Source: Thysanoteuthis rhombus (taxonomy: Eukaryota; Mollusca; Cephalopoda; Oegopsida; Thysanoteuthidae). Taken from it: DNA of 64,000 bases. Position numbers and translations under genes: made by a program. Below are positions 1 to 64,000 of this stretch, piece after piece (the first letter of the stretch is position 1; each line of letters starts with the position of its first letter). The stretch is from assembly GCA_963457665.1 (NCBI GenBank), contig OY735231.1, positions 41,725,524 to 41,789,523 of the forward strand, written 5' to 3'. The notes beneath the pieces were generated by a model. The model was not told the origin of the DNA and did no database searches. It saw nothing but the letters and a program-made list of their open reading frames with translations.

Positions 1-1129
1 ATCTCTGACTACTGCTAAAAATAGAAAATCGAAAGAAAAAAATACCATTTATGAGAAACGAAAAAAAAAAAAGTAAATCGTATAAAATATGAAGTACACA
101 AGCAGCTTGGTGAGTGGTAAGTAATTTTTAAAAGTATTTTATTCCTTTCTCCGCCCAATTCAGCCAGCTCTTAGTCTGTAGAGAAGGCTTAGACGCTCAG
201 CGTTCAGTGGTGGAAATGAGGGGGTACGTTGGGTGAGGGACCGACTAGCCTCTTACATACCAGAAACTCGTCTTTCATGGATGACGCCTGAACTAGCTTA
301 TTCGAATAAATCGGCTCAACGATTTCATATTTCGAATCAGAATATCAAAAACCAATCTTCTCATTGGCTGATATATCTAACTTTTTACCGTTTACGATTC
401 TGCTTGAAGATTTCTACAAAAGTTGACCATACAATATAAAAGAAACGGTCCTATAGACTGCACGCCATAGTGATACCAACAGATCAGCAAAATAGCCTGA
501 TCCCATGTTTTAAACGATGTTGATATACATGTGAACTAGTTCCCCCATGCCGTAAAAAATGGCAGCATATATGAAATATATGGGTATACAATTTGTATTT
601 TACACTCGTTGAAGTGCGCTTGGAGAAAAGCGTTATATTAACCACAAGAGGATTTTTTTCATTATTTTTTGTTTGGTTTCTATTAGTTTTTCTACTCTAA
701 TATTTTTTTTTTATAATTCGCCAAAGGTCTGTCTGTATTTATTCACCTACCGCCAAAAATACTCGACATAAATCCATGAAATTTTCATTGTATTTATTTT
801 TTATTTTGCAAATCAGTTTTTTGGAAGCCACTTCCCAAAATGTGTTTTTAGAGGGGTTCAATTCAGAGAGTCTGTTTACGTGATATAATGATGAATGACG
901 ATGCATTAAAAGAACATTTTTTATTCTTTTTTTTTTCAAATCAATCCTCGAAATCAAAATGTAACATAAATTTGCATTCTGTAAGACATTTTTTGACATA
1001 ACTCATATCAATTTATTAATTGTCCATAAATACGCTCAATAATGCTGTTTTATTTATGCATGTTTTCATGTTGTCCGGTTAATGTACATTTTTCGGAGAC
1101 ACAAAATATGGGGATCGGTAGTTTTGTGG
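1..1129. other. No gene recognised
   Basis: AT-rich DNA with several A and T runs. The short ORFs at 233-439 (+) and 739-999 (-) have no recognisable domain or splice context. Confidence 0.5.
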
Positions 1130-2160
1130 GTTATATGCAGGGAACTTCCATTTTTCACTTCTAGGTATGAAAATTTCGGAGAATTTTTTTCCATTTTTTT
1201 TTTCAGTCAAAATCGATTTTTTTTTTTCTTCACTTCTATGGGTCTGGGTCGATAGCAGAATTTTTCTCTCTATTTGGGATCAAAATCAACGTGCACTTTT
1301 TAGGATCGAAATCAACGTGAATTCTTTTTTTCTTTGACAATCGGGGGAATATGTTGTTTTTTTTTTCACTTTGAAGGGACAAAATCGAAAGGGGAGAATC
1401 TTTTTTCATTTTTAAGCGTTGAGATCGAGGCGGGAGATTGTATCACTTTTAGGGTAATTTCTTTCACTTTTGCGGGCAAAATCCAATGGAATTGTTTGTT
1501 TTTTGCTGTTGTTTTTTTTTCACTTTTGAAGGACAATATTGGGGAGGAGGAGATTTAGGTTGGGCCAAAATCGCAGGAGAAATTACATTTTTCGTTTTAA
1601 ATGATAAAACTCAAGGAGGGAGATCTTTTCTCTTTTAGGGGTCAGAAACGATTGGGAACGTTTACTTATATTTTATGAGGTCAAAATTTAGTGTGTTTTT
1701 TTACTTGTCGGGATCAAAATTGAAGGGATTCTTTCCATTTTTTTTTTTTTTTTTGTGGGATTTATTCAACTTTCAGGATCGGAATGCAAGGGGATTTTTT
1801 TTTCTAATTACAGAGATAAAAATCAAAGGGGAAGAATCTTTTCACTTATCGGAGTCAAAATCAAGGGGAAAGTCTTTTTCACTCTAAGCAGTCAAAATCG
1901 AGGGGAATATCTTTTAACTTTTCCGTGTTGAGATTCAAAAGAATTTAATTTCTTACTTTTAGGAATCAAAATTGGGTGGGAAGATTTTTATTCAATTTTA
2001 GCGTCAAAATCAAGAGTTTTTTTTAGTTTTTGGAGTTGAAACTTAAGAGATTTACTTTTTATTCTATTGGCCAATATCTATGGGATTTTTTTCACTTAAA
2101 GTACTCAAAATCGAGGGGATTTTTTTCTTTCACTTTTATGTGTATTTGAAAATTCTTATT
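1130..2160. repeat. Degenerate tandem repeat, period about 40-55 bp
   Basis: The phrase GGATCAAAATCxAxGGGGA followed by a T-rich run and TTTCACTTTTxGGG recurs around twenty times with indels and substitutions (for example near 1275, 1380, 1625, 1720, 1810, 1855, 1890, 1960, 2005, 2105). ORFs at 1334-1558 and 1675-1887 are by-products of the repeat and are not called genes. Copies are strongly diverged, so the array is old. Confidence 0.75.
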
Positions 2161-4425
2161 CACTGATAGAAAGTTGCAATTTTTCTTCTCTTACATAATC
2201 TTCTGGGTAATTTTATCCTCCATTCGAATACTGATTCCAGGATATAATTGATATTATGGTGTAAGCCAATGACTGCAAGGTATACTTTCTGCTCTTCTTT
2301 CCTGGTTACATACGAAAAAAAAAACGTTTTGATAAGTATTAGATTGTCTTTCGATTAGATCTGTTAGCTTTCATTCACATTTTGTTTATTTTCTAAAATA
2401 CGATGTATTTACATAATCTTTACAAAAATCGAATTTTACTTTTATGATACCTGATTTCTTTGAAGAAAGTAACTTTACAAAAAATTCCATTCGGCCGAAA
2501 GATGAAAAAATTATTCAGTTCAGCAGACTGTTTGAATGTTGCTCAACTAAATAATTTTTTCATCTTTCGACTGTATGAAGTTGTAATGTACGTCTGTCTG
2601 CGCGTTTGTACTCTCATAACTACGCATCTTAGAGCAAAATTATAAGCATATTCGGAACCAGCACGTATCAATTTACTACAGCACACATTTTAAATCTAAT
2701 TTCTCGAAAGAAAATCATCGAATTTTACCCGTTTTTATTTTCTTGCCGATCGATTTTCTGCACTTCGACTTATTTACGCCACCAATTCAACTTCCTTCCT
2801 TACCGTGTCTGTCATACCCATAGTATCAGAAGCAGCCATCAACTGAGCTTGTCGTTTTACACATATAACCGTCAGCAAAGCGACGGGTCATGGATAGTTA
2901 GAGATATTTTAGCACTTACTAGAATTAATTTATTTTCACTAACATATCACAAACTAACGTGCTGATATTTGCTAGGATATTTTTCTGGTAATTTGATGAC
3001 TAATCCCGTGGATATCCCTGTAATATGGTAGTTTACAATTTTAGAATTCCAATGCCGACTATACAAAGAGACAAAATTTGCCTTTATGCCTATAATTTCG
3101 TTCTGGTGTGCATAGTTCTCGAGTTATCAGAGTTGTGCCAATCCTGAAGTGAGATTTAGAACTGAAATTCCCCAATTGGTATTGATTGGTGTGTTCAATA
3201 CTTCCTCTTGTGGATTTAAATCCTCCAAAGTAAAACCATTGACTGTCCGAGGAAAACTGGCGATTCGCATGACTGTCAACAATTCTTGCTCGCAGCTTCC
3301 AAATAGCAGTCAATAGAAACACCTGTTTTCCATACTCACTTGTTTATCACCTTAAAGTAAGTTATTCAGGGGCGAAACTAGAGATTTGAATTGTTATTTA
3401 TGCAATTCATATATGTACAAATATATCCTTGTAATGGTATATTGTCAGTAGAAATGCAGTCGGTGAACTACTATTTATAAAGCTTCAGGTGGGCCTGGGG
3501 GTCGTTTTCAAAAAAAATGATTAAAAAATGATGTAATTCGGTTGCATATAATTATGTAAAGTTGTGTATGTCTATCCGTGTGTTTGTATTCTTATGACTT
3601 GTGAACTACGCATTCCTGAGGAAATTAATGGCATATTTGGAATCAGCAAGTTTTAATTTACCTACAGCTCGCATTTTAGGTCGAATTTCGCCCTCACCTC
3701 AGCTATATCTGTTACAGCTTCCAAGAAAACGACTGGTACATTAAAATGAAGCTAACAAAGTTTGCCTTTCGTATTAGGCGACTAAACACATTTGCTAAGA
3801 ATTAGAAACGGAAAGTCACATATTCGAGATATGCACTAATGTGTTTGCTCAGTCTATATGCGTCAATCTCCTACCTTCCTCAGGTGAGAGGGTTCAGCCA
3901 AGTTGTATCAGGAAATAAAAAAAAACATTGATTGCTGTGTTGTTGATAAGAGGAGAAAGCAATTAGCACGTTACAGATTTCTTTTGGGGATCCTGCTGGA
4001 GAATTGAATAAGTAGTTAATGCTAAATTCAATAAAGACAATATTATTCAGCTACTTCTATGTTAGGCGTTTTTCTTGTTTATGTTACAAGGATCAATATC
4101 TCTCAGACACTAAAAGTTGCTGTGTACCAGTGACGGGCCTATGGTCGGTGTCATCCGGGGTCGTAACTCACCTCCCACAACTTGATCTCTTCCCAGGATA
4201 TCTACAATTTTGGTGATCACTTTTCAATTATACACTATACATTATTCATAATTTTCCGTATCATTAAATTTGATAGCGTAAGCCAACATTTACGAACGAT
4301 TCTATTCATCTTTAGTTTTTAATTTTCTAATTCAAACTTTGTAAAATGATCCGGAGAAAATTATAATGGGTTGCATGAAATTCCGTTATTTCAAATTCAA
4401 TCATTTTTTCCATCGCCTACAGTTG
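2161..4425. other. Intergenic, contains a dispersed repeat also found at 8.5 kb
   Basis: No gene recognised. The interval about 3105-3290 shares an approximately 150-bp core (GCCAATCCT, then ATTGATTGGTGTGTTC, then GGATT...CCT..AGTAAAAC) with 8475-8600. The ORF at 3059-3322 (-) falls on this repeat and is not supported as a gene. Confidence 0.5.
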
Positions 4426-4429
4426 TTCT

Positions 4430-4690
4430 ATAGTTTCTTCCTTCTACAAATTCTCACAATAATCCATTGAGAACTTTCAGAGACATATGGACAGTCATGG
4501 ATACAAAAATGTATGAAAATAAATGGGAATATCTTTCAATCAAAGAAATACTCTGGTAACTACCCCCAAATTCAACCAATTATTTCTCATCCCATTGTCC
4601 ACCATTCAACAAAATTTCAGTGAAATTCATTGCGAAACTAAGATATCATGTGGACTAATAGATGTTTCATTAAAATATGGCTGAAAACTT
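4430..4690. repeat. Dispersed repeat family B
   Basis: Contains the hallmark words of a family seen repeatedly in this window: CATTGAGAACTTT, GATATCATGTGGACAGTCATG, AATATCTTTCAATCA and CCCATTGTCCACC..TCCAC/CAACAAAATTTC. Other copies are at 19640-20120, 32585-32880 and 39340-39905 (same orientation), and 9530-9665, 14600-14710 and 23380-23500 (opposite). Class unknown. Confidence 0.65.
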
Positions 4691-5345
4691 ATACGACTCA
4701 CCTCATATATTAACCAGTTAACACTGAAAGGATGATAGTCGTTGACCTATTTTGATAAAAAGCAGATATCGTTGCCAGAACTGCTGAATGAATACGTGTC
4801 ACGCTATCAATAAGTCTAAGCTGATCAGTCAGCCAAAGTCTTTCTTCTTGTCAGTTTGCTATGTCCTCCTTTTTGAAACTAAGAAAGGGCCAGCCTTTGT
4901 TAACTAGTCTTTCCGTTAGCCAATTACTGTTTCGGCGCCACTAGAGGTCGAAGGAACTGGTAGTATGCATATTATGGAAAACTCTCTGTTGATAACAAAA
5001 TTCTTGACAGCCTAAGATAAAATATCATGTAAAATGGTGTTCTTGTTGAAGATTGCGTGGCATTGATTTCTCAAGGAGAAATAACAAATTCTCTTCACAA
5101 AATTACGCAGTTGCAGTCTTCCTCCGTACGGATTCGAATAGTTCTCAATGCAGTGAAGGCAACATCGCTTCTACTCACTATCAAGGCATGTACGACAAAG
5201 GAAAATACTTTGACTTTGTGGAAGTCATTGTTTTCTTCCACGGCCTCACGAATATTTTCTGTTTGAACTTGAGAATATTCATTGAGCGAATTTAGCGTGA
5301 GACTACATTTTTTATAAGTGCTGGTTGCTGTTAAGACCAGGATTA

Positions 5346-5533
5346 TAAGATTTGGTCAGAAAGGGATATAATCCGAGCTTTATCTCAGATACTTACTCGA
5401 TACAGGCATTAGAATACTGTCGAATTTGGAAATCGTGCTAGTTCCAAATTCGACGCTCTTCTAATGCCTGTATTGGGTAAGTCTCTGAAGTAAAGCTAAG
5501 ATTACCTTCCCTTGTTGACAAAATTCTAGCAAC
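5346..5533. mobile_element. Foldback MITE family 1, copy 1 (near-complete palindrome)
   Basis: The left arm (GATTTGGTCAG..GGATATAATCCGAGCTTTATCTCAGA.ACTTACTC...CAGGCATTAGAAT..GTCGAATTTGGAA) is repeated in inverse on the right (TTCCAAATTCGAC...ATTCTAATGCCTG...TCTAGCAAC). Arms are about 85-90 bp with almost no spacer. Eight other copies occur in the window. No ORF; non-autonomous. Confidence 0.8.
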
Positions 5534-5990
5534 TCGGGTTAAGATCTTGTTTCCAGGTTCAATTATTTTTTTTTTGGGGGGGGGGGGGATAATCTATTGT
5601 AGTAGCTTTGACCCGTCAGGTATTTGCAATTGAGAATTGCATTTTCTGTTTTTGTCCTCCTCTCTCTGGTCTGGGTCATACACTTATTCTTTACTTAAAA
5701 TTTGCCTCTTTGCATATATTGTCTTCATCAGAGATATAGTTCGTTGATCATTCTTTTAATTGCAGCATGTTCAAGCTTAGTTGGCTTAACTGTTAGAGTT
5801 ATACAACTCATCTATATTATCATCAAGTAGGTTACCAGATGATGATGGGGTAGAATAGAAGTGTATGTTCTAATGACGTAACAAAAATGCTGAATTTAAA
5901 GATAAATGAAAAAAAAATAATAATCGTTTGTAATCAACAGAACGCTCTTATCCAAGCTCACAGCAAAGAAAATCTCTAGTATCTACGCGT

Positions 5991-5996
<6 letters not shown>

Positions 5997-6047
<51 letters not shown>
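5997..6047. repeat. (TA)n microsatellite
   Basis: Uninterrupted TA dinucleotides, preceded by a short CACACA run, next to the tRNA-like segment at 6070-6150. Confidence 0.95.
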
Positions 6048-6050
<3 letters not shown>

Positions 6051-6069
6051 GACTTTCCGTTATCCTATC

Positions 6070-6150
6070 CAGTACCGGTACCAAGGCAGAATTGAAACTT
6101 TCGCTTCAGACCCGTAGGCCGATATCCTACCTCTGGACTACGGAACTGGA
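6070..6150 (-). mobile_element. tRNA-like SINE head
   Basis: On the minus strand the sequence reads TAGTCCAGAGGTAGGATATC (A-box-like) followed by AAGTTTCAATTCTGCC (B-box/T-arm-like) at tRNA spacing. No matching acceptor stem and no CCA-adjacent structure is evident, so it is a tRNA-derived element rather than a functional tRNA gene. Confidence 0.5.
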
Positions 6151-6303
6151 CAGGTAGTAAGGCTGAATTTAAGCGATATATTTTTTAAAATCAAACAGAA
6201 ATCCCTCATCCACCAGAGTGCTCAATTGCTATAGAAGAGCATTGCATAAGCTTACAGTGGATGAGTTGCCTCACTTAAAGAGTGCTCAACCCTGAATAGA
6301 GAA

Positions 6304-6304
<1 letters not shown>

Positions 6305-6365
<61 letters not shown>
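6305..6365. repeat. (TA)n microsatellite
   Basis: About 30 uninterrupted TA units. A minus-strand ORF of alternating Ile/Tyr across it is spurious. Confidence 0.95.
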
Positions 6366-6370
<5 letters not shown>

Positions 6371-7584
6371 CATTTGTGACTGCATAGATAAACTAGCAAT
6401 AATGATAGCATTGAATACGTACTTACCAATGTCTATTGTATAAACTTTGGCAAAGTACACATTGAAACAATGACATGTGGTTTATATGAAGAATTCTCTA
6501 AACGTACACACCCATTCCTTAATTCGAATTCGAACATGCTTAGTAGCGTGACTCACTTGAAAATGATGTTCCTCTCAGAGAATATTTAACGTTCAGCATC
6601 TGTGGTTGCGTATCTAATGGATGGAGCTCTGCTGCAGTTTTCTTCTTCGATAAGTAGGATACATTAATTTACTAGTACGGCAGAACTAGTAGGTGTGGCC
6701 GGAGAAGCCAAAATAAATGAACGAGATGAAATAGATTTCCAAACCTCCCCCTGATCTTTGTGTAACACCTCATTTCATTTACTTGGCAACTTCCTCGCTC
6801 CATTTATGTCTTCAAAAAATGTATACACCTTTTACAAACAGTAATTAAGAGAGATGTAAGTCAGTGTTTTTTTTTGGGGGGGGGAGATTGTTTTGTTTTG
6901 TTTTTTTCAGAAAAAAAGTTGAGGGAAGAGTAAGGCTAGTTGTATACAGGGGTAAGTTGATACACTGTCGTTATTTTCAATAAGTGATGACATACGGTAC
7001 TCAGTTTCTTGTGTGCAGACGTCAACATCGACCGTATTGCCATGTAAGCCATGCTAGACAACGTTTTCCAAAACTTTACAAAAAAAAAACGATTTGGGAC
7101 AACTTGAGTGAATATTCTTATAGATCTTGTAGAAGCCTTATCTTAATAAAATTTACTGGATTATCTGGGACGACTGTCTTTATGCTTGATTTTTATGCAG
7201 ACTTTGTTTGCCCAGAATTCATTTATATGGCCTGAATCAAGTCGGGAAATAAAATTGCCGGGTCAGGGCTAATTTTTACAGTGGCGAATCCTGGAGAAGG
7301 TCTATGATGATGATCAACAAATCGCCTCTCTTAAAATATGACTTGACAAAAAGCAACAGGCATAATCAAAATCCCTAGGCATGGCGGCCGTTTAGAAAGG
7401 CTACCCAAGAATGAAGCAACGTGGTAGTAATAAAATAGAACGCCACACATCTATACTGATCGAAATACCAGAGAAGAAAAAAGGCAAAACCTGCTGAAGG
7501 AGCCTGGGCATAAAACAGTTTCAAAAATCTGCTGGAAGTTGGAGAAAGACGAAGACTACGAAAGAGCGTTGGTTAGTATATCTC

Positions 7585-7752
7585 TGAATTTTTGAGATGA
7601 GGTATTATTATTATTTCTATTATTATTCGGACTATCCTCATCTTGGTTGTTTTACATACAACGTTTCGGCCGTTGTACTCTACGGCCTCCATCAGGTATC
7701 ATCTGGTAGGCGTGGGGAAGTAACGAACTGAACCCTTTATTTAACAGACAGT
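7585..7752. mobile_element. Repeat family 2 (MITE-like), copy 1
   Basis: Begins with TCTCTGAATTTTTGAGATGAGG, then a TTATTATTTCTATTATTATTCGGAC..TCCTCATC segment, followed by ACGTTTCGGCCGTTGTACTCTACGGCCTCCATCAGG and CCCTTTATTTAACAGACAG. The first part is repeated as inverted arms at 36860-37020, and the second part is repeated at 22285-22385, so these are one family. Confidence 0.65.
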
Positions 7753-7793
7753 GGTATATTGACCGCACTCCCCTCTTAGCATTAGTAGTATTA

Positions 7794-7948
7794 TATTGTC
7801 TCACACTGGGATTAAACCAAGAACCATCAGATTACTTGCAGTAATTTAGTCTGATTCTGTAACCACATAGCGTAGTGGTTATGGAATCAGACAAAAATTA
7901 CGGCAAGTAATCTGATGGTTCTAGGTTCAATCCCAGTGTGAGACAATA
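7794..7948. mobile_element. Head-to-head inverted pair of tRNA-like elements
   Basis: The right arm reads GTAGTGGTTATGGAATCAGAC (A-box region) and GGTTCTAGGTTCAATCCCAGTGTGAGACAATA (B-box/T-arm). The left arm is its reverse complement (TATTGTCTCACACTGGGATTAAACC...), with only scattered mismatches over about 75 bp and essentially no spacer (centre near 7871). As RNA it would fold into one long hairpin. Confidence 0.8.
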
Positions 7949-8459
7949 AGTTGATTTGTGAAGTTTCTAGATGAGTGACGAAATGGTTAAATTGTAATAA
8001 AATGTAATAAAATTGTAAATAATGCCAGGTATCAACATGCCTCATGTATGGAGCAAGTTGCATTCTATTATCTTGAACGATAATTTCTGTTTTATCTCGA
8101 AGCGATGTATCATTTTCTATTTTTAGTCAAGGAAATTCTAATTCAAACCTTATGACCTTCTCACATTAGAATGTCTTTATCTTACCTTGTGTAGCCTTTT
8201 ATGAAGGGGTAAATAATTTATTTTCCGATAAAATACCAACTTCCTCCCCTTGAATTACAAGGTGCCCAACTCATTGTAGAAAATCTGCGTACGTATAGAG
8301 AGGATATAGGAAATGACAAGCATTCTTCTCAGCCCCGAACCTAACCAGCTAACACTGTCCCCTTGAACAGAACCAATCCAAAACCTATGTAACGTCAACT
8401 CAAGTAAATTGTGGTTTTCGTATTTTATAAGAAGATATCTAAAATGCTGTAAAATGAAC

Positions 8460-8600
8460 TGTTATTCAGAAATTAGATGATGCCAATCCTTTAGTAAGAT
8501 TCATGGAAATCTATCAATTGGGATTGGTTGGTGTGTTCCGTTGTTTCCTTTGCGGATTGAATTTCTCCTGAGTAAAACACTATAGATCCTAAACTATGCG
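8460..8600. repeat. Second copy of the 3.1-kb dispersed repeat
   Basis: Shares GCCAATCCT, ATTGGTTGGTGTGTTC and GGATTGAATTTCTCCTGAGTAAAAC with 3105-3290. No coding potential recognised. Confidence 0.55.
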
Positions 8601-9177
8601 GTGATTATAAGAAGGATACACAATCCGTCTAGGTTTGATAAATAAATTTTGATTACCAGACATTTTAGATAAGAAACAAATTATGGACTTATGCTTGTCC
8701 ACTTACATCAATCTGAAGCAGGAGTGGCCTCATGGCTAGATGTGGCTCTTCGATATTAAATGTGCTGTTAGTGAAAATATGTTGACTGAGCTCCTTTTAC
8801 AATTAATATAAACAGGCAAATAAAAAGAAATCTTCAAGCTTTATAACTAATCACCGAATTTGGAATGCGATCCCACCGAATTAGAACATACGCTTAATGA
8901 TCTCATTCAACTATATCAAATCCTAATATAGGATTTGATGTTGTTAAAATGATTATCTGTGGAGATTTTGAAAAACTTTACTATGTATGTACTTCGTAGT
9001 CACTAGAACTGATACGAATTGAAAATCGTTGCGTGAGTGTAAAATTTGTTTACGTCATTCGGTTCTCAAACATCTGAAGTTTATTATGTGTAGCTCCTAG
9101 CTCTCTTTTTTTCTTTTTTCTCTCTTTCTTTCACCATGTCAACAAAGTTGGGAGGGGTATATGTGTTCACTCGTGTC

Positions 9178-9200
9178 TGTCTGTCTGTCTGTCTGTCCTC
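9178..9200. repeat. (TCTG)n microsatellite
   Basis: Short run of TCTG tetranucleotides. Confidence 0.85.
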
Positions 9201-9529
9201 AAAGTCTTTATCACCATATTATGCTATTTTCGCCTCCGGCAGATTGATAATTCATGACTTTTGAATGATATTACGTTTTGGTTTTTACACTTCCGCGTTT
9301 TTGTTTTCTCTGTTTGTATTGATTTGATACACATCTAGTTTGGTAAGTTCTATTAATCGTTGTGTCCAAACACTTCCGGAAACTTGCTTTTTACTAAATT
9401 CTAATTAAATGAAAAGCAAAGTCTGGTTTTTCTCGAGATTCTTTTTTCATTTAATTTGTTTGTCTATGTCCAGTGATGAAGCGCATCGTATGGTTCTGGG
9501 ATTCCTTAATTAGCTCGTAATACAGTCAT

Positions 9530-9665
9530 GGTCTTACAGTGCGACAGGAAGGATGTAAATTTCATACCGCAACAAAATTCTCAATTATTTTCAATCGAAT
9601 TTCGTGGTAGGGTTTGCCGTAGTCTGAGGAAAAATGAATTAAATTTGGGGGTAGATTGACGAACT
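9530..9665. repeat. Dispersed repeat family B, reverse orientation
   Basis: CAACAAAATTCTCAATTATTTTCAATCGAATTTCGTGGTAGGG...GTAGTCTGAGG...AAATTTGGGGGTAGATTGAC is a diverged reverse-orientation copy of the family seen at 4430-4690. Confidence 0.5.
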
Positions 9666-9990
9666 TTTACAGTGAGAAGAGTATAAGAAGCCTTGTCTGC
9701 TCGTCAACCGGTCGGTCCCTATATTGTTTCTCAGCTGTTTAAAGTCAGATATAATTGAAACTTGCTAGAAAGGCATTCCTTGCAAAATGCTTCTTACTTG
9801 TAAAAATTTTTCACTCAGGGTCACGTGATCCGACAATAATGGCGTTTAAACGTCATGTATTTTTTTCAGTCGATTCTCTTAGTTGTTTTAAATGCGATTT
9901 GCTTGAAACTTGATGGAAAGGTGTTCCTCGATAAGATGCTTCTGACTCATTGCATAAATGGGTTGAGAGTATCTGAACCCCTGTGGCGAG
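9655..9990. repeat. Dispersed repeat family D, with partial local duplication
   Basis: The stretch 9655-9850 (ATAAGAAGCCTTGTCTGC...CAACCGGTCGGT...TTTCTCAGCTGTTTAAAGTC...ACTTGCTAGAAAGGCATTCCTTGCAAAATGCTTCTTAC...CAGGGTCACGTGATCCG) is matched in reverse complement at 34770-34945. Part of it (GAAACTTGATGGAAAGGTGTTCCTCGATAAGATGCTTC) recurs directly at 9855-9950. The 84-codon ORF at 9855-10109 lies on this duplicated repeat. Confidence 0.65.
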
Positions 9991-10109
9991 GCCATAACGC
10001 TAAACGTGATTTATTACAAGGATTCAATAAAAAGTCAATAACTGGTTTAAACATAAATGTTAACATGAATTTAGAGAAGGTTCTCCGTGTCCACTATTCA
10101 ATAATATGA

Positions 10110-11339
10110 ACCTAGATTTTTATTTTACGAGTTGAATTTCGGGGCCTCTTAAAATCATGGGGTCCTGAGCAACTGAAGACGCAAGAAGACCAAACCTCTA
10201 ATGGATAATGGTGCTGTACAATTGTTTTATGTAACCCTAACTTAATGTACCCACATAAAAAGATGATATTGTGGAGGATTGCCGCTAAAATCTATTCCGG
10301 ATATATCATTTCCCCCCCCCCCATCCACTGGAAAGGTGGTAACGGACGCACATGACCACAAGCGATAGACAATGTGTTTGCTGCTTTTCAGAAACGTGTA
10401 TGCAACGTGTAGGTGCGTACAAGGAGGTCGGCGCCAACTCAGACCGCGTCCCATCCTGGCAATTAAAAATAAATATCTTTTAGATATTTTTAGATTATTT
10501 TATAGATTTTTCAATGTTCTTCAGCTCTATAGCGCTCTGTGCATTGCATGATCTGCTGGTTACATGTGCCGTTCCTGACACGACATTTTACCATGAGAAA
10601 TGTATTAGTAAATGCATTAGAAACATTGTCAAATGCATAAGAGACTCAGCATTGTCACATAAGGTTGGAAGCCTGGCTTTTGTTGGGTTACCAAGCGCCA
10701 ATTAACTGAATATGCCTGAATAGAATGCTTGCGTCACAAGATAAATGCGTTTAAACAATAGTATGCGTAACACTGTTACCATCAAAAGTGTCACTGGTTA
10801 TTGGTTTGACCATGAGTGGTGACTGTACTCCATAGGCACCACGCAACTGACCATATTTTCTATCTGTAACATTTATCAAAGTAGATAACTATCAAATGCT
10901 AAATACAGAGTAATCTCCATCGCTTTTTTTCTTCTCTTTTTTTTCGTTTTTTTTTTTTTCATATGCTTGAAAAATCTGGTTTCATGCTGGTTGAATATGA
11001 ACAAGAGAATGTTGAGCAACGTAATGTTCTTGGTATTTTTTGAAGTACAGTGAAATTGTAAAATGATTGAAAAACTGTCAACATTCTTTGTCTGAATGGG
11101 TAGACTAGTCCACTAATGAATGACTCAGTGTTAAGGGCTACTTGTGAGAAAGCAAAACTCGAACATGGAAACGGGGTCATGTATGCGAGTCAATATTTCT
11201 TCTTTACGAACAAACGATGCAAGGGAAGATCACGTGATCAACTTTCCGGGCAACTACACGAAGCAGTGATTTCATTAATAGACAAACCCCACGTGATGTG
11301 ATGCTCTGGGCGTTTGTGTTACACTCTACCAATGACAAC
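10110..11339. other. No gene recognised
   Basis: Contains a poly-C run near 10312, poly-T near 10925-10960 and short unsupported ORFs. No repeat family was identified. Confidence 0.5.
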
Positions 11340-12000
11340 TTGGAATTATTAGAAATTGTCAGCCAAAATAGTCATCATAGGTTGCATTCAGTTTTCTAAG
11401 TTTGTGGTAGCTGGCTGGCTGGTTGGCTGTCTGGCTGGCTGAAAAGGAAGGAAAGTTGGCCACCAGAATCCCAGTCGGTCGGCAGTCTCTTCCGTCTGGT
11501 GAAACCCTAAGGAGAAGCTGGAGCACGGCTTCTCGTTGCCCGCGCTGTCGCTGTCGCTGTGGCCGTCGCTGCGGGTGTCATCGTTGACCGAGACGGACGG
11601 GCACATACCACAGCCATCCGACGAGCTTGCTGGCCGGCTGGCTGGCTGGATGGCTGGCTGGATGGATGGATATCTATGTATGTATCATGCGTTCAGACCA
11701 GATGCTATCAATCGAGATAAAGAGCTGATAATTTTCAACATTTACTCCTGGCTAGAGAAAATCTTCCCTGGATACGTTTTACGTGGAGGGTTCAATTCGA
11801 AATGTTAGTTTATGCTAAATTTGTGTCTATTAGCATTCACATTTGTTTTTGCTTTTTTGATTTGAACTCTTTTTTAGTGATCATTGCCTAACACAAGGCG
11901 ATTTATCTGATGATCATCCCTCTTTCAATGTTTTTATTTGATCACATCCGCCCAACACGGTCAGCTGTCAAAACTCGCTTTCTATTGTGTGACTAACCAG
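11340..12000. repeat. Dispersed repeat family C, copy interrupted by a GC-rich segment
   Basis: The beginning (TTAGAAATTGTCAGCCA...CATAGGTTGCATTCAGTTTTCTAAG) and end (TTTAGTGATCATTGCCTAACA...CATCCCTCTTTCAATG..TTTATTTGATCACATCCGCCCAACAC...GTGTGACTAACC) match copies at 37800-38045, 41330-41690, 54800-55215 and 62640-63035. Between them lies the GC-rich block described separately. Confidence 0.6.
11388..11690. repeat. GC-rich low-complexity island (GGCT/GGAT and GTCGCT runs)
   Basis: Runs of (GGCT)n at 11410-11440 and (GGCT/GGAT)n at 11630-11672 flank a C/G-rich core with several CpGs (CGCTGTCGCTGTCGCTG, GTCGGTCGGCAG). The base composition is quite unlike the surroundings. Both strands are open (11388-11606 minus, 11536-11808 plus), but the reading is repeat-driven with no domain seen. 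Could be a microsatellite expansion or a small CpG-rich insertion. Confidence 0.7.
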
Positions 12001-12889
12001 ACCTCTTATAAGAATCATGAGTGATTGACAAAACTTATTTGATTTAAGAAGAACTTCAAATCCTCTTACCAAAAGTTGATATTTCAAATAAAACGTTCTT
12101 GCAATGATGGAAGTAGGTTTGGGGAACCAAGTATACGATAAGGCCGTACATAGGATTAATGCATGAGAGTCCATCAGGGGCAGACAAAGTGAACCCGTGG
12201 GTAATCTTTTTAATTTAGCCAATTTCGGGGCCATTTTTGAGACCAACAAAAAAATAGGATGTTTGTAAGCAGATATAAGCAGTGTCTTCCGCCATCCTGT
12301 CGCAGCCATTTTCACTATTGCTCTCTAGCATTCGAAATAGCTCATCATCGTTCTAGGCCACAATTTTGCCTTTGATTGCTTTAGTTTTGTTTGGTGTGGC
12401 AATGATTTTGCTCAAAAGATGATTGAACCCTCGTATGATAGCAAATCGAACTATCCCTATTGGCCTAATGACGCTGGTCTGTCAATCAAACAATTGCAGA
12501 ATGAATCATGATCATCCCCATTTTGTGCATAGTCCTGGCGCTGTAATAGAGCCCATTAGGAATTTTTTGAGATGACTGATGAAACCAATTGGACGTACTA
12601 GGGGGACCTCCACGGAGTAAGAATCTCTTGGGTGAACATTGCTGATTAGTGGAAACATTTTTAACGCCATTTCTAATGGTGCCCTAGTCAGAAGAAGTAT
12701 ATTTTCATCAATTGTATATCCTTGGAAACGAAATTTCATGCAGAGTAAAGTTAACTAGAGAACTATATGCTTCAGAGCAAGTCATTTCGAGCTATTTACA
12801 ATCGAATCTTATTGACCCTTGTTTGAAAATGAAATGATATTATTGTAGCAGTTTGAACGGTTTACTGTGATAATCATAATAAACTTTCG
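12001..12889. other. No gene recognised
   Basis: A 115-codon minus ORF at 11968-12315 starts near a GGCCATTTT-type segment and partly overlaps repeat family C. It shows no domain and no splice support and is not called. Confidence 0.45.
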
Positions 12890-13230
12890 ATCAGTAATAG
12901 ACAAGTGGTAGCATGCATGGTTGAATATCGTGGGAGCCAGCCGTGGCCAGAACAGAGAAAATTGTGCTATCGAGTTGAACGTGGGTTCTGGTTCGCTGAA
13001 TACGAATAGATGCCATTAGAAGTGGGGGAAAGCCAAACATGAAACATGAAACCTGAGGCGTAGATGACGAGGATAGCAGGCTATTTGAAAACATCCCCAA
13101 TCGATGGTCCCCCAAAAGCTTTATAAATCGCAGTCCACCAACTGAATTTCTACTGACAAATCTCACTCAATGTTGGATGGGTCCCTTCAAGAAGCTGAAT
13201 GCAGCCCGGGCCCCTAAATCTCTAACCACG
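12890..13230. repeat. Dispersed repeat family F, copy 1
   Basis: GTGGTAGC...TATTTGAAAACATCCCCAAT...AAGCTTTATAAATCGCAGTCCACCAACTG..TTTCTACTGACAAATCTCACTCAATG and the C-rich tail ending GCCTCTGCCTGAACCCC are matched at 17940-18150 and more weakly at 25440-25635. Because of this, the minus ORFs at 12891-13166 and 17890-18102 begin with similar peptides (MRFVxRNxxGGLxFI). This is repeat sequence, not evidence of a gene pair. Confidence 0.65.
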
Positions 13231-15460
13231 CCTCTGCCTGAACCCCTATAGAATAGAAGTCACACCCTGTATTGTTTTTGGCGATAGCGAATGAGGAAGT
13301 TAAAAAGCACGTGGAACAGGGAGAGAATAGATTATAAGAACATGACCAAGAACTGCGTGTCCAATAGCCTTTGCAGCTACGTCATAGAATATGAATTTGG
13401 AGAATAGTGAAAAAAGTCATAGTTTGGAGGGAGAAGATGAAATCAAGACTGCGTATGGAAAGGCGAATATACGAAGCCTCTATGAAACAGAATTGTAAAA
13501 TTAAACGATTGAAATAATGAACGCATATCATATACTCGAGATATTTGATTAATGAGCAAAGCATAGGAATGAACGTATGAGAACCTTTTATTAAAACAAA
13601 ACCATAAGCCCAACGATGTATCCACTATATGTGGTAGTCGTAGCAAGAGGAGTAGAAGGAGGAAGAGGAGTGAGAAGATGGTTCACCCGAAGGTCCGGGC
13701 CAAGTTTCAGATCAATCGAACATTATACAACCAAAATATTTGTATAGTAGTAGTAATAGTAGAAGAGGAGAATGGTCCACCAAAAAGTCTCATATCAATC
13801 CAACATGATACTACTACTGAGAAAATTGATATCTAACGTATAAAGGACCAACCGAACGAAGGAAAAGTCTTCTAGAGATGTGCGGGTACATCTAAAACTG
13901 AGGCATGAGGTTTATGACTCTGAAATTCCCCCAAGACGAAGCCTTGTGAGTAAAAACGCAAATAAATTTGTGTTTTTCCTTTTAAGAAGTAATTTTTATC
14001 CGTTCGCTTTACCATACGCTGATTGATGGAGAAAATTGAGTGGTAGCCCAAATGGAAATTGCTATACAAATTTAGAAATTTTTAGGAAGGATACCAGAAG
14101 TGACAGAAAGTAAGTGATGAGAGCAATGCACCCTAAGGACAAATTAAAGTTCGTTTTCTTTTTTGTTTTTTTTGTCTTTTTTTTTTTTTTCGTTTACACT
14201 ACCGAATACGGCATGCGCCTCAAGGAGGCCAGAGAGAAATGTAGCTGAAATGTTGTTATAAGAATAACAAAAGTAACAATTCTAATTTGAAAATCATTGG
14301 ATGACTGATGACTGATCACTATCATAGTTGAAAATGAGTGGAACAGCTTTTAACCGCCCCTGCCTTGGTAAGCAGAGGAAAGTGGGAGTAATACACACAA
14401 GTATTCGCTCACCCTTTTCTCTGAGAACCATTACGGTATGTCAATTACAAACGTTTTGCTATGATGGTGTAAACTGCAGAAGTTAGTTGATCCATGTTTT
14501 TCTCAATAACATTAGTACAAAGTGAGCTCAAGTAATAGTTGAGCCACCATACCTTCAAATCATTGAACTGCATGTACAAACATATGCGCGTGCGCATAAG
14601 CATACTCAGAACTGTTTTACGTCTGTCTGCCTGCGACTCAATTTCTCCCAAAGTTATCAATGAAATTCTATGGAATTTTTTGGAAGAATGGAACATGGGC
14701 TATGATAGAGGTGATTGAATTTTGGGATGGATTCAGCCATTAGTTTTGGATTGGGATATATTTCTTGTTATTGTGTATGAGTAGAGGTTAAAAACGAACA
14801 ATAAATAAAGAAAATGCTGAATTTAAACTTCATGTGGAGTAATTCAATGATTGTAGATATTGTGAGGATTAATTTCTCTATTTTTTAATGGTTCCTTTTC
14901 ATGCAGTTTTTCAGTTAGTGTACTGTATTAGTAGAGGTTTGTTCTCTCTGAGTGTTTTTTTTTTAGTTTTTCAATTGAGTCCATTTTTCTCAGGGTGTTC
15001 CTTGAATATGGCTTTCGATCAAAGCCAAACAAATATTTACATAGTTCTATTTTTATCTACCAATCTATTTGGACCTATATCTGTATGATTTGCTCTTTCT
15101 TGCAGAGAATTATCTGCTGACTCTTTCCTCCGCCCACGTCAAAAGAAATAACTTCAGTTTTTTTCCCTCTTCTTTTCTTCTATTCAGAGATATTTTTAGT
15201 CTTCGCGTCGAGCAACTGTATCTGTAAAGGAAGTGGGTCTCTAAGATTAGTTTAAAAAATAAAAGCACTATGAAACATCGGGCATTATGGTGAGCTAAAC
15301 TGCTCAATTCCTTCTACTTGAAGTCCCCACTCACTACATATAGCCTGACATCTTAATTAAGCAGGGACGGATCCATCATTCTAAGTAAATGGGTACAAAT
15401 AGAAAACTTTCTGGGGGCGAGGACAATTTCTTATATCAATGTTTTCAAGTTTAATTTATC
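13231..15460. other. Intergenic; one reverse family-B fragment, GAAGAGGA-rich stretch
   Basis: Holds purine-rich runs (GTAGTAGTAATAGTAGAAGAGG and similar, 13640-13770) and a family-B fragment at 14600-14710 (CAATTTCTCCCAAAGTTATCAATGAAATTCTATGGAA). Short ORFs here have no supporting features. Confidence 0.45.
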
Positions 15461-15464
15461 ATTA

Positions 15465-15465
<1 letters not shown>

Positions 15466-15515
<50 letters not shown>
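15466..15515. repeat. (TA)n microsatellite
   Basis: About 24 uninterrupted TA units. Confidence 0.95.
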
Positions 15516-15517
<2 letters not shown>

Positions 15518-16164
15518 TGCTTTGCCTGAGCAAAGGAGTGGGTCCAGCCCCTCCCTTGATCTGCGCCTGTTATGAATAAACAAATGCAAAACAGATATCT
15601 CAAAAGCGATTATCATCCAATGTCGCCCCCGCTAATTCCTTTACTGAAATGTTTGTCTACTGAATGCAGAGGGGCAGAATAACAATCAAATGTCAGATGA
15701 TATTGGCAAGAAGTGGCGATACACAGCGTTGCCCTAGAAGAAAACATTAAATATAACGACACAAGGAAGCAAATGACATTTTATACAGAATTCATGAGAG
15801 TCCAGGCCTACACACACTCCCGGGTAGTTCTGAGTTTTTGGCGTTGGTAGTTCGCACGCCATATTTGATTATTGGATTTAAATAATGCCCGTGTTTTCTT
15901 TTCCATGTTCGGGCTTGGGTGAGGATATGGGAAAATGTTCGGGATTTTCTCACAAGGAATTGTCGAATCAGGGTCAGATTCCCTCTTTTATAAATACTGC
16001 CAAACTGGTACAAGACGTGAGAGAAAGAGGAATTCACATTCGCAGTTTCCTCTGGTGAACGGAAAGTGAGGTCCTGTTTATAAATATCCCAAAACTACCA
16101 AATTCCCGAAAATTTGAAAGTCTATTAGATTGAAAGCGCATGAAATAAAGAGAAAAATAAATTT

Positions 16165-16250
16165 TGACTTCCCCCATCGGTGTTTGAACTCGTCCCGCTG
16201 ATTCCGCTTTTCATCTTTTTGGCTTTGGTATTTTCACTGATTTTACATAA
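16165..16250 (-). mobile_element. Possible tRNA-like SINE fragment
   Basis: On the minus strand GGACGAGTTCAAACACCGATGG resembles a tRNA B box/T arm, with CCAAAAAGATGAAAAGCGG upstream. The A box is poorly preserved. Confidence 0.3.
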
Positions 16251-17939
16251 ATGAATAAATCCTTAAACAGAAACTTACAAATTGAGGCAGAAAAAGTTTT
16301 GATCATAAAATGATCTGAAGGGACTTCCAGGGTCAGCGCCATACTCTATGTGCATCTTTGTGTCAAATTACCCTTATAGACAAAAATATTAGCCCCCAGG
16401 TTACAGTCGTTTGGGCAGCTTTAAGACACATCACGATCACAAACAAACAAACAAACAAACAATCGAACGAATTAACATTCACCGTCTTTACAGTAATTGA
16501 CTAATTTGCCTGTGTCGTACAAAATGACGCTTGTATGAAATATATGGATACATATGTCATTTCATGTAAGGATACATACGTCATTTTATACAGATAATAC
16601 AAATTTGAATTGCAGCAAGCTTGGGGTATAGTGTTCTGTTGAATACAAACTAATTTTTATTGTCAAACTCCGATTATTTAATTTTGACTTTATTTTAGCA
16701 TATAACATTGATGATAATGACCAGACCAAAAACCAGTGACGTTATGCACGAATAACAGGGCCGTACGCAATAACCGATGGTGATTTAATTCCCACTTATG
16801 TTGGAGCTCAAATGGGAAACGTACTTTTGGAATAATATTGTACGGAGAAATTAATTTTTTTTATTCACCCTTTAGATTTTAATGAATAGAGTTTCAATAA
16901 TGAATTACGCAGCCAAGCTTGTAATTTTTCGATTTTGTTTTTGAATTTATTATATTTATGATCTATTATTCTTTAAATTCAGCATTTTATTACATCATCA
17001 GAGCATAAAATTCTATTTTACTACGTCAGTTGCGCCCCTGATTGTGACAGATATAATCATACATTACTAAATATTATACGATTGGATTATTGTTGAGGAT
17101 CACCTCAGAAAAAAAACGAAGTGGTTCTATTACTTACGTCACAGCTGACCTTTGAATAATTGATTGTTTATACATGACCGTCAATTTCTTAATCGTGTGA
17201 AGGTCACGTTGATAGGTTCATTATAAATAAATTAATTTATGCAGTACCGGTCAGTCACTTAATAGAAACCGTCTCGTCACGTGGATAATGGCTTTGGCCG
17301 CATGCCTTGTTGGGAGCGATCAATTCAAAAATTGAAAAGAAAACGATCAATGAATAAGTTATTTCTTTCGCATTTTATTGGGCAGTGATGACTAAAAATG
17401 GTTGAATTTCTTTTTAAAAAAAGTGACACGAACTAATGATCAATTTAGCATAAACTTGGATTGCAAATTAAAATCTTTCACTAAAAGTATATTGGAGTGG
17501 GTGATTTTTTTAAAAAAACTTTTTTTTCAAGACATAACAATGAGTAGATGTTCAGCCCTGTAGCTCCAGCCTAGTGCAGCATGTACGCGTGCTAAATACA
17601 TACATAGCCATTCAGCCGCACCAACTTAGACCTATGTTGACAGTTTTTGTTGACAGTATCTAAAGTAACCATAGAACTAGTGTTGCGAAAACAGCTACGG
17701 TACCCCCAACGGAGTCTTCTTCAGTTGATGACCCTGGGGCCAAGACTGATTTATTCCTCTTTTCTCATTTCATTTGACTTGTATTTCTCCATTAGTTCTT
17801 TTGTGAGTTTTCTTGTTTTTTCATTGTATAATGGTAATCTAAATTTTGGCTTCTGGGTTATTTGATTTGTTGGATCAAAACGGAAATTTCTATCCCTCTC
17901 TCTCCATTTCTATTTTCAAGTTGTTTTGGAGAATCATGT
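16251..17939. other. No gene recognised
   Basis: AT-rich, with an (ACAA)n run near 16440. Nothing supported. Confidence 0.45.
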
Positions 17940-18150
17940 GTATTATTGACAAATTAGAAGAACTCTTGCAGTAAAATGCGGTTGCAGGAAAAAAGGGACA
18001 TAACTGAGGTGGTAGCCGAGGGGCTATTTGAACAACCCTGGTACTCAGTGGAAGATTTATAAATAGAAGTCCACCTTCTGTATTTCTTCTGACAAATCTC
18101 ATTAAATGCTGGAGCCCAACTCATCTCTTAAGAGCCACCCAACAAAGACA
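17940..18150. repeat. Dispersed repeat family F, copy 2
   Basis: GGTGGTAGCCGAGGGGCTATTTGAACAACCC...GATTTATAAATAGAAGTCCACCTTCTGTATTTCTTCTGACAAATCTCATTAAATGCTGG parallels 12890-13230. Confidence 0.6.
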
Positions 18151-18204
18151 AAGGTTCAATACCAGCCACTTGAGCTTCAGGAGCCTATTATTGAGCCTCT
18201 GCTT

Positions 18205-18311
18205 CCAGACTTACTCGAATCCTAAATTCAATGCTATCCCAATGCTTGTGTTGGACAAGTTTCGGAGATAGAGCTCGGATTTTATCCCCTTGTAACCATA
18301 TAGCAACCCTG
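18205..18311. mobile_element. Foldback MITE family 1, copy 2 (right half)
   Basis: Keeps the right arm, ATTCAATGCTATCCCAATGCTTGTGTTGG...TTTCGGAGATAGAGCTCGGATTTTATCCCC...TAGCAACCCTG. The left arm is reduced. Confidence 0.65.
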
Positions 18312-18479
18312 TTACTGACTAAGGAAGAAACAGATTTCACTGATGGCTTGGCTATATTTGGGACGAGGTTTGATGAAGAAAATGAGGCGGAAAGATATTT
18401 TCGTACAAAGGAGTCAAGTTATAGGTCTCCAGATTGCAAGTTTATTTACTAGTTGGTAAACTAAAAACTGTACGACGTA

Positions 18480-19639
18480 CACAAAAAGGAATCATGCTCA
18501 ACATCACACGGAGAATCAATAAAACAGAACAATATTTAAGGGGAAAAAACAGGAATCAGAGATATCATAAGATCCATTAGAAAATTCTAATGGCAATAGA
18601 CAAGCCATGTTGCAGGAATATCAGATAACTGCTAGACATCACGACTCACAAGATAGATCCCCAGGGGTCATATGCACAATTGGTTTGACGATCTAGACAA
18701 GTTCCGGGGATATTGGTGCCACAACACCCACGGTCGAGTGCTCTGGCTGATCTTGGGGGAGGTCTATGTCCAACAACCGATGTTAAAAGGATGAGGAAGA
18801 GGGAGAGGGTGGTCTGCCTCACAAACTTGTTAACCATTACTACACTGATGATTAAACTAAGGATTTTTCCTTACTGTAACATAAACACGAGCGACGCTTC
18901 TTGGTTTGTTTCACCCTGGAGGTTTCGCAAGTTCAGAACAGTGGCAGATTATCAATTAGGCTGAGTAGGTTTAAGACTACCAAGGGTAATATCGGAATAT
19001 ATTACACAATAGGCACTGCACTCGCCATTTGTAGTGCAAGCAAGTACGACCTACTGTATGGTCTAGATGCCAGATGGTGCCGGTAACGGAAACGCATGGC
19101 CTGACACTAGGGTGACACGATTGAGGACTATCGAATAATGATACTGTCTTTTTATGCGGAGACGTTAAGTTAGTGTTACATAAGACAATCAAACTGCACC
19201 ATTACCGTTTATTGACCATGAGGTTTCAACTTGCAAACCCCTCGACCTCGGCAAAAATCTGGAACCGCTCTATATCAAAAGAGGGCAAAAGAAATGGTTT
19301 GAGTGTATACGAAAATATTTTGGATGTTCAGTACTTTGTACATATATATATGGAATACATTATACATAGTACTATGATATAAGTTATCTGATAGTATTAT
19401 GATAGAAGTTATTTAATTCTATTCAATTCACCAACGGAGGCCGGTGCAAATTCAGGGTGGAAGCATGCTAAAGCTCGGCCTGGGGCCCCGGGAGTAGATA
19501 ATCTGTCACGAGTTCTGAGACTGAACTGTACTGGAAGAAAAGCTAGATGACAATTCCATTGTTCGGGGCCAAGCCAACTGGCACAAAAATTCATTTACCA
19601 AAGTAGAGAGCACTCAGAGAGAGCATACTTCTCACAGAG
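18480..19639. other. No gene recognised
   Basis: Contains a moderately GC-rich patch at 18660-18800 and another at 19430-19580. Neither shows a domain or splice pattern that I can support. Confidence 0.45.
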
Positions 19640-20120
19640 CCATTTTCAAGGGAAGGTAACTGTGAATAGATCTTTCATAAAATTTAATCAGTTCTTCCTT
19701 AGCTTAGTTTCTTCCATTGTCCACCCTTCCACCAAATATTCTTGGAATTCATTGAGATCTCAGGACATAGCGTGTGGACACACAATAAATTATTACTGTT
19801 TCATGTGATTTGGACATGTTACTACGACGTAGGAGAGATAATTGTGCATGAATCTGAACTTCAGTCAGTTCTCACGTAGCCTATTGTCCACAACCCCACG
19901 GAATTTCATAGAAAATGATTGAGAACTTTTTGAGATATCGTGTGGACAGTCATGAGTATATACATAAATGTGTTAAGAAAAAAACGTGAAAATATCTTTC
20001 AATCAGGAAAATATTACTGGATCCGCTCCTAATTCTTACTCCATTACCCATTCTTTCTCGAACTTTCATTGAAAGTCATACAGTACTTTCGGGGACGAAT
20101 GGATACCTTTTTTCAACTTT
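19640..20120. repeat. Dispersed repeat family B, two joined copies
   Basis: The words AATTTAATCAGTTCTTCCTTAGC, CCATTGTCCACCCTTCCACC, ATTCATTGAGATCTCAGG and GATATCGTGTGGACAGTCATG occur in succession. The unit is partly repeated, indicating two adjacent or tandem copies. Confidence 0.65.
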
Positions 20121-20330
20121 GTTGACTGAGGTAAATGATTCATTTTGATTGATTCAACGCAAATGTGAATTTGTAATCCTTGTAGAGGAATATATAAATT
20201 ATATTTTTTATGTACTGCATGATTTGGTCAAACTTCAGAGCAAAGTCTGGGGTTGACTGGTGTTGACCGTAACAATAGAAACAATCCTCACCAAAATGAA
20301 GGATGTAAACTGATATGTAAAATCCACATC

Positions 20331-20398
20331 CCCTTATCGTGATTTGAACCCACAACCAACTGATTGGCAGAAAGCAATTTCAGTGATAAAGCTAAATT
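20331..20398 (-). mobile_element. tRNA-like SINE head
   Basis: The minus strand reads TTAGCTTTATCACTGAAATTGC (A-box-like), then GTTGGTTGTGGGTTCAAATCACG, a clear T-arm/B box. The body probably continues to about 20140. It is not a canonical tRNA. Confidence 0.55.
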
Positions 20399-20399
20399 T

Positions 20400-21650
20400 A
20401 TAAACATCAGATAATAATGCAAATGTTCCATACAGATATGCACGAACTTATTTCATTCTGATGAATAAATACATCTATATAAATGTATAAATTTATATTT
20501 TTTGTTTGTTATACTATACGAAAGATGCAGTGATTATCTTCAGCCGGAATTGAATTAGGAATGGAGTTTGCCCCTGCTGCAGCCAATTTTTTTTTTTTTT
20601 TTTTTATCGAATCCTTTTCGAACACAATGTCACTTGTTACTGTTGTCAGAAGCTTACGCTGGGTATCGCTAGAAACAAGCCCCAATACATAAGGAGTAAA
20701 CAAAAATATATTTTATACGTTTTCGATCTTCAAACATCACCTGCAAGGGTGCCGTGTTGATTTTTTAAATGCCAGGACTGACAACTTTTCAGGTGCAGGA
20801 GGTTTTTGTCTTCTTCATTCATTTTGGCTTTTTCCTGACTTGACATAAGGCACAGAAGTTTCATTTCCTACCCTGGTATATGATACAAAAAATTCTGCAT
20901 ATCAACGAAAGCCTGCAGTTCTGTCAGCAAAAAAATTACATGCGACTGTCGTATGAAGGAATTTTATGTTTTATATTTTTATATCTAATAATATATTCTA
21001 TATTTCATACATAAAGTGGACACTGACTTTCATTGCTCAAAATGTCCTGATCTGAAAATACTGACTTCATCTATTTACAGTAAAATTACAGCCATGCATT
21101 TAACATTTTTAAAATCCTCTCGTCGAGAATAACAAACACATGAGACAACCTGAGTAAAAAGATGGTCACATCCAAGAATATCAATATCTTACAAAATCAC
21201 ACTTATTCTCATATCGGTCATACCGAATTTGTCTACAAATTTTCCCATTAGTTTAATTCGAATCCAACAAAACTTAAGCTGGTTTAATTATGCAATTTAC
21301 CGCAGTCAAAAATGCCTATTTCAAAAACATCCAAGTACACTCGATAATTTTAGATAAATCTTGAAATTAAAGGTAGACATTTCTCTGAGGTAGGTTGGAA
21401 TACATAGTATTGTTAGTCTTCTACTTGAATACATGATCCACCCAGGATATATTTAATTCGTGCAATGATAGAACCTAGATAGAAATAATGTGACTTGAGC
21501 AACAGTGACGGCCGAATTTGAGAATTGACCCCAAGAACAAAAACTATCTAACTATGATAATACACAATCGAGTTGGTTGATCTGTTTGTCACAAGGGAAA
21601 GGGAGGCATGACTTTTTAATTTAGAATTGCCCATATTCTATCTCACTGCA
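20400..21650. other. No gene recognised
   Basis: AT-rich with a T run at 20588-20606. No supported ORF. Confidence 0.5.
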
Positions 21651-21669
21651 CACCGCTTCCTTCTTTTTC

Positions 21670-21860
21670 AGATAATTTTTAGATGAAAGATCTTTTTTAG
21701 ATAATTTCAAGATAGAATATCTGTTTTTTTAGATAATTTTAGATATTTTTTTCTAGATAATCGTCTTAGTACACACGCAAGCTGTTATTTTAGTCATATT
21801 AGAAACCTTCAGCCAAAACTTCAGCATATTTTTTTGATAATTTTTTAGATGATTAGTTCT
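21670..21860. repeat. Degenerate AGATAATTTTTAGAT tandem repeat
   Basis: The word AGATAATTTTTAGAT and variants recur at least six times over about 190 bp. Confidence 0.6.
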
Positions 21861-22284
21861 GGCACATGCGTGGGCTAAGGTGATTCACTTATGCAAGGTG
21901 CTGATATTCTATTTCCAATAGCATGGCTCTTACATCAACTGCGTATCAACTTCGAGGTTGCTTTCTGTCAGAATTTCCATGATGAACAATTATCATATAT
22001 AAATGAAATTTATACAACTATAGATGCGAAAACAGCAGCAGCATCCCCATCAGAGCGTTCATCGGATGATGACCCTGGGATTGGCCATGTTTTCATCATC
22101 ATTACCACTAACCCAGGGCGCCTCAGCAGTAACTAAAGGGTTTTGTTGGTTCTCTGTCAGTCCGGATGTGCCAGATCCATTCAGATACTGCCTTGGCTCG
22201 ATCTTGGTGTTTCTTAATGTTTCCTTTTCTCTGCTAATTATACATTGATTTAGTCGAAATGATGTCCCTGTCTTGAGTTGTTAC

Positions 22285-22385
22285 AGTCACAACGTTTCGA
22301 TAATTGTACTCTTTGGCCTCCTTCAGGCGCCTACTGTACCGTAACGTTCTGGGAATTTAGAGCCAAACCCTTTATTCAACCCAAA
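22285..22385. mobile_element. Repeat family 2, copy 2 (partial)
   Basis: CACAACGTTTCGATAATTGTACTCTTTGGCCTCCTTCAGG and AAACCCTTTATTCAACCCAAAG match 7659-7752. Confidence 0.55.
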
Positions 22386-22860
22386 GTTGCAGATTCTTTT
22401 CGTTCCATTTTCCTTGCTATCTTATATCCTATTAATTCTTCATTTATATCGTCCTCGTGGTGCCGCTTCTACTTTTACATCTACCCGAGGACACCAGTTC
22501 GAAGAGATCAGTGTGTAATGAGCGGTTGCTTGCTTTTTTTTTTATAACTCTGACGTAAGTCGACAGTTCTAAGAACGGGAAAATTAGTGTTAATACCATT
22601 TTTGAATAGTTTAACGGCGTTTGTAAGGAATTAAGTGACTGGAAAAGAGATTGACTGCGTTCGTAACAAATGAAAAAAGCCGTTATCTTAATAAGTGTTA
22701 GTAGATAGAAAGATACAATATAGAGAGTGGGCAAAGAAGTAGGAATATTCTTTTCTGTTTACGTCATCATTTTTTTTTATCAACTCTCGGGATAAAGAAA
22801 TGGAGGGTACGATAAAGAAAGAAAGAAAGAAAGAAAGAAAGCAGACTATACAATGTTTAC

Positions 22861-23046
<186 letters not shown>

Positions 23047-23059
23047 CCATAGTGTTTTC

Positions 23060-24212
23060 ATTTTACTTTGAATTATGTTGTATTTCAGACATTTTTTTTT
23101 GTTTTATTTTTGATGCAATGATAATTTATTTTAACAGGGATAAACTTGAACATTCGATTGGAAAGTGATAGTTTTTATCACAGAAACAAATGCTGACAAA
23201 TATTGTCGTCACAATTTTGAGTTGGTTCCTCTGGTTATAGTCAAATCTGGTAACTGTTAGAAAATTTTCTGGTTGTTCTCTGTATCGGTTTGATAATAAG
23301 TAAAATCAGTCCCAGAATATATTATTTCTTGATTTTTTTGCTGTATACATGTATATTTGTTCGTATGTCTACTTGTCTACTTGTCTACCCAGTATCTCCA
23401 AAAGTTCTCAATTAATTTCAATTTCAAAAGGGTGGGTCTTGGGCTCAAGAAGAAGAGGTTAAATTTTGTGGTAGATCCAGGAATTTTTTTCCGATCGAGA
23501 GAAATTTTTCAAATATAAAAACAGTTGTCCTAACAATGGAAAATCGAAACACAGCCACCTCCCCTGCATCGTGGTGATATAAGAACTGATTTTCATTTGT
23601 TTTTCGGGTTTTTATTTTTTGTTAGCGAATGGCGTCGGCAAAGGTGTGTACTCTCTGAGTGCTTCCTTGTTTTATTTAAGGGTTTTGAAACTGTAAAAAC
23701 AAGAAACGGCTTTAATAATGTCAAGTTTTCATGCTTTACTTTGTGTGGCATTCGCGAGTGAGACCGAAAACAATGTGACAATGAACGTTAGTCAGGAGTT
23801 TTGATTCATTCACATATTGTGAAATAATCAAAACTCATGATAACGTTTTTATTGTCATTGTTCAGCAACGATTTTAGCACACTATATATCTGAGGATGGG
23901 AAGGTAAACGAACAAAACCTCTGATGACTACTATAAAACTTATCAAAATATGCTTAAATATGAGATCTTATCAGATAGTGCATTAGCATTTTTTTCTCGT
24001 GCATCACGTGTTTGTATTTCTCCAGACACGCGTTTTGTAATTAAGATGATTTGTTCAACAAGAAGCCAATATCTTTCTTTTACTCGTGGGAAGTTCAATC
24101 GAAAGAACGATGTAATCATCTGAGCAGAAGCATAACTGAGGAGGTATGGAACAATTCGGGTCCCCAATGGAGGGGTGACAAAAGTTTCAAGAACAATAGT
24201 CCTCCAACTGTA

Positions 24213-24215
<3 letters not shown>
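23060..24215. other. No gene recognised; one reverse family-B fragment
   Basis: The fragment at 23380-23500 (AGTATCTCCAAAAGTTCTCAATTAATTTCAATTTC...GTAGATCC) belongs to dispersed family B. The ORFs have no domain. Confidence 0.45.

Positions 24216-24219
<4 letters not shown>

Positions 24220-24262
<43 letters not shown>
24220..24262. repeat. (TA)n microsatellite
   Basis: About 20 TA units. Confidence 0.95.
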
Positions 24263-24265
<3 letters not shown>

Positions 24266-24385
24266 GTGTACTTTAGAGAGTGAGACAGACTCGGGAGTGA
24301 AGTGTTTGGTGGTAAGGTTTATTAATCCTTACATGTCAATAGTCTATACATGTTTCGGGGTTCTTCCCATCATCAGTGGTGTGTG

Positions 24386-24491
<106 letters not shown>

Positions 24492-24639
24492 TACAAATCA
24501 GGCTAGCAGTATAACATAATATAATGATATAAAGCCACTTCTGAAATGTAATAGATTTATTTCATAGAGTGCTCGATACATACAACATTTTACTCATGGA
24601 GTTGAGTTGTTTTAGAGCAGAGCTGGAAAAATTTTATAT

Positions 24640-26200
24640 ATATATATATATAGCTCTTAACGTTGAGTGGGTTGGGGGTTGCCGGGCTGGTGAAGGGGGA
24701 CACAGTACAGCGGTGACTGGCTGGAGAGGAGAAAGGAAATGGAAGTAAAACTTGAAAATGTCATATTTCCTTTCCCCTGTGACGGAGAGACCGACCAAGC
24801 AACCAAACGGCTAACACATACTGTTCATGTTTTTTGTAGTTTTGTTTTTGTTTTTGTTGTTTTTTTTTTTCTTTTTTTTTTTTCTCGATTGTATAATTAA
24901 AGAGTAAATAACTGCCGTTGTATGCCGGAAACGGGGTTACGAGCCTCGTGTGCAAAACGTGAGCGAGCAGAAGGAGCCCCGTTTTCGGTAGTTAGGGTCG
25001 ACCTCTTTAGCCAGAAACCGTCAGCCTAAGCATACGCGTCTTTTGTTGTCTCCCCTTAGCTATTAACACAGTCAGAAACCAAACGTGTTTCTAACCAGCA
25101 AAAACAAACTTATCCAGACATCGCAGCTGCTTATCTGCATAATTAGATTGTTGCATAATCTGATATCCCTATCACTATTAATGTCTTTTAGTGTATTGTA
25201 TTCAATCTGGAGACTTGTATCATTTCCACTTTTATCATTTTGCCTCCCTACGCAATGATGCAAATTTAGGTTACAAAAAAAAAACAAAAAAAAAACATAC
25301 GTCAAGTAATTAAGAAAGGAAGAAACTATAGGGTCATTTTTCATAACATCTCCCACGTAGACTTGCTGAATCATCAACAAATGCATTTTTCATACCTGGG
25401 CTATTTTTAACAGACAACACTCCCCAAAAGTATCCTGATTCAATAATTGTTCGGTTTCATGCATAGGCGTGGAGGATAGGTGCTATTTGAAAATGGTCCT
25501 TTCGTTATAACAATAAAGATAGCTTTGTAGTTGTGTACATACAATTTTCCTTTCTCATCAAATCTCACTAATATTTGAGGGGACCTCAAGGAGCCACCCT
25601 CCCCCTGGGCCTCAAAATCATTTCTACACCACTGGTTTCATGAAGATCCAGTAAGTTTGAGTCAATTGATGAGCCGGTTTTGAAAATGAAAAAAAATTCT
25701 TACATTGATGTAGAAAAGTGAGTAAATTTTAAAAACAATATCGTCATTGTTGTGAAATCTATCGGCAGTAGAATTATACGTACTTGATCGATTATTACAA
25801 GTAAAAAATGGAGCGTCTGACCCAGCCCATTGATTAGGTTGACTTGTGAGACTGGGAGTTCTCAATACAGTTTATATTATTCAAGAATTTGCTTTTTTAA
25901 CACCAATTAGAAAATATTGGTGTTTTTATTGTTTTCAAAGGACGTATTTCTGATTGAAAAGTGCTTTGTACCTCAAAAACAATCAAGTTGGCGAGTTATG
26001 ATAAATGATATTGAATTGAATACGAAGAACTATTCGTATGTACTGAAGTCAGCAGAGATTCATTTTTCATTTTGTATTATTTCTGTTGGAAAAATCATAC
26101 TGTAATATTTTGAATTTGACTTTTATTATGGTCTGTTTTTGCTTTGGAAATCATATTCCACATAATTATCATAATCATAGATTTGTAACAAAATGATCCA
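24640..26200. other. No gene recognised; weak family-F copy at 25440-25635
   Basis: The fragment at 25440-25635 shares TATTTGAAAATGGTCC...CTCATCAAATCTCACTAATATTTGAGGGGACC...GAGCCACCC with family F. Otherwise AT-rich with T and A runs. Confidence 0.4.
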
Positions 26201-26260
26201 ATAGCCTAGAACTGAAACAACACCATAGGCTCAATTTGTATTGTTCGATCTAATTGCATC

Positions 26261-26475
26261 ATGGGATTAATTGAGGAGCAAAAATCAATGAAGGACATTT
26301 TTGACATAACACCGCGCTTCTGTTCAGCACAAACACTGGGGAATCCCCCCAAAACTTTTACCCCGTCTATGAAGAAAATGGATTCTGAAACAGTTTCGTC
26401 TCCTTCTGACTCATACAACTCCTGGAAAATGCCATACTGGCATACTTTAGCCCAAAAAGACACAGAAATCCACGA
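26261..26475 (+). CDS. Exon-like ORF ending at a consensus donor; candidate upstream first coding exon
   Basis: An ATG in good context (CATCATGG) opens 71 codons plus two bases, ending CACGA|GTAAGT at 26476. An in-frame TGA lies upstream near 26212, so this would be a first coding exon. The peptide is hydrophilic and rich in Ser/Pro/Lys with a segment PYWHTLAQKDTEIH, which looks more like protein than the surrounding AT-rich DNA. The two leftover bases (GA) join the C at 37165 to give Asp, then Ile-Met, so a splice to 37165 would be in frame and would lengthen the product to 488 residues. Vertebrate NAP1/SINTBAD have no such extension. The YW..LA segment also recalls the start of the geminin-family coiled coil, so it could instead begin a separate gene whose next exon I could not find. 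The opposite strand is also open here (26206-26511) but reads less like protein. Confidence 0.45.
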
Positions 26476-26554
26476 GTAAGTTGATAGTCTTGTGATTTTT
26501 GCCAGCTGCAAGTTGACTAGTGTAGCTTGAGAAGTAGAAACTGTTGACCAATAG

Positions 26555-26695
26555 GGCGTTTGGTTAGCTCAGCTGATAAGACATTAGACAATAATTGTGT
26601 AGATTTATCTGTAATTTACTGAATATATCATGAAATCAATCCAAAAATAAAAAAACTTCTGAAGATGGGATATGGTTTCGAACTCAATCTGATCG
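26555..26695 (+). mobile_element. tRNA-like SINE remnant
   Basis: GGCGTTTGGTTAGCTCAGCTGATAAGACATTAGAC is a good tRNA 5'-half/A-box match. A B-box-like GGTTTCGAACTCAATC follows at 26674, farther away than in a tRNA, so the element is interrupted. It lies 80 bp downstream of the exon-like ORF donor. Confidence 0.5.
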
Positions 26696-26699
26696 AATA

Positions 26700-27840
26700 G
26701 AGTTTTTACAACGTACATCTAGAAATATTTATATTTAAATCTGGATGAAGTGATATTTTACCTTTTTTCGAAACCAAGGTGGGTGTACGAAAAAGAAAGT
26801 ACTTAAAAGTGAAAACGATTTTAATCTTTTTTCTTATAATTTCACATTCACTGTATTTACTTGTGTATCTTGCGAGAAATGTAGTATAAAAAATATCAGA
26901 GTCAAAATTGACGGGTAGAATTTTACTCGAGTGTAAATATGATAGTATAGATTAGATTTCTGATTTTTAGTTACAAAAAGTGAATGGGTCGCATTATAGT
27001 CGAATAGGTTCAATGGTTTGGTACTTTTTTGTTAAGATGTTTGAAGACTTAATTTTTCTTTTGTCTAAACTTTACTTTTAAAAGGTACTCGGAGATTATC
27101 AGAATGTGCTTTTTTACTTCCGAAGTTTGGTTATGTTTTTTTTTAGTTTTGTAGGTTATTCGTTTTTCGATTGTTTTGTATAGAATTAGGTTATTTGTAA
27201 TTCCAATATGTTACAGCTACTTGCTAGATTTTTATGGATTAAATCGTCCGTGTGTATTATAATTAATTTTAGTTGTTTTTTGTAATGATCAATATATTAC
27301 TTAAAACTACTAATAGTAGTTTGTATTGCAATTTTGTTGTCGAAAATACCGTATTTGATCCAATGTATTTATTTAATCTAAAAACCAACGAAGAATGTTA
27401 TTTATGCTTAAATTCATTTTTAGATCAATTTTCAATAATGTACATGAATTAAACTCCTTTTTTTTTTCAAAATACAGTTCAAAATTATCCTAATTGAATA
27501 AAGTGGTGTGTTCTTTTCTGTCCTTTGGTAAATCTAACAATGGATTTTTGTTGTTGTTGTTGTTTATTTGGCTTTTCTAATCGTGAACGATGAGTACAAC
27601 AAAGAAATTACTCATCTTATACAAAGCACATACTAGCAACATTTTCATTAAGTACCAAACCATACGGAAACAAACTTAACAATGTCACTCGCTGTAGAGT
27701 AGTGGTTAACAAAATACTACTTCACCAACCATTACTACTGTAGTGAGGTCAATCACTTCTGGATAAGTCAGTGTGTCGGTTTAAATGTTTTTTCTTCGCA
27801 TCTCTAGATATCAGAGATTGCTATTTGGACGGCAGGGCTT
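26700..27840. other. No gene recognised
   Basis: Very AT-rich. A GTTGTTGTTGTTG run lies near 27547, and a short palindromic stretch around 27690-27740 repeats TAGTGGTTAACA...ACCATTACTACT. Confidence 0.5.
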
Positions 27841-27844
27841 TTCA

Positions 27845-28005
27845 TCTCTGCCATACATTAATGGAATATTTCGATGTAAATACATCAGTGCCATTTTTTA
27901 ATCTAATTATTCAAACGTTGATATGTTTGGCTAGGAATGGCAGGGATATTGTTTATGTTTGAGAACTAGTAGTATTAAGAAGTGTCAGGGGTATAAAGTA
28001 CCGCC
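27845..28005. mobile_element. Small palindromic repeat family 3, copy 1
   Basis: CTCTGCCATACATTAATGGAATATTTCGATG...GGAATGGCAGGGATATTGTTTATGTTTGAGAACTAGTAGTATTAAGAAGTGTCAGGGGTATAAAGTA parallels the palindromic element at 56427-56588. The ends resemble an inverted TACTTTATACCCCTGACAC. Confidence 0.6.
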
Positions 28006-28033
28006 CTGGAACGGATTTTGACACTTCACCGTC

Positions 28034-29136
28034 TTTAGCGGTTATACTTATTCCCTTCTGCCCTTCTACTGTTCCCTTCTGTCTGTCCAAGGGAGATAAC
28101 TCGGTTTGTCAAATGGTATTTTTCATTTAATTTTATTCGATGTATTAAAATTATCAATACTTTTTATGCCTGCTTTTTTGATATTCTGCTTGAATTTTTA
28201 GTTTTTTAACTGACCTGAATAATTAAAAGTACATAAAATGATACCATCCTACGAATGGAAGGAAAGTTTTGTTTTTTTTGAAAAAGTAAATAAATTGATT
28301 TACTTTTTAAAACTTCTATTTACGTCTCCCGTGCATAAACAACGTTACTGTAAGTTGATTTTGAAAGCTTTGAACGAAAGAAGAGAAGAAAAGACATATA
28401 AATCTTTTTTAACCGTCCTGAGTAAAAGTTACCATGGAACAATTTCCCTTCCACCCGTGAAAGAGAGATTTAGAAGGGAAGGTGTTCTATCATAACTTTC
28501 ATTCAGGCCGTTTGTTATCCCTTTCATCCGTGGAAAGGAAGTTTTCAAAAAATTGATGATTAATCATTTATTACGACAATTTCTATTTACGTCTTCCATG
28601 CATAAAAATATATCAACTTGAGTAGATTTTTCTAAAAAGTTTTGAACTAGCGATGGGAAGAAAAAATGTATCAATCTTTGAACCGGCCTGAAAAAGTTAG
28701 GATAAAACGAATTTTTCCTCCAAAATTTGAACTCCCCTTCCACTGCCGGAAGCTAAATTTATTTTCCCTTCCAAAATTTTCCTTTCCACGGGTGGAAAGG
28801 AATGTGTTTTACCATAATTTGAAGACGTGAATAGAAATTTGATAAATTAAATGATTTATTTACTTTTTCAAAACTTCTCTTCCATGAATGGAATAGAAGC
28901 CATTAACGTGGAATGGTTTTATCATAACTTTTATTCGGGCATGTTAACAGAAATTGAATAAAGCAACTAAAAATCAAGTTGAAGGTAAAAAGTTATCATA
29001 AAAATTAATAATAATGAATTAGAATACATCGAATTAGATAAAATGAAAATATCTTCATTTGACCAACCAAGTTATCTCCCTTAGGTCAGAGGGAATGCTA
29101 AAAGAGCAGAAGGGAATGAAGAGTATAAAGAGTTGT
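28034..29136. mobile_element. Foldback DNA element, about 1.1 kb with about 130-bp terminal inverted repeats
   Basis: The left end (TTATACTTATTCCCTTCTGCCCTTCT...CCAAGGGAGATAACTCGGTTTGTCAAATGG...TTATTCGATGTATTAAAATTATCAAT) is the reverse complement, with mismatches, of the right end (ATTAGAATACATCGAATTA...CATTTGACCAACCAAGTTATCTCCCTTAGG...GAGCAGAAGGGAATGAAGAGTATAAAG). The interior contains three diverged repeats around a TTTACGTCTxCCxTGCATAAA / GGAAAGGAA theme. The 85-codon ORF at 28238-28495 is internal and has no transposase features. Non-autonomous. Confidence 0.8.
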
Positions 29137-29289
29137 AATTGCTGAAATGTTCTGTTTTTCTTTTTTTGAATCCTTTATTTCTTTACATTTATGCACAATC
29201 TTTAAGATTGGGTTAGAAAGTTTTGAAATGGCATGTTTATATTTTTAAAGAAAGAAATAAGTGAATTCATGAAAGAACCAGATGTCAGT

Positions 29290-29434
29290 TCATTCAAATG
29301 ATCCAATAACAACAAAAACTGTTTGCTCAGACTGTTTTTTCTGTTTACTTGGGTTTCCACTTGAGTGATCTTCTTGAATTTCTGTATTTTCCCTGACAAC
29401 ACAAAATGACAGTAATAACTGTTGACGACCATCT
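29290..29434 (-). CDS. Weak candidate terminal exon on the minus strand
   Basis: On the minus strand a strong acceptor (pyrimidine tract ending TTTTTTCACAG) precedes an open stretch that ends in TGA at 29290-29292. Its reading is hydrophilic in the middle (RENTEIQEDHSSGNPSKQKK). A second frame is open across the same interval. No partner exon was found. This may be chance. Confidence 0.15.
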
Positions 29435-29479
29435 CTGTGAAAAAATTTTGGAAGAAAATTGAAAAAAACAATTCATTTA

Positions 29480-32400
29480 TTAAATGATTTAAAAATAAAT
29501 CTTCGTATCGTGTCTAAATAATGTGTATTGTGTGGATGTGCAGGAGGAGTGTCTTTTTTTTTTTTCTTTTTTTAGAGTTTTCTTACTCATCAGAAATTTG
29601 TAAAAACATGCACTACCTCTCACCTGTACGAGGAACTAAATTTTCACACCTGTTGACCTTTGAAAAATACTCTCTACACCTCTGACTTGGAGCTAAAATG
29701 CCTTATTGATTATCTCTGAGTGATGCTTTGAAAAACTTAAATTGTTTTACGACACTTTGATCGCTTTAAGTCTAATCAACTATGATGTCCAGGCATTCCC
29801 TTTGTCCTATATTTCACTCAGAATCCATGTCAAAAGGCATCAGTCAAAAGGAATACAATGTAGTACAGACTATTACAAGTTACATTCACATTCAGTCAAA
29901 AGGACAACACTATTATGAATATTTTTACTGAATTTGTTCTAATTACGTAATTTGATTTAGTATTGTTTTGTCAATTTAGATCAATAAAAGTTGTGATTTT
30001 ACTTTCGTTTAAATTATTAATTATTCTATTCTTCCTGTGGCAAGGTATGAAATTAAAAGATGAAAATCACAAAACTTTATTCATTTGAATTTACAAAAAA
30101 TACTGAATTAGATTACTCAATTAGTACGAATTCGGTTACCATAATCATATCACTCTGTTGTCCTTTTAACAGATGACTTTTGTCTTGATGCCTTTCAACC
30201 TGTCACCAGGTTAAAGGGCATCAGTCAAAAAAGACCACAATGTAGTAATTGTTCAGTCACCAACATATCGACATTCAAACTCTACATCCAGATCAATTTT
30301 CTTCTGAAAATGGTGAAGGATTCACTCAAGTTTAGAGGACAAGTGAAACTAGAGAGATGAATGACTTCAATTACTCAGATATTTATATGTTTCTATACAT
30401 AGAAGTAATTTTTGAGATTTCATGATATACAGAGAGGAAATTTTTTTCTGAAAATCTAATTCCAAGTTCTAAAACTGTTGTTTGCTAACTCTACATAAAC
30501 TAGAAAATTCCAATAATATTTCTGCATTAATTTTTTGGTCACTCTAAGTTTTCTTGACATATTTTTAGGATGTTCAAAAAACATAAATAGAATAGAGACT
30601 TCAGAGAAGAATTGATTTATGCTTTTTACGAAACATACAAAACAAATTATGCATAAAATTATATGCAAGAGAATAAAATGATCAAAAATATAAGGAAATT
30701 TAGTCACAGGTGAATGAAAATTTGTAGTGAAGACTCAAGGGTAAATGACACTGAAATAGTTTGAGATTCACCTATTAGATTATTTCAATTTCTAAAAAGA
30801 AGATTCTTTGATCACTCATCTTAGCAATCAGATTCTGTTCTGGAATTAACACATTCTTTTTTCTGAATGCTCCCCAGACAAGAGCAGGAATGATGGTCTT
30901 GATATTTTATTAGTTTTTCTTTAATCTAAATTTTGTTGCCTTTTATCACATCAAGGATGAGTAACAAGGGATAGGCATGATAAGTTCATTGGAATATCAG
31001 CTAAGGTTTTTTTTTCATCTCTGATTTGAAAACCTTATTGTAATGAAGAAAGGAATTAATCATTTTCTTCCTATTCTATGTCAACCACTATGTCTGATTG
31101 TCTCAGATCTTTGCTTATATTTGCACAAACAGCCATACTGTCATGATTCTCTTTCAAAAGGACTGTGTAACTCTACAGCCAACTCAGACATCTACCAACT
31201 ATGGAGTGTTCACATGCTGTGGTTTAAATACCCAGGTCAGTCATATTGTTGGAATACCCCCACAGCTATCTCAGATATCTGCCAGGAGAGGGAAACTCCT
31301 ATCAAACTGAGGGGCCTCGCTCAGAGAACTGTACGATGCAAAGGTTTGAAGGGTGAGGTTAGACCTGCACACATCATGCTTCACTATAAAACTTCATAAG
31401 GCAGACTGGAGGGCTATTCCGCACATCTTGAGTCCTATAGTTGTGGAAAACCCTCCCAAAATCTCTATTCACAAAGCCGATTCATTAATTCATTTGATTA
31501 TAGTTTAATCTGGAAATGTTTAAACTGATGTTAACCCTATTTGTCTGATATACTCTATGGATTGATTCATTCTTCTTACTAAGACGTTTGAGTTCTTTCA
31601 TTGAATATCACGATTACATGCTTTGGCCATATGGGACATAATCCGTTCTTTTTTCTGTGACTTACTGAACACAGGCATTGGAATAACATCAATTGTGAAA
31701 ATCAAGTGATTTGGATGCAGACTCATCTGATTTTCATATTTGACGCTATTCCAATGCCTAAAGCTCGGATTATCTCCCCTAGCAACCCTGTTAGATTTGT
31801 TACTATTAGTCAAAGACTTATACACTATCAATATGTTATTTTTGATTTTATCATTTAATTTGTTATCTAAGATGTTTTCGTCTAACTTAGGATTACTATC
31901 AGCTTTGTAATTTTGAATCGCATTAGCTGTTTACTAAAAAATTTTTTTTTTTCCTCTCTGCTATATAGCATATATTTTATTCAATTTTCTCCTCTGGTTA
32001 TATTGCTTTCATTACCAAAATTATGTCTTAGTCATATTTCCGTAGGCATTGAATCCGTGGCAACCCTTTCAAAAAACAAAAGAGATAAAAAATTGATTCT
32101 TGGGCTTATAGTGAAGTGCTACTGCATTTCACTATCTTAGTGACTCCTATTAGTTACATTAGTTTCAAGTATGTCTGAAAATAATGAAAAATATTGAAAG
32201 CAAATTTATGAAATAAAGCAATTATGTCATGTGTAGCTGTTAGTATACAGCTGGAACCTATTTTACACAATAAGTGATAAATAGTCTTTTGTAACAATTT
32301 CTTATATATTTTTTTCCATAATTCCTGTGTGAGCTTATTTCTACCATTAAAAACTGGTCTATTTTTTTTATATCTTCCATCAGAATATTTTGTAAATCTG

Positions 32401-32580
32401 TAAGAGGCAAACATTTCTGATGTTGATAAGAAATAAAACTACCATAGTCTTCTAAATGCACCAAGTTTCAAAAGGTTCTAAAACTTGTGAATTAGTCTTC
32501 TCATATTTTCTTATCTTTCCTGATGTTACGAAAAATTTACTTAATTTTCTTCAAATGATAATTTTTCAAGATGAATGCAA
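29480..32580. other. No gene recognised; one MITE copy inside
   Basis: AT-rich. An ORF of 118 codons at 31043-31399 (+) lies in a slightly GC-richer stretch but has no recognisable domain. The foldback MITE copy at 31622-31790 is listed separately. Near-identical phrases AAAGGCATCAGTCAAAAG at 29833 and 30217 indicate a local duplication. Confidence 0.45.
31622..31790. mobile_element. Foldback MITE family 1, copy 3
   Basis: ATGGGACATAATCCG...GACTTACTGAACACAGGCATTGGAATAACATCAA pairs with TTTGACGCTATTCCAATGCCT...AAGCTCGGATTATCTCCCC.TAGCAACCCTG. Confidence 0.7.
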
Positions 32581-32584
32581 TTTT

Positions 32585-32880
32585 GAAACTAGAAAGCACT
32601 CAAAGCACCTGCCTCTGCCAATGCTATCATCAGGGGAAGTAATTGTGCATGGATCCACTCCTAAATTTAATCAGTTCTTCCGTAGCCTATTGTCAATTCA
32701 TTGGAGATATTGTATGGACGCTCATTGCGTAGTCATAAATGCATGAGGGAAAAAAATGGGAAACTATCTGTCAATCAGAAAGAAATTCCTGGATGCACCT
32801 CAAAATTTAAGCACTTCTTCCTCAGTACTTTTGAGAATATCATGTGAACAGTTGGATGGAAAGACAGACAGAAAGACTTA
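32585..32880. repeat. Dispersed repeat family B
   Basis: GGGAAGTAATTGTGCATGGATCCACTCCTAAATTTAATCAGTTCTTCCGTAGCC...GAAACTATCTGTCAATCAG...GAGAATATCATGTGAACAG follow the family order. Confidence 0.65.
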
Positions 32881-34767
32881 ACCAAATGCATCATAAAAAA
32901 ATGAACTAAACTTCTGAGTTAGACAAGTGGTTACTTGCTCAAGTTTTAAAAATGTCGTCAGACGTCAATGTATTAAAATATAAATGGTCACTGTGACCAC
33001 AAATCATTTAACCAAAGATTTAACAAATGATAGATACTGTTAATGTTGTCAAATGATTATGAGAAGATCCTCTTGTAATATGGAATAGTAAAGCACTAAC
33101 CAGTTAGTGAGGTGAATCAGTTCTTCATTGACTCACAACCACTTATCAGTGGAATGATTTGAAAGGGAAGTGGTCAGTATGTTTCACCTACTTAATTTTA
33201 GGTAGCATAACAAAGGTTAAGGTAGTAGGAAGACAATGTGGCCAATATGTATTGTATTATCTCATTTTTATAATCTACTTAATTTACCACTGAACAAATT
33301 CTAAGAATCCTCTGTGCTGTATTTTTTATATTATTACAATGAATTTTTCATCCAATGATGCTAAGAGGCTGTGAAATAAAGAAATCATTTTGTCTCAATA
33401 TATGCACAACTGCATATCAATTAAAGTTCTAAATCAAATTTTATTGTAGTCTGTAATTTTCTTACACAATCAGTCTTGAATCTATTGCACTGTTATTTTA
33501 TAAGCTTTTGTGGATCAAATGTATAATCCGGGCTCCAGAAAGTCAAAAGTGAAAAAAAAGTTCTGCACACTATACATCTTATTTTATTAAAGAAGCATGA
33601 AATAGGGGGGGGGGTAAGTAGCTTCCAACAAGACTTGAACTTGTATTCCATATTTGTTTTTCATGGACAACATCCTAAATAATTCAACCATGGAAGCCTA
33701 CAACTTGACAGGGCATAAATCTAGTCATATTGCCTCCTTCCACACCATATTATTTGTCAAGTGTTGAAGTGCCTTTTCCGACTTGCCCAAGCAACGGCTG
33801 CATTTTTGACAACGTCTTACATGAGTTTTTAGAGGAATTAAAAGCTAAAAAGGATATATCACATTAAAAGGATAGGAGAATATTTGAACTTCCATTTATC
33901 TTGGAGCTGTGTCAACCATTTAGCTTTTAAACAATTTTTAAATGAGATCTAATTGAAATAAAGTCATTTTTTTAGAATAAGTTTCTCTTTGAATTTGCGA
34001 TTGATAATGCTTCTGGATTACAATTAGGTAGAGCTGTAAGTATAAAATATTGGTTTTGTCGATATTAAATATTTTCCTTTTTGCTGTACTAAATCTTTTC
34101 TTTTTTTTTCCTTTTCAGCTGAACCATGGTTACTCCTCACCAATCAGACCAGCTGGATTTAATCAAAAGTATTTCTTTGTTTTATTTTCTTCGTTTTATT
34201 TTCTTCTTGCAGATAAGCATAACACTTAGTTTAAAACAATTCAATTTCTTTTGAAGCTACAAAAAAGTAACTCTCTCTTCAATCAGTTAAGTCTACTCAG
34301 TGTAATGCTTAGTACAACTGCCTCACACTCACAAGCTCCCAGCTTCATTTCCTGGTATGAGCAAAGAGTGTGGAATACTTTTCATTAGGACAAATTCCCC
34401 TGTGCACTCAGCAGCTAATTGAATATAGCCTAAGCTGTCTGATTAATGTGGCAATATCCATTCAGTGCATTTACATCCTCCTAAGGGAGCAGTCATTAAA
34501 AAAAAAAGGATTACTAAGCTGCCACTTGCAATGGAAACTGGGTCTTTGTCTCTGGTCGTATACTCCAATGCAAGTTGTTTCTTTAGAGACCTACTTCAAT
34601 TGGTTAAAATCTATTTTTGTAAAAGAATGAATGAACAAACTTTTTGCATCCTTACCATATCCCTGTCATGAACAAAACCTTAACTTGGTCTGTTGATCAT
34701 ACCAAAGATGGTCTTTCGAAAATAAGAATCGAAAGTTCAATGAGGCATCCACTATAAAGTCCAAAAA
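32881..34767. other. No gene established; two weak exon candidates and weak tRNA-like fragments
   Basis: Two short stretches with splice-like ends (33976-34035 and 34119-34168) are discussed among the findings. Possible SINE-like fragments with degenerate B boxes lie near 33620 (minus) and 34300-34375 (plus). A G run of nine lies at 33606. Confidence 0.35.
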
Positions 34768-34769
34768 CC

Positions 34770-34945
34770 ATTATTGCCAGATCACATGACCCTGAGTGGG
34801 AGATTTTTCTAGGTAAGAAGCATCTTATCAAGGGACACCTTTCTACTCAGCTTTAAATAAATCCGACTCAAAACAGCTGAGAAAAATATGGGGACAGACC
34901 TACCAACCGATCAATAGTCAGAGCCTCTTATAAAGAGGGCAAGGA
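34770..34945. repeat. Dispersed repeat family D, reverse orientation
   Basis: Its reverse complement matches 9655-9850 over the words GATCGGTTGGTAGGTCTGTCCCC, TTTCTCAGCTGTTTTGAGTC, GAAAGGTGTCCCTTGATAAGATGCTTCTTAC and CACTCAGGGTCATGTGATC. Confidence 0.7.
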
Positions 34946-35092
34946 CCTTCGAAAAGAATACATTTAGAGACAAAAATTAACTGTGACTAAGTGAAGAAGC
35001 ATTTGATTGTTTCCCCTTTGGTGAAGAGGCAGGCAATTCTATCAGTCATTGTGCAGCAATATTTTTGCATTATAACAAGTCAGGAGAGAAAT

Positions 35093-35178
35093 TCAACGTT
35101 ATTCCGATGCCTGTGTTGAGTAAGTCTTGAAGATGAAACTCATATTACCCCTCCTTGTAGCCCAATCTGGCAACCCCT
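35093..35178. mobile_element. Foldback MITE family 1, copy 4 (right arm only)
   Basis: CAACGTTATTCCGATGCCTGTGTTGAGTAAGTCTTGAAGATGAAACTCATATTACCCC..CTTGTAGCCCAATCTGGCAACCC. Confidence 0.65.
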
Positions 35179-35719
35179 GACATCAGAATATTCCTACAAA
35201 AATGACAGGGTATATAAACAAGCTGCTGGATAAAACGATTCCTCTAAAATTAATGAATTTTCGATCCATGATTTTTTTGTTGCTCAAATATCAATAACCT
35301 TTGCGGACTAATTTTATTTGATTCCATTTGTCTTTAACTTTATATTTGATATATTTATTTTCATTATTTTCTGCATAAAAAAAGTTCTGTACAGCTTTTA
35401 AACTTCTAAATTCATAGACCGCTTGATACTGCTCCTAATTGGCTGCAAAACACTTTGAAACATTAAAATTAAAACAATTTTGGATGGAATTTTTTTCTTT
35501 TTTTAAATGAAAAATAAATTCATCTAAAGCTTAAAGGGAGGTAAATCTGATCAGCAGTTATTTCCCCTGATATGAACATTTAATATTTCTATATAAATTT
35601 ATATATGTTTAAGCATGAAATTGAATATTACAAAAGTCCCATTCTCTTATATTCATTCTGATCAAATGTGGAATCTGTTTTTGCCTTATCAATAAAGTAT
35701 CTCCTGATATCAATCCATT

Positions 35720-36010
35720 AAATGTTCCCCATCTCTCAGCAAAAGTAACCACCAAAAGTGGTGAAGGGTTCTATCCCTATTTATATGTGTGTGTCTTCAA
35801 GTGTGCCAGAAGTCTTGGCCATACCATTTTATCTATGGACTTGAAAATTGGTATCAGTATTCCAGTGGACCCCTTTTAAGAGAAAAAAAATATTTTTTGA
35901 AAAAGAGCTGTTTTTACCTTTTGGGGGACTCATTTTGACAGGTTTAAATCTAGGCAAATTTAGATGTTTCTTTTACTCTAAGATGGTTTCCAGTGGAAAA
36001 TTCCACTGAG
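35720..36010. repeat. Dispersed repeat family E
   Basis: ACCACCAAAAGTGGTGAAGGGTTCTATCCC...GTGTGCCAGAAGTCTTGGCCATACCATTTTATCTATGGACTTGAAAATTGG matches, in reverse complement, 54610-54760, and more weakly 61160-61400. Confidence 0.5.
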
Positions 36011-36415
36011 GTCATAAATAGAATTTATTCTACACCATATCTATTCTTCAAATGGAATTTTTTACTTGCGATTTAGATGCTATGGTTGTCCAATTAATGA
36101 CAGCTCATTAATAAAATACCTTAAATATTTATTTAATTTATCATGACCCAAGAAGTGTATAAGTTTATTTTTCAAACAGATAAATCCCTAATATGTGTGT
36201 GCTTATCTTGTACAGTCATGCACGCTTTCCATTTCCAGGAAAATTTTATTAGTCAGTTTTTATATAATCCCAAAGTATCTTTAACCTTGTACCACACAAG
36301 TCATATTCAATCCAATCTGTTATTTCAACATTATCCCATTATCTGTGTTATTTCAACGTGTTATCCCATTATCCCATTTCCTAATATATATAAACTATAT
36401 TTTCATTCATTCTAA

Positions 36416-37164
36416 TTAATTCATTTTATACTTGAACTACTTATTAAACAGAATCAGTTTTCAGAGAATAAGAAAATTGATGACTTGATGGGATTAGAAA
36501 ATTTTCTATTCATTTTTTCTCTATTATCAGAAAATTTCACAGTTATTCTAAAAGAAGTCTGATCCTACCTGGACTAACAAAGAATGTGCAAAAAACCTGC
36601 ATGGACCCCAAAATATTCTAAATTCAACCACCCAAGCACTGGAAGATGCTAAATTAGCCGTGGAAGATGTTATATTCTCACGTCATTGTTGAAAGATATT
36701 AGATTTGGAATATCAGAGGATCTATTTCAGGCATCTTCCAGGTACTCTAGCTTGGAGTTTTCATGTAAAATTTTCTGATGAGTGACTTCTAAAATTCATA
36801 GGTTCAAAAGTGCAAATTTTCTGATTACACCATATTCAATATTGTGTAGAAATAGTTACATTTTATCTTTATTTCTATTAATATTCGGACCATCCTCATC
36901 TTTATTTAACCAACGAGGTTATATTGACCGCACAATGAATGTATGAAAAACAGCCAAGATGAGGATGGTCCAAATATTAATAGAAATAATAATACCTCAT
37001 CTCAAAAATTCAGAGATTTCATCTTTGCTTTGATTGAATTAAATTTTAATTATGGTATAATCAAAAAATTTGCTCTTTTGACTTGAATCAATTTTGTAGT
37101 CGTGATTCTACGTTTGATCCAATTCGTAAACAAGAAATTGTTTTGTTTTTGTCTTTTGGTTCAG
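36416..37164 (+). other. Intron sequence upstream of the main exon, with a foldback MITE and a splice acceptor
   Basis: AT-rich sequence without ORFs. It holds the palindromic MITE at 36860-37020 and ends in the pyrimidine tract and TTCAG (37161-37164) that define the 37165 exon. The presence of a strong acceptor just before the ATG implies at least one upstream exon, coding or 5' UTR. Confidence 0.6.
36860..37020. mobile_element. Repeat family 2, copy 3 (palindromic MITE)
   Basis: Arms ATTTCTATTAATATTCGGACCATCCTCATCTT (36871-36902) and its inverse AAGATGAGGATGGTCC.AATATTAATAGAAAT (36957-36987) enclose about 55 bp. The flank AATACCTCATCTCAAAAATTCAGAGA matches the end of the 7.6-kb copy. It sits about 145 bp before the 37165 exon. 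Confidence 0.75.
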
Positions 37165-37640
37165 CATAATGAATGATCAAATATATGATCATTGTTTCAA
37201 CCAAGAAGATGACATCAGTATCTTGCCAGGTGAAGATGATGTGAATGCTGTGTCTCCCCATGTTATCCCTTACTTCAACTTGACTGCTTCCAGGCACCAG
37301 CTGCCAAGTACGAGTGGAATTACATCAATGGAGGCACTACGCAATGCTTACGAGGAATTGAAAAAAAAATATAATGACCTCAACTTAAAGTACCAAAGCC
37401 TTTGTACGTTTGTCCGGAAAAATATGAAACCTGAATTCAACCCCGACGAACTGCCTTCAGGTTCGCACTCTCTTGAAGAAAAAAACAAAACACTGGAAAT
37501 GAGTCGGAAGGATGAAATAGAAAAACTCCACAATGCTATTCTTCAACTAAACCATGAACTTTCGGAAGAGAAATCTAAAAACATTAAACTCCAGGTGCAA
37601 ATTAGCAGTTACAAAGAAATGTCACATTCGACCAGTGAAG
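37165..37640 (+). CDS. Coding exon of the TBK1-adaptor-like gene: EDDISIL motif, TBD-like helix, coiled coil
   Basis: The acceptor is a T-rich tract ending TTGGTTCAG at 37164, and the donor is GAAG|GTAATG at 37641. The exon holds 4 nt before the ATG at 37169 and ends with one base of a split Gly codon (phase 1). Residues 1-157 include the acidic EDDISIL motif (13-19), a Pro/Ser-rich spacer, the helix at 56-88 whose pattern A-Y-x-E-L-K...L-x-L...R-K matches the TBK1/IKKe-binding helix of AZI2, and a charged coiled coil at 100-150. If an upstream coding exon is used, the first base plus two donor-side bases form a codon, followed by ATA ATG, so the frame stays open through the acceptor. Confidence 0.85.
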
Positions 37641-39638
37641 GTAATGTACTTTTATATTAATCAACGCTATCCACAACAGTCCAGCTTAATTATTGTCACT
37701 AGGTGTAGGTTATTCATGTGTACTAACATTCATATGTATCTATCTGGACTTTGCCCACCCCTTATCTTTCATAGTAGAAACTTCAAATTTGCACATTGTG
37801 TAGGGAAGATATTTTTGTTTTTGAAAATTCCCCTCAAGTAGGGTTTTAGTGGGGGTTGAATTTGCAAAGTAAATTTCTACTAAATTGATCACTAGTCTTA
37901 TACCCGCTTGTGTTTTGAAAATTCAGACCTTTCGTAGTAATCACGGGACAACAATTTGCAAGAGAAGTAACTTATTCTTTGATCACCTCTTTTTCCAACA
38001 TTTTAATTGATCACCCCCAACCCCAACATATATGGGTGATGGTGATTCATAATTTCCTTTGGAATGCTAGTTCTTAGGATGCAATCTGTTTACAAACTAC
38101 AGTCTTAGTAATTGTTTGCTAGCTACGACTAAGAATTTGGGATGTATACCATATTCCTTCGTGAATGACACAAAAAATTTTGTATCCAAATCAGAGTGAA
38201 AATACTTCATTGTACAAATTTCATGTTACTAAAATTCATTGTACAAATTTCATATGTTACTAGAATAAATCTCCACTAAGAAATATATTCTACCTATGTG
38301 GCTACCAAACTTTAAAAAATGAAATTATTTAGGCAAAACATTTCAGGGGTCAGTGAACAGAACTTTTTTTTTTATTAGTTTGAGCTTTTCTCCTTGGGAG
38401 CTTAGATATAGGGTTGAAATAATAAACCATGATGATTGAGTGCCACAAAATTTATCTCCTCTCTGTGAAATACGTACAACACAAGCGCCCAAGAAATAAC
38501 AAAAATAAATTAAAATAATCAAATAAAAAAAAATAACAAAATTCAAAAACAATGGGTTCAGATTGAGCTCACAAGGTGTAAAAGATGGGTATCTTTGTTG
38601 TTAATTCTTTTATTTTGTTTAATAAAATAGAAATAATTACCATTGCAACATTACACAACATAAAAATATTGTATAGCTGCACTATTGCAGGACACAAATT
38701 TGGAATTTCAAAGCAGAAAAACAATTGGAACTGTTGTGCCAAATTGAGAACCCATGTTATAGAAGAGGCTACAACCTTATAGCTGTTTTTTACCTTTAAA
38801 TCAAATACTTGTATTATACAAAAAGAAATATGGTAAGTTCATCTGATGATTTCACATAGGTCAAATGCAACAAGTAAGAAGGATATTATGTAATTGGAAA
38901 ATACCAATCACCTTTGCCCAGTGGTTGAGAGCTCATACTAAAGACCTTTAGAATGGTACTCTATGAATTTCCACTTAGCACTTGACTCAAAGACTAATAT
39001 TGAAGAACCTCTCCCCAAGGCTAAGGGGTTACAGCCTAATCACATACCCTATTCCTCGTAAGATCACCAAAGTTGAGCAACCTCAAGCCTGGTCAATAAC
39101 TAGATGGGTGACCACTGAGGAATATCAGGTGCCATAAGCAGAACAAAGCTTTGATAGGCCTGGCAAGCCCGAAGCGGGTCTTTGTAACAATGGTGCACCT
39201 ATCCCCATGAAACTCTTGATGACACTATGAGCTGGGAACAATGATACATGTGTATAATTAGTATATTTGCCAAAGCAGAGAAACTTGTTTTATTCCAACT
39301 TTTATTCTTTTCCATTACTGGTATAAATACTTTTTTAAAACTAGAAACCGTTTGGAGGTACATATTGTCAGCGGGGAGTAATTGTGCAAGGATCTACCCA
39401 AAAATTTAATCAGTTCTTCCCTAACCTATTGTCTACCCTTCCAAAAAATAGCATGTGAACAAGCATAACATTTGGTGACGTGTGTTTTAGATATAAAAGT
39501 ACAATGTAGGGTAGATAATTGAGCCTGGATCTGCTCCAAACTTTAATCAGTTCCCTCATAGCCTATTGTCCACACTTCTACAGAATTTCATTGAAATTCA
39601 TTGAGAACTTTTTGAGATGTTTTGTGGACAGTCATGAG

Positions 39639-39707
<69 letters not shown>

Positions 39708-42700
39708 CATCAACTCTAGAAAACCTCACATTTTTGACACCAATTAAACTAAAACTTTACATAATGATATTCCCATCTCTAAAAAGTTCAGACAGAAAAT
39801 CTATTAATTCAGTACTTTCAGAGATATCATGTAGATAAATAGATAAACAGACAGACAAACCGACACAACAAAAACATATACCTCTTTCGAATTTTGTTGA
39901 CAGAGGTGAAACATATCTCTTAATGTCATAAACCACTGGAAACTGTTTTTGATTGACAGTAGAACTCTTCTGTCACGTGAAACAAAGTTTGTTAAACTAG
40001 TTATGTCAGAAAAAATGAAAAATTAATTAAAATCTTTACCATAAGTTGAAAGAGACAACTTTAATCAGTAGTTATTCTTCTTGTTAGTAACAGAGAAATT
40101 AACATCGAAATATCCTTATGTGAAAGTAAGAGTTTATTTAAATTTTCAGTTTCTTTGGATTGATTCTTTGTTTTTCATGAATTTCACAAAAAAATTGGGG
40201 CTCAACTTCTGGGTCACTTTGTTGAGGCAGCATCTGCAACTAAAATGACAATCCATATATGTAATCAACATATATGCAAATTTCTTCTCAATTTGTCTGT
40301 TTGGGCTCAAATGGGATGTTCTGAGTGGCTTACTCACCTACTTCTGACATAGCAATGAATGCTCTATCAAAGAAAGACTTCATATCTGATCATACATTAA
40401 AAGAGCTTGATTTTAGAAGAGACTTGGAAAAAACTTGAAATTAGGATTCTTTAACTATTGAAAATGAATTACCTGATAAAAAGCTGTTTATTACTATTCT
40501 GTACATAAATAACCCCATCATTTTTTATAGCAACAAATAAACTATCTGTAATTTTAGTCTTGAGTTTCAGAAATATCTTTAAGTATTTACACAATTCTAT
40601 GTATACCTGTTGCTCTTTCAGTCAGGTAAATTTGCCAAAACCAAATCAATTAGTCCTCCTTTATATCACAAATGTCAGGGTCCATTAAGATAACTGCATT
40701 ATAGCTGACCTGCAGATAATTCTAAGTACAACCTCTCATCTGAACAAAGGTGTTGTTTTGATTGGAAAATCAAAGAAATTTTGCATAAAACAACAGGTAA
40801 TAATGTTATTTGATTACAAATTGAAGAAATTTAAGGTTTCAATCATATTAAGATCTTTTGATGAAATCATGTTTTTATTCATGATGGGCAATAATACATC
40901 CAGGTAAAAATGTTGGAGTCCACCAATCATAATATCTTAATCTTAATATTACAAACCTTACTATATTGGAGGATACCTGGACTACTTTTGAAAAGGAGTA
41001 TTGGGACAGTTTTTTGTACTAGTGATAAAAAGCAACATTTAATATGATAGGGTAAAACTAGTTATTAAATGATGGAAAACAAATCCAAAAACCTCGACTT
41101 TAAGCTATGACCCATTTGTATACTCTACACTAGGCAGATACCCTCTACTTTTTGACCACACTATAAAACGTGCATATGTATGTACACATTTATATATTAT
41201 CATCATCATCATTTTCATCAGGCTTCCAACATCCGTCATTCAACATAAATCTCTTCCAAGGTCCACCAGATCTCTTGTCCGTAGGCATCTCCTGAACTTG
41301 TTTAAATGGCGCTATCTGGTTTGTTTTTTTTTGCTTGCTACAATCTCACATAATATCTATTGGGAATTTAGATCTATTAGAAACTGTCTATGAAAACTGT
41401 CAAATAGGTTTCTTCAGTTTTTAAGTTGGTCTGGATAGCTGGCTATTACTATGGCACAATGAAGCTAGAGGGTCAAATAGTTAAACATTTACTCCTTACT
41501 ATGTTGAGAAAAAACTTATTTTCTGTTTATTTTTTCAATTATTTTGGCTGTAATCAAATTGATTCTAAGTTTCATCCATATTTATTTTTAATTATCTCAG
41601 TTGATGAAGTATTTAAAATCTTTATTATTTTTTGGGCTACTATTTACATTCAGTTCAATTGTTGCTTTTTATGGCAACACGGCTAAATTCTGCCTTGGTA
41701 CTTTTCTGCAGTGAATGGATATATTAACATTGTGGATCAGAATAAAGAATAACTTCCAGGTGAGAATCAAACTCACAACCCTGGATGCTGAAGAGTGGCT
41801 TGCTTAACATGTGACTGTTCTCACCACTGAACTACTGGAATTTAGTGAAAAGTTTCAGTCCAAATCAAACCATTAAATTTTTGGTGGTAAGAACAGTTAT
41901 GCGTTAATCAAACAAACCTCCAGCTTGAAGGGTCATCAGTTCAATTCTTACCTAGGACTCATTCTTTATTCCAATCTACATTTATTTATCTACTAACTGC
42001 TGAAGAGTACCCAGCCTGAGTGAATTTGCAATAAAAAGCTACAACAATGATGATAAAGGTAAATACTAGCAGTGACCAATATTGATTCATATTTAATGTT
42101 AAAATTAATATTTATCCTCAAGTTTTTTATTTGTTTTTTGCTTTTCATATTGATGAATCCAGACTCGGTAGGAGTAGCTATAAGTGTCCTGAGGGATACA
42201 TTTGTTTTTCAGCCAACCTTTGAGAGCATTCACTGATGGAGCTTCAATTGTCTCCTGACTTGAACCATTCCTAGTTGATGTTACCCTGGCTGACTTTCTT
42301 AGTCCAGGCTGGTGTTGCACATGCAGTTTCCTTTTATGACCCCTAGTCCCTGGGTCTGGTGTTCTTTTTATCATACTATTTCCAAAGACCTGACATTATT
42401 TCTCATGCAACACTTCATCAATACCTCTGATAATTTTATAGGTCTGGATGAGATCAGCATGTTGATAGCCTGTAGTTACAAGCTAGCTAAATGTTCAGAG
42501 AAAGAAAGATATGAAGTGCCTCGTACCTGTTCAAGAGCAACTTTATCTATCTTTAGTTTTGAGACCAGATCACCAAAGTGTATTCTAAATGCAGTCAAGT
42601 GATGCTTTTGTAGAGATACATAAAGGACCCCCTTGTCCAAAGCCTCATATGTGTGCTTTATTGCTCATTTAGGTTTGTTGACTTGAGCTTGTCTGTGCCC

Positions 42701-45700
42701 TGTGAAAGTCAGCTTATTGTCTATTCTGACTCCCAAGTTCTTCTCTTCTTCAACAGCCTCTAGAGAGTGTATTGAAGCATGTACTTCTTTCATCTTATAT
42801 TTCCAATAGATTAGAAAATCTTTGATAAAAAAACCAATGACCTTTTTTTCTGCTTATATTTTCCAAACAGGGTTGCTAGATTTAGGAAAAGGGGAGATAA
42901 TCCGGGTTTCATCTCAGAGACTTACCCAATACAGGAGACAGAGGTTCAGTATCAGCCTCTTGAGGCAGTCCTACTTCAAAAGGCTAATATGAACGTCTGC
43001 ATCCAGACTCAATCAATGCCTGTGTTGGGTTGATTTCTGAGACATAGCTTGGATTATTTCCTCGTCTGGCCAAATTGATACTATTGTTTTGAATCAATTT
43101 ATTTTGTCCACAAATATATCTCTTTTTTTTTCCTTTCTCCCAGGCTCAAGTGACAAATCATTAACAGTTCTTGAAGACCTTACGAAACATGTTGAAATTT
43201 TGGAGAAATCTATCGAGTTCCACAAGGTTATCATCAGCAAACAATGTAAGTATTTCTTAAAGATTTGTAGAAAATAACTAGTATCTACCCATGTTATGTG
43301 TACATCTTTTCTCAATCTGATTCACCCTTTGTAATTAATAGAAAAACAATCACTGATTTTACTAGCACATGAACTAAGTAGTATGAAGTAAAATATCATT
43401 CTTTCTGAATGACAATGTTTCAAGAGCAAGTATGTAGCATGAGCATTATTGATTAAATTACAATTTTTTTTTTTTTTTTATTTTTTATTAAAGCCATTAA
43501 AGAATTTCTAGCAGATACTTTTTTTTCTGTAAAACCGAAGAGTTTATGTAATTGTTTGGAACTGGGACTAAAATATTTTATAGAGATTCCACTAAATTAA
43601 TCAAGTATTTTGTGAATATTAGGGTACTCTCAAATTCTGGGCTATTCATGTAACTTCGTGATGTTAATGACCCAACCCTGTTGTACCTGGAGTAGGCCTA
43701 GCCACCAAAATCTGTGGATTTCTGAAACTCCAAACACCCTCTTGAGGTCATGATGCTCAATTGGTCTGTATTTTTCCTAATCTCATAGAAAAGTACTTAC
43801 TTTACATATACTAGCCAATTGGGTGGTATTCAGCAGGTTCCTCCAGAAGGCCCCACCCATCACTCTCCAATTGGGTCTGTATAGTGGGTAACTGAAAACA
43901 CCCTCTATACTATGTATATGCATAATGAACAGAAAATAAGGGTTCAGTTTAGCATTACAATTACATTGCAAATAAAAAATCCCCCCCTCCTAAAAGTCTT
44001 TTTTTTTTAAAATGTTGGTAAAACCAAATAGTCCAAGTTTTCCCCATTACTTTACATCACATTACATTTCCATTATGTATGCATACTAAGTTTGGTATGC
44101 CAATGGACAGAAAGTAAGGGTTCAGTTTTGCATTATTGTTACATGTAACAAGTTAGTGTAGAAATACACATGAAAATATAAATAATTCTGAAAACTAACA
44201 ATGTAAACACACTGGCCAGCAATCAGAATGAAGGATTAGTTAAGGGTATATTTTGATTTCTGTCTACCATGCAGGCATTGGTAGTTCACTCGGTAAGAGC
44301 AGACTCAGCTAAAGAGCTCCCCCATTAAGAAAGTAAAATCAGACCGGGCTAAAAACTTAGTTAACAAATTGTCAATTTCTGTATCAGCTACATGTAAATA
44401 GAACTGCCCCTTAGAACCCTTGGAAAAAAGAATTTTGGAGGAAAATCAAATAGTTCAAGTTCTTCCTCTAGGTCTACTAAGTATGCATACCAAATTTGGT
44501 TGAGCTGCACCAATGTTTAAGCGAGAGGGACACAGTGATTAACTTGTTTTTTTTGTTTTGTTTTTTTATATATATATAGTGATGATTCAGATTTTATTGC
44601 AAAGCAGTTCAATTTGTCTTCACATAAAATCAATAGGATCAGAATTATTATTATATTTCAGTTTTTACATTTTTGGGGGTCACAAAAAATGCTAAATAAG
44701 AAAAAAATTGTTGTATTACCTCTGTCCCATTATAGTTGTTACATTTGCATATATATTTCATGCACTAAATATAACATCAATCATGGGACAGAGGTAGCAC
44801 ACAGAGCAATCATTAGTGACAAACACTCCCAGAAAATGATTATATTATCTAAACATATAATAGGTATATATGCCAATTGGTTTGTCAATTTACGTCAGAG
44901 TCAGGGTAGGAGTGGGAGAATGATGTTTAGACCTCCCGCCTTTTTTTGTGTGTGTTCTCTTCTGCCTTTCTAGCTGGCTACTGCCATGTGTTGTTGCCTT
45001 TCCACCTACGTGGTGTGACAGGGGATGCTATATAACTGTGGCTTGCTGGAGACGGGCTGAGTGGTAGGGTGAAAATTAAAAGAAAAGAAAAATGTTTCTT
45101 TGAAAAGTAAAACTGATTTTGTTTCTGCTTAATCCATTTGAAAATCGATAAAAAACAACTTCTGTTGAATGAATCAGATCTGAACCCTTGGAATCACACT
45201 TCTTTATAAAGAATGTCCTTCTCAATAAATACATTTGTTCTAAAATATATATTTGCTCAGTTTATCCATGCTTGAATGATCCCATCATTTTTAATCGGTA
45301 ATATACTAGTTATATCATAATGATTTACTTTATTTTCCACCTTATTTCATTTTTGCTTTTTACTTATTGGCGTGGTAATTAATCTGGAAATGATAGCATT
45401 ACTTACATTGTTTAAAGTAAAATTAATGTAAATAGCCATAGAAGCACAGACCATGGAATCAACCACCCAAGCTCAATCTTCGGTCACTGCTGTTTAGGTT
45501 CACATCACACTAAGGCCCTTTGAAAAGGCATGAATCCATCTCTCCTCCTTCTACCTATGGATAAAATAGCTGAACATATCTGACTCTCTAGCATTTGGAA
45601 GGCAACCGGTCTAGGAGAAAGACGTCTCTAATACTTTCTAACCAGGGAGTGAAGCCCCTCTCGAGGTGGTTTGACATCCTCCTGGCAGCTCCCGCAGCCA

Positions 45701-46632
45701 AGCTGATGCCAAACGTTTCACTCTCAGCTTTCCTCTGGACTACAACAGCAAGACCGAGAGGGAGATTCTGATAATTGGGTATCCTTTGATCTCCATACGC
45801 TCTGCCTAGGCCTGTGTCCTGATGGGGAAGTTCTATTGTCTGTAGATACAGAACAGAGACCATCCAATGTAAATGAATGACAACCATTAAAGCACTTTTT
45901 TCCTGTTATTGCTATAAAACATCTGTTGTTTTTTCAATTCAAATTTTCTCTATTTCAGTACCCCATTCCAGGCTACCTACCCAGTCTCTTTTTGGAAAGC
46001 CTGATTTTATTTCCCAAAGAAAACAGTCTGAACATGATGAACTGTCATCTTTAGGCAATAAGCCCGTTCACGGTCCAATGAAAGCATTATTAGCAACAGG
46101 CACTGTCGTAACGGAGAAAGTACAGAATTCAACTTGGCAACAACCTAAATCAGAAGATGCAAAAACAAGATCAAGTATTATAAACTTGAAGAATATACGA
46201 CTAAAACAAGAAAAACAAGATAAAACACATACAACATTTGCATCTCCTACACATCAGCACACAAATACTCTTTCATCATCATCATCGTCCACACCACAAT
46301 CATCATCAACCACTACTACCAACATTGCACCCAATGCCCTTGTAAGGGAAAAGGATATTCCATTTTTGAATAATGCAGAGGCTATTTCACCTGCTAATGA
46401 CTCCGAACAGTCTTTGTGTGTATCAGAAATGCTTTGCCCAATCTGTGAAAAACCCTTTACTGATTTAAGCAAGTTCCAAGAACACGTGTTTGACTGTAAA
46501 ACTGATCCATTAGATCGAAGTTGTCCCGTTTGCATGAAGAACTTTAAAAATGCACCCCAAGAGGTATTTGAGGAACATGTTAATACACACTTTGACCAAC
46601 CAGGTGATGATTTTGATGTTTTGAATTTCTAA
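37169..46632 (+). CDS. TBK1-adaptor-like protein (NAP1/SINTBAD-type N-terminus, TAX1BP1-type C-terminal zinc fingers), spliced
   Basis: The coding sequence joins 37169-37640, 43144-43245 and 45959-46632 (1248 nt including stop, 415 residues). Seen in the protein: EDDISIL at residues 13-19; an AYEELKKK...LRK-type helix at 56-88; further coiled coil at about 100-150 and 164-190; a Ser/Thr/Gln-rich low-complexity stretch at about 290-325; zinc finger 1 (C351, C354, H367, C371); zinc finger 2 (C380, C383, H398, H402); and DDFDVLNF at the C-terminus. Known: NAP1/AZI2 and SINTBAD/TBKBP1 carry an EDDI(C/S)IL sequence near residue 10 and a TBK1/IKKe-binding helix; TAX1BP1 ends in two ubiquitin-binding zinc fingers followed by a short tail. 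Inferred role: a cytosolic adaptor linking ubiquitinated cargo to TBK1 and the autophagy machinery. No SKICH domain is seen. Start chosen at the ATG four bases after a strong acceptor, which puts the motif at the same distance from Met as in vertebrate homologues; a 5' UTR intron is then implied. Family call is good, exact orthology is not settled. Confidence 0.85.
37800..38045. repeat. Dispersed repeat family C
   Basis: TTTTTGAAAATTCCCCTCAAGTAGGG..TTTAGTGGGGGTTGAATTTGCAA...CTTGTGTTTTGAAAATTCAGACCTTT...AATTTGCAAGAGAAGTAACTTATTCTTTGATCACCTC...AATTGATCACCCCCA follows the same order as at 62640-63035 and 54980-55215. Confidence 0.7.
39033..39140 (+). mobile_element. 5S rRNA-derived sequence (SINE3-type head or 5S pseudogene)
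   Basis: GATCACCAAAGTTGAGCAACCTCAAGCCTGGTCAATAACTAGATGGGTGACCACTGAGGAATATCAGGTGCCATAAGC aligns to the animal 5S rRNA internal promoter, covering A box, intermediate element and C box, to its 3' end. The 5' part GCCTAATCACATACCCTATTCCTCGT also aligns but lacks about a dozen bases of the loop A/B region. The substitutions and deletion rule out a functional 5S gene. A non-5S tail continues to about 39245, as in 5S-derived SINEs. Confidence 0.75.
39340..39905. repeat. Dispersed repeat family B, with embedded TA array
   Basis: Two consecutive partial units (GGAGTAATTGTGCAAGGATCTACCC and GGTAGATAATTGAGCCTGGATCTGC), each followed by TTTAATCAGTTC..CCTATTGTC. CATTGAGAACTTTTTGAGATGTTTTGTGGACAGTCATGAG leads into the TA array, and a further piece lies at 39780-39905. 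Confidence 0.7.
39641..39705. repeat. (TA)n microsatellite in intron
   Basis: About 32 TA units inside the family-B copy. Confidence 0.95.
41330..41690. repeat. Dispersed repeat family C (5' part)
   Basis: TATTAGAAACTGTCTATGAAAACTGTCAAATAGGTTTCTTCAGTTTTTAAGTTGGTCTGGATAGCTGGCTAT...GAAGCTAGAGGGTCAAATAGTTAAACATTTACTCC matches 54830-54960. Confidence 0.6.
41734..41980. mobile_element. Inverted pair of tRNA-like elements inside the intron
   Basis: The left element (minus strand, 41752-41838) reads CAGTAGTTCAGTGGTGAGAACAG then GGTTGTGAGTTTGATTCTCACCTGG. The right element (plus strand, 41878-41957) reads TGGTGGTAAGAACAGTTATG then GGTCATCAGTTCAATTCTTACCTAGG. The outer flanks are also inverted (GGATCAGAATAAAGAAT versus ATTCTTTATTCCAATC). 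The arms are more diverged than at 7.8 kb. Confidence 0.65.
42868..43080. mobile_element. Foldback MITE family 1, copy 5, next to exon 43144
   Basis: CAGGGTTGCTAGATTTAGG...GGGGAGATAATCCGGGTTTCATCTCAGAGACTTACCCAATACAGG, then a spacer, then CAATGCCTGTGTTGGGTTGATTTCTGAGACATAGCTTGGATTATTTCC...CTGGCCAAATT. It ends 63 bp upstream of the coding exon. Confidence 0.8.
43144..43245 (+). CDS. Coding exon of the TBK1-adaptor-like gene: short coiled-coil cassette (102 nt)
   Basis: The acceptor is a long pyrimidine tract ending CTCCCAG at 43143 and the donor is CAAT|GTAAGT at 43246. The exon is exactly 34 codons long and enters and leaves in phase 1, so skipping it would keep the frame. It encodes residues 158-191, with a heptad-like run of Leu/Val/Ile (LTVLEDLTKHVEILEKSIEF) that extends the coiled coil. 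Its amino-acid character and both splice sites support it as a real exon although it is far too short to stand out as an ORF. Confidence 0.85.
44272..44345 (+). mobile_element. tRNA-like SINE fragment
   Basis: GGCATTGGTAGTTCACTCGGTAAGAGCAGACTCAGC is a good tRNA 5'-half/A-box match. The following sequence lacks a clear B box. Confidence 0.45.
44717..44796. repeat. 80-bp hairpin with perfect 14-bp ends
   Basis: TACCTCTGTCCCAT and its exact reverse complement ATGGGACAGAGGTA bound an 80-bp unit, with further pairing inside (GTTGTTACATTT against AAATATAACATC). Looks like a tiny MITE. Confidence 0.75.
45959..46632 (+). CDS. Terminal coding exon of the TBK1-adaptor-like gene: disordered linker, two UBZ-like zinc fingers, LIR-like tail
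   Basis: The acceptor TTTTCTCTATTTCAG ends at 45958. The single T carried over from exon 3 joins TA to give Leu192, then PHSRLP. The open frame continues upstream of the acceptor, but that part is intron. The linker has many Ser/Thr/Gln residues, with TCA/ACA codon runs near 46275-46320. Finger 1 is CPxCxxxFx7FxxHxxxC, a C2HC finger; finger 2 is CPxCxxxFx7VFxxHxxxH, a C2H2 finger ending in THFDQ exactly as in TAX1BP1. Both fit the UBZ1-type ubiquitin-binding finger. The stop TAA is at 46630-46632. This is the best conserved part of the gene. Confidence 0.92.
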
Positions 46633-47310
46633 AAGCAAAGCAAAAAAAAACTTGTAAAGACTGTAACACAAAAGTCTGGGGAGGCTTTTTTGTTTGTTTT
46701 GGTTGTTGTTGTTTGGGGGTGGGGGCTGTTAGATTGTTTTCTTATATACCAACTTTGTTTTGGTTGATTCAACCTCTTATTTTCCTCTTTAATGTAGTCA
46801 CAATCTTTCAGCCAATTCATTTCAATGGCCTTCATCAGGAGTAGATTGAAATATCTGTCAAGAAAGAAAGTCTCTCACATCAGTTTCTTCTGAGAAAAAC
46901 AGTATCAAGCAGAAAATCTATATATAAACTGCAAGGTTTATGAATATTCCATTTCAGCAATGCTTGCAGCACAATTTGCTTCATAATCTTTAATGTGGCG
47001 ACATTCTCATTCAAAAAATTCCGTCTCGCGTCTCTTTTTAGCAAAGGAGAGAATGAAAAGATACTTTTTATTTGTTTTGAAATCTTGAAGAAGAGACCAA
47101 TAGGAGAGACTCTCTTTCCCTACTTGTAATACAATTACATTTTGCACCTGAATGGGTTGTAAAAATGAATTGGATGAAATGTCATGATGACATCAAAGAT
47201 GAAAAGAAGTCAAATTGTTCAAAACAAAGTTGCTATGTCAATGACTCTTCACAAAGTTATGGACAATGCCATGTTTAATTTTGTGAATTAAACGGAGATC
47301 ACATTTTTTT
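46633..47310 (+). other. Probable 3' UTR of the TBK1-adaptor-like gene
   Basis: After the stop there is no further coding signal. The stretch contains a G/T-rich tract (46680-46735) and ordinary AT-rich sequence. The first plausible polyadenylation hexamer is ATTAAA at 47287-47292, followed by a T-rich tract, so cleavage near 47305-47330 is likely. No AATAAA was seen between the stop and that point. The end is an estimate. Confidence 0.4.
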
Positions 47311-47734
47311 TACTCAAAATTTTTTTGATTTCTTTGCCATTTTTTGGTGGTTTTACATATAATTGAAGCTTTTATAACCTGTTCATTTTATTTACTTTCA
47401 TAGATTTCAGTTCAATCTCTGAATGCAAGGATGTATACAATGGACATTATTTACTTTGTGAAGATTTACATTCAAATTATGGTAATATTTTTCAAGTTGT
47501 TCACTTTTCAATGATTAATTATTTGGGCATTCATTTTACAATTTTTTTAAACTAAATTTTCAGTCCTGTTTCTGTGACCATTTTGGCTTTTTATTTTGTG
47601 CTAGCCTCTTTGTCCAACTCCTCAGGTTTGTATACCTACCACTGAACCCATAATAGCCTCTTCTAGTGCCTATATCATTCCTCAGACTACATATACACAT
47701 GGTTTGCAGCTTTCAACAGGATCCTCAACTCTCA

Positions 47735-48135
47735 CAGGGTTGCATGATGTGATAATCTGAGTTTTATCTCAGAGACTTACCCAACACAGGCATTGGAATA
47801 GTGTCAAATCTGGAAATCGAATGACTCTGGAGACAGAGGTCTGCCTCAATCAAGTGAGTTGGGAGGCAAAGTTTCAAAACCAGCCTCTTGAGTTGGTACT
47901 GCCTGAAGAGGGTGGCTGTGTTGAGTAAGTAGTAAGCAACCTTACACTGGCTATGGTAACTGCCATCCCTATCAGGACTTCACATATCACAAGTTTCTTC
48001 CCATCTCGGCTGTTCCCCAAGGTTTTTGCAACATGTAAAATATATTCAGAAACGACAAGCATCCAAAGTGGTGTCACTCACTTCATATTGTGTTGAGTAA
48101 ATCTCGGAAATAAAGCTCTGATTATCTCCTCTTTT
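47735..48135. mobile_element. Foldback MITE family 1, copy 6 (with central insertion)
   Basis: The left arm CAGGGTTGCATGATGTGATAATCTGAGTTTTATCTCAGAGACTTACCCAACACAGGCATTGGAATAGTGTC is paired with the right arm TGTGTTGAGTAAATCTCGGAAATAAAGCTCTGATTATCTCCTC. The centre is about 230 bp longer than in other copies. Confidence 0.75.
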
Positions 48136-48319
48136 ATTTACTGAACAAATGTAAGATAGAGATGACAAAAATCCTCTTTCTTAACCTGTAGCTTTGTAAG
48201 AGAATGTTTTGTATCAAGAAAAGAGAAATGTATCCTCCTGAGTCAAAAATCTCAAAAGATTTATTAATGTTTCCCTAAAGACTTCTTACGGAGCATTGGG
48301 CCACAACCACACTTTTTTC

Positions 48320-48660
48320 TTTGGAGTGCTGCTACTATTGTACAGTTTCAGTAGCAAGTAGGTTAGTTATGGGGTGGAGTTGCTATCCCCACATCAAAAC
48401 CTTCTCCTGCCCCAGTTTGGGACTGGCCAGCAGTTTGAATTCAGAGTTGGCCATCTCATTGGTTGCCAACCAAGGCTTCAGAGCCTGGTCTGCCCTGCTA
48501 TGTACCTATAACGAGGGACGGGGGTAGAGCAGATTGATTCCTGCCTTTCCCAAAGGCAATAGTGCAAAGTGAATGCTGACTGTTTCAGCCACCAGAGTTT
48601 AAATTCTGTTTGCTGACCCCATTTTCATGTGCTGCTAACCATTAGACCACCTGTACCTCA
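48320..48660 (-). mobile_element. SINE-like element with tRNA-derived head
   Basis: On the minus strand it starts GTACAGGTGGTCTAATGGTTAGCAGCAC (A box), with CAGAATTTAAACTCTGG as a degenerate B box (48583-48659). A GC-richer body runs on to about 48320. Head plus unrelated body is the normal SINE layout. Family not identified. Confidence 0.55.
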
Positions 48661-49930
48661 ATAAAAACTTTATTTAGGAAATGTTCAAGTACTTATCCCT
48701 AATGAATGTTTAAATGAACTTAAGTAAGTAAAATTTCATGATAGATATCTTAAAAGCTTCTTAGCTTTTTGTGTTTGAAAAATGAAAAAAATATAATATT
48801 TTTCTCTAAGTATATATCCAGACTATTCCAGCGTACAAAATTTTAGCAACATTAATACTTTATCATTATTACGCGGTGTATATAATTGACCCCCCCACAC
48901 ACACACACCTTTTGATTCTTTCCCCACTGTTCCTATTTTTGCATTTATTCCCCCCATCACATTTCTTCTCTTCCACACAAAGGCTAATTGAAATATCCAT
49001 TTGTCACCCTTGATAAGAGTTTGAATATAATCATACTATAACTACTAATTCACTATTCAGCAATACAGCTACTTTAAGCCTTGAGATTCACTCCTAGCTT
49101 TATACAGCCCTGCATTATTATGAAGTTCTTTGAAATTTTTAGGGCAATTACTTTTGTACAGTGGTTCCAGAATGCAAATTCATACAGTTACAGAATATGG
49201 ACCTAAAAGCAGTAGAATTCTGTTTCATTGTTTTTGCAGCATCATACATTATAACCATTAAAATAACATTTCAATATGATAAACCTTATTAAAATATCCA
49301 GACACAAGGATTTTATGCACAATTTACTCTTTGAAGCTTTATTAGTTTTATTTCTTCAGATTTTTCAACTGTTGGTATTTCTGGATTGTGGCTCATTTCT
49401 AATACCATCTTTCCATTTTAATATATCTAGGAGTACAAAGGTTTAGACACTTTCTACTATTTTGTTTAGTCCCCAGGCTGATCAACAGGTGCCGAGTAGT
49501 TCAAAGTGGAAGAAAACAAAATTCATCCACAAAGAATCAAATCAGCTCTGGTAAAGAATTTGGATAAAAATTTTGAATAATAAGTAGGTTAAAATTTTGT
49601 GTGTAAAAAAAATCCGGCAAAGATAGTGATCTTCAACTATGTGTTCAGTCTCTATTTTTGAAAAAGAGCCCTGGGAACTTATACATTCACCTGAGAAATG
49701 TTATCCATTAAATCAAACTTTTTTTGCACTGCAGACTGATTTAATATTGACAATATTCTTGTGGATCAGCCAAAGAGAGTGTTAATCATAACTAGAATAT
49801 TGGTGATAAGCTATCTATAAGTCACTTATAAGTGGTTAATACAACCAATTTCATTTCAAAAAATATTTATCTAATAAATATATGATTACAAAGAGAATGA
49901 AAGAATAATTTGTATATATCTTAGTGTTTC
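48661..49930. other. No gene recognised
   Basis: AT-rich, with a short (CA)n at 48895-48907. Confidence 0.5.
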
Positions 49931-49933
49931 TTT

Positions 49934-49998
49934 GCAGCCTGGTAGCACTTGCTTTGTGGCCCGTTACCGGTCTAAAGCCCGGTGGTTGGGTACCGCTG
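49934..49998. mobile_element. hAT-type MITE end fragment
   Basis: The reverse complement begins CAGCGGTACCCAACCACCGG, then TAGACCGGTAACGGGCC, the CAGxGGTxCCCAACCxCCGGGCC...CCGGT pattern typical of hAT-type non-autonomous ends. Only one end is present. Confidence 0.6.
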
Positions 49999-49999
49999 C

Positions 50000-52900
50000 A
50001 CTAAGTAATTGATAATTTGAATCTTATTGTCTAGGCTAGTCTCACTGCTGCTTCAAATCTTGCTGCTGATACTTTAGTATTGTTTTTTTTTTTCCTTTGG
50101 ATATATTCAATAAGAATCTGGATTTATAAACCTAGTGGTAATTTGTCCTAATTGAGTGAGATTTTATTTTCTCATTGATAAATTTTCCATTGCGAGAAAA
50201 TTGCCATCATTAATCTACAAAAATAGAGAATAAAACTATGGCTTCTTATCTAAGTAACTATTTGGTTGTTTGGAAAATAATGACCATTTTTTGTTGTTTA
50301 TGATTTTCATTGGGTTCATGATGAACCCACTTATCGAACTTTTTCACTTGAACAATTTGCTTCAGATTGCCTGATATTATCTCAATACTAACACCCAGTA
50401 TCCATGACATCTTTCTGACAGTTTGGCGTTGATTTTTTCCGCCCATTATCTTCAGTTGTTCAACTTCAATTGCAGATGGATGTTCTCTGCCCTCTTGATC
50501 TTTGAGCCTCAAATCTCCTCTATGAATATTTTGAAACTAACACGGCACTCTACGATCAGAGACAGTTCCCTCAACCCATGCCTGGTGGATATTGGAAGCT
50601 GTTTGAAATGCATCTTGACCAATTTCGTACTTTAGCAATAGAATTATATACAACCCTTCTTCTTTCATCTTTGGATTCAAGGGTTTACACCATCTACAGA
50701 TAACTCTGAAAATAAATGGTGAATATTCAGGAAAAGAGTACATTTGAATCATGATAGTGAACTCTATATATATGTATATTAGTACTATGGGACATAATTA
50801 AACGTCAGTATCCAGAATCAGCCATCATTTTCCAAACAACCCAATATTTCCTTCTTCATATAAACGCTCTAATGGCTACTTTTCTGTAGCACTCTTAGTA
50901 TATAATCTATAGGTGATGGAAATAGGTTCTGGGCACAAGGTATTCTTCAAAGCGGTATCTAGGATTTATTCTCAGGCATCGCAGAGATCCATCAAGGATG
51001 ATTATTTGAATATGGCCAACTTCAGGGCCATTTCCAGACCAACAACTTCGAAATCAAGAAGTAGGTATACACTTTACCCCCCCACACACACACACACACC
51101 TCTTTCCACCACTGAGCCCTACATAATCAGGTAGTGAAACGTTATTCCTATTTCTACTTGACTTGACATTTCGAGGCTTGTAAGTAAATGTATCAAGGTA
51201 AATAAAAAAAAGCTTCATATTTTCAAAAGTGAGACTTTTTGGAAATGTTCTGGAAACCGAAGAATAAATACCATTTCCACGAACATAAAAAAAGTATTTC
51301 ATTAGCCTAATAGAATTATTTCCCATTGATTTTTTTTTTTTTTTTTTTTTTTTCATTTTTTTGACAATTTTTATTATTTATTTTTTTATTCTTCTTATGC
51401 CCCAAGAAAATGTTACAGGTCATTTATGACCTTTAACTTGAGTATTACATGATAAGTGTTTTCTTTATAACCAAAATATCAACTCAAGGCATTTATTTAA
51501 CTAAATCAAGAAAATTGATAAAAGGTATAATTCCTAAAATCATTTTTCTTGCTGTTAGTTTTAAAGATGAAAGCCTTAAATCTAAATCAATAAAAGAAGT
51601 TCAGGTAAGGCTTTTCTCACTGTACACTTGGGTTCTGATGTTGGCATTATATTTATTCTCAATACGAAGTGTATTAATATGTAATGTTTATTTATAAATA
51701 TTATTGCTTCTTGATTTTCCTTTCTTTAAAATGTCTAAAATGTAAGATTAGGTAAAATAAAATTGAATCTTTCATGGTTAAAACCAAACAAGTTTCATGT
51801 AGAATGTCCTACCATAAGTAAATCTATGTTTACTCATCTGTTCAAAGAGTTTTTCATACAAATGAACTTCTTGTTGTTTGCGTTGTTAAAATGACATTTC
51901 AGCCGATCCATTCTACAACCTTCTTCCAGTGTACTATCTGAATGTGGTAGTGGTAAATAGAATTTCTCCTCCAATGGTAGCAACATTTATATTGTAGGAA
52001 TCATGTGTTTTCCTTCCTTTTCCTTGTTGGGTATGGAATTCTATACCTTGTCACTCCTGGGTAGCGAAAGTCACATCGGGTAGAACTCTGCACTTATGAT
52101 TTATACACTCAGCTGACATATGTGTGCTGCTTCTTTGATTTTTCAATGTTCCCTGTCTATAATTGTGCTGTAGGATGCACCAGCTGAAACAGTTCAATCA
52201 TCCCTAAAACTCTTTGAATTTCAGTTATCCTTCTCAAAGCAATAGACTGCAATCTTTGGTTATTTTATTCTGAAAGTAGAAACAAATATAACTTGTTCTT
52301 GGGAAAGTTTGAAGATATTCTGAACTGGTGTTGACAAATACAAATTTGCAACTCAAAAATCAATTCCTAAGAAAATTACCTCTTTTAAAATGTCCACACA
52401 ATGCTTTTTACCACAAAAAAATTTTTAAAAATATACTAGGTGTGTAAAGGAAATTAGGAAGTGTTATCTTGTGTATTAAACAAAGAATGCTTTCTCTTGG
52501 AGATCATCTTTTTACATGTAAACTTTACCATACAAAATGGGATATGTAATACTAGCAAGGGTACTCGGCATCGCCTGAGGAAAAAATAACTTCAAATTGA
52601 ACGAAGTGAAAAATATGATCTTTAATATATTTCTTCAGACTCAACGTAACGAATAGAAAAAAAAATATTATTTATACTGAACTATTTCTTTACTACTGAT
52701 CTCTGCTGTTTAGTTGCAGTCTTAGATTGTTGACTGTTGTTAAGTTGTGATAATAAAATCCAAGATGCAGGTAAATATTGTTAAAAAAATTGATAATGAT
52801 GGTTTACAATACTTCATCTAATAAATAATGGAATGATTACTTTCAACTTTTCTTTAAAATGACCTGATTCAATGGTAGTGGTAGTAGTAACACACCCATG

Positions 52901-53845
52901 TGTCAGAATATATTCATGTTCCACCCCCACCCTTTCTCCTTTCTATACCCTGATTAAACCAAATTTTGTCATTGAGAAAAAAAAAGGATAGAGGCAAAAC
53001 ACAGGCTAGTGCTATTCCATTCTTTTATTGACAAAAAGAATGTGTGCTGAAAAAAAAACCCTATATGAAAATCGATTTTATTATCCGTGCCATTTGTAAG
53101 AAGAATGATGGGTGAAAAGTCTGATATATAATGCTTATTTTCCAATGTTTAAAACCAGAGTTCTGGTGACCTCAATTGACCTCTGAGATCAATCTCACAT
53201 AACCTATGTTACAAGTTGATGTTATTTGAGTCTTCATGCCAAATATCAAGTCAAAAGTCCATGTAATTTTTGCTTGAAAGAGGCACAAACATATAAACAA
53301 ACAGAAAGCTTGAATATTAGTATAGAGTTAATATGAAAGATAAGTCACTTCAAATGATGGGAGATAATTGCTGAGTTCATTCCTACCACAGATGTCTATC
53401 ATATCCTATTTTCTATCTGAAGGTTTTATCTTTGAGAAAAATATATTGTTCCCTCTCCACCTACCAATTTTTATTTTCTGATCATGATGTTTAATCAAAT
53501 ATGATAAATAAACTGTGTTTAGACCATGAAGTCATTCAGGTCTAGGTTTTTCAAGGGTTAAAAAGCAAAAATGGATAGATTCAAGTTTTCTCACTCTCTA
53601 AGAAACCCTGGGGAGTTATACATCATTTTGAAGGTTTCAAAATATGGATTTCATTTATGGCAAAACTATACAAATATAATGGTCATGTTCCCCCATGTAT
53701 TTGAAACAGACACAAAATTTAAAGGGCATGTATGTATATTCCCAACCTGAATGAGTTAACCTTACACATTTATTTTTTGTGTAATATCTATAAATATAAA
53801 ATCAGTAGTTTTGGTCAGTCCATTCCTTTTTTTTTAAATTTGCAC
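50000..53845. other. No gene recognised
   Basis: ORFs at 50258-50512, 50423-50635, 50537-50752, 50913-51134, 51054-51356 and 51449-51697 overlap on both strands, lack domains and include low-complexity starts. There is a (CA)n near 51085 and a T run at 51331-51353. A short stretch at 50913-51062 ends AGAA|GTAGGT, but nothing joins it. Confidence 0.4.
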
Positions 53846-53848
53846 TAT

Positions 53849-54093
53849 CGTGTTACCAGATTTAGTCTGGGGGGAGATAATCCAAGTTTTGTCTCAGAGT
53901 ATTACCCAACACAGGCATTGGAATAGTATCAAATTTGGAAATCAAGCAAGTTTGGAGCTAGAGGTTCATTATGGGCCTCTTGAGGTGAGCCCACTCGATA
54001 TCTAAATTCACCGTTACTCCAATTCCTGTGTTGGCTAAGTCTCTGAGATAAAACTCTGATTATCTTTCCTCCTGGTCCAATCTTGCAACCCTG
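53849..54093. mobile_element. Foldback MITE family 1, copy 7
   Basis: TTACCAGATTTAG..GGGGGGAGATAATCCAAGTTTTGTCTCAGAG..TTACCCAACACAGGCATTGGAATAGTATCAAATTTGGAAATC, spacer, then ACTCCAATTCCTGTGTTGGCTAAGTCTCTGAGATAAAACTCTGATTATCTTTCC...AATCTTGCAACCCTG. Confidence 0.8.
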
Positions 54094-54488
54094 TTACGGT
54101 GGATCCTACATTTACTTTTCCAATTCTTAATGATGCTTTGAATTTGGCTGAGTGGAAGAGCAGAGATTCCATCCTTTCTTGGAATAGAATCAGAATTGTA
54201 AAAGAAAAAAAAAAATCTTGTTTTGAAAGCAATTAGTGACTGGCTCTAATCAAATCTTTTTCAAGATCTGTTTTCAGTAAAAGTGTACTCAATATCAAGA
54301 TACTTTTTCATACGTGTATTCAACACTTACCTCAGTTATTTGAATCGATTGCATTATTTGAAATATTTCATTAATATAAATCAAACTCGCCATCACAGTC
54401 AATAACTGAAAAACTGTTGTGTCAAAATTTGAAGTCTTCTAGAAAAATTCTATTTATGACATCACTGGCTACATAACAATTGATAAAG

Positions 54489-54489
<1 letters not shown>

Positions 54490-54519
<30 letters not shown>

Positions 54520-54520
54520 C
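54490..54520. repeat. Poly-A tract
   Basis: A run of about 28 A residues. Confidence 0.9.
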
Positions 54521-54609
54521 TGTTGAATTCTGGAGAATCCAGATATTATTATTAAACCTGTTGAATTAAAGCCCTAAAAAGATCAAGAAAGTTTTTTTCC
54601 TAAAATCAA

Positions 54610-54760
54610 AAGGAAACAATTTCAGAAGGTATGTAGTGGAGTCCTGGTGCCGATTTTCAAGTCTGTAGACAAAACAGTATGGCCAGGAGCACTATAATGC
54701 ACAAACGCATATATAAATAAAAGGATAGAACCCTTTGCCACCTTGGGTAGCTACAGTTGT
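54610..54760. repeat. Dispersed repeat family E, reverse orientation
   Basis: GATTTTCAAGTCTGTAGACAAAACAGTATGGCCAGGAGCAC...GGATAGAACCCTTTGCCACCTTGGGTAGC is the reverse complement of the 35.8-kb copy. Confidence 0.6.
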
Positions 54761-54799
54761 CAAATCAATGTGCTGTTTTTTTTTTTTGCTATTGATTCC

Positions 54800-55215
54800 T
54801 ACTCTTCAGTTCAATCATTAGATAGCATCTACCAAAACTGTCTCCAAAACTTTCTTCAGTTTTCAAGCTGGTCTGCCTGGCTATGTATGAATGTTTTGAG
54901 CATATAGGCCCCGTAAATGGAGCTAGAAAACTGAAAGTTTGAACACTTTCTCCTTATTTTTATAAAAATATTTTCTTTTTTTTTTAAATTGCTTTCTTTT
55001 TAGTGGGTGGTTTCAAATTTCAATATAAGTTTATCCTAAATTGATCAGTTTCTAACAGCCTTCAAGCTTGTTTTGTGAAAATTCAGACATTTTTAGTGAA
55101 CACTGCCTAACAAAATGCAAGAGAAGTAAGTTATTCACCTCTTTCCAATTTTCAAAATTGATCACCCCGAGCACAGCATGCTGCTAAAAGAGGGTCAGGT
55201 ATTGAGTGAGTAATT
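54800..55215. repeat. Dispersed repeat family C, fairly complete copy
   Basis: Has both the 5' words (CCAAAACTGTCTCCAAAAC...TTCTTCAGTTTTCAAGCTGGTCTGCCTGGCTAT) and the 3' words (TTTGTGAAAATTCAGACATTTTTAGTGAACACTGCCTAACAAAATGCAAGAGAAGTAAGTTATTCACC...GATCACCCCGAGCACAGCATGCT). Confidence 0.7.
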
Positions 55216-56420
55216 TTATCTGGGTTTTATTTTTCATGAACATTTCTTGGTGATTTTCTTTGTGCTTTCCATTATCTCTCTGAACCTTCTCAAGCAACAG
55301 CCCCAAAATTTATGTAAATTGACTTGGTAGTTTGTTTTGTTTTTTAATTCTTTTGAAGTTTTTTCTGTGGCCATTTTTGTAAAAAAAGAGTTTTCTTCAT
55401 TCGAATGAGAATCCTGGTGCAAACTCTTACTTGAAATTCAAATTGGCTGAGCTTAACACTTTCTAGACGGATTGGCCAAACATATGCATATGTGTGCAAC
55501 CAAATCTAATAATACCTATTGGCCATAGAAGGGTATATACCATTGAATCAGCTTAAGCAACAAGGTGACTTCCTGGTAGCCATGGAATGCTTTGAAATTA
55601 GCAATCAGATTGAATTTGGATACCTTGACAACCAGCCTTTGCAGACTGTTCTTGTCTCTGATGACTAGTTTGAAATGGAGAGAATTACTGTTTTATTAAA
55701 ATTCTTTAAAATTACTGGTACATGATTCTGGGACAATTGTTACAATTCATTACAACTTCATCCTTGATACACTTATATTTACAATATAGTCAGCATTTTT
55801 CAGCTATTTCCATGGAAATGACCAAAACCAGATATTAATGAATAAAAATGCTTCTACCATATAACCTAAGCCTAATCCAACCAGAATATATATCGTATAA
55901 GGGGGATAACTTGTATAGATAGGATACAAATTGAATTTGAATTTTATTTAGCTTAAAATTAGTAAAATCTAGATATAAGTTTTGTCTGGGAAGGGTTAAT
56001 ATATATGCTTTTTGAACTGCAATCTTTTTTTTCTTTTTCATAGCAGTAGCATGTTTATTAAGCAATGTCTGGTGTTTTTTCTTGTTTATAGTTATTAATT
56101 ACAAAGTAACCAATAAGTAGATGTATACATATACATAGGATATACTATGATGTGTTGGTTAATGACTTTTTTTTCCCTCCTTTTTATATACTTATGATAT
56201 CATCTTGGTGGCAAGTGGGTTATTCTTTCCATCAAATAAACAGTCAGCTCACTTTCAAGTATATTGTTGGACATGTTAATCTTTGAATATATCTTCCACA
56301 TTAATACAACACACAATGTTGGATGGTTAAAAAATGTGGAAGTACAAATCAATGAACATAGCTTCATAGCTCTTTCTTGATTTGCAGAAAAGCATGATTG
56401 AAATCTGGCCAATATTGGTG
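55216..56420. other. No gene recognised
   Basis: AT-rich. The short ORFs are unsupported. Confidence 0.5.
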
Positions 56421-56426
56421 CTGCAG

Positions 56427-56588
56427 TACTTTTTATCCCTGCCACGTATTAATGAAATATTTCAATGCAACTTCTTGATACTACTAGTTCTCAGATTGAA
56501 ACATGTGGCAGGGAATGGCAGGGAGTTTGCTTATGCTTGAGAAATAATGGTATCAAGAAATTGCGGAAAGTGGCAGGGATAAAACGTA
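56427..56588. mobile_element. Small palindromic repeat family 3, copy 2
   Basis: TACTTTTTATCCCTGCCAC at the left end pairs with GTGGCAGGGATAAAACGTA at the right. Internal TTCTTGATACTACTAGTTCTC pairs with GAGAAATAATGGTATCAAGAA. Length about 160 bp. Confidence 0.75.
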
Positions 56589-56589
56589 A

Positions 56590-59125
56590 CACATGGCTGA
56601 TGTTGAGTGTAGTATCCTAAACAAAACAATATTGTCATGTTGTCCATTTTGCATTATGGAAGCACATACAGGATGGAGTAGCTTGAGTCTGATCCTATAA
56701 ATAAAATTTGGAGATTAAGACTTCCATAGAACATGGTAATTTTATAGAAAGTATATACATGTATTCAAAATGGGAACATCAAAAATAATATATACGTATA
56801 CATATCAATCTTGTTTTGAGTCACGCATCATGAAATCAGTTTATCTTCTTTTTTGCTTTAAAAAATATTTTCTAAGTTCTACCAGATTTTTTCTGGTATT
56901 GAATTAGAAAGATTTGCATTTAAAATTAATTTTTCTTATTTACCTATAAAAACACTTATTTAAAAAATGGATGTATTTTCGAATCTCTTTCCACTGTATG
57001 TTACTAACATATTCAAGTAGTATAAATGTTTAAAAATCAAGAGATAATTAAAATCAATACAAATTACATTGAAAGTAAACATCCTGTATATGCCTTCATT
57101 ATGCAAAATGGACATTTAGACTATCATTGTATTCAAGATACTAAACTTAGTGCTAGCATAAAATCTTACATTGTAAACATGTTCAGTAAGCAAAATTCAA
57201 TTTTCCATGAAAATCATTTTCTCTAAACACTCCACAGATGTGGACATTGGATACAATGTTCAACTTTGACAAAGTGAACTAATAATATTTTCCTCTATAC
57301 TATAGACCTGTTAGAACATTGAAGTAGAGGTCTGTAAGTTTACAGGAAAAATAAGTATATTTATAAAGATATTTGTATAAACTGTAAATTTATATAAAAA
57401 TTAAATTGATTTATAATTATGAACTTTTCCTCATAAATATTCAAGAAGGATTCTTTCTTTAATTTTCAATATTTAAAACTGTATCACAAACAAAGCATAT
57501 TTATAAGGAGACATATAAATTTTGAATTTATAAAAAAAATTTGATTTATCTATGGTTATAAGCTTTTCCCTGTAAATATTCCCGAAGGGTCCTTTCTTTA
57601 ATCTACCCCTAGATTTTCTATGGCCTTACAATGGGAATCAGGCCACCATGTTTGTAATAGATGCACAAATCTTTTCATGTATAGATGTTTTTGAATCATT
57701 GGAGAGAGGATGGATTTGGCAAAATGTATGCGATAAACTTTGGTTTGGGATGTGGGGAGATGATAACCATTTTGAAATTTTGTCTACACTCCAAAAATGC
57801 ATTTATGCATAAATTTATAATACAATGGCCTACGGTTATCATGTGAGACAAGTTTTCAAACACTAATATCACTGTTTATATAGTTTGCATAAATAATTTT
57901 TATATCTGAATTTTTCTCCAGTCTTTCTCCTTTCTGTTACCACCTTTTATTTTGTGATAGCATCAATATTTTACAAGATTAACGCTTTTTATTTACAAAC
58001 TTGTCCTTGGCTTGTTTCCACATTGTGTCAGACACATCGAGTCCCATCTGACCCCAACTGGAAAGCTTTTCGGCTTCTCTAGCTAGAGTTAGAAGTTATT
58101 TTATTGATGATATTATTTGGTGGGAAAATTATTTTCATTACATAGTCATTGCTTTTAGTTTAGTGTCTTCTAGGCATCAAAAAAGTATATGCTGCAAAGT
58201 TGAACAACAAATACTTAATCTTCAAACAGGTTTGAGAGGCTGATATAAAAAAATTGGAACAATTTTGTGACTGCTTTACTTCAGAGTGTACATCGGTTGT
58301 TTTCTTTCCTATTTTATATAGAAAACTACTTTACTAGTGCCATCAAAAATGCTGGCATATGGATACACATTACATTCCATATTTGGTGATAAAACAGATT
58401 TGTATTGCAATGAGCTTGACGAATAACATCCTATTGAAAATGGATTTTCATTATTTTTTGTTTTTATTAATTTCAAAATTTTTTTATTCTTTAAATTCAG
58501 CATTTTTGTTATGCCTTTAGAACATGAAAATCCATTTTTTTTATATCATCATATTGTAACGTACTTAAAGATGATGTAGATTTGTTGCATCTCTCAGCAT
58601 GACAGAGTGCAAATAAATAAATATTATTATAGTTCGATGACTGAAACATTTTAAAATTGTTTACATTTTTTTGACACTTTATTATTCATTCTTATGGTTG
58701 CAAAAGTCACTCCCATATTAAGGTTGGAGAGGTACTTTTGAAAAGGGTAGAGGCTACCTCAGTGATATCCTGTATATCTTTAATCTCTTTTCCCACTGTA
58801 ATCAATATATCTATGAACTTCTATTGGTATCTCCCTCATTTCTCTTATGAGATTCTTTAACCTGAGGACATTTTTTTTCCATATTCAGTGGCCACCTTGT
58901 ACAACAGATTCATGTTCTTTTGATTCCAGAAGTGTAAAGATTTAGATTTTGAGTAAGAAATCTTTATATCTTTACCCTTACTGTATCAACATTGTCTGGG
59001 GCAGGGGTTTTCTTTTCTTTACATTGGGTCATCTAAAATTTCTTTTGTTTTTGTTGCTAAGGATTTTCTAATGGATAATGACATTTTTTCTTTGGCAAAA
59101 TATTTATTCTTTTTCTTTCTTCAAT
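56590..59125. other. No gene recognised
   Basis: Very AT-rich. A local duplication links 57340-57480 and 57480-57610 (TATTTATAA.GA.ATxTxTAAA...TTTGATTTATxxxTxxTTATxAxCTTTTCC.x.TAAATATTC..GAAGG.TCxTTTCTTTAAT). Confidence 0.5.
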
Positions 59126-59129
59126 AATT

Positions 59130-59316
59130 CAGGGTTGCTTTTTCTCAGAGACACACCCAACACTGACATTGGTATAGTGTTGTATCAAGAAACAGAGCAA
59201 GCCTGGAGACAACAGTTCTATCTCTGCCTCCAAATTTGCTTGATGCGTGTGTTGGGTGAGTCTCCAAGATAAAGCATGGATTATCTCCCCCTTCTGGCCA
59301 AAGTTGACAACAACCC
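59130..59316. mobile_element. Foldback MITE family 1, copy 8
   Basis: CAGGGTTGCTTTTTCTCAGAGACACACCCAACACTGACATTGG.ATAGTG...AAGCCTGGAG, spacer, then GTGTGTTGGGTGAGTCTCCAAGATAAAGCATGGATTATCTCCCCC.TTCTGGCCAAAGTTGACAACAACCC. The left arm has lost the GGGGAGATAATCC segment. Confidence 0.75.
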
Positions 59317-59858
59317 AGGATGAAATATTTCAGAATCCTAGCTTGAATGGCCATATTGAACGGGAAATGAAAACAGGGACACATATCAAAATAGTCTTTC
59401 AGATATTTTCTTTTTGGGGACAGTTATCCCCTTCTTTATTATTTTTACTGTTGCGTTTCATCCTATAATCTCCGCATTATGAGCATCTTTCATTTGCTTT
59501 GTTGTTTGACCTTTGACCTCTGCATAACTTGGTTCTGCTGGACTAGAGTAAATTTTGAGGATCTTGGAGGAAGTTGCAATTGACATTTGTGTCATTGGCC
59601 AAATATGAAAGAAATGTACACAAATCATTCACTCCATATCACAGTTGGATATTGGAGACTTCAAGGGATCAGGCCAATGTTGGGGATGGTAAAAGCACTG
59701 ATGATTGGTCGTTACTTGTTGGAAGCTTATTTATTGATAAAGGCTTTTAAAAGTTCTATTCACTTGCACCTTATCATTATTAGTGACCATGCACTATTCT
59801 GAAGAGAACAGACATTTCTGCAAGTTATATATAGAAAGATATATCCTATCCACATACA

Positions 59859-59863
<5 letters not shown>

Positions 59864-59895
<32 letters not shown>
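59864..59895. repeat. (TA)n microsatellite
   Basis: Short uninterrupted TA array. Confidence 0.95.
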
Positions 59896-59896
<1 letters not shown>

Positions 59897-60042
59897 TGTT
59901 AAACAATGTGGAAAGCAAACCTGTTTATTCTATTGACTTGTTTTGTCGGGACTGACTTCTTTAGAATGTGAAGAACGTTACAAGTGGAGACTGAGTTGTA
60001 TGTGTCTACTTATGTATTTGTGTAATTGTTGGCAATACTGAT

Positions 60043-60124
<82 letters not shown>

Positions 60125-60125
60125 A
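60043..60125. repeat. (CA)n(TA)n compound microsatellite
   Basis: A CA block followed by two TA blocks separated by a single AATA interruption. Confidence 0.95.
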
Positions 60126-61155
60126 ATAAGTACATGAGGTTGCCCTGATTCTACGATCATCAGATTTATGCCAATTGACAATAAGGCAGTTTGAAATTTT
60201 CCCAATTTTTTCTTTTTTTTGGTAATTAATGTAGTATTTTATTAATTATGTGATTATTTGTTTATTTCATGTTTCAAACCAGCAATATTATACTTATGAA
60301 TGAATAACTTATATTCACATGTTTATGGAATAGATTTATTTTATGCCTATTTTGTTATTTCCCCTTCTCTAGGAATGCATCCCCGGCATAAAATCAGGGC
60401 TGCCTGTTACATATATATAGTCTAGAAAGCTTTACAGCTTTTAACACTGGATGCAAGAAAAATTCACAATTTATGCCATTCCAGTCAATTATTTCCGAAT
60501 ATCTCTTAATGCAATTTATATAAGCTTTTCAAAATGTTTCATGTTTTACTCAGAACTAGATATTATTGTACTTCATGTGAATTTTTCTTGTTGGGATCAG
60601 ATGTTGTTTAACATGGCACTATTTTGGGGATCTAGAAACAAAACAGTTATATTTACATGGTTCCCCAGCAGTGTTGATCAAACGCCACCTCCCCTTAAGC
60701 TATAATTTCAATATCTATCTTTGCTTGATCATTTTTATGGCCGTGTCATAATACATTTAGTTTGGTAGTTTGTTACTGTGTATATTTATATATGATACAC
60801 ACATAATTTATTTACTTACTGGTGCATATTGCTTCATCTCCTGAATGTTTAGGAAAATACTAAATGAAATATTTAGCTCTAACCTGTACATATCCTGATT
60901 CAATATAACTATATATGATGCTGAAAAATGAATACTCCTAAAATAGTCATGATAGTTTGAATAGCAACTGGCAAAGAAAATACACTGAATAAAACAGAGA
61001 AATTTCAAAAATTTTAATCAATTTCAGAGACGTTTTAAGTCCTTATGGGATGATAATTTGAACATAAACTGGCTATTTTTTCTTATCAATGAGTTACTCA
61101 GACAGATAATTTTAATAGTATATATCCGTACCTCGCATCTTTTATCTAAAATTAT
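60126..61155. other. No gene recognised
   Basis: AT-rich. The 84-codon ORF at 60451-60705 has no domain. Confidence 0.5.
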
Positions 61156-61159
61156 TTTT

Positions 61160-61400
61160 TTTTAAATACCAGCACAAGATTTTGGCATTGTTGGTTTGAA
61201 ATGACTATGAAGATCAAAAAAGCTCATTTTTAGAGGATGGTTAGTGGTGTACTCGTGCAAATTTTCAAGATTGTTGCCCCCAAAATATGACCAGGAGCGC
61301 CCAGAGGTACACACACGCATAGATAGACTCAGATATCTGTGGCCCACTTGGCTGGATGGGCTATTTGTGGGGCTACGATGGTGAAGGAACGCTATTCCCA
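61160..61400. repeat. Possible dispersed repeat family E copy
   Basis: GGTTAGTGGTGTACTCGTGCAAATTTTCAAGATTGTTG...ATGACCAGGAGCGCCC...GTGGCCCACTTGG resembles 54610-54760. Confidence 0.4.
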
Positions 61401-61843
61401 TTCCCATATCTTCCTACAGCATTTCACCACTATTCTCCTTCTCCAGAAGAATGAATTCTCTGTGAATACTAAAAACACCTCATGTTTTACAAACTATAAT
61501 CTTATATTTTGCCTGTGGAACTTTTATTACTTATCTAAGACTCAATAAGGGACCTGACTTTGATAAAATATTACAAAAACTTGAAAGATGTTTTCTGTTC
61601 AGATTTCATCAGGTGTTTTGACACCTGATTTTCGATTGTTTTTTGTTGGTTTCTATTGTTATTTGAATACACCTGCTGCAAGAAATCCTCCTAAAGAAGA
61701 TCACGAGGAAATAATTAAAATAGACATTTAATAAATGAATATCTATGAAAAATATATATAATTTTTTTTTAAATTTTGGAACTTCCACCATTTTGATTAT
61801 TAGGAATATATACTGTGTTTTTTTGTGAAATATTCATTTAAAT

Positions 61844-62384
61844 CAGTGGTTTTCAAACTTTCGAGAAGGTTGGCCAGTTTTCTTTAAGTGTCACCTACTC
61901 TTTAAAAGCATTATTCAAAATAAAATTTTGCACAATTTTTTAACATAGAAAATTGTCATTTCTATAAATTTTTACTCAAATTGGTTTTGCTAAAATTCTA
62001 AGTAAAACCAGCTTTTCAAAAAGTCTGATAACACAAATTTTCAGCTTTCACATTTAGTGACTATTTTTTTTAGGAAATTTCCAGTTTTATGGTTAAGCTT
62101 GAAGCAAGTTTGCAAGATTTGGCCAGAAGAGATAATTTCAGCCTTATCACAAAGACTCACTCCACACAGGCATTGGAATGCGTCGAATTTGGAAATTGAG
62201 CAAGTCTGGTCGGAGAGGTTCAATTCCAGTCTTTTGAAAACAAAATATTATGCATCTGGTATATCAGGATTACAAAAAAAGTTTTGATAATCTTTTTAGA
62301 ATTGAGAATCTATTTAGGAAATTCTGGCCAGTAATTCTGTAGTCTCCCAAAGGGAATATCCCACCCATTTTCTGTAAACCACTG
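61844..62384. mobile_element. hAT-type MITE with 8-bp target-site duplication, containing a nested MITE
   Basis: Ends are CAGTGGTTTTCAAACTTT at the left and the reverse complement of CAGTGGTTTACAGAAAAT at the right. Flanks are ATTTAAAT (61836-61843) and ATTTAAAA (62385-62392), a 7/8 match of the 8-bp duplication expected for hAT elements. A family-1 foldback MITE (62102-62238) lies inside. No transposase. Confidence 0.8.
62102..62238. mobile_element. Foldback MITE family 1, copy 9 (left half), nested in the hAT MITE
   Basis: TTTGCAAGATTTGGCCAGAAG..AGATAATTTCAGCCTTATCACAAAGACTCACTCCACACAGGCATTGGAATGCGTCGAATTTGGAAATTGAGCAAGTCTGG. The right arm is missing or badly eroded. Confidence 0.7.
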
Positions 62385-62395
62385 ATTTAAAAATA

Positions 62396-62580
62396 CAGGT
62401 GTCCCCTATTATAACATGGCTTTGGGAGTCCAAGGCAACCACGCTACAAGGAAGCTGTGATGAAATTTAGCCATTTTGGAGGTAGATGTAGCTCTTTTAG
62501 AGCTAGATTATCATTTCAGGGACAACCATCTACCCATGTTATAATATTGTAATAGACTGCGTTATAACAGGGGAGGCCTG
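62396..62580. mobile_element. pogo/Tigger-like MITE (TA target site)
   Basis: The left end CAGGTGTCCCCTATTATAAC and the reverse complement of the right end CAGGCCTCCCCTGTTATAAC agree at 17 of 20 positions. The element is 185 bp and is flanked by TA on both sides, as expected for Tc1/mariner-superfamily (pogo-type) elements. It lies 12 bp beyond the end of the hAT MITE. Confidence 0.75.
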
Positions 62581-62639
62581 TATAGGTTTTTGATTTTGCT
62601 GCTGTTCTGTCTTTATCTTATTTTATTCATAACATCCTT

Positions 62640-63035
62640 TTTCAGATTTTGTCGTGGAAGTATTTAGAAACTGCCAGCCACAACTGTTAGCATAGGTTCC
62701 TTCAGTTTTTAAGCTAGAGGGCTCAAAATTTAAATCTTTTATTCCTGTCTAGAAAAAACTTTTTTTCTGTTTTTGAAAATTCACCCCTTAAATAGGTCTT
62801 TAGTGTGTCGGGGGGTCAACTTACAATGTGTATGATCCCTTGATTTATGTCCGGCAACTTTCCCGCTTGTTTGGGTTTTTTTAATTCAGATATTTGAAGT
62901 GATCACCGCCCAACAAAATGAGAGAGAATTAACTTATTCATTGATCCCCCTTTTTTCCAATTAATCACCCCCAGCACAGGATGCTACCAAACGATCTTTG
63001 TCACATTCTATCGAGTGATTAACCGAACCTATTTG
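62640..63035. repeat. Dispersed repeat family C, full-length-looking copy
   Basis: AGAAACTGCCAGCCACAACTGTTAGCATAGGTTCCTTCAGTTTTTAAGCTAGAGGG, CACCCCTTAAATAGGTCTTTAGTGTG, AAATGAGAGAGAATTAACTTATTCATTGATCCCCC and CACCCCCAGCACAGGATGCTACC...GAGTGATTAACCGAACC are present in the family order. Confidence 0.7.
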
Positions 63036-63629
63036 ATTTTCATTTACTATCAAGATTGTTTCAAAGGTTATTTAATCTTCATCAACAAATATATCAACTG
63101 TTAATTACAAAGAAAATATGATTAAAATATAGCAAATCACAGGAGAGAGGACTTTAACTCCTTTATGTTGGAATATATTATTAATCTGATATGATGGCTA
63201 TTTGTTCGTTTTTTTTATTTCATTTTATTTCATTTTATCTTATCATTGCAATTCACTGTCACTATCAGGGCTTTTTCAGGTATGTTCCAGTTTTTGGGGT
63301 CGAGACAAGCATCAAAAAATCCCTTGCAAAATATAATCCTGGTGTTACCTGAAACAATAAGCGTACAAAAGAATTCCATTATGTCAAAATAATGACTCAG
63401 TGTTTGTGATTCTAATTGTTGTTAGATAATTTTTTATTTCAAAATTTAAAGGAAACCACAGAAACGTTACCAGAAACAATAACTGTACTGAATTCCATCA
63501 TTCCAATATAGGGTTCTTCCCAATTTCATGAGTTGGGACAAAAAGTCAGAAAGTACCTTTTATTTTAAAATAAAAAATCACGAAGATTCATTTGTCATCA
63601 CAGCAGTTATTTTTCCTCTGTCTATGGTG

Positions 63630-63930
63630 CAGGGATCCCCAACCACCAGGCCATGTATCAGACTGCAAAGAATATTTCACCGGACCACAAGTTAACAATT
63701 TTAAAATATTGTAAAATGAAAACAAATTCATTTCCTTGGATATTAAAACTAAATTCGTTAGATAAACTCTTTTAGATACAAAATTGAGTGTATTAGTCAC
63801 AAAAGGTGACTTATAGTTAATTCATCACCCATATTCCAATTGTGATCACACCCACATCCTGTCAGCTGGTCTGCAAGAATATTTACAAAATTAAACTGGT
63901 CTGTTGTGCAAAAAAGGTTAGGGATTCCTG
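63630..63930. mobile_element. hAT-type MITE (CAGGGATCCCCAACC ends)
   Basis: The left end CAGGGATCCCCAACCACCAGGCC pairs with the right end, whose reverse complement reads CAGGAATCCCTAACC. Words typical of this type (CCGGACCACAAG near 63691, CTGGTCTG) occur inside. No clear target duplication was seen. The minus ORF at 63588-63800 is part of it. Confidence 0.65.
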
Positions 63931-64000
63931 ACCTAAAAAGAAAATATACTGCACTCAATCATAATCAATATCTAGTCTTTTATATGAAAATTAGCTTCTA

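What the first reader, a model, noticed from the sequence alone, without database searches (positions are those of the whole stretch)
37169..46632. A single compact protein combines a NAP1/SINTBAD-type N-terminus with the TAX1BP1-type zinc-finger pair
In vertebrates, TBK1 recruitment (NAP1/AZI2, SINTBAD/TBKBP1, TANK) and ubiquitin binding through twin C-terminal zinc fingers (TAX1BP1) sit in different proteins that bind one another. Here the three exons give one 415-residue chain with EDDISIL, a TBK1-binding-like helix, coiled coil, two fingers and no SKICH domain. This could be an ancestral all-in-one adaptor or a lineage-specific fusion. SINTBAD and TANK also end in one finger, so the architecture may reflect the common ancestor of these families.
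Basis: partly seen in the sequence, partly recalled or inferred. Interest (0 to 1): 0.85.

Follow-up and report, generated by a model that had tools for sequence, protein, structure and literature searches.

The report
Cephalopod NAP1/SINTBAD-like zinc-finger autophagy adaptor
A real gene, also present in octopus, encodes a protein that begins like the human autophagy helpers NAP1 and SINTBAD and ends in two zinc fingers of the kind that read ubiquitin, which may show what these helpers looked like outside vertebrates.

Summary
The gene is real. Exons 37169-37640, 43144-43245 and 45959-46632 splice at GT/AG sites into one 415-residue frame. Three full-length relatives exist: two unnamed (64% and 55% identity, short contigs) and an uncharacterized Octopus protein (37%). 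So the exons belong together. No SKICH domain was found in it.

The N-terminus matches NAP1/SINTBAD: the EDDISIL motif (FIP200-binding in SINTBAD) plus a helix with S and A at the positions of NAP1's SKICH contacts S37/A44. Profile probability is 80-90%; 0 of 300 column shuffles reach the score. That is not supported: Pfam TBD does not match, although it finds recalled human TBDs at 58-81 bits. Finger 2 keeps TAX1BP1's two tested ubiquitin-contact residues; finger 1 does not.

The same genome holds a separate TAX1BP1-type gene (SKICH, coiled coil, twin fingers) 1.4 Mb away, and TBK1-type exons. So the protein does not replace the two-protein system. It looks like an invertebrate NAP1/SINTBAD-like co-receptor with a ubiquitin-type finger pair. 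Human SINTBAD (recalled) ends in one finger of this family, so this is a variant of a known kind. All binding, including TBK1 binding, is unproven.

The parts
37169..37640 (+). coding exon 1 (residues 1-157 and first base of codon 158): N-terminal module and first two helices
   Evidence: open frame, donor GTAATG at 37641; conserved in 3 of 3 relatives
43144..43245 (+). coding exon 2 (102 bases, helix about residues 158-192)
   Evidence: AG acceptor before 43144, GTAAGT donor after 43245; aligned in all 4 family members. Not a TBD by sequence: NAP1 TBD scores 7.7 here, below the mean of shuffled maxima, 11.8
45959..46632 (+). coding exon 3: low-complexity linker and two zinc fingers, stop codon
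   Evidence: AG acceptor, open frame to stop at 46632; PF18112 match 21.2 bits, cut-off 23.2
37205..37225 (+). EDDISIL, residues 13-19; di-aliphatic I18-L19, proposed FIP200-binding motif
   Evidence: DDISI invariant in 4 of 4 family members; SINTBAD residues 5-15 and its di-aliphatic motif (mutant IL11-12SS) are needed for FIP200 binding in PMC6477152 (passages)
37325..37402 (+). helix residues 53-78, proposed SKICH-binding helix (S53 and A60 at the positions of NAP1 S37 and A44)
   Evidence: best of all ungapped offsets for PDB-confirmed NAP1 33-75; S53 and A60 invariant in 4 of 4; NAP1 S37K/A44E is the NDP52-binding mutant in PMC11564117 (passages)
37502..37609 (+). coiled coil, residues 112-147
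   Evidence: inside helix 99-147 of the P0001 model, P0001 numbering
46435..46497 (+). zinc finger 1, C351-C354-H367-C371 (C2HC)
   Evidence: ligands invariant in 4 of 4; TAX1BP1 contacts Q743/E747 not kept (L361/Q365)
46522..46590 (+). zinc finger 2, C380-C383-H398-H402 (C2H2, UBZ type)
   Evidence: TAX1BP1 UBZ structures are the top sequence hits of the whole protein (2m7q E 1.9e-6); Q392 and E396 match TAX1BP1 Q770 and E774 and are invariant in 4 of 4

Best explanation
The gene encodes a cephalopod selective-autophagy adaptor that works like vertebrate NAP1 and SINTBAD. Proposed mechanism: the N-terminal DDISIL motif holds FIP200 of the autophagy-initiating ULK complex; the helix at residues 53-78 docks on the SKICH domain of the separate TAX1BP1-type receptor found in the same genome; the coiled coil dimerises the protein; and finger 2 lets it bind ubiquitin on cargo itself, which vertebrate NAP1/SINTBAD are reported not to do. 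Shown here: the gene, its conservation, and the N-terminal and finger similarities. Inferred: every binding event. TBK1 recruitment, the central task of NAP1/SINTBAD, is plausible but no TBK1-binding domain was recognised. I therefore call it NAP1/SINTBAD-like and do not file it as a member.
For: Gene model. Three full-length relatives with the same order of parts; the longest contigs of two of them are 1562 and 1911 bases although the gene spans 9.5 kb here, so they are probably transcripts. Profile comparison of the N-terminus (3 family members) with human NAP1+SINTBAD (partly recalled): probability 80.5, score 35.6; 0 of 150 column shuffles and 0 of 150 heptad-keeping shuffles reach it. With the Octopus sequence added, probability 89.7. 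Without the motif: score 22.6, 0 of 100 heptad-keeping shuffles, maximum 17.1. Functional residues of NAP1/SINTBAD from papers: I11/L12, S37/A44. Fingers: TAX1BP1 UBZ; ubiquitin contacts Q770/E774 kept in finger 2. SKICH exon in the genome keeps GASTPFQF, the stretch that holds NDP52's NAP1-binding A119 (residue numbering recalled). TBK1-type ULD exons present.
Against: No Pfam TBD in the product and none over the cut-off in the genome (best 20.1 bits, E 1.65). In PMC11564117 NAP1 tethered to mitochondria still worked without FIP200 or NDP52 binding but not without TBK1 binding, so the parts recognised here are the dispensable ones in that assay and the needed one is missing. Part of the NAP1/SINTBAD comparison rests on recalled human sequence; with hhalign's context option off the probability is 68.7. 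EDDISIL is a short motif that could converge, and without it the probability drops to 11.6. The helix matches NAP1's TBD even better than NAP1 33-75 in ungapped scoring, its 26-residue core is reached by 20 of 2000 heptad-keeping shuffles, and SINTBAD's recalled N-terminal helix matches only weakly (40 of 2000 plain shuffles reach it). Finger 1 lacks TAX1BP1's contacts; the position of NDP52 D439, needed for ubiquitin binding, is E397 here but K, Q and V in the three relatives (register from recalled NDP52). One relative is named (Octopus), two are unnamed; no bivalve, annelid or deuterostome intermediate was identified.
Confidence: 0.55

Rival explanations
1. All-in-one TBK1 adaptor: the helix at 53-88 is itself a (diverged) TBK1-binding domain placed right after the FIP200 motif, so one chain links TBK1, FIP200 and ubiquitin.
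For: Ungapped scoring of the PDB-confirmed NAP1 TBD (215-250) is best at residue 53 (42.0; 0 of 2000 plain, 1 of 2000 heptad-keeping and 1 of 2000 hydrophobicity-keeping shuffles; 38.0 with 0, 3 and 0 of 2000 when Octopus is added). Equivalents of L226 and L233 are L64 and L71, invariant in 4 of 4. NAP1 must bind TBK1 to act when tethered.
Against: Pfam TBD does not match though it finds recalled human TBDs at 58.5-81 bits. Recalled SINTBAD and TANK TBDs score like shuffles. Profile comparison gives probability of about 1-2%. L247's equivalent is N85, and the position after the FIP200 motif is that of the SKICH-binding helix.
Confidence: 0.22
2. A TAX1BP1/CALCOCO paralogue that lost its SKICH exons and kept coiled coil and twin fingers; the NAP1-like N-terminus is convergence.
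For: Twin C-terminal fingers as in TAX1BP1; a TAX1BP1-type gene lies 1.4 Mb away on the same contig; CALCOCO genes are known to vary at their C-terminal end (PMC4599966 section 6).
Against: The N-terminus matches NAP1/SINTBAD above shuffles; finger spacing and finger 1 type (C2HC) differ from TAX1BP1; SINTBAD (recalled) also ends in a PF18112 finger.
Confidence: 0.15
3. Lineage-specific fusion of a NAP1-like gene with a copy of TAX1BP1's last exon, in the cephalopod ancestor.
For: Both fingers sit in one exon here and in one open frame in the neighbouring TAX1BP1-type gene; the two genes are close on one contig.
Against: SINTBAD and TANK already have a C-terminal finger (recalled sequences), so no fusion is needed.
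Confidence: 0.05

Closest known systems
SINTBAD (TBKBP1) and NAP1 (AZI2), vertebrate TBK1 adaptors / cargo co-receptors
   Same: N-terminal (E)DDI.IL motif; following helix with S and A at NAP1's SKICH-contact positions; coiled coil; linker; SINTBAD (recalled sequence) also ends in a PF18112 finger
   Different: No recognisable TBD; two fingers instead of one (SINTBAD) or none (NAP1; both recalled); finger 2 has the TAX1BP1 contacts Q and E, which the recalled SINTBAD and TANK fingers lack
TAX1BP1 / NDP52 / CALCOCO1
   Same: Twin C-terminal UBZ-type fingers, coiled coil; finger 2 contacts Q770/E774 kept
   Different: No SKICH domain; NAP1-like N-terminus; finger 1 is C2HC with other residues; exons of a separate gene of this kind exist in the same genome
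TANK
   Same: TBK1 adaptor family, one C-terminal finger (15.2 bits to PF18112, below its cut-off, recalled sequence)
   Different: TBD recognised at 81 bits in TANK (recalled), not here; TANK did not bind FIP200 in PMC6477152 (passages)
Optineurin / NEMO C-terminal finger
   Different: weak scores, tied with or behind many ordinary C2H2 fingers; rest of protein not compared

Membership tests
NAP1/SINTBAD (AZI2/TBKBP1) | N-terminal di-aliphatic FIP200-binding motif | tested here: met
   EDDISIL at 13-19, DDISI in 4 of 4; by sequence only, binding not tested
NAP1/SINTBAD (AZI2/TBKBP1) | SKICH-binding helix near the N-terminus (NAP1 33-75, S37/A44) | tested here: met
   by sequence only: best ungapped offset of NAP1 33-75 is residue 49 (33.7; 3 of 2000 plain, 6 of 2000 heptad-keeping, 0 of 2000 hydrophobicity-keeping shuffles reach it; with Octopus 32.5; 2, 9 and 1 of 2000); hhalign. 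The recalled SINTBAD helix matches only weakly
NAP1/SINTBAD/TANK | TBK1-binding domain, Pfam TBD PF12845 | tested here: not met
   absent from all 21 families listed for the window protein at E<=10; not in the shown part of the lists for P0001 and P0002 (25 of 40 families shown) and P0003 (25 of 46 shown); control: recalled human TBDs 58.5-81 bits
NAP1/SINTBAD/TANK | binds TBK1 C-terminal domain | not testable with these tools
   needs a complex prediction or a binding assay
TAX1BP1/NDP52/CALCOCO | N-terminal SKICH domain | tested here: not met
   no PF17751 among the 21 families listed for the product; 6 whole-genome matches, none in the window
TAX1BP1/NDP52/CALCOCO | C-terminal fingers of the autophagy-receptor family (PF18112) | tested here: met
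   21.2 bits in the window protein (below the cut-off of 23.2), 24.6 in Octopus (over it), best E among the first three members 7.3e-8; TAX1BP1 UBZ E 1.9e-6
UBZ finger of TAX1BP1 type | ubiquitin-contact residues (Q743/E747 in finger 1, Q770/E774 in finger 2) | tested here: inconclusive
   finger 2: Q392/E396 kept in 4 of 4; finger 1: L361/Q365, not kept (register by the zinc-binding histidine, numbering from the recalled length of TAX1BP1)

The most novel reading that the evidence does not exclude
NAP1/SINTBAD/TANK adaptors and SKICH receptors (TAX1BP1/NDP52) are old sister families that arose by a local duplication of one coiled-coil, twin-UBZ gene; the cephalopod protein keeps the ancestral state of the adaptor side, namely a self-sufficient cargo receptor that reads ubiquitin, FIP200 and the SKICH receptor at once, and vertebrate NAP1/SINTBAD became mere co-receptors by losing ubiquitin binding and gaining or sharpening a TBK1-binding domain.
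Probability: 0.2. Interest if true: 0.75.

Novelty: new variant of a known kind. Interest (0 to 1): 0.48.

Why it matters
A mollusc immunome study found no SINTBAD or TANK in Aplysia; the 'NAP1' it lists is spelled out there as Nck-associated protein 1 (PMC9334734, passages). The mitophagy literature describes NAP1/SINTBAD as cargo-receptor-like except that they lack ubiquitin binding (PMC11564117 section 9). A molluscan protein with the NAP1/SINTBAD N-terminus and a ubiquitin-type finger would, if the homology holds, date the adaptor/receptor pair to before the protostome-deuterostome split and give a natural test of whether a co-receptor with its own ubiquitin reader works as a full receptor. 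It also suggests why domain searches miss such genes: the TBD model does not match and the finger scores near its cut-off.

Tried and rejected
TBD in exon 2 (residues 159-194): I first suspected it from position and hydrophobic pattern; NAP1 TBD scores only 7.7 there, below the shuffle mean of 11.8. Rejected.

Conserved linkage with human 17q21.32: human TBKBP1 and CALCOCO2 are, from memory, about 1.1 Mb apart near HOXB, PNPO and CDK5RAP3. Here the two genes are 1.4 Mb apart on contig C36, but the best Hox-type homeodomains lie on C8 (C36 has one weaker homeodomain at 30.5 Mb), PNPO on C14 and CDK5RAP3 on C31. So shared synteny is not supported; the closeness stays unexplained (about 0.1% by chance for a pre-named pair, my arithmetic, judged after the fact).

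Wider family search: three protein searches; the two full-length queries reached two relatives and the masked one a third. PF18112 whole-genome search at E<=0.001 found nothing, not even the window's own fingers, as expected for a 27-residue model in 2.7 Gb. LIR-like [WFY]..[LIV] matches: those conserved in all four lie in the helix (A-Y-E-E-L and the next heptad); near the C-terminus only the window protein (FDVL) and P0002 (YEII) have one. None convincing.

Literature: searches for this gene or for invertebrate NAP1/SINTBAD listed 1 of 1, 15 of 70, 2 of 3, 8 of 671 and 12 of 253 papers; no listed title or abstract start describes it. Only the held open library was searched and the rest of those lists was not seen.
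Full report
What is there. The window lies at C36:41725524-41789523 of a 2.73-Gb assembly in 514 contigs. Exons 37169-37640, 43144-43245 and 45959-46632 on the plus strand are bounded by GT/AG sites with pyrimidine-rich acceptors, both introns are in phase 1, and the joined frame has 415 codons and a stop. A possible further acceptor (ends at 37164) lies just before the ATG, so 5' untranslated exons are likely; a coding exon upstream cannot be ruled out from this sequence alone, but all three relatives begin at the corresponding methionine.

Is it real? Protein searches found P0001 (397 aa, 64% identity, 99% of the query covered), P0002 (423 aa, 55%, 100%) and, with an X-masked query, P0003 (386 aa), named 'Hypothetical predicted protein' of Octopus vulgaris and 'uncharacterized protein LOC115210851'. 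P0001 and P0002 are unnamed; their longest contigs are 1562 and 1911 bases, while the gene here spans 9.5 kb, so they are most likely transcripts. Identity to the window protein in alignment A5 is 69, 58 and 37%. Invariant in 4 of 4 are DDISI, EDDV, GITSM.AL..AYEELKKK.N.LN...Q.L, the eight zinc ligands, and HFD near the end. At 37% identity to the Octopus protein it is probably not an octopus of that genus; a squid or cuttlefish is a guess.

N-terminal module. In SINTBAD, residues 5-15 and a di-aliphatic motif (mutant IL11-12SS) are needed for FIP200 binding (PMC6477152, passages). In NAP1 the binding mutants used were S37K/A44E for NDP52, I11/L12 for FIP200 and L226Q/L233Q for TBK1 (PMC11564117, passages); NDP52 and TBK1 bind AZI2 residues 33-75 and 215-255 (PMC11490886, passages). 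In the window protein EDDISIL is at 13-19, and the best ungapped placement of PDB-confirmed NAP1 33-75 is at residue 49, which puts S53 on S37 and A60 on A44 (score 33.7; 3 of 2000 plain, 6 of 2000 heptad-keeping and 0 of 2000 hydrophobicity-keeping shuffles reach it; for the core 37-62 the counts are 0, 20 and 0). With Octopus added the full piece scores 32.5 (2, 9 and 1 of 2000). hhalign of the three-member family against NAP1+SINTBAD N-termini (beyond the PDB part recalled) gives probability 80.5 and score 35.6, or 68.7 with context off; 0 of 150 column shuffles and 0 of 150 heptad-keeping shuffles reach 35.6, maximum 20.6. With Octopus added the probability is 89.7 (no shuffles of that version). 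Without the motif the score is 22.6 and the probability 11.6, against a maximum score of 17.1 in 100 heptad-keeping shuffles; the motif part alone gives probability 85.5. Against this reading: the recalled SINTBAD helix by itself matches only weakly (11.0; 40 of 2000 plain and 159 of 2000 heptad-keeping shuffles).

The TBK1-binding domain. In ungapped scoring the NAP1 TBD fits it even better than NAP1 33-75 does (42.0 at residue 53; 0 of 2000 plain, 1 of 2000 heptad-keeping, 1 of 2000 hydrophobicity-keeping shuffles), with L64 and L71 on L226 and L233. But SINTBAD and TANK TBDs (recalled) score like shuffles, hhalign to the three TBDs gives about 1-2% (2 of 150 and 1 of 150 shuffles reach the score), and Pfam TBD does not list the window protein at all although it finds the three recalled human TBDs at 71.6, 58.5 and 81.0 bits. 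NAP1 itself has two AY-type helices, so a match to both is not surprising. Section 8 of PMC5027247 names L226, L233, L244 and L247 of NAP1 at the interface; L247 has N85 here. I count the TBD as tested and not met, and TBK1 recruitment as open. In the whole genome no TBD reaches the cut-off (best 20.1 bits, E 1.65), so no better candidate was found either.

The fingers. The window protein scores 21.2 bits to PF18112 (cut-off 23.2), Octopus 24.6; the best E among the first three members is 7.3e-8. TAX1BP1 UBZ structures are the top PDB sequence hits (2m7q 1.9e-6; 1.2e-6 with the profile). In TAX1BP1 the ubiquitin-contact residues tested by mutation are Q743/E747 and Q770/E774 (PMC4599966, passages). 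Counting from the first zinc-binding histidine, finger 2 has Q392 and E396 on Q770 and E774, in 4 of 4 members; finger 1 has L361 and Q365 and is C2HC. Against ubiquitin binding: NDP52 D439, whose change to R abolishes it (PMC8017197, passages), corresponds by my recalled register to E397 here and to K, Q and V in the relatives; TAX1BP1 itself has R there. So ubiquitin binding by finger 2 is likely but unproven, and by finger 1 doubtful. The recalled SINTBAD finger matches PF18112 at 26.1 bits (over the cut-off) and TANK at 15.2 (below it); in my recalled sequences neither has Q and E at those positions.

The rest of the system. SKICH (PF17751) matches 1-70 and 69-103 lie at C36:43153604 and 43166631 (E 6e-17 and 0.003). 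The second is closest to human TAX1BP1 SKICH (E 7e-11) and keeps GASTPFQF; NDP52 A119, needed for SINTBAD/NAP1 binding (PMC6477152, passages), lies in this stretch by my recalled numbering. Coiled-coil-like open frames follow and a twin-finger exon stands at C36:43215198. I read this as one TAX1BP1/CALCOCO-type gene, 1.4 Mb from the window gene; that its exons form one gene is inference. The leech has one CALCOCO gene with two fingers (PMC4599966 section 6). TBK1-type ULD exons are on C43 (two near-identical inverted places, 47.1 bits each) and C18 (30.3 bits, just under the cut-off of 31); kinase domains were not searched. So the animal appears to have receptor, kinase and this adaptor as separate genes.

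What a mechanism must face. In PMC11564117 (section 9) NAP1 or SINTBAD tethered to mitochondria was enough to start mitophagy; NAP1 mutants without NDP52 or FIP200 binding still worked, the mutant without TBK1 binding did not. A NAP1-like protein that brings itself to ubiquitin would not need the tether, but it should still need TBK1. Whether this protein meets TBK1 directly, through a diverged helix, or through its SKICH partner cannot be decided from sequence.

Conclusion. The finding is a real, conserved gene, uncharacterized in Octopus, for which I found no description. It works, most likely, like NAP1/SINTBAD with an added or retained ubiquitin-type finger pair. It is not TAX1BP1. The claim of a TBK1-binding domain is not supported, and the 'all-in-one' reading is weakened by the separate SKICH receptor. 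PMC9334734 (passages) reports no SINTBAD or TANK in Aplysia. Five searches of the open library (of four of them only part of the list was shown) listed no paper on an invertebrate NAP1/SINTBAD of this form; two key papers I asked for are not held.

Noticed in passing
L028 and L029 (G000:C43:34335079-34335261 minus and 34410406-34410588 plus): Two TBK1 ubiquitin-like-domain exons with equal scores (47.1 bits each) in opposite orientation 75 kb apart, each with a weak (21-bit) match to the model's first part nearby; a recent inverted duplication of a TBK1-type gene or an assembly artefact.
   Followed up: no
L001, L003, L014 (G000:C36:43153604-43215340): TAX1BP1/CALCOCO-type gene with SKICH, coiled-coil-like and twin-finger exons lies 1.4 Mb from the window gene on the same contig.
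   Followed up: partly
L002, L004 (G000:C47:34722532-34725550): A second SKICH-containing gene; no twin-finger exon in the 80 kb scanned; possibly an INPP5K-type phosphatase (guess from recall).
   Followed up: no
G000:C8:14391768-21392420: Nine Antennapedia-type homeodomain places spread over about 7 Mb on one strand, as in dispersed cephalopod Hox clusters (general knowledge).
   Followed up: no
window 41752-41841 (minus strand): tRNA-like element in intron 1 (Rfam tRNA 35.6 bits) that ARAGORN does not call; probably a tRNA-derived repeat.
   Followed up: no
window 39000-39200: Sequence that resembles 5S rRNA by eye (from recall); Rfam did not list it at its gathering score. Possibly a 5S-derived repeat.
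   Followed up: no
window 46024-46053 (residues 214-223): Conserved stretch Q.EH.EL..L in 4 of 4 family members, between coiled coil and low-complexity linker; function unknown.
   Followed up: no
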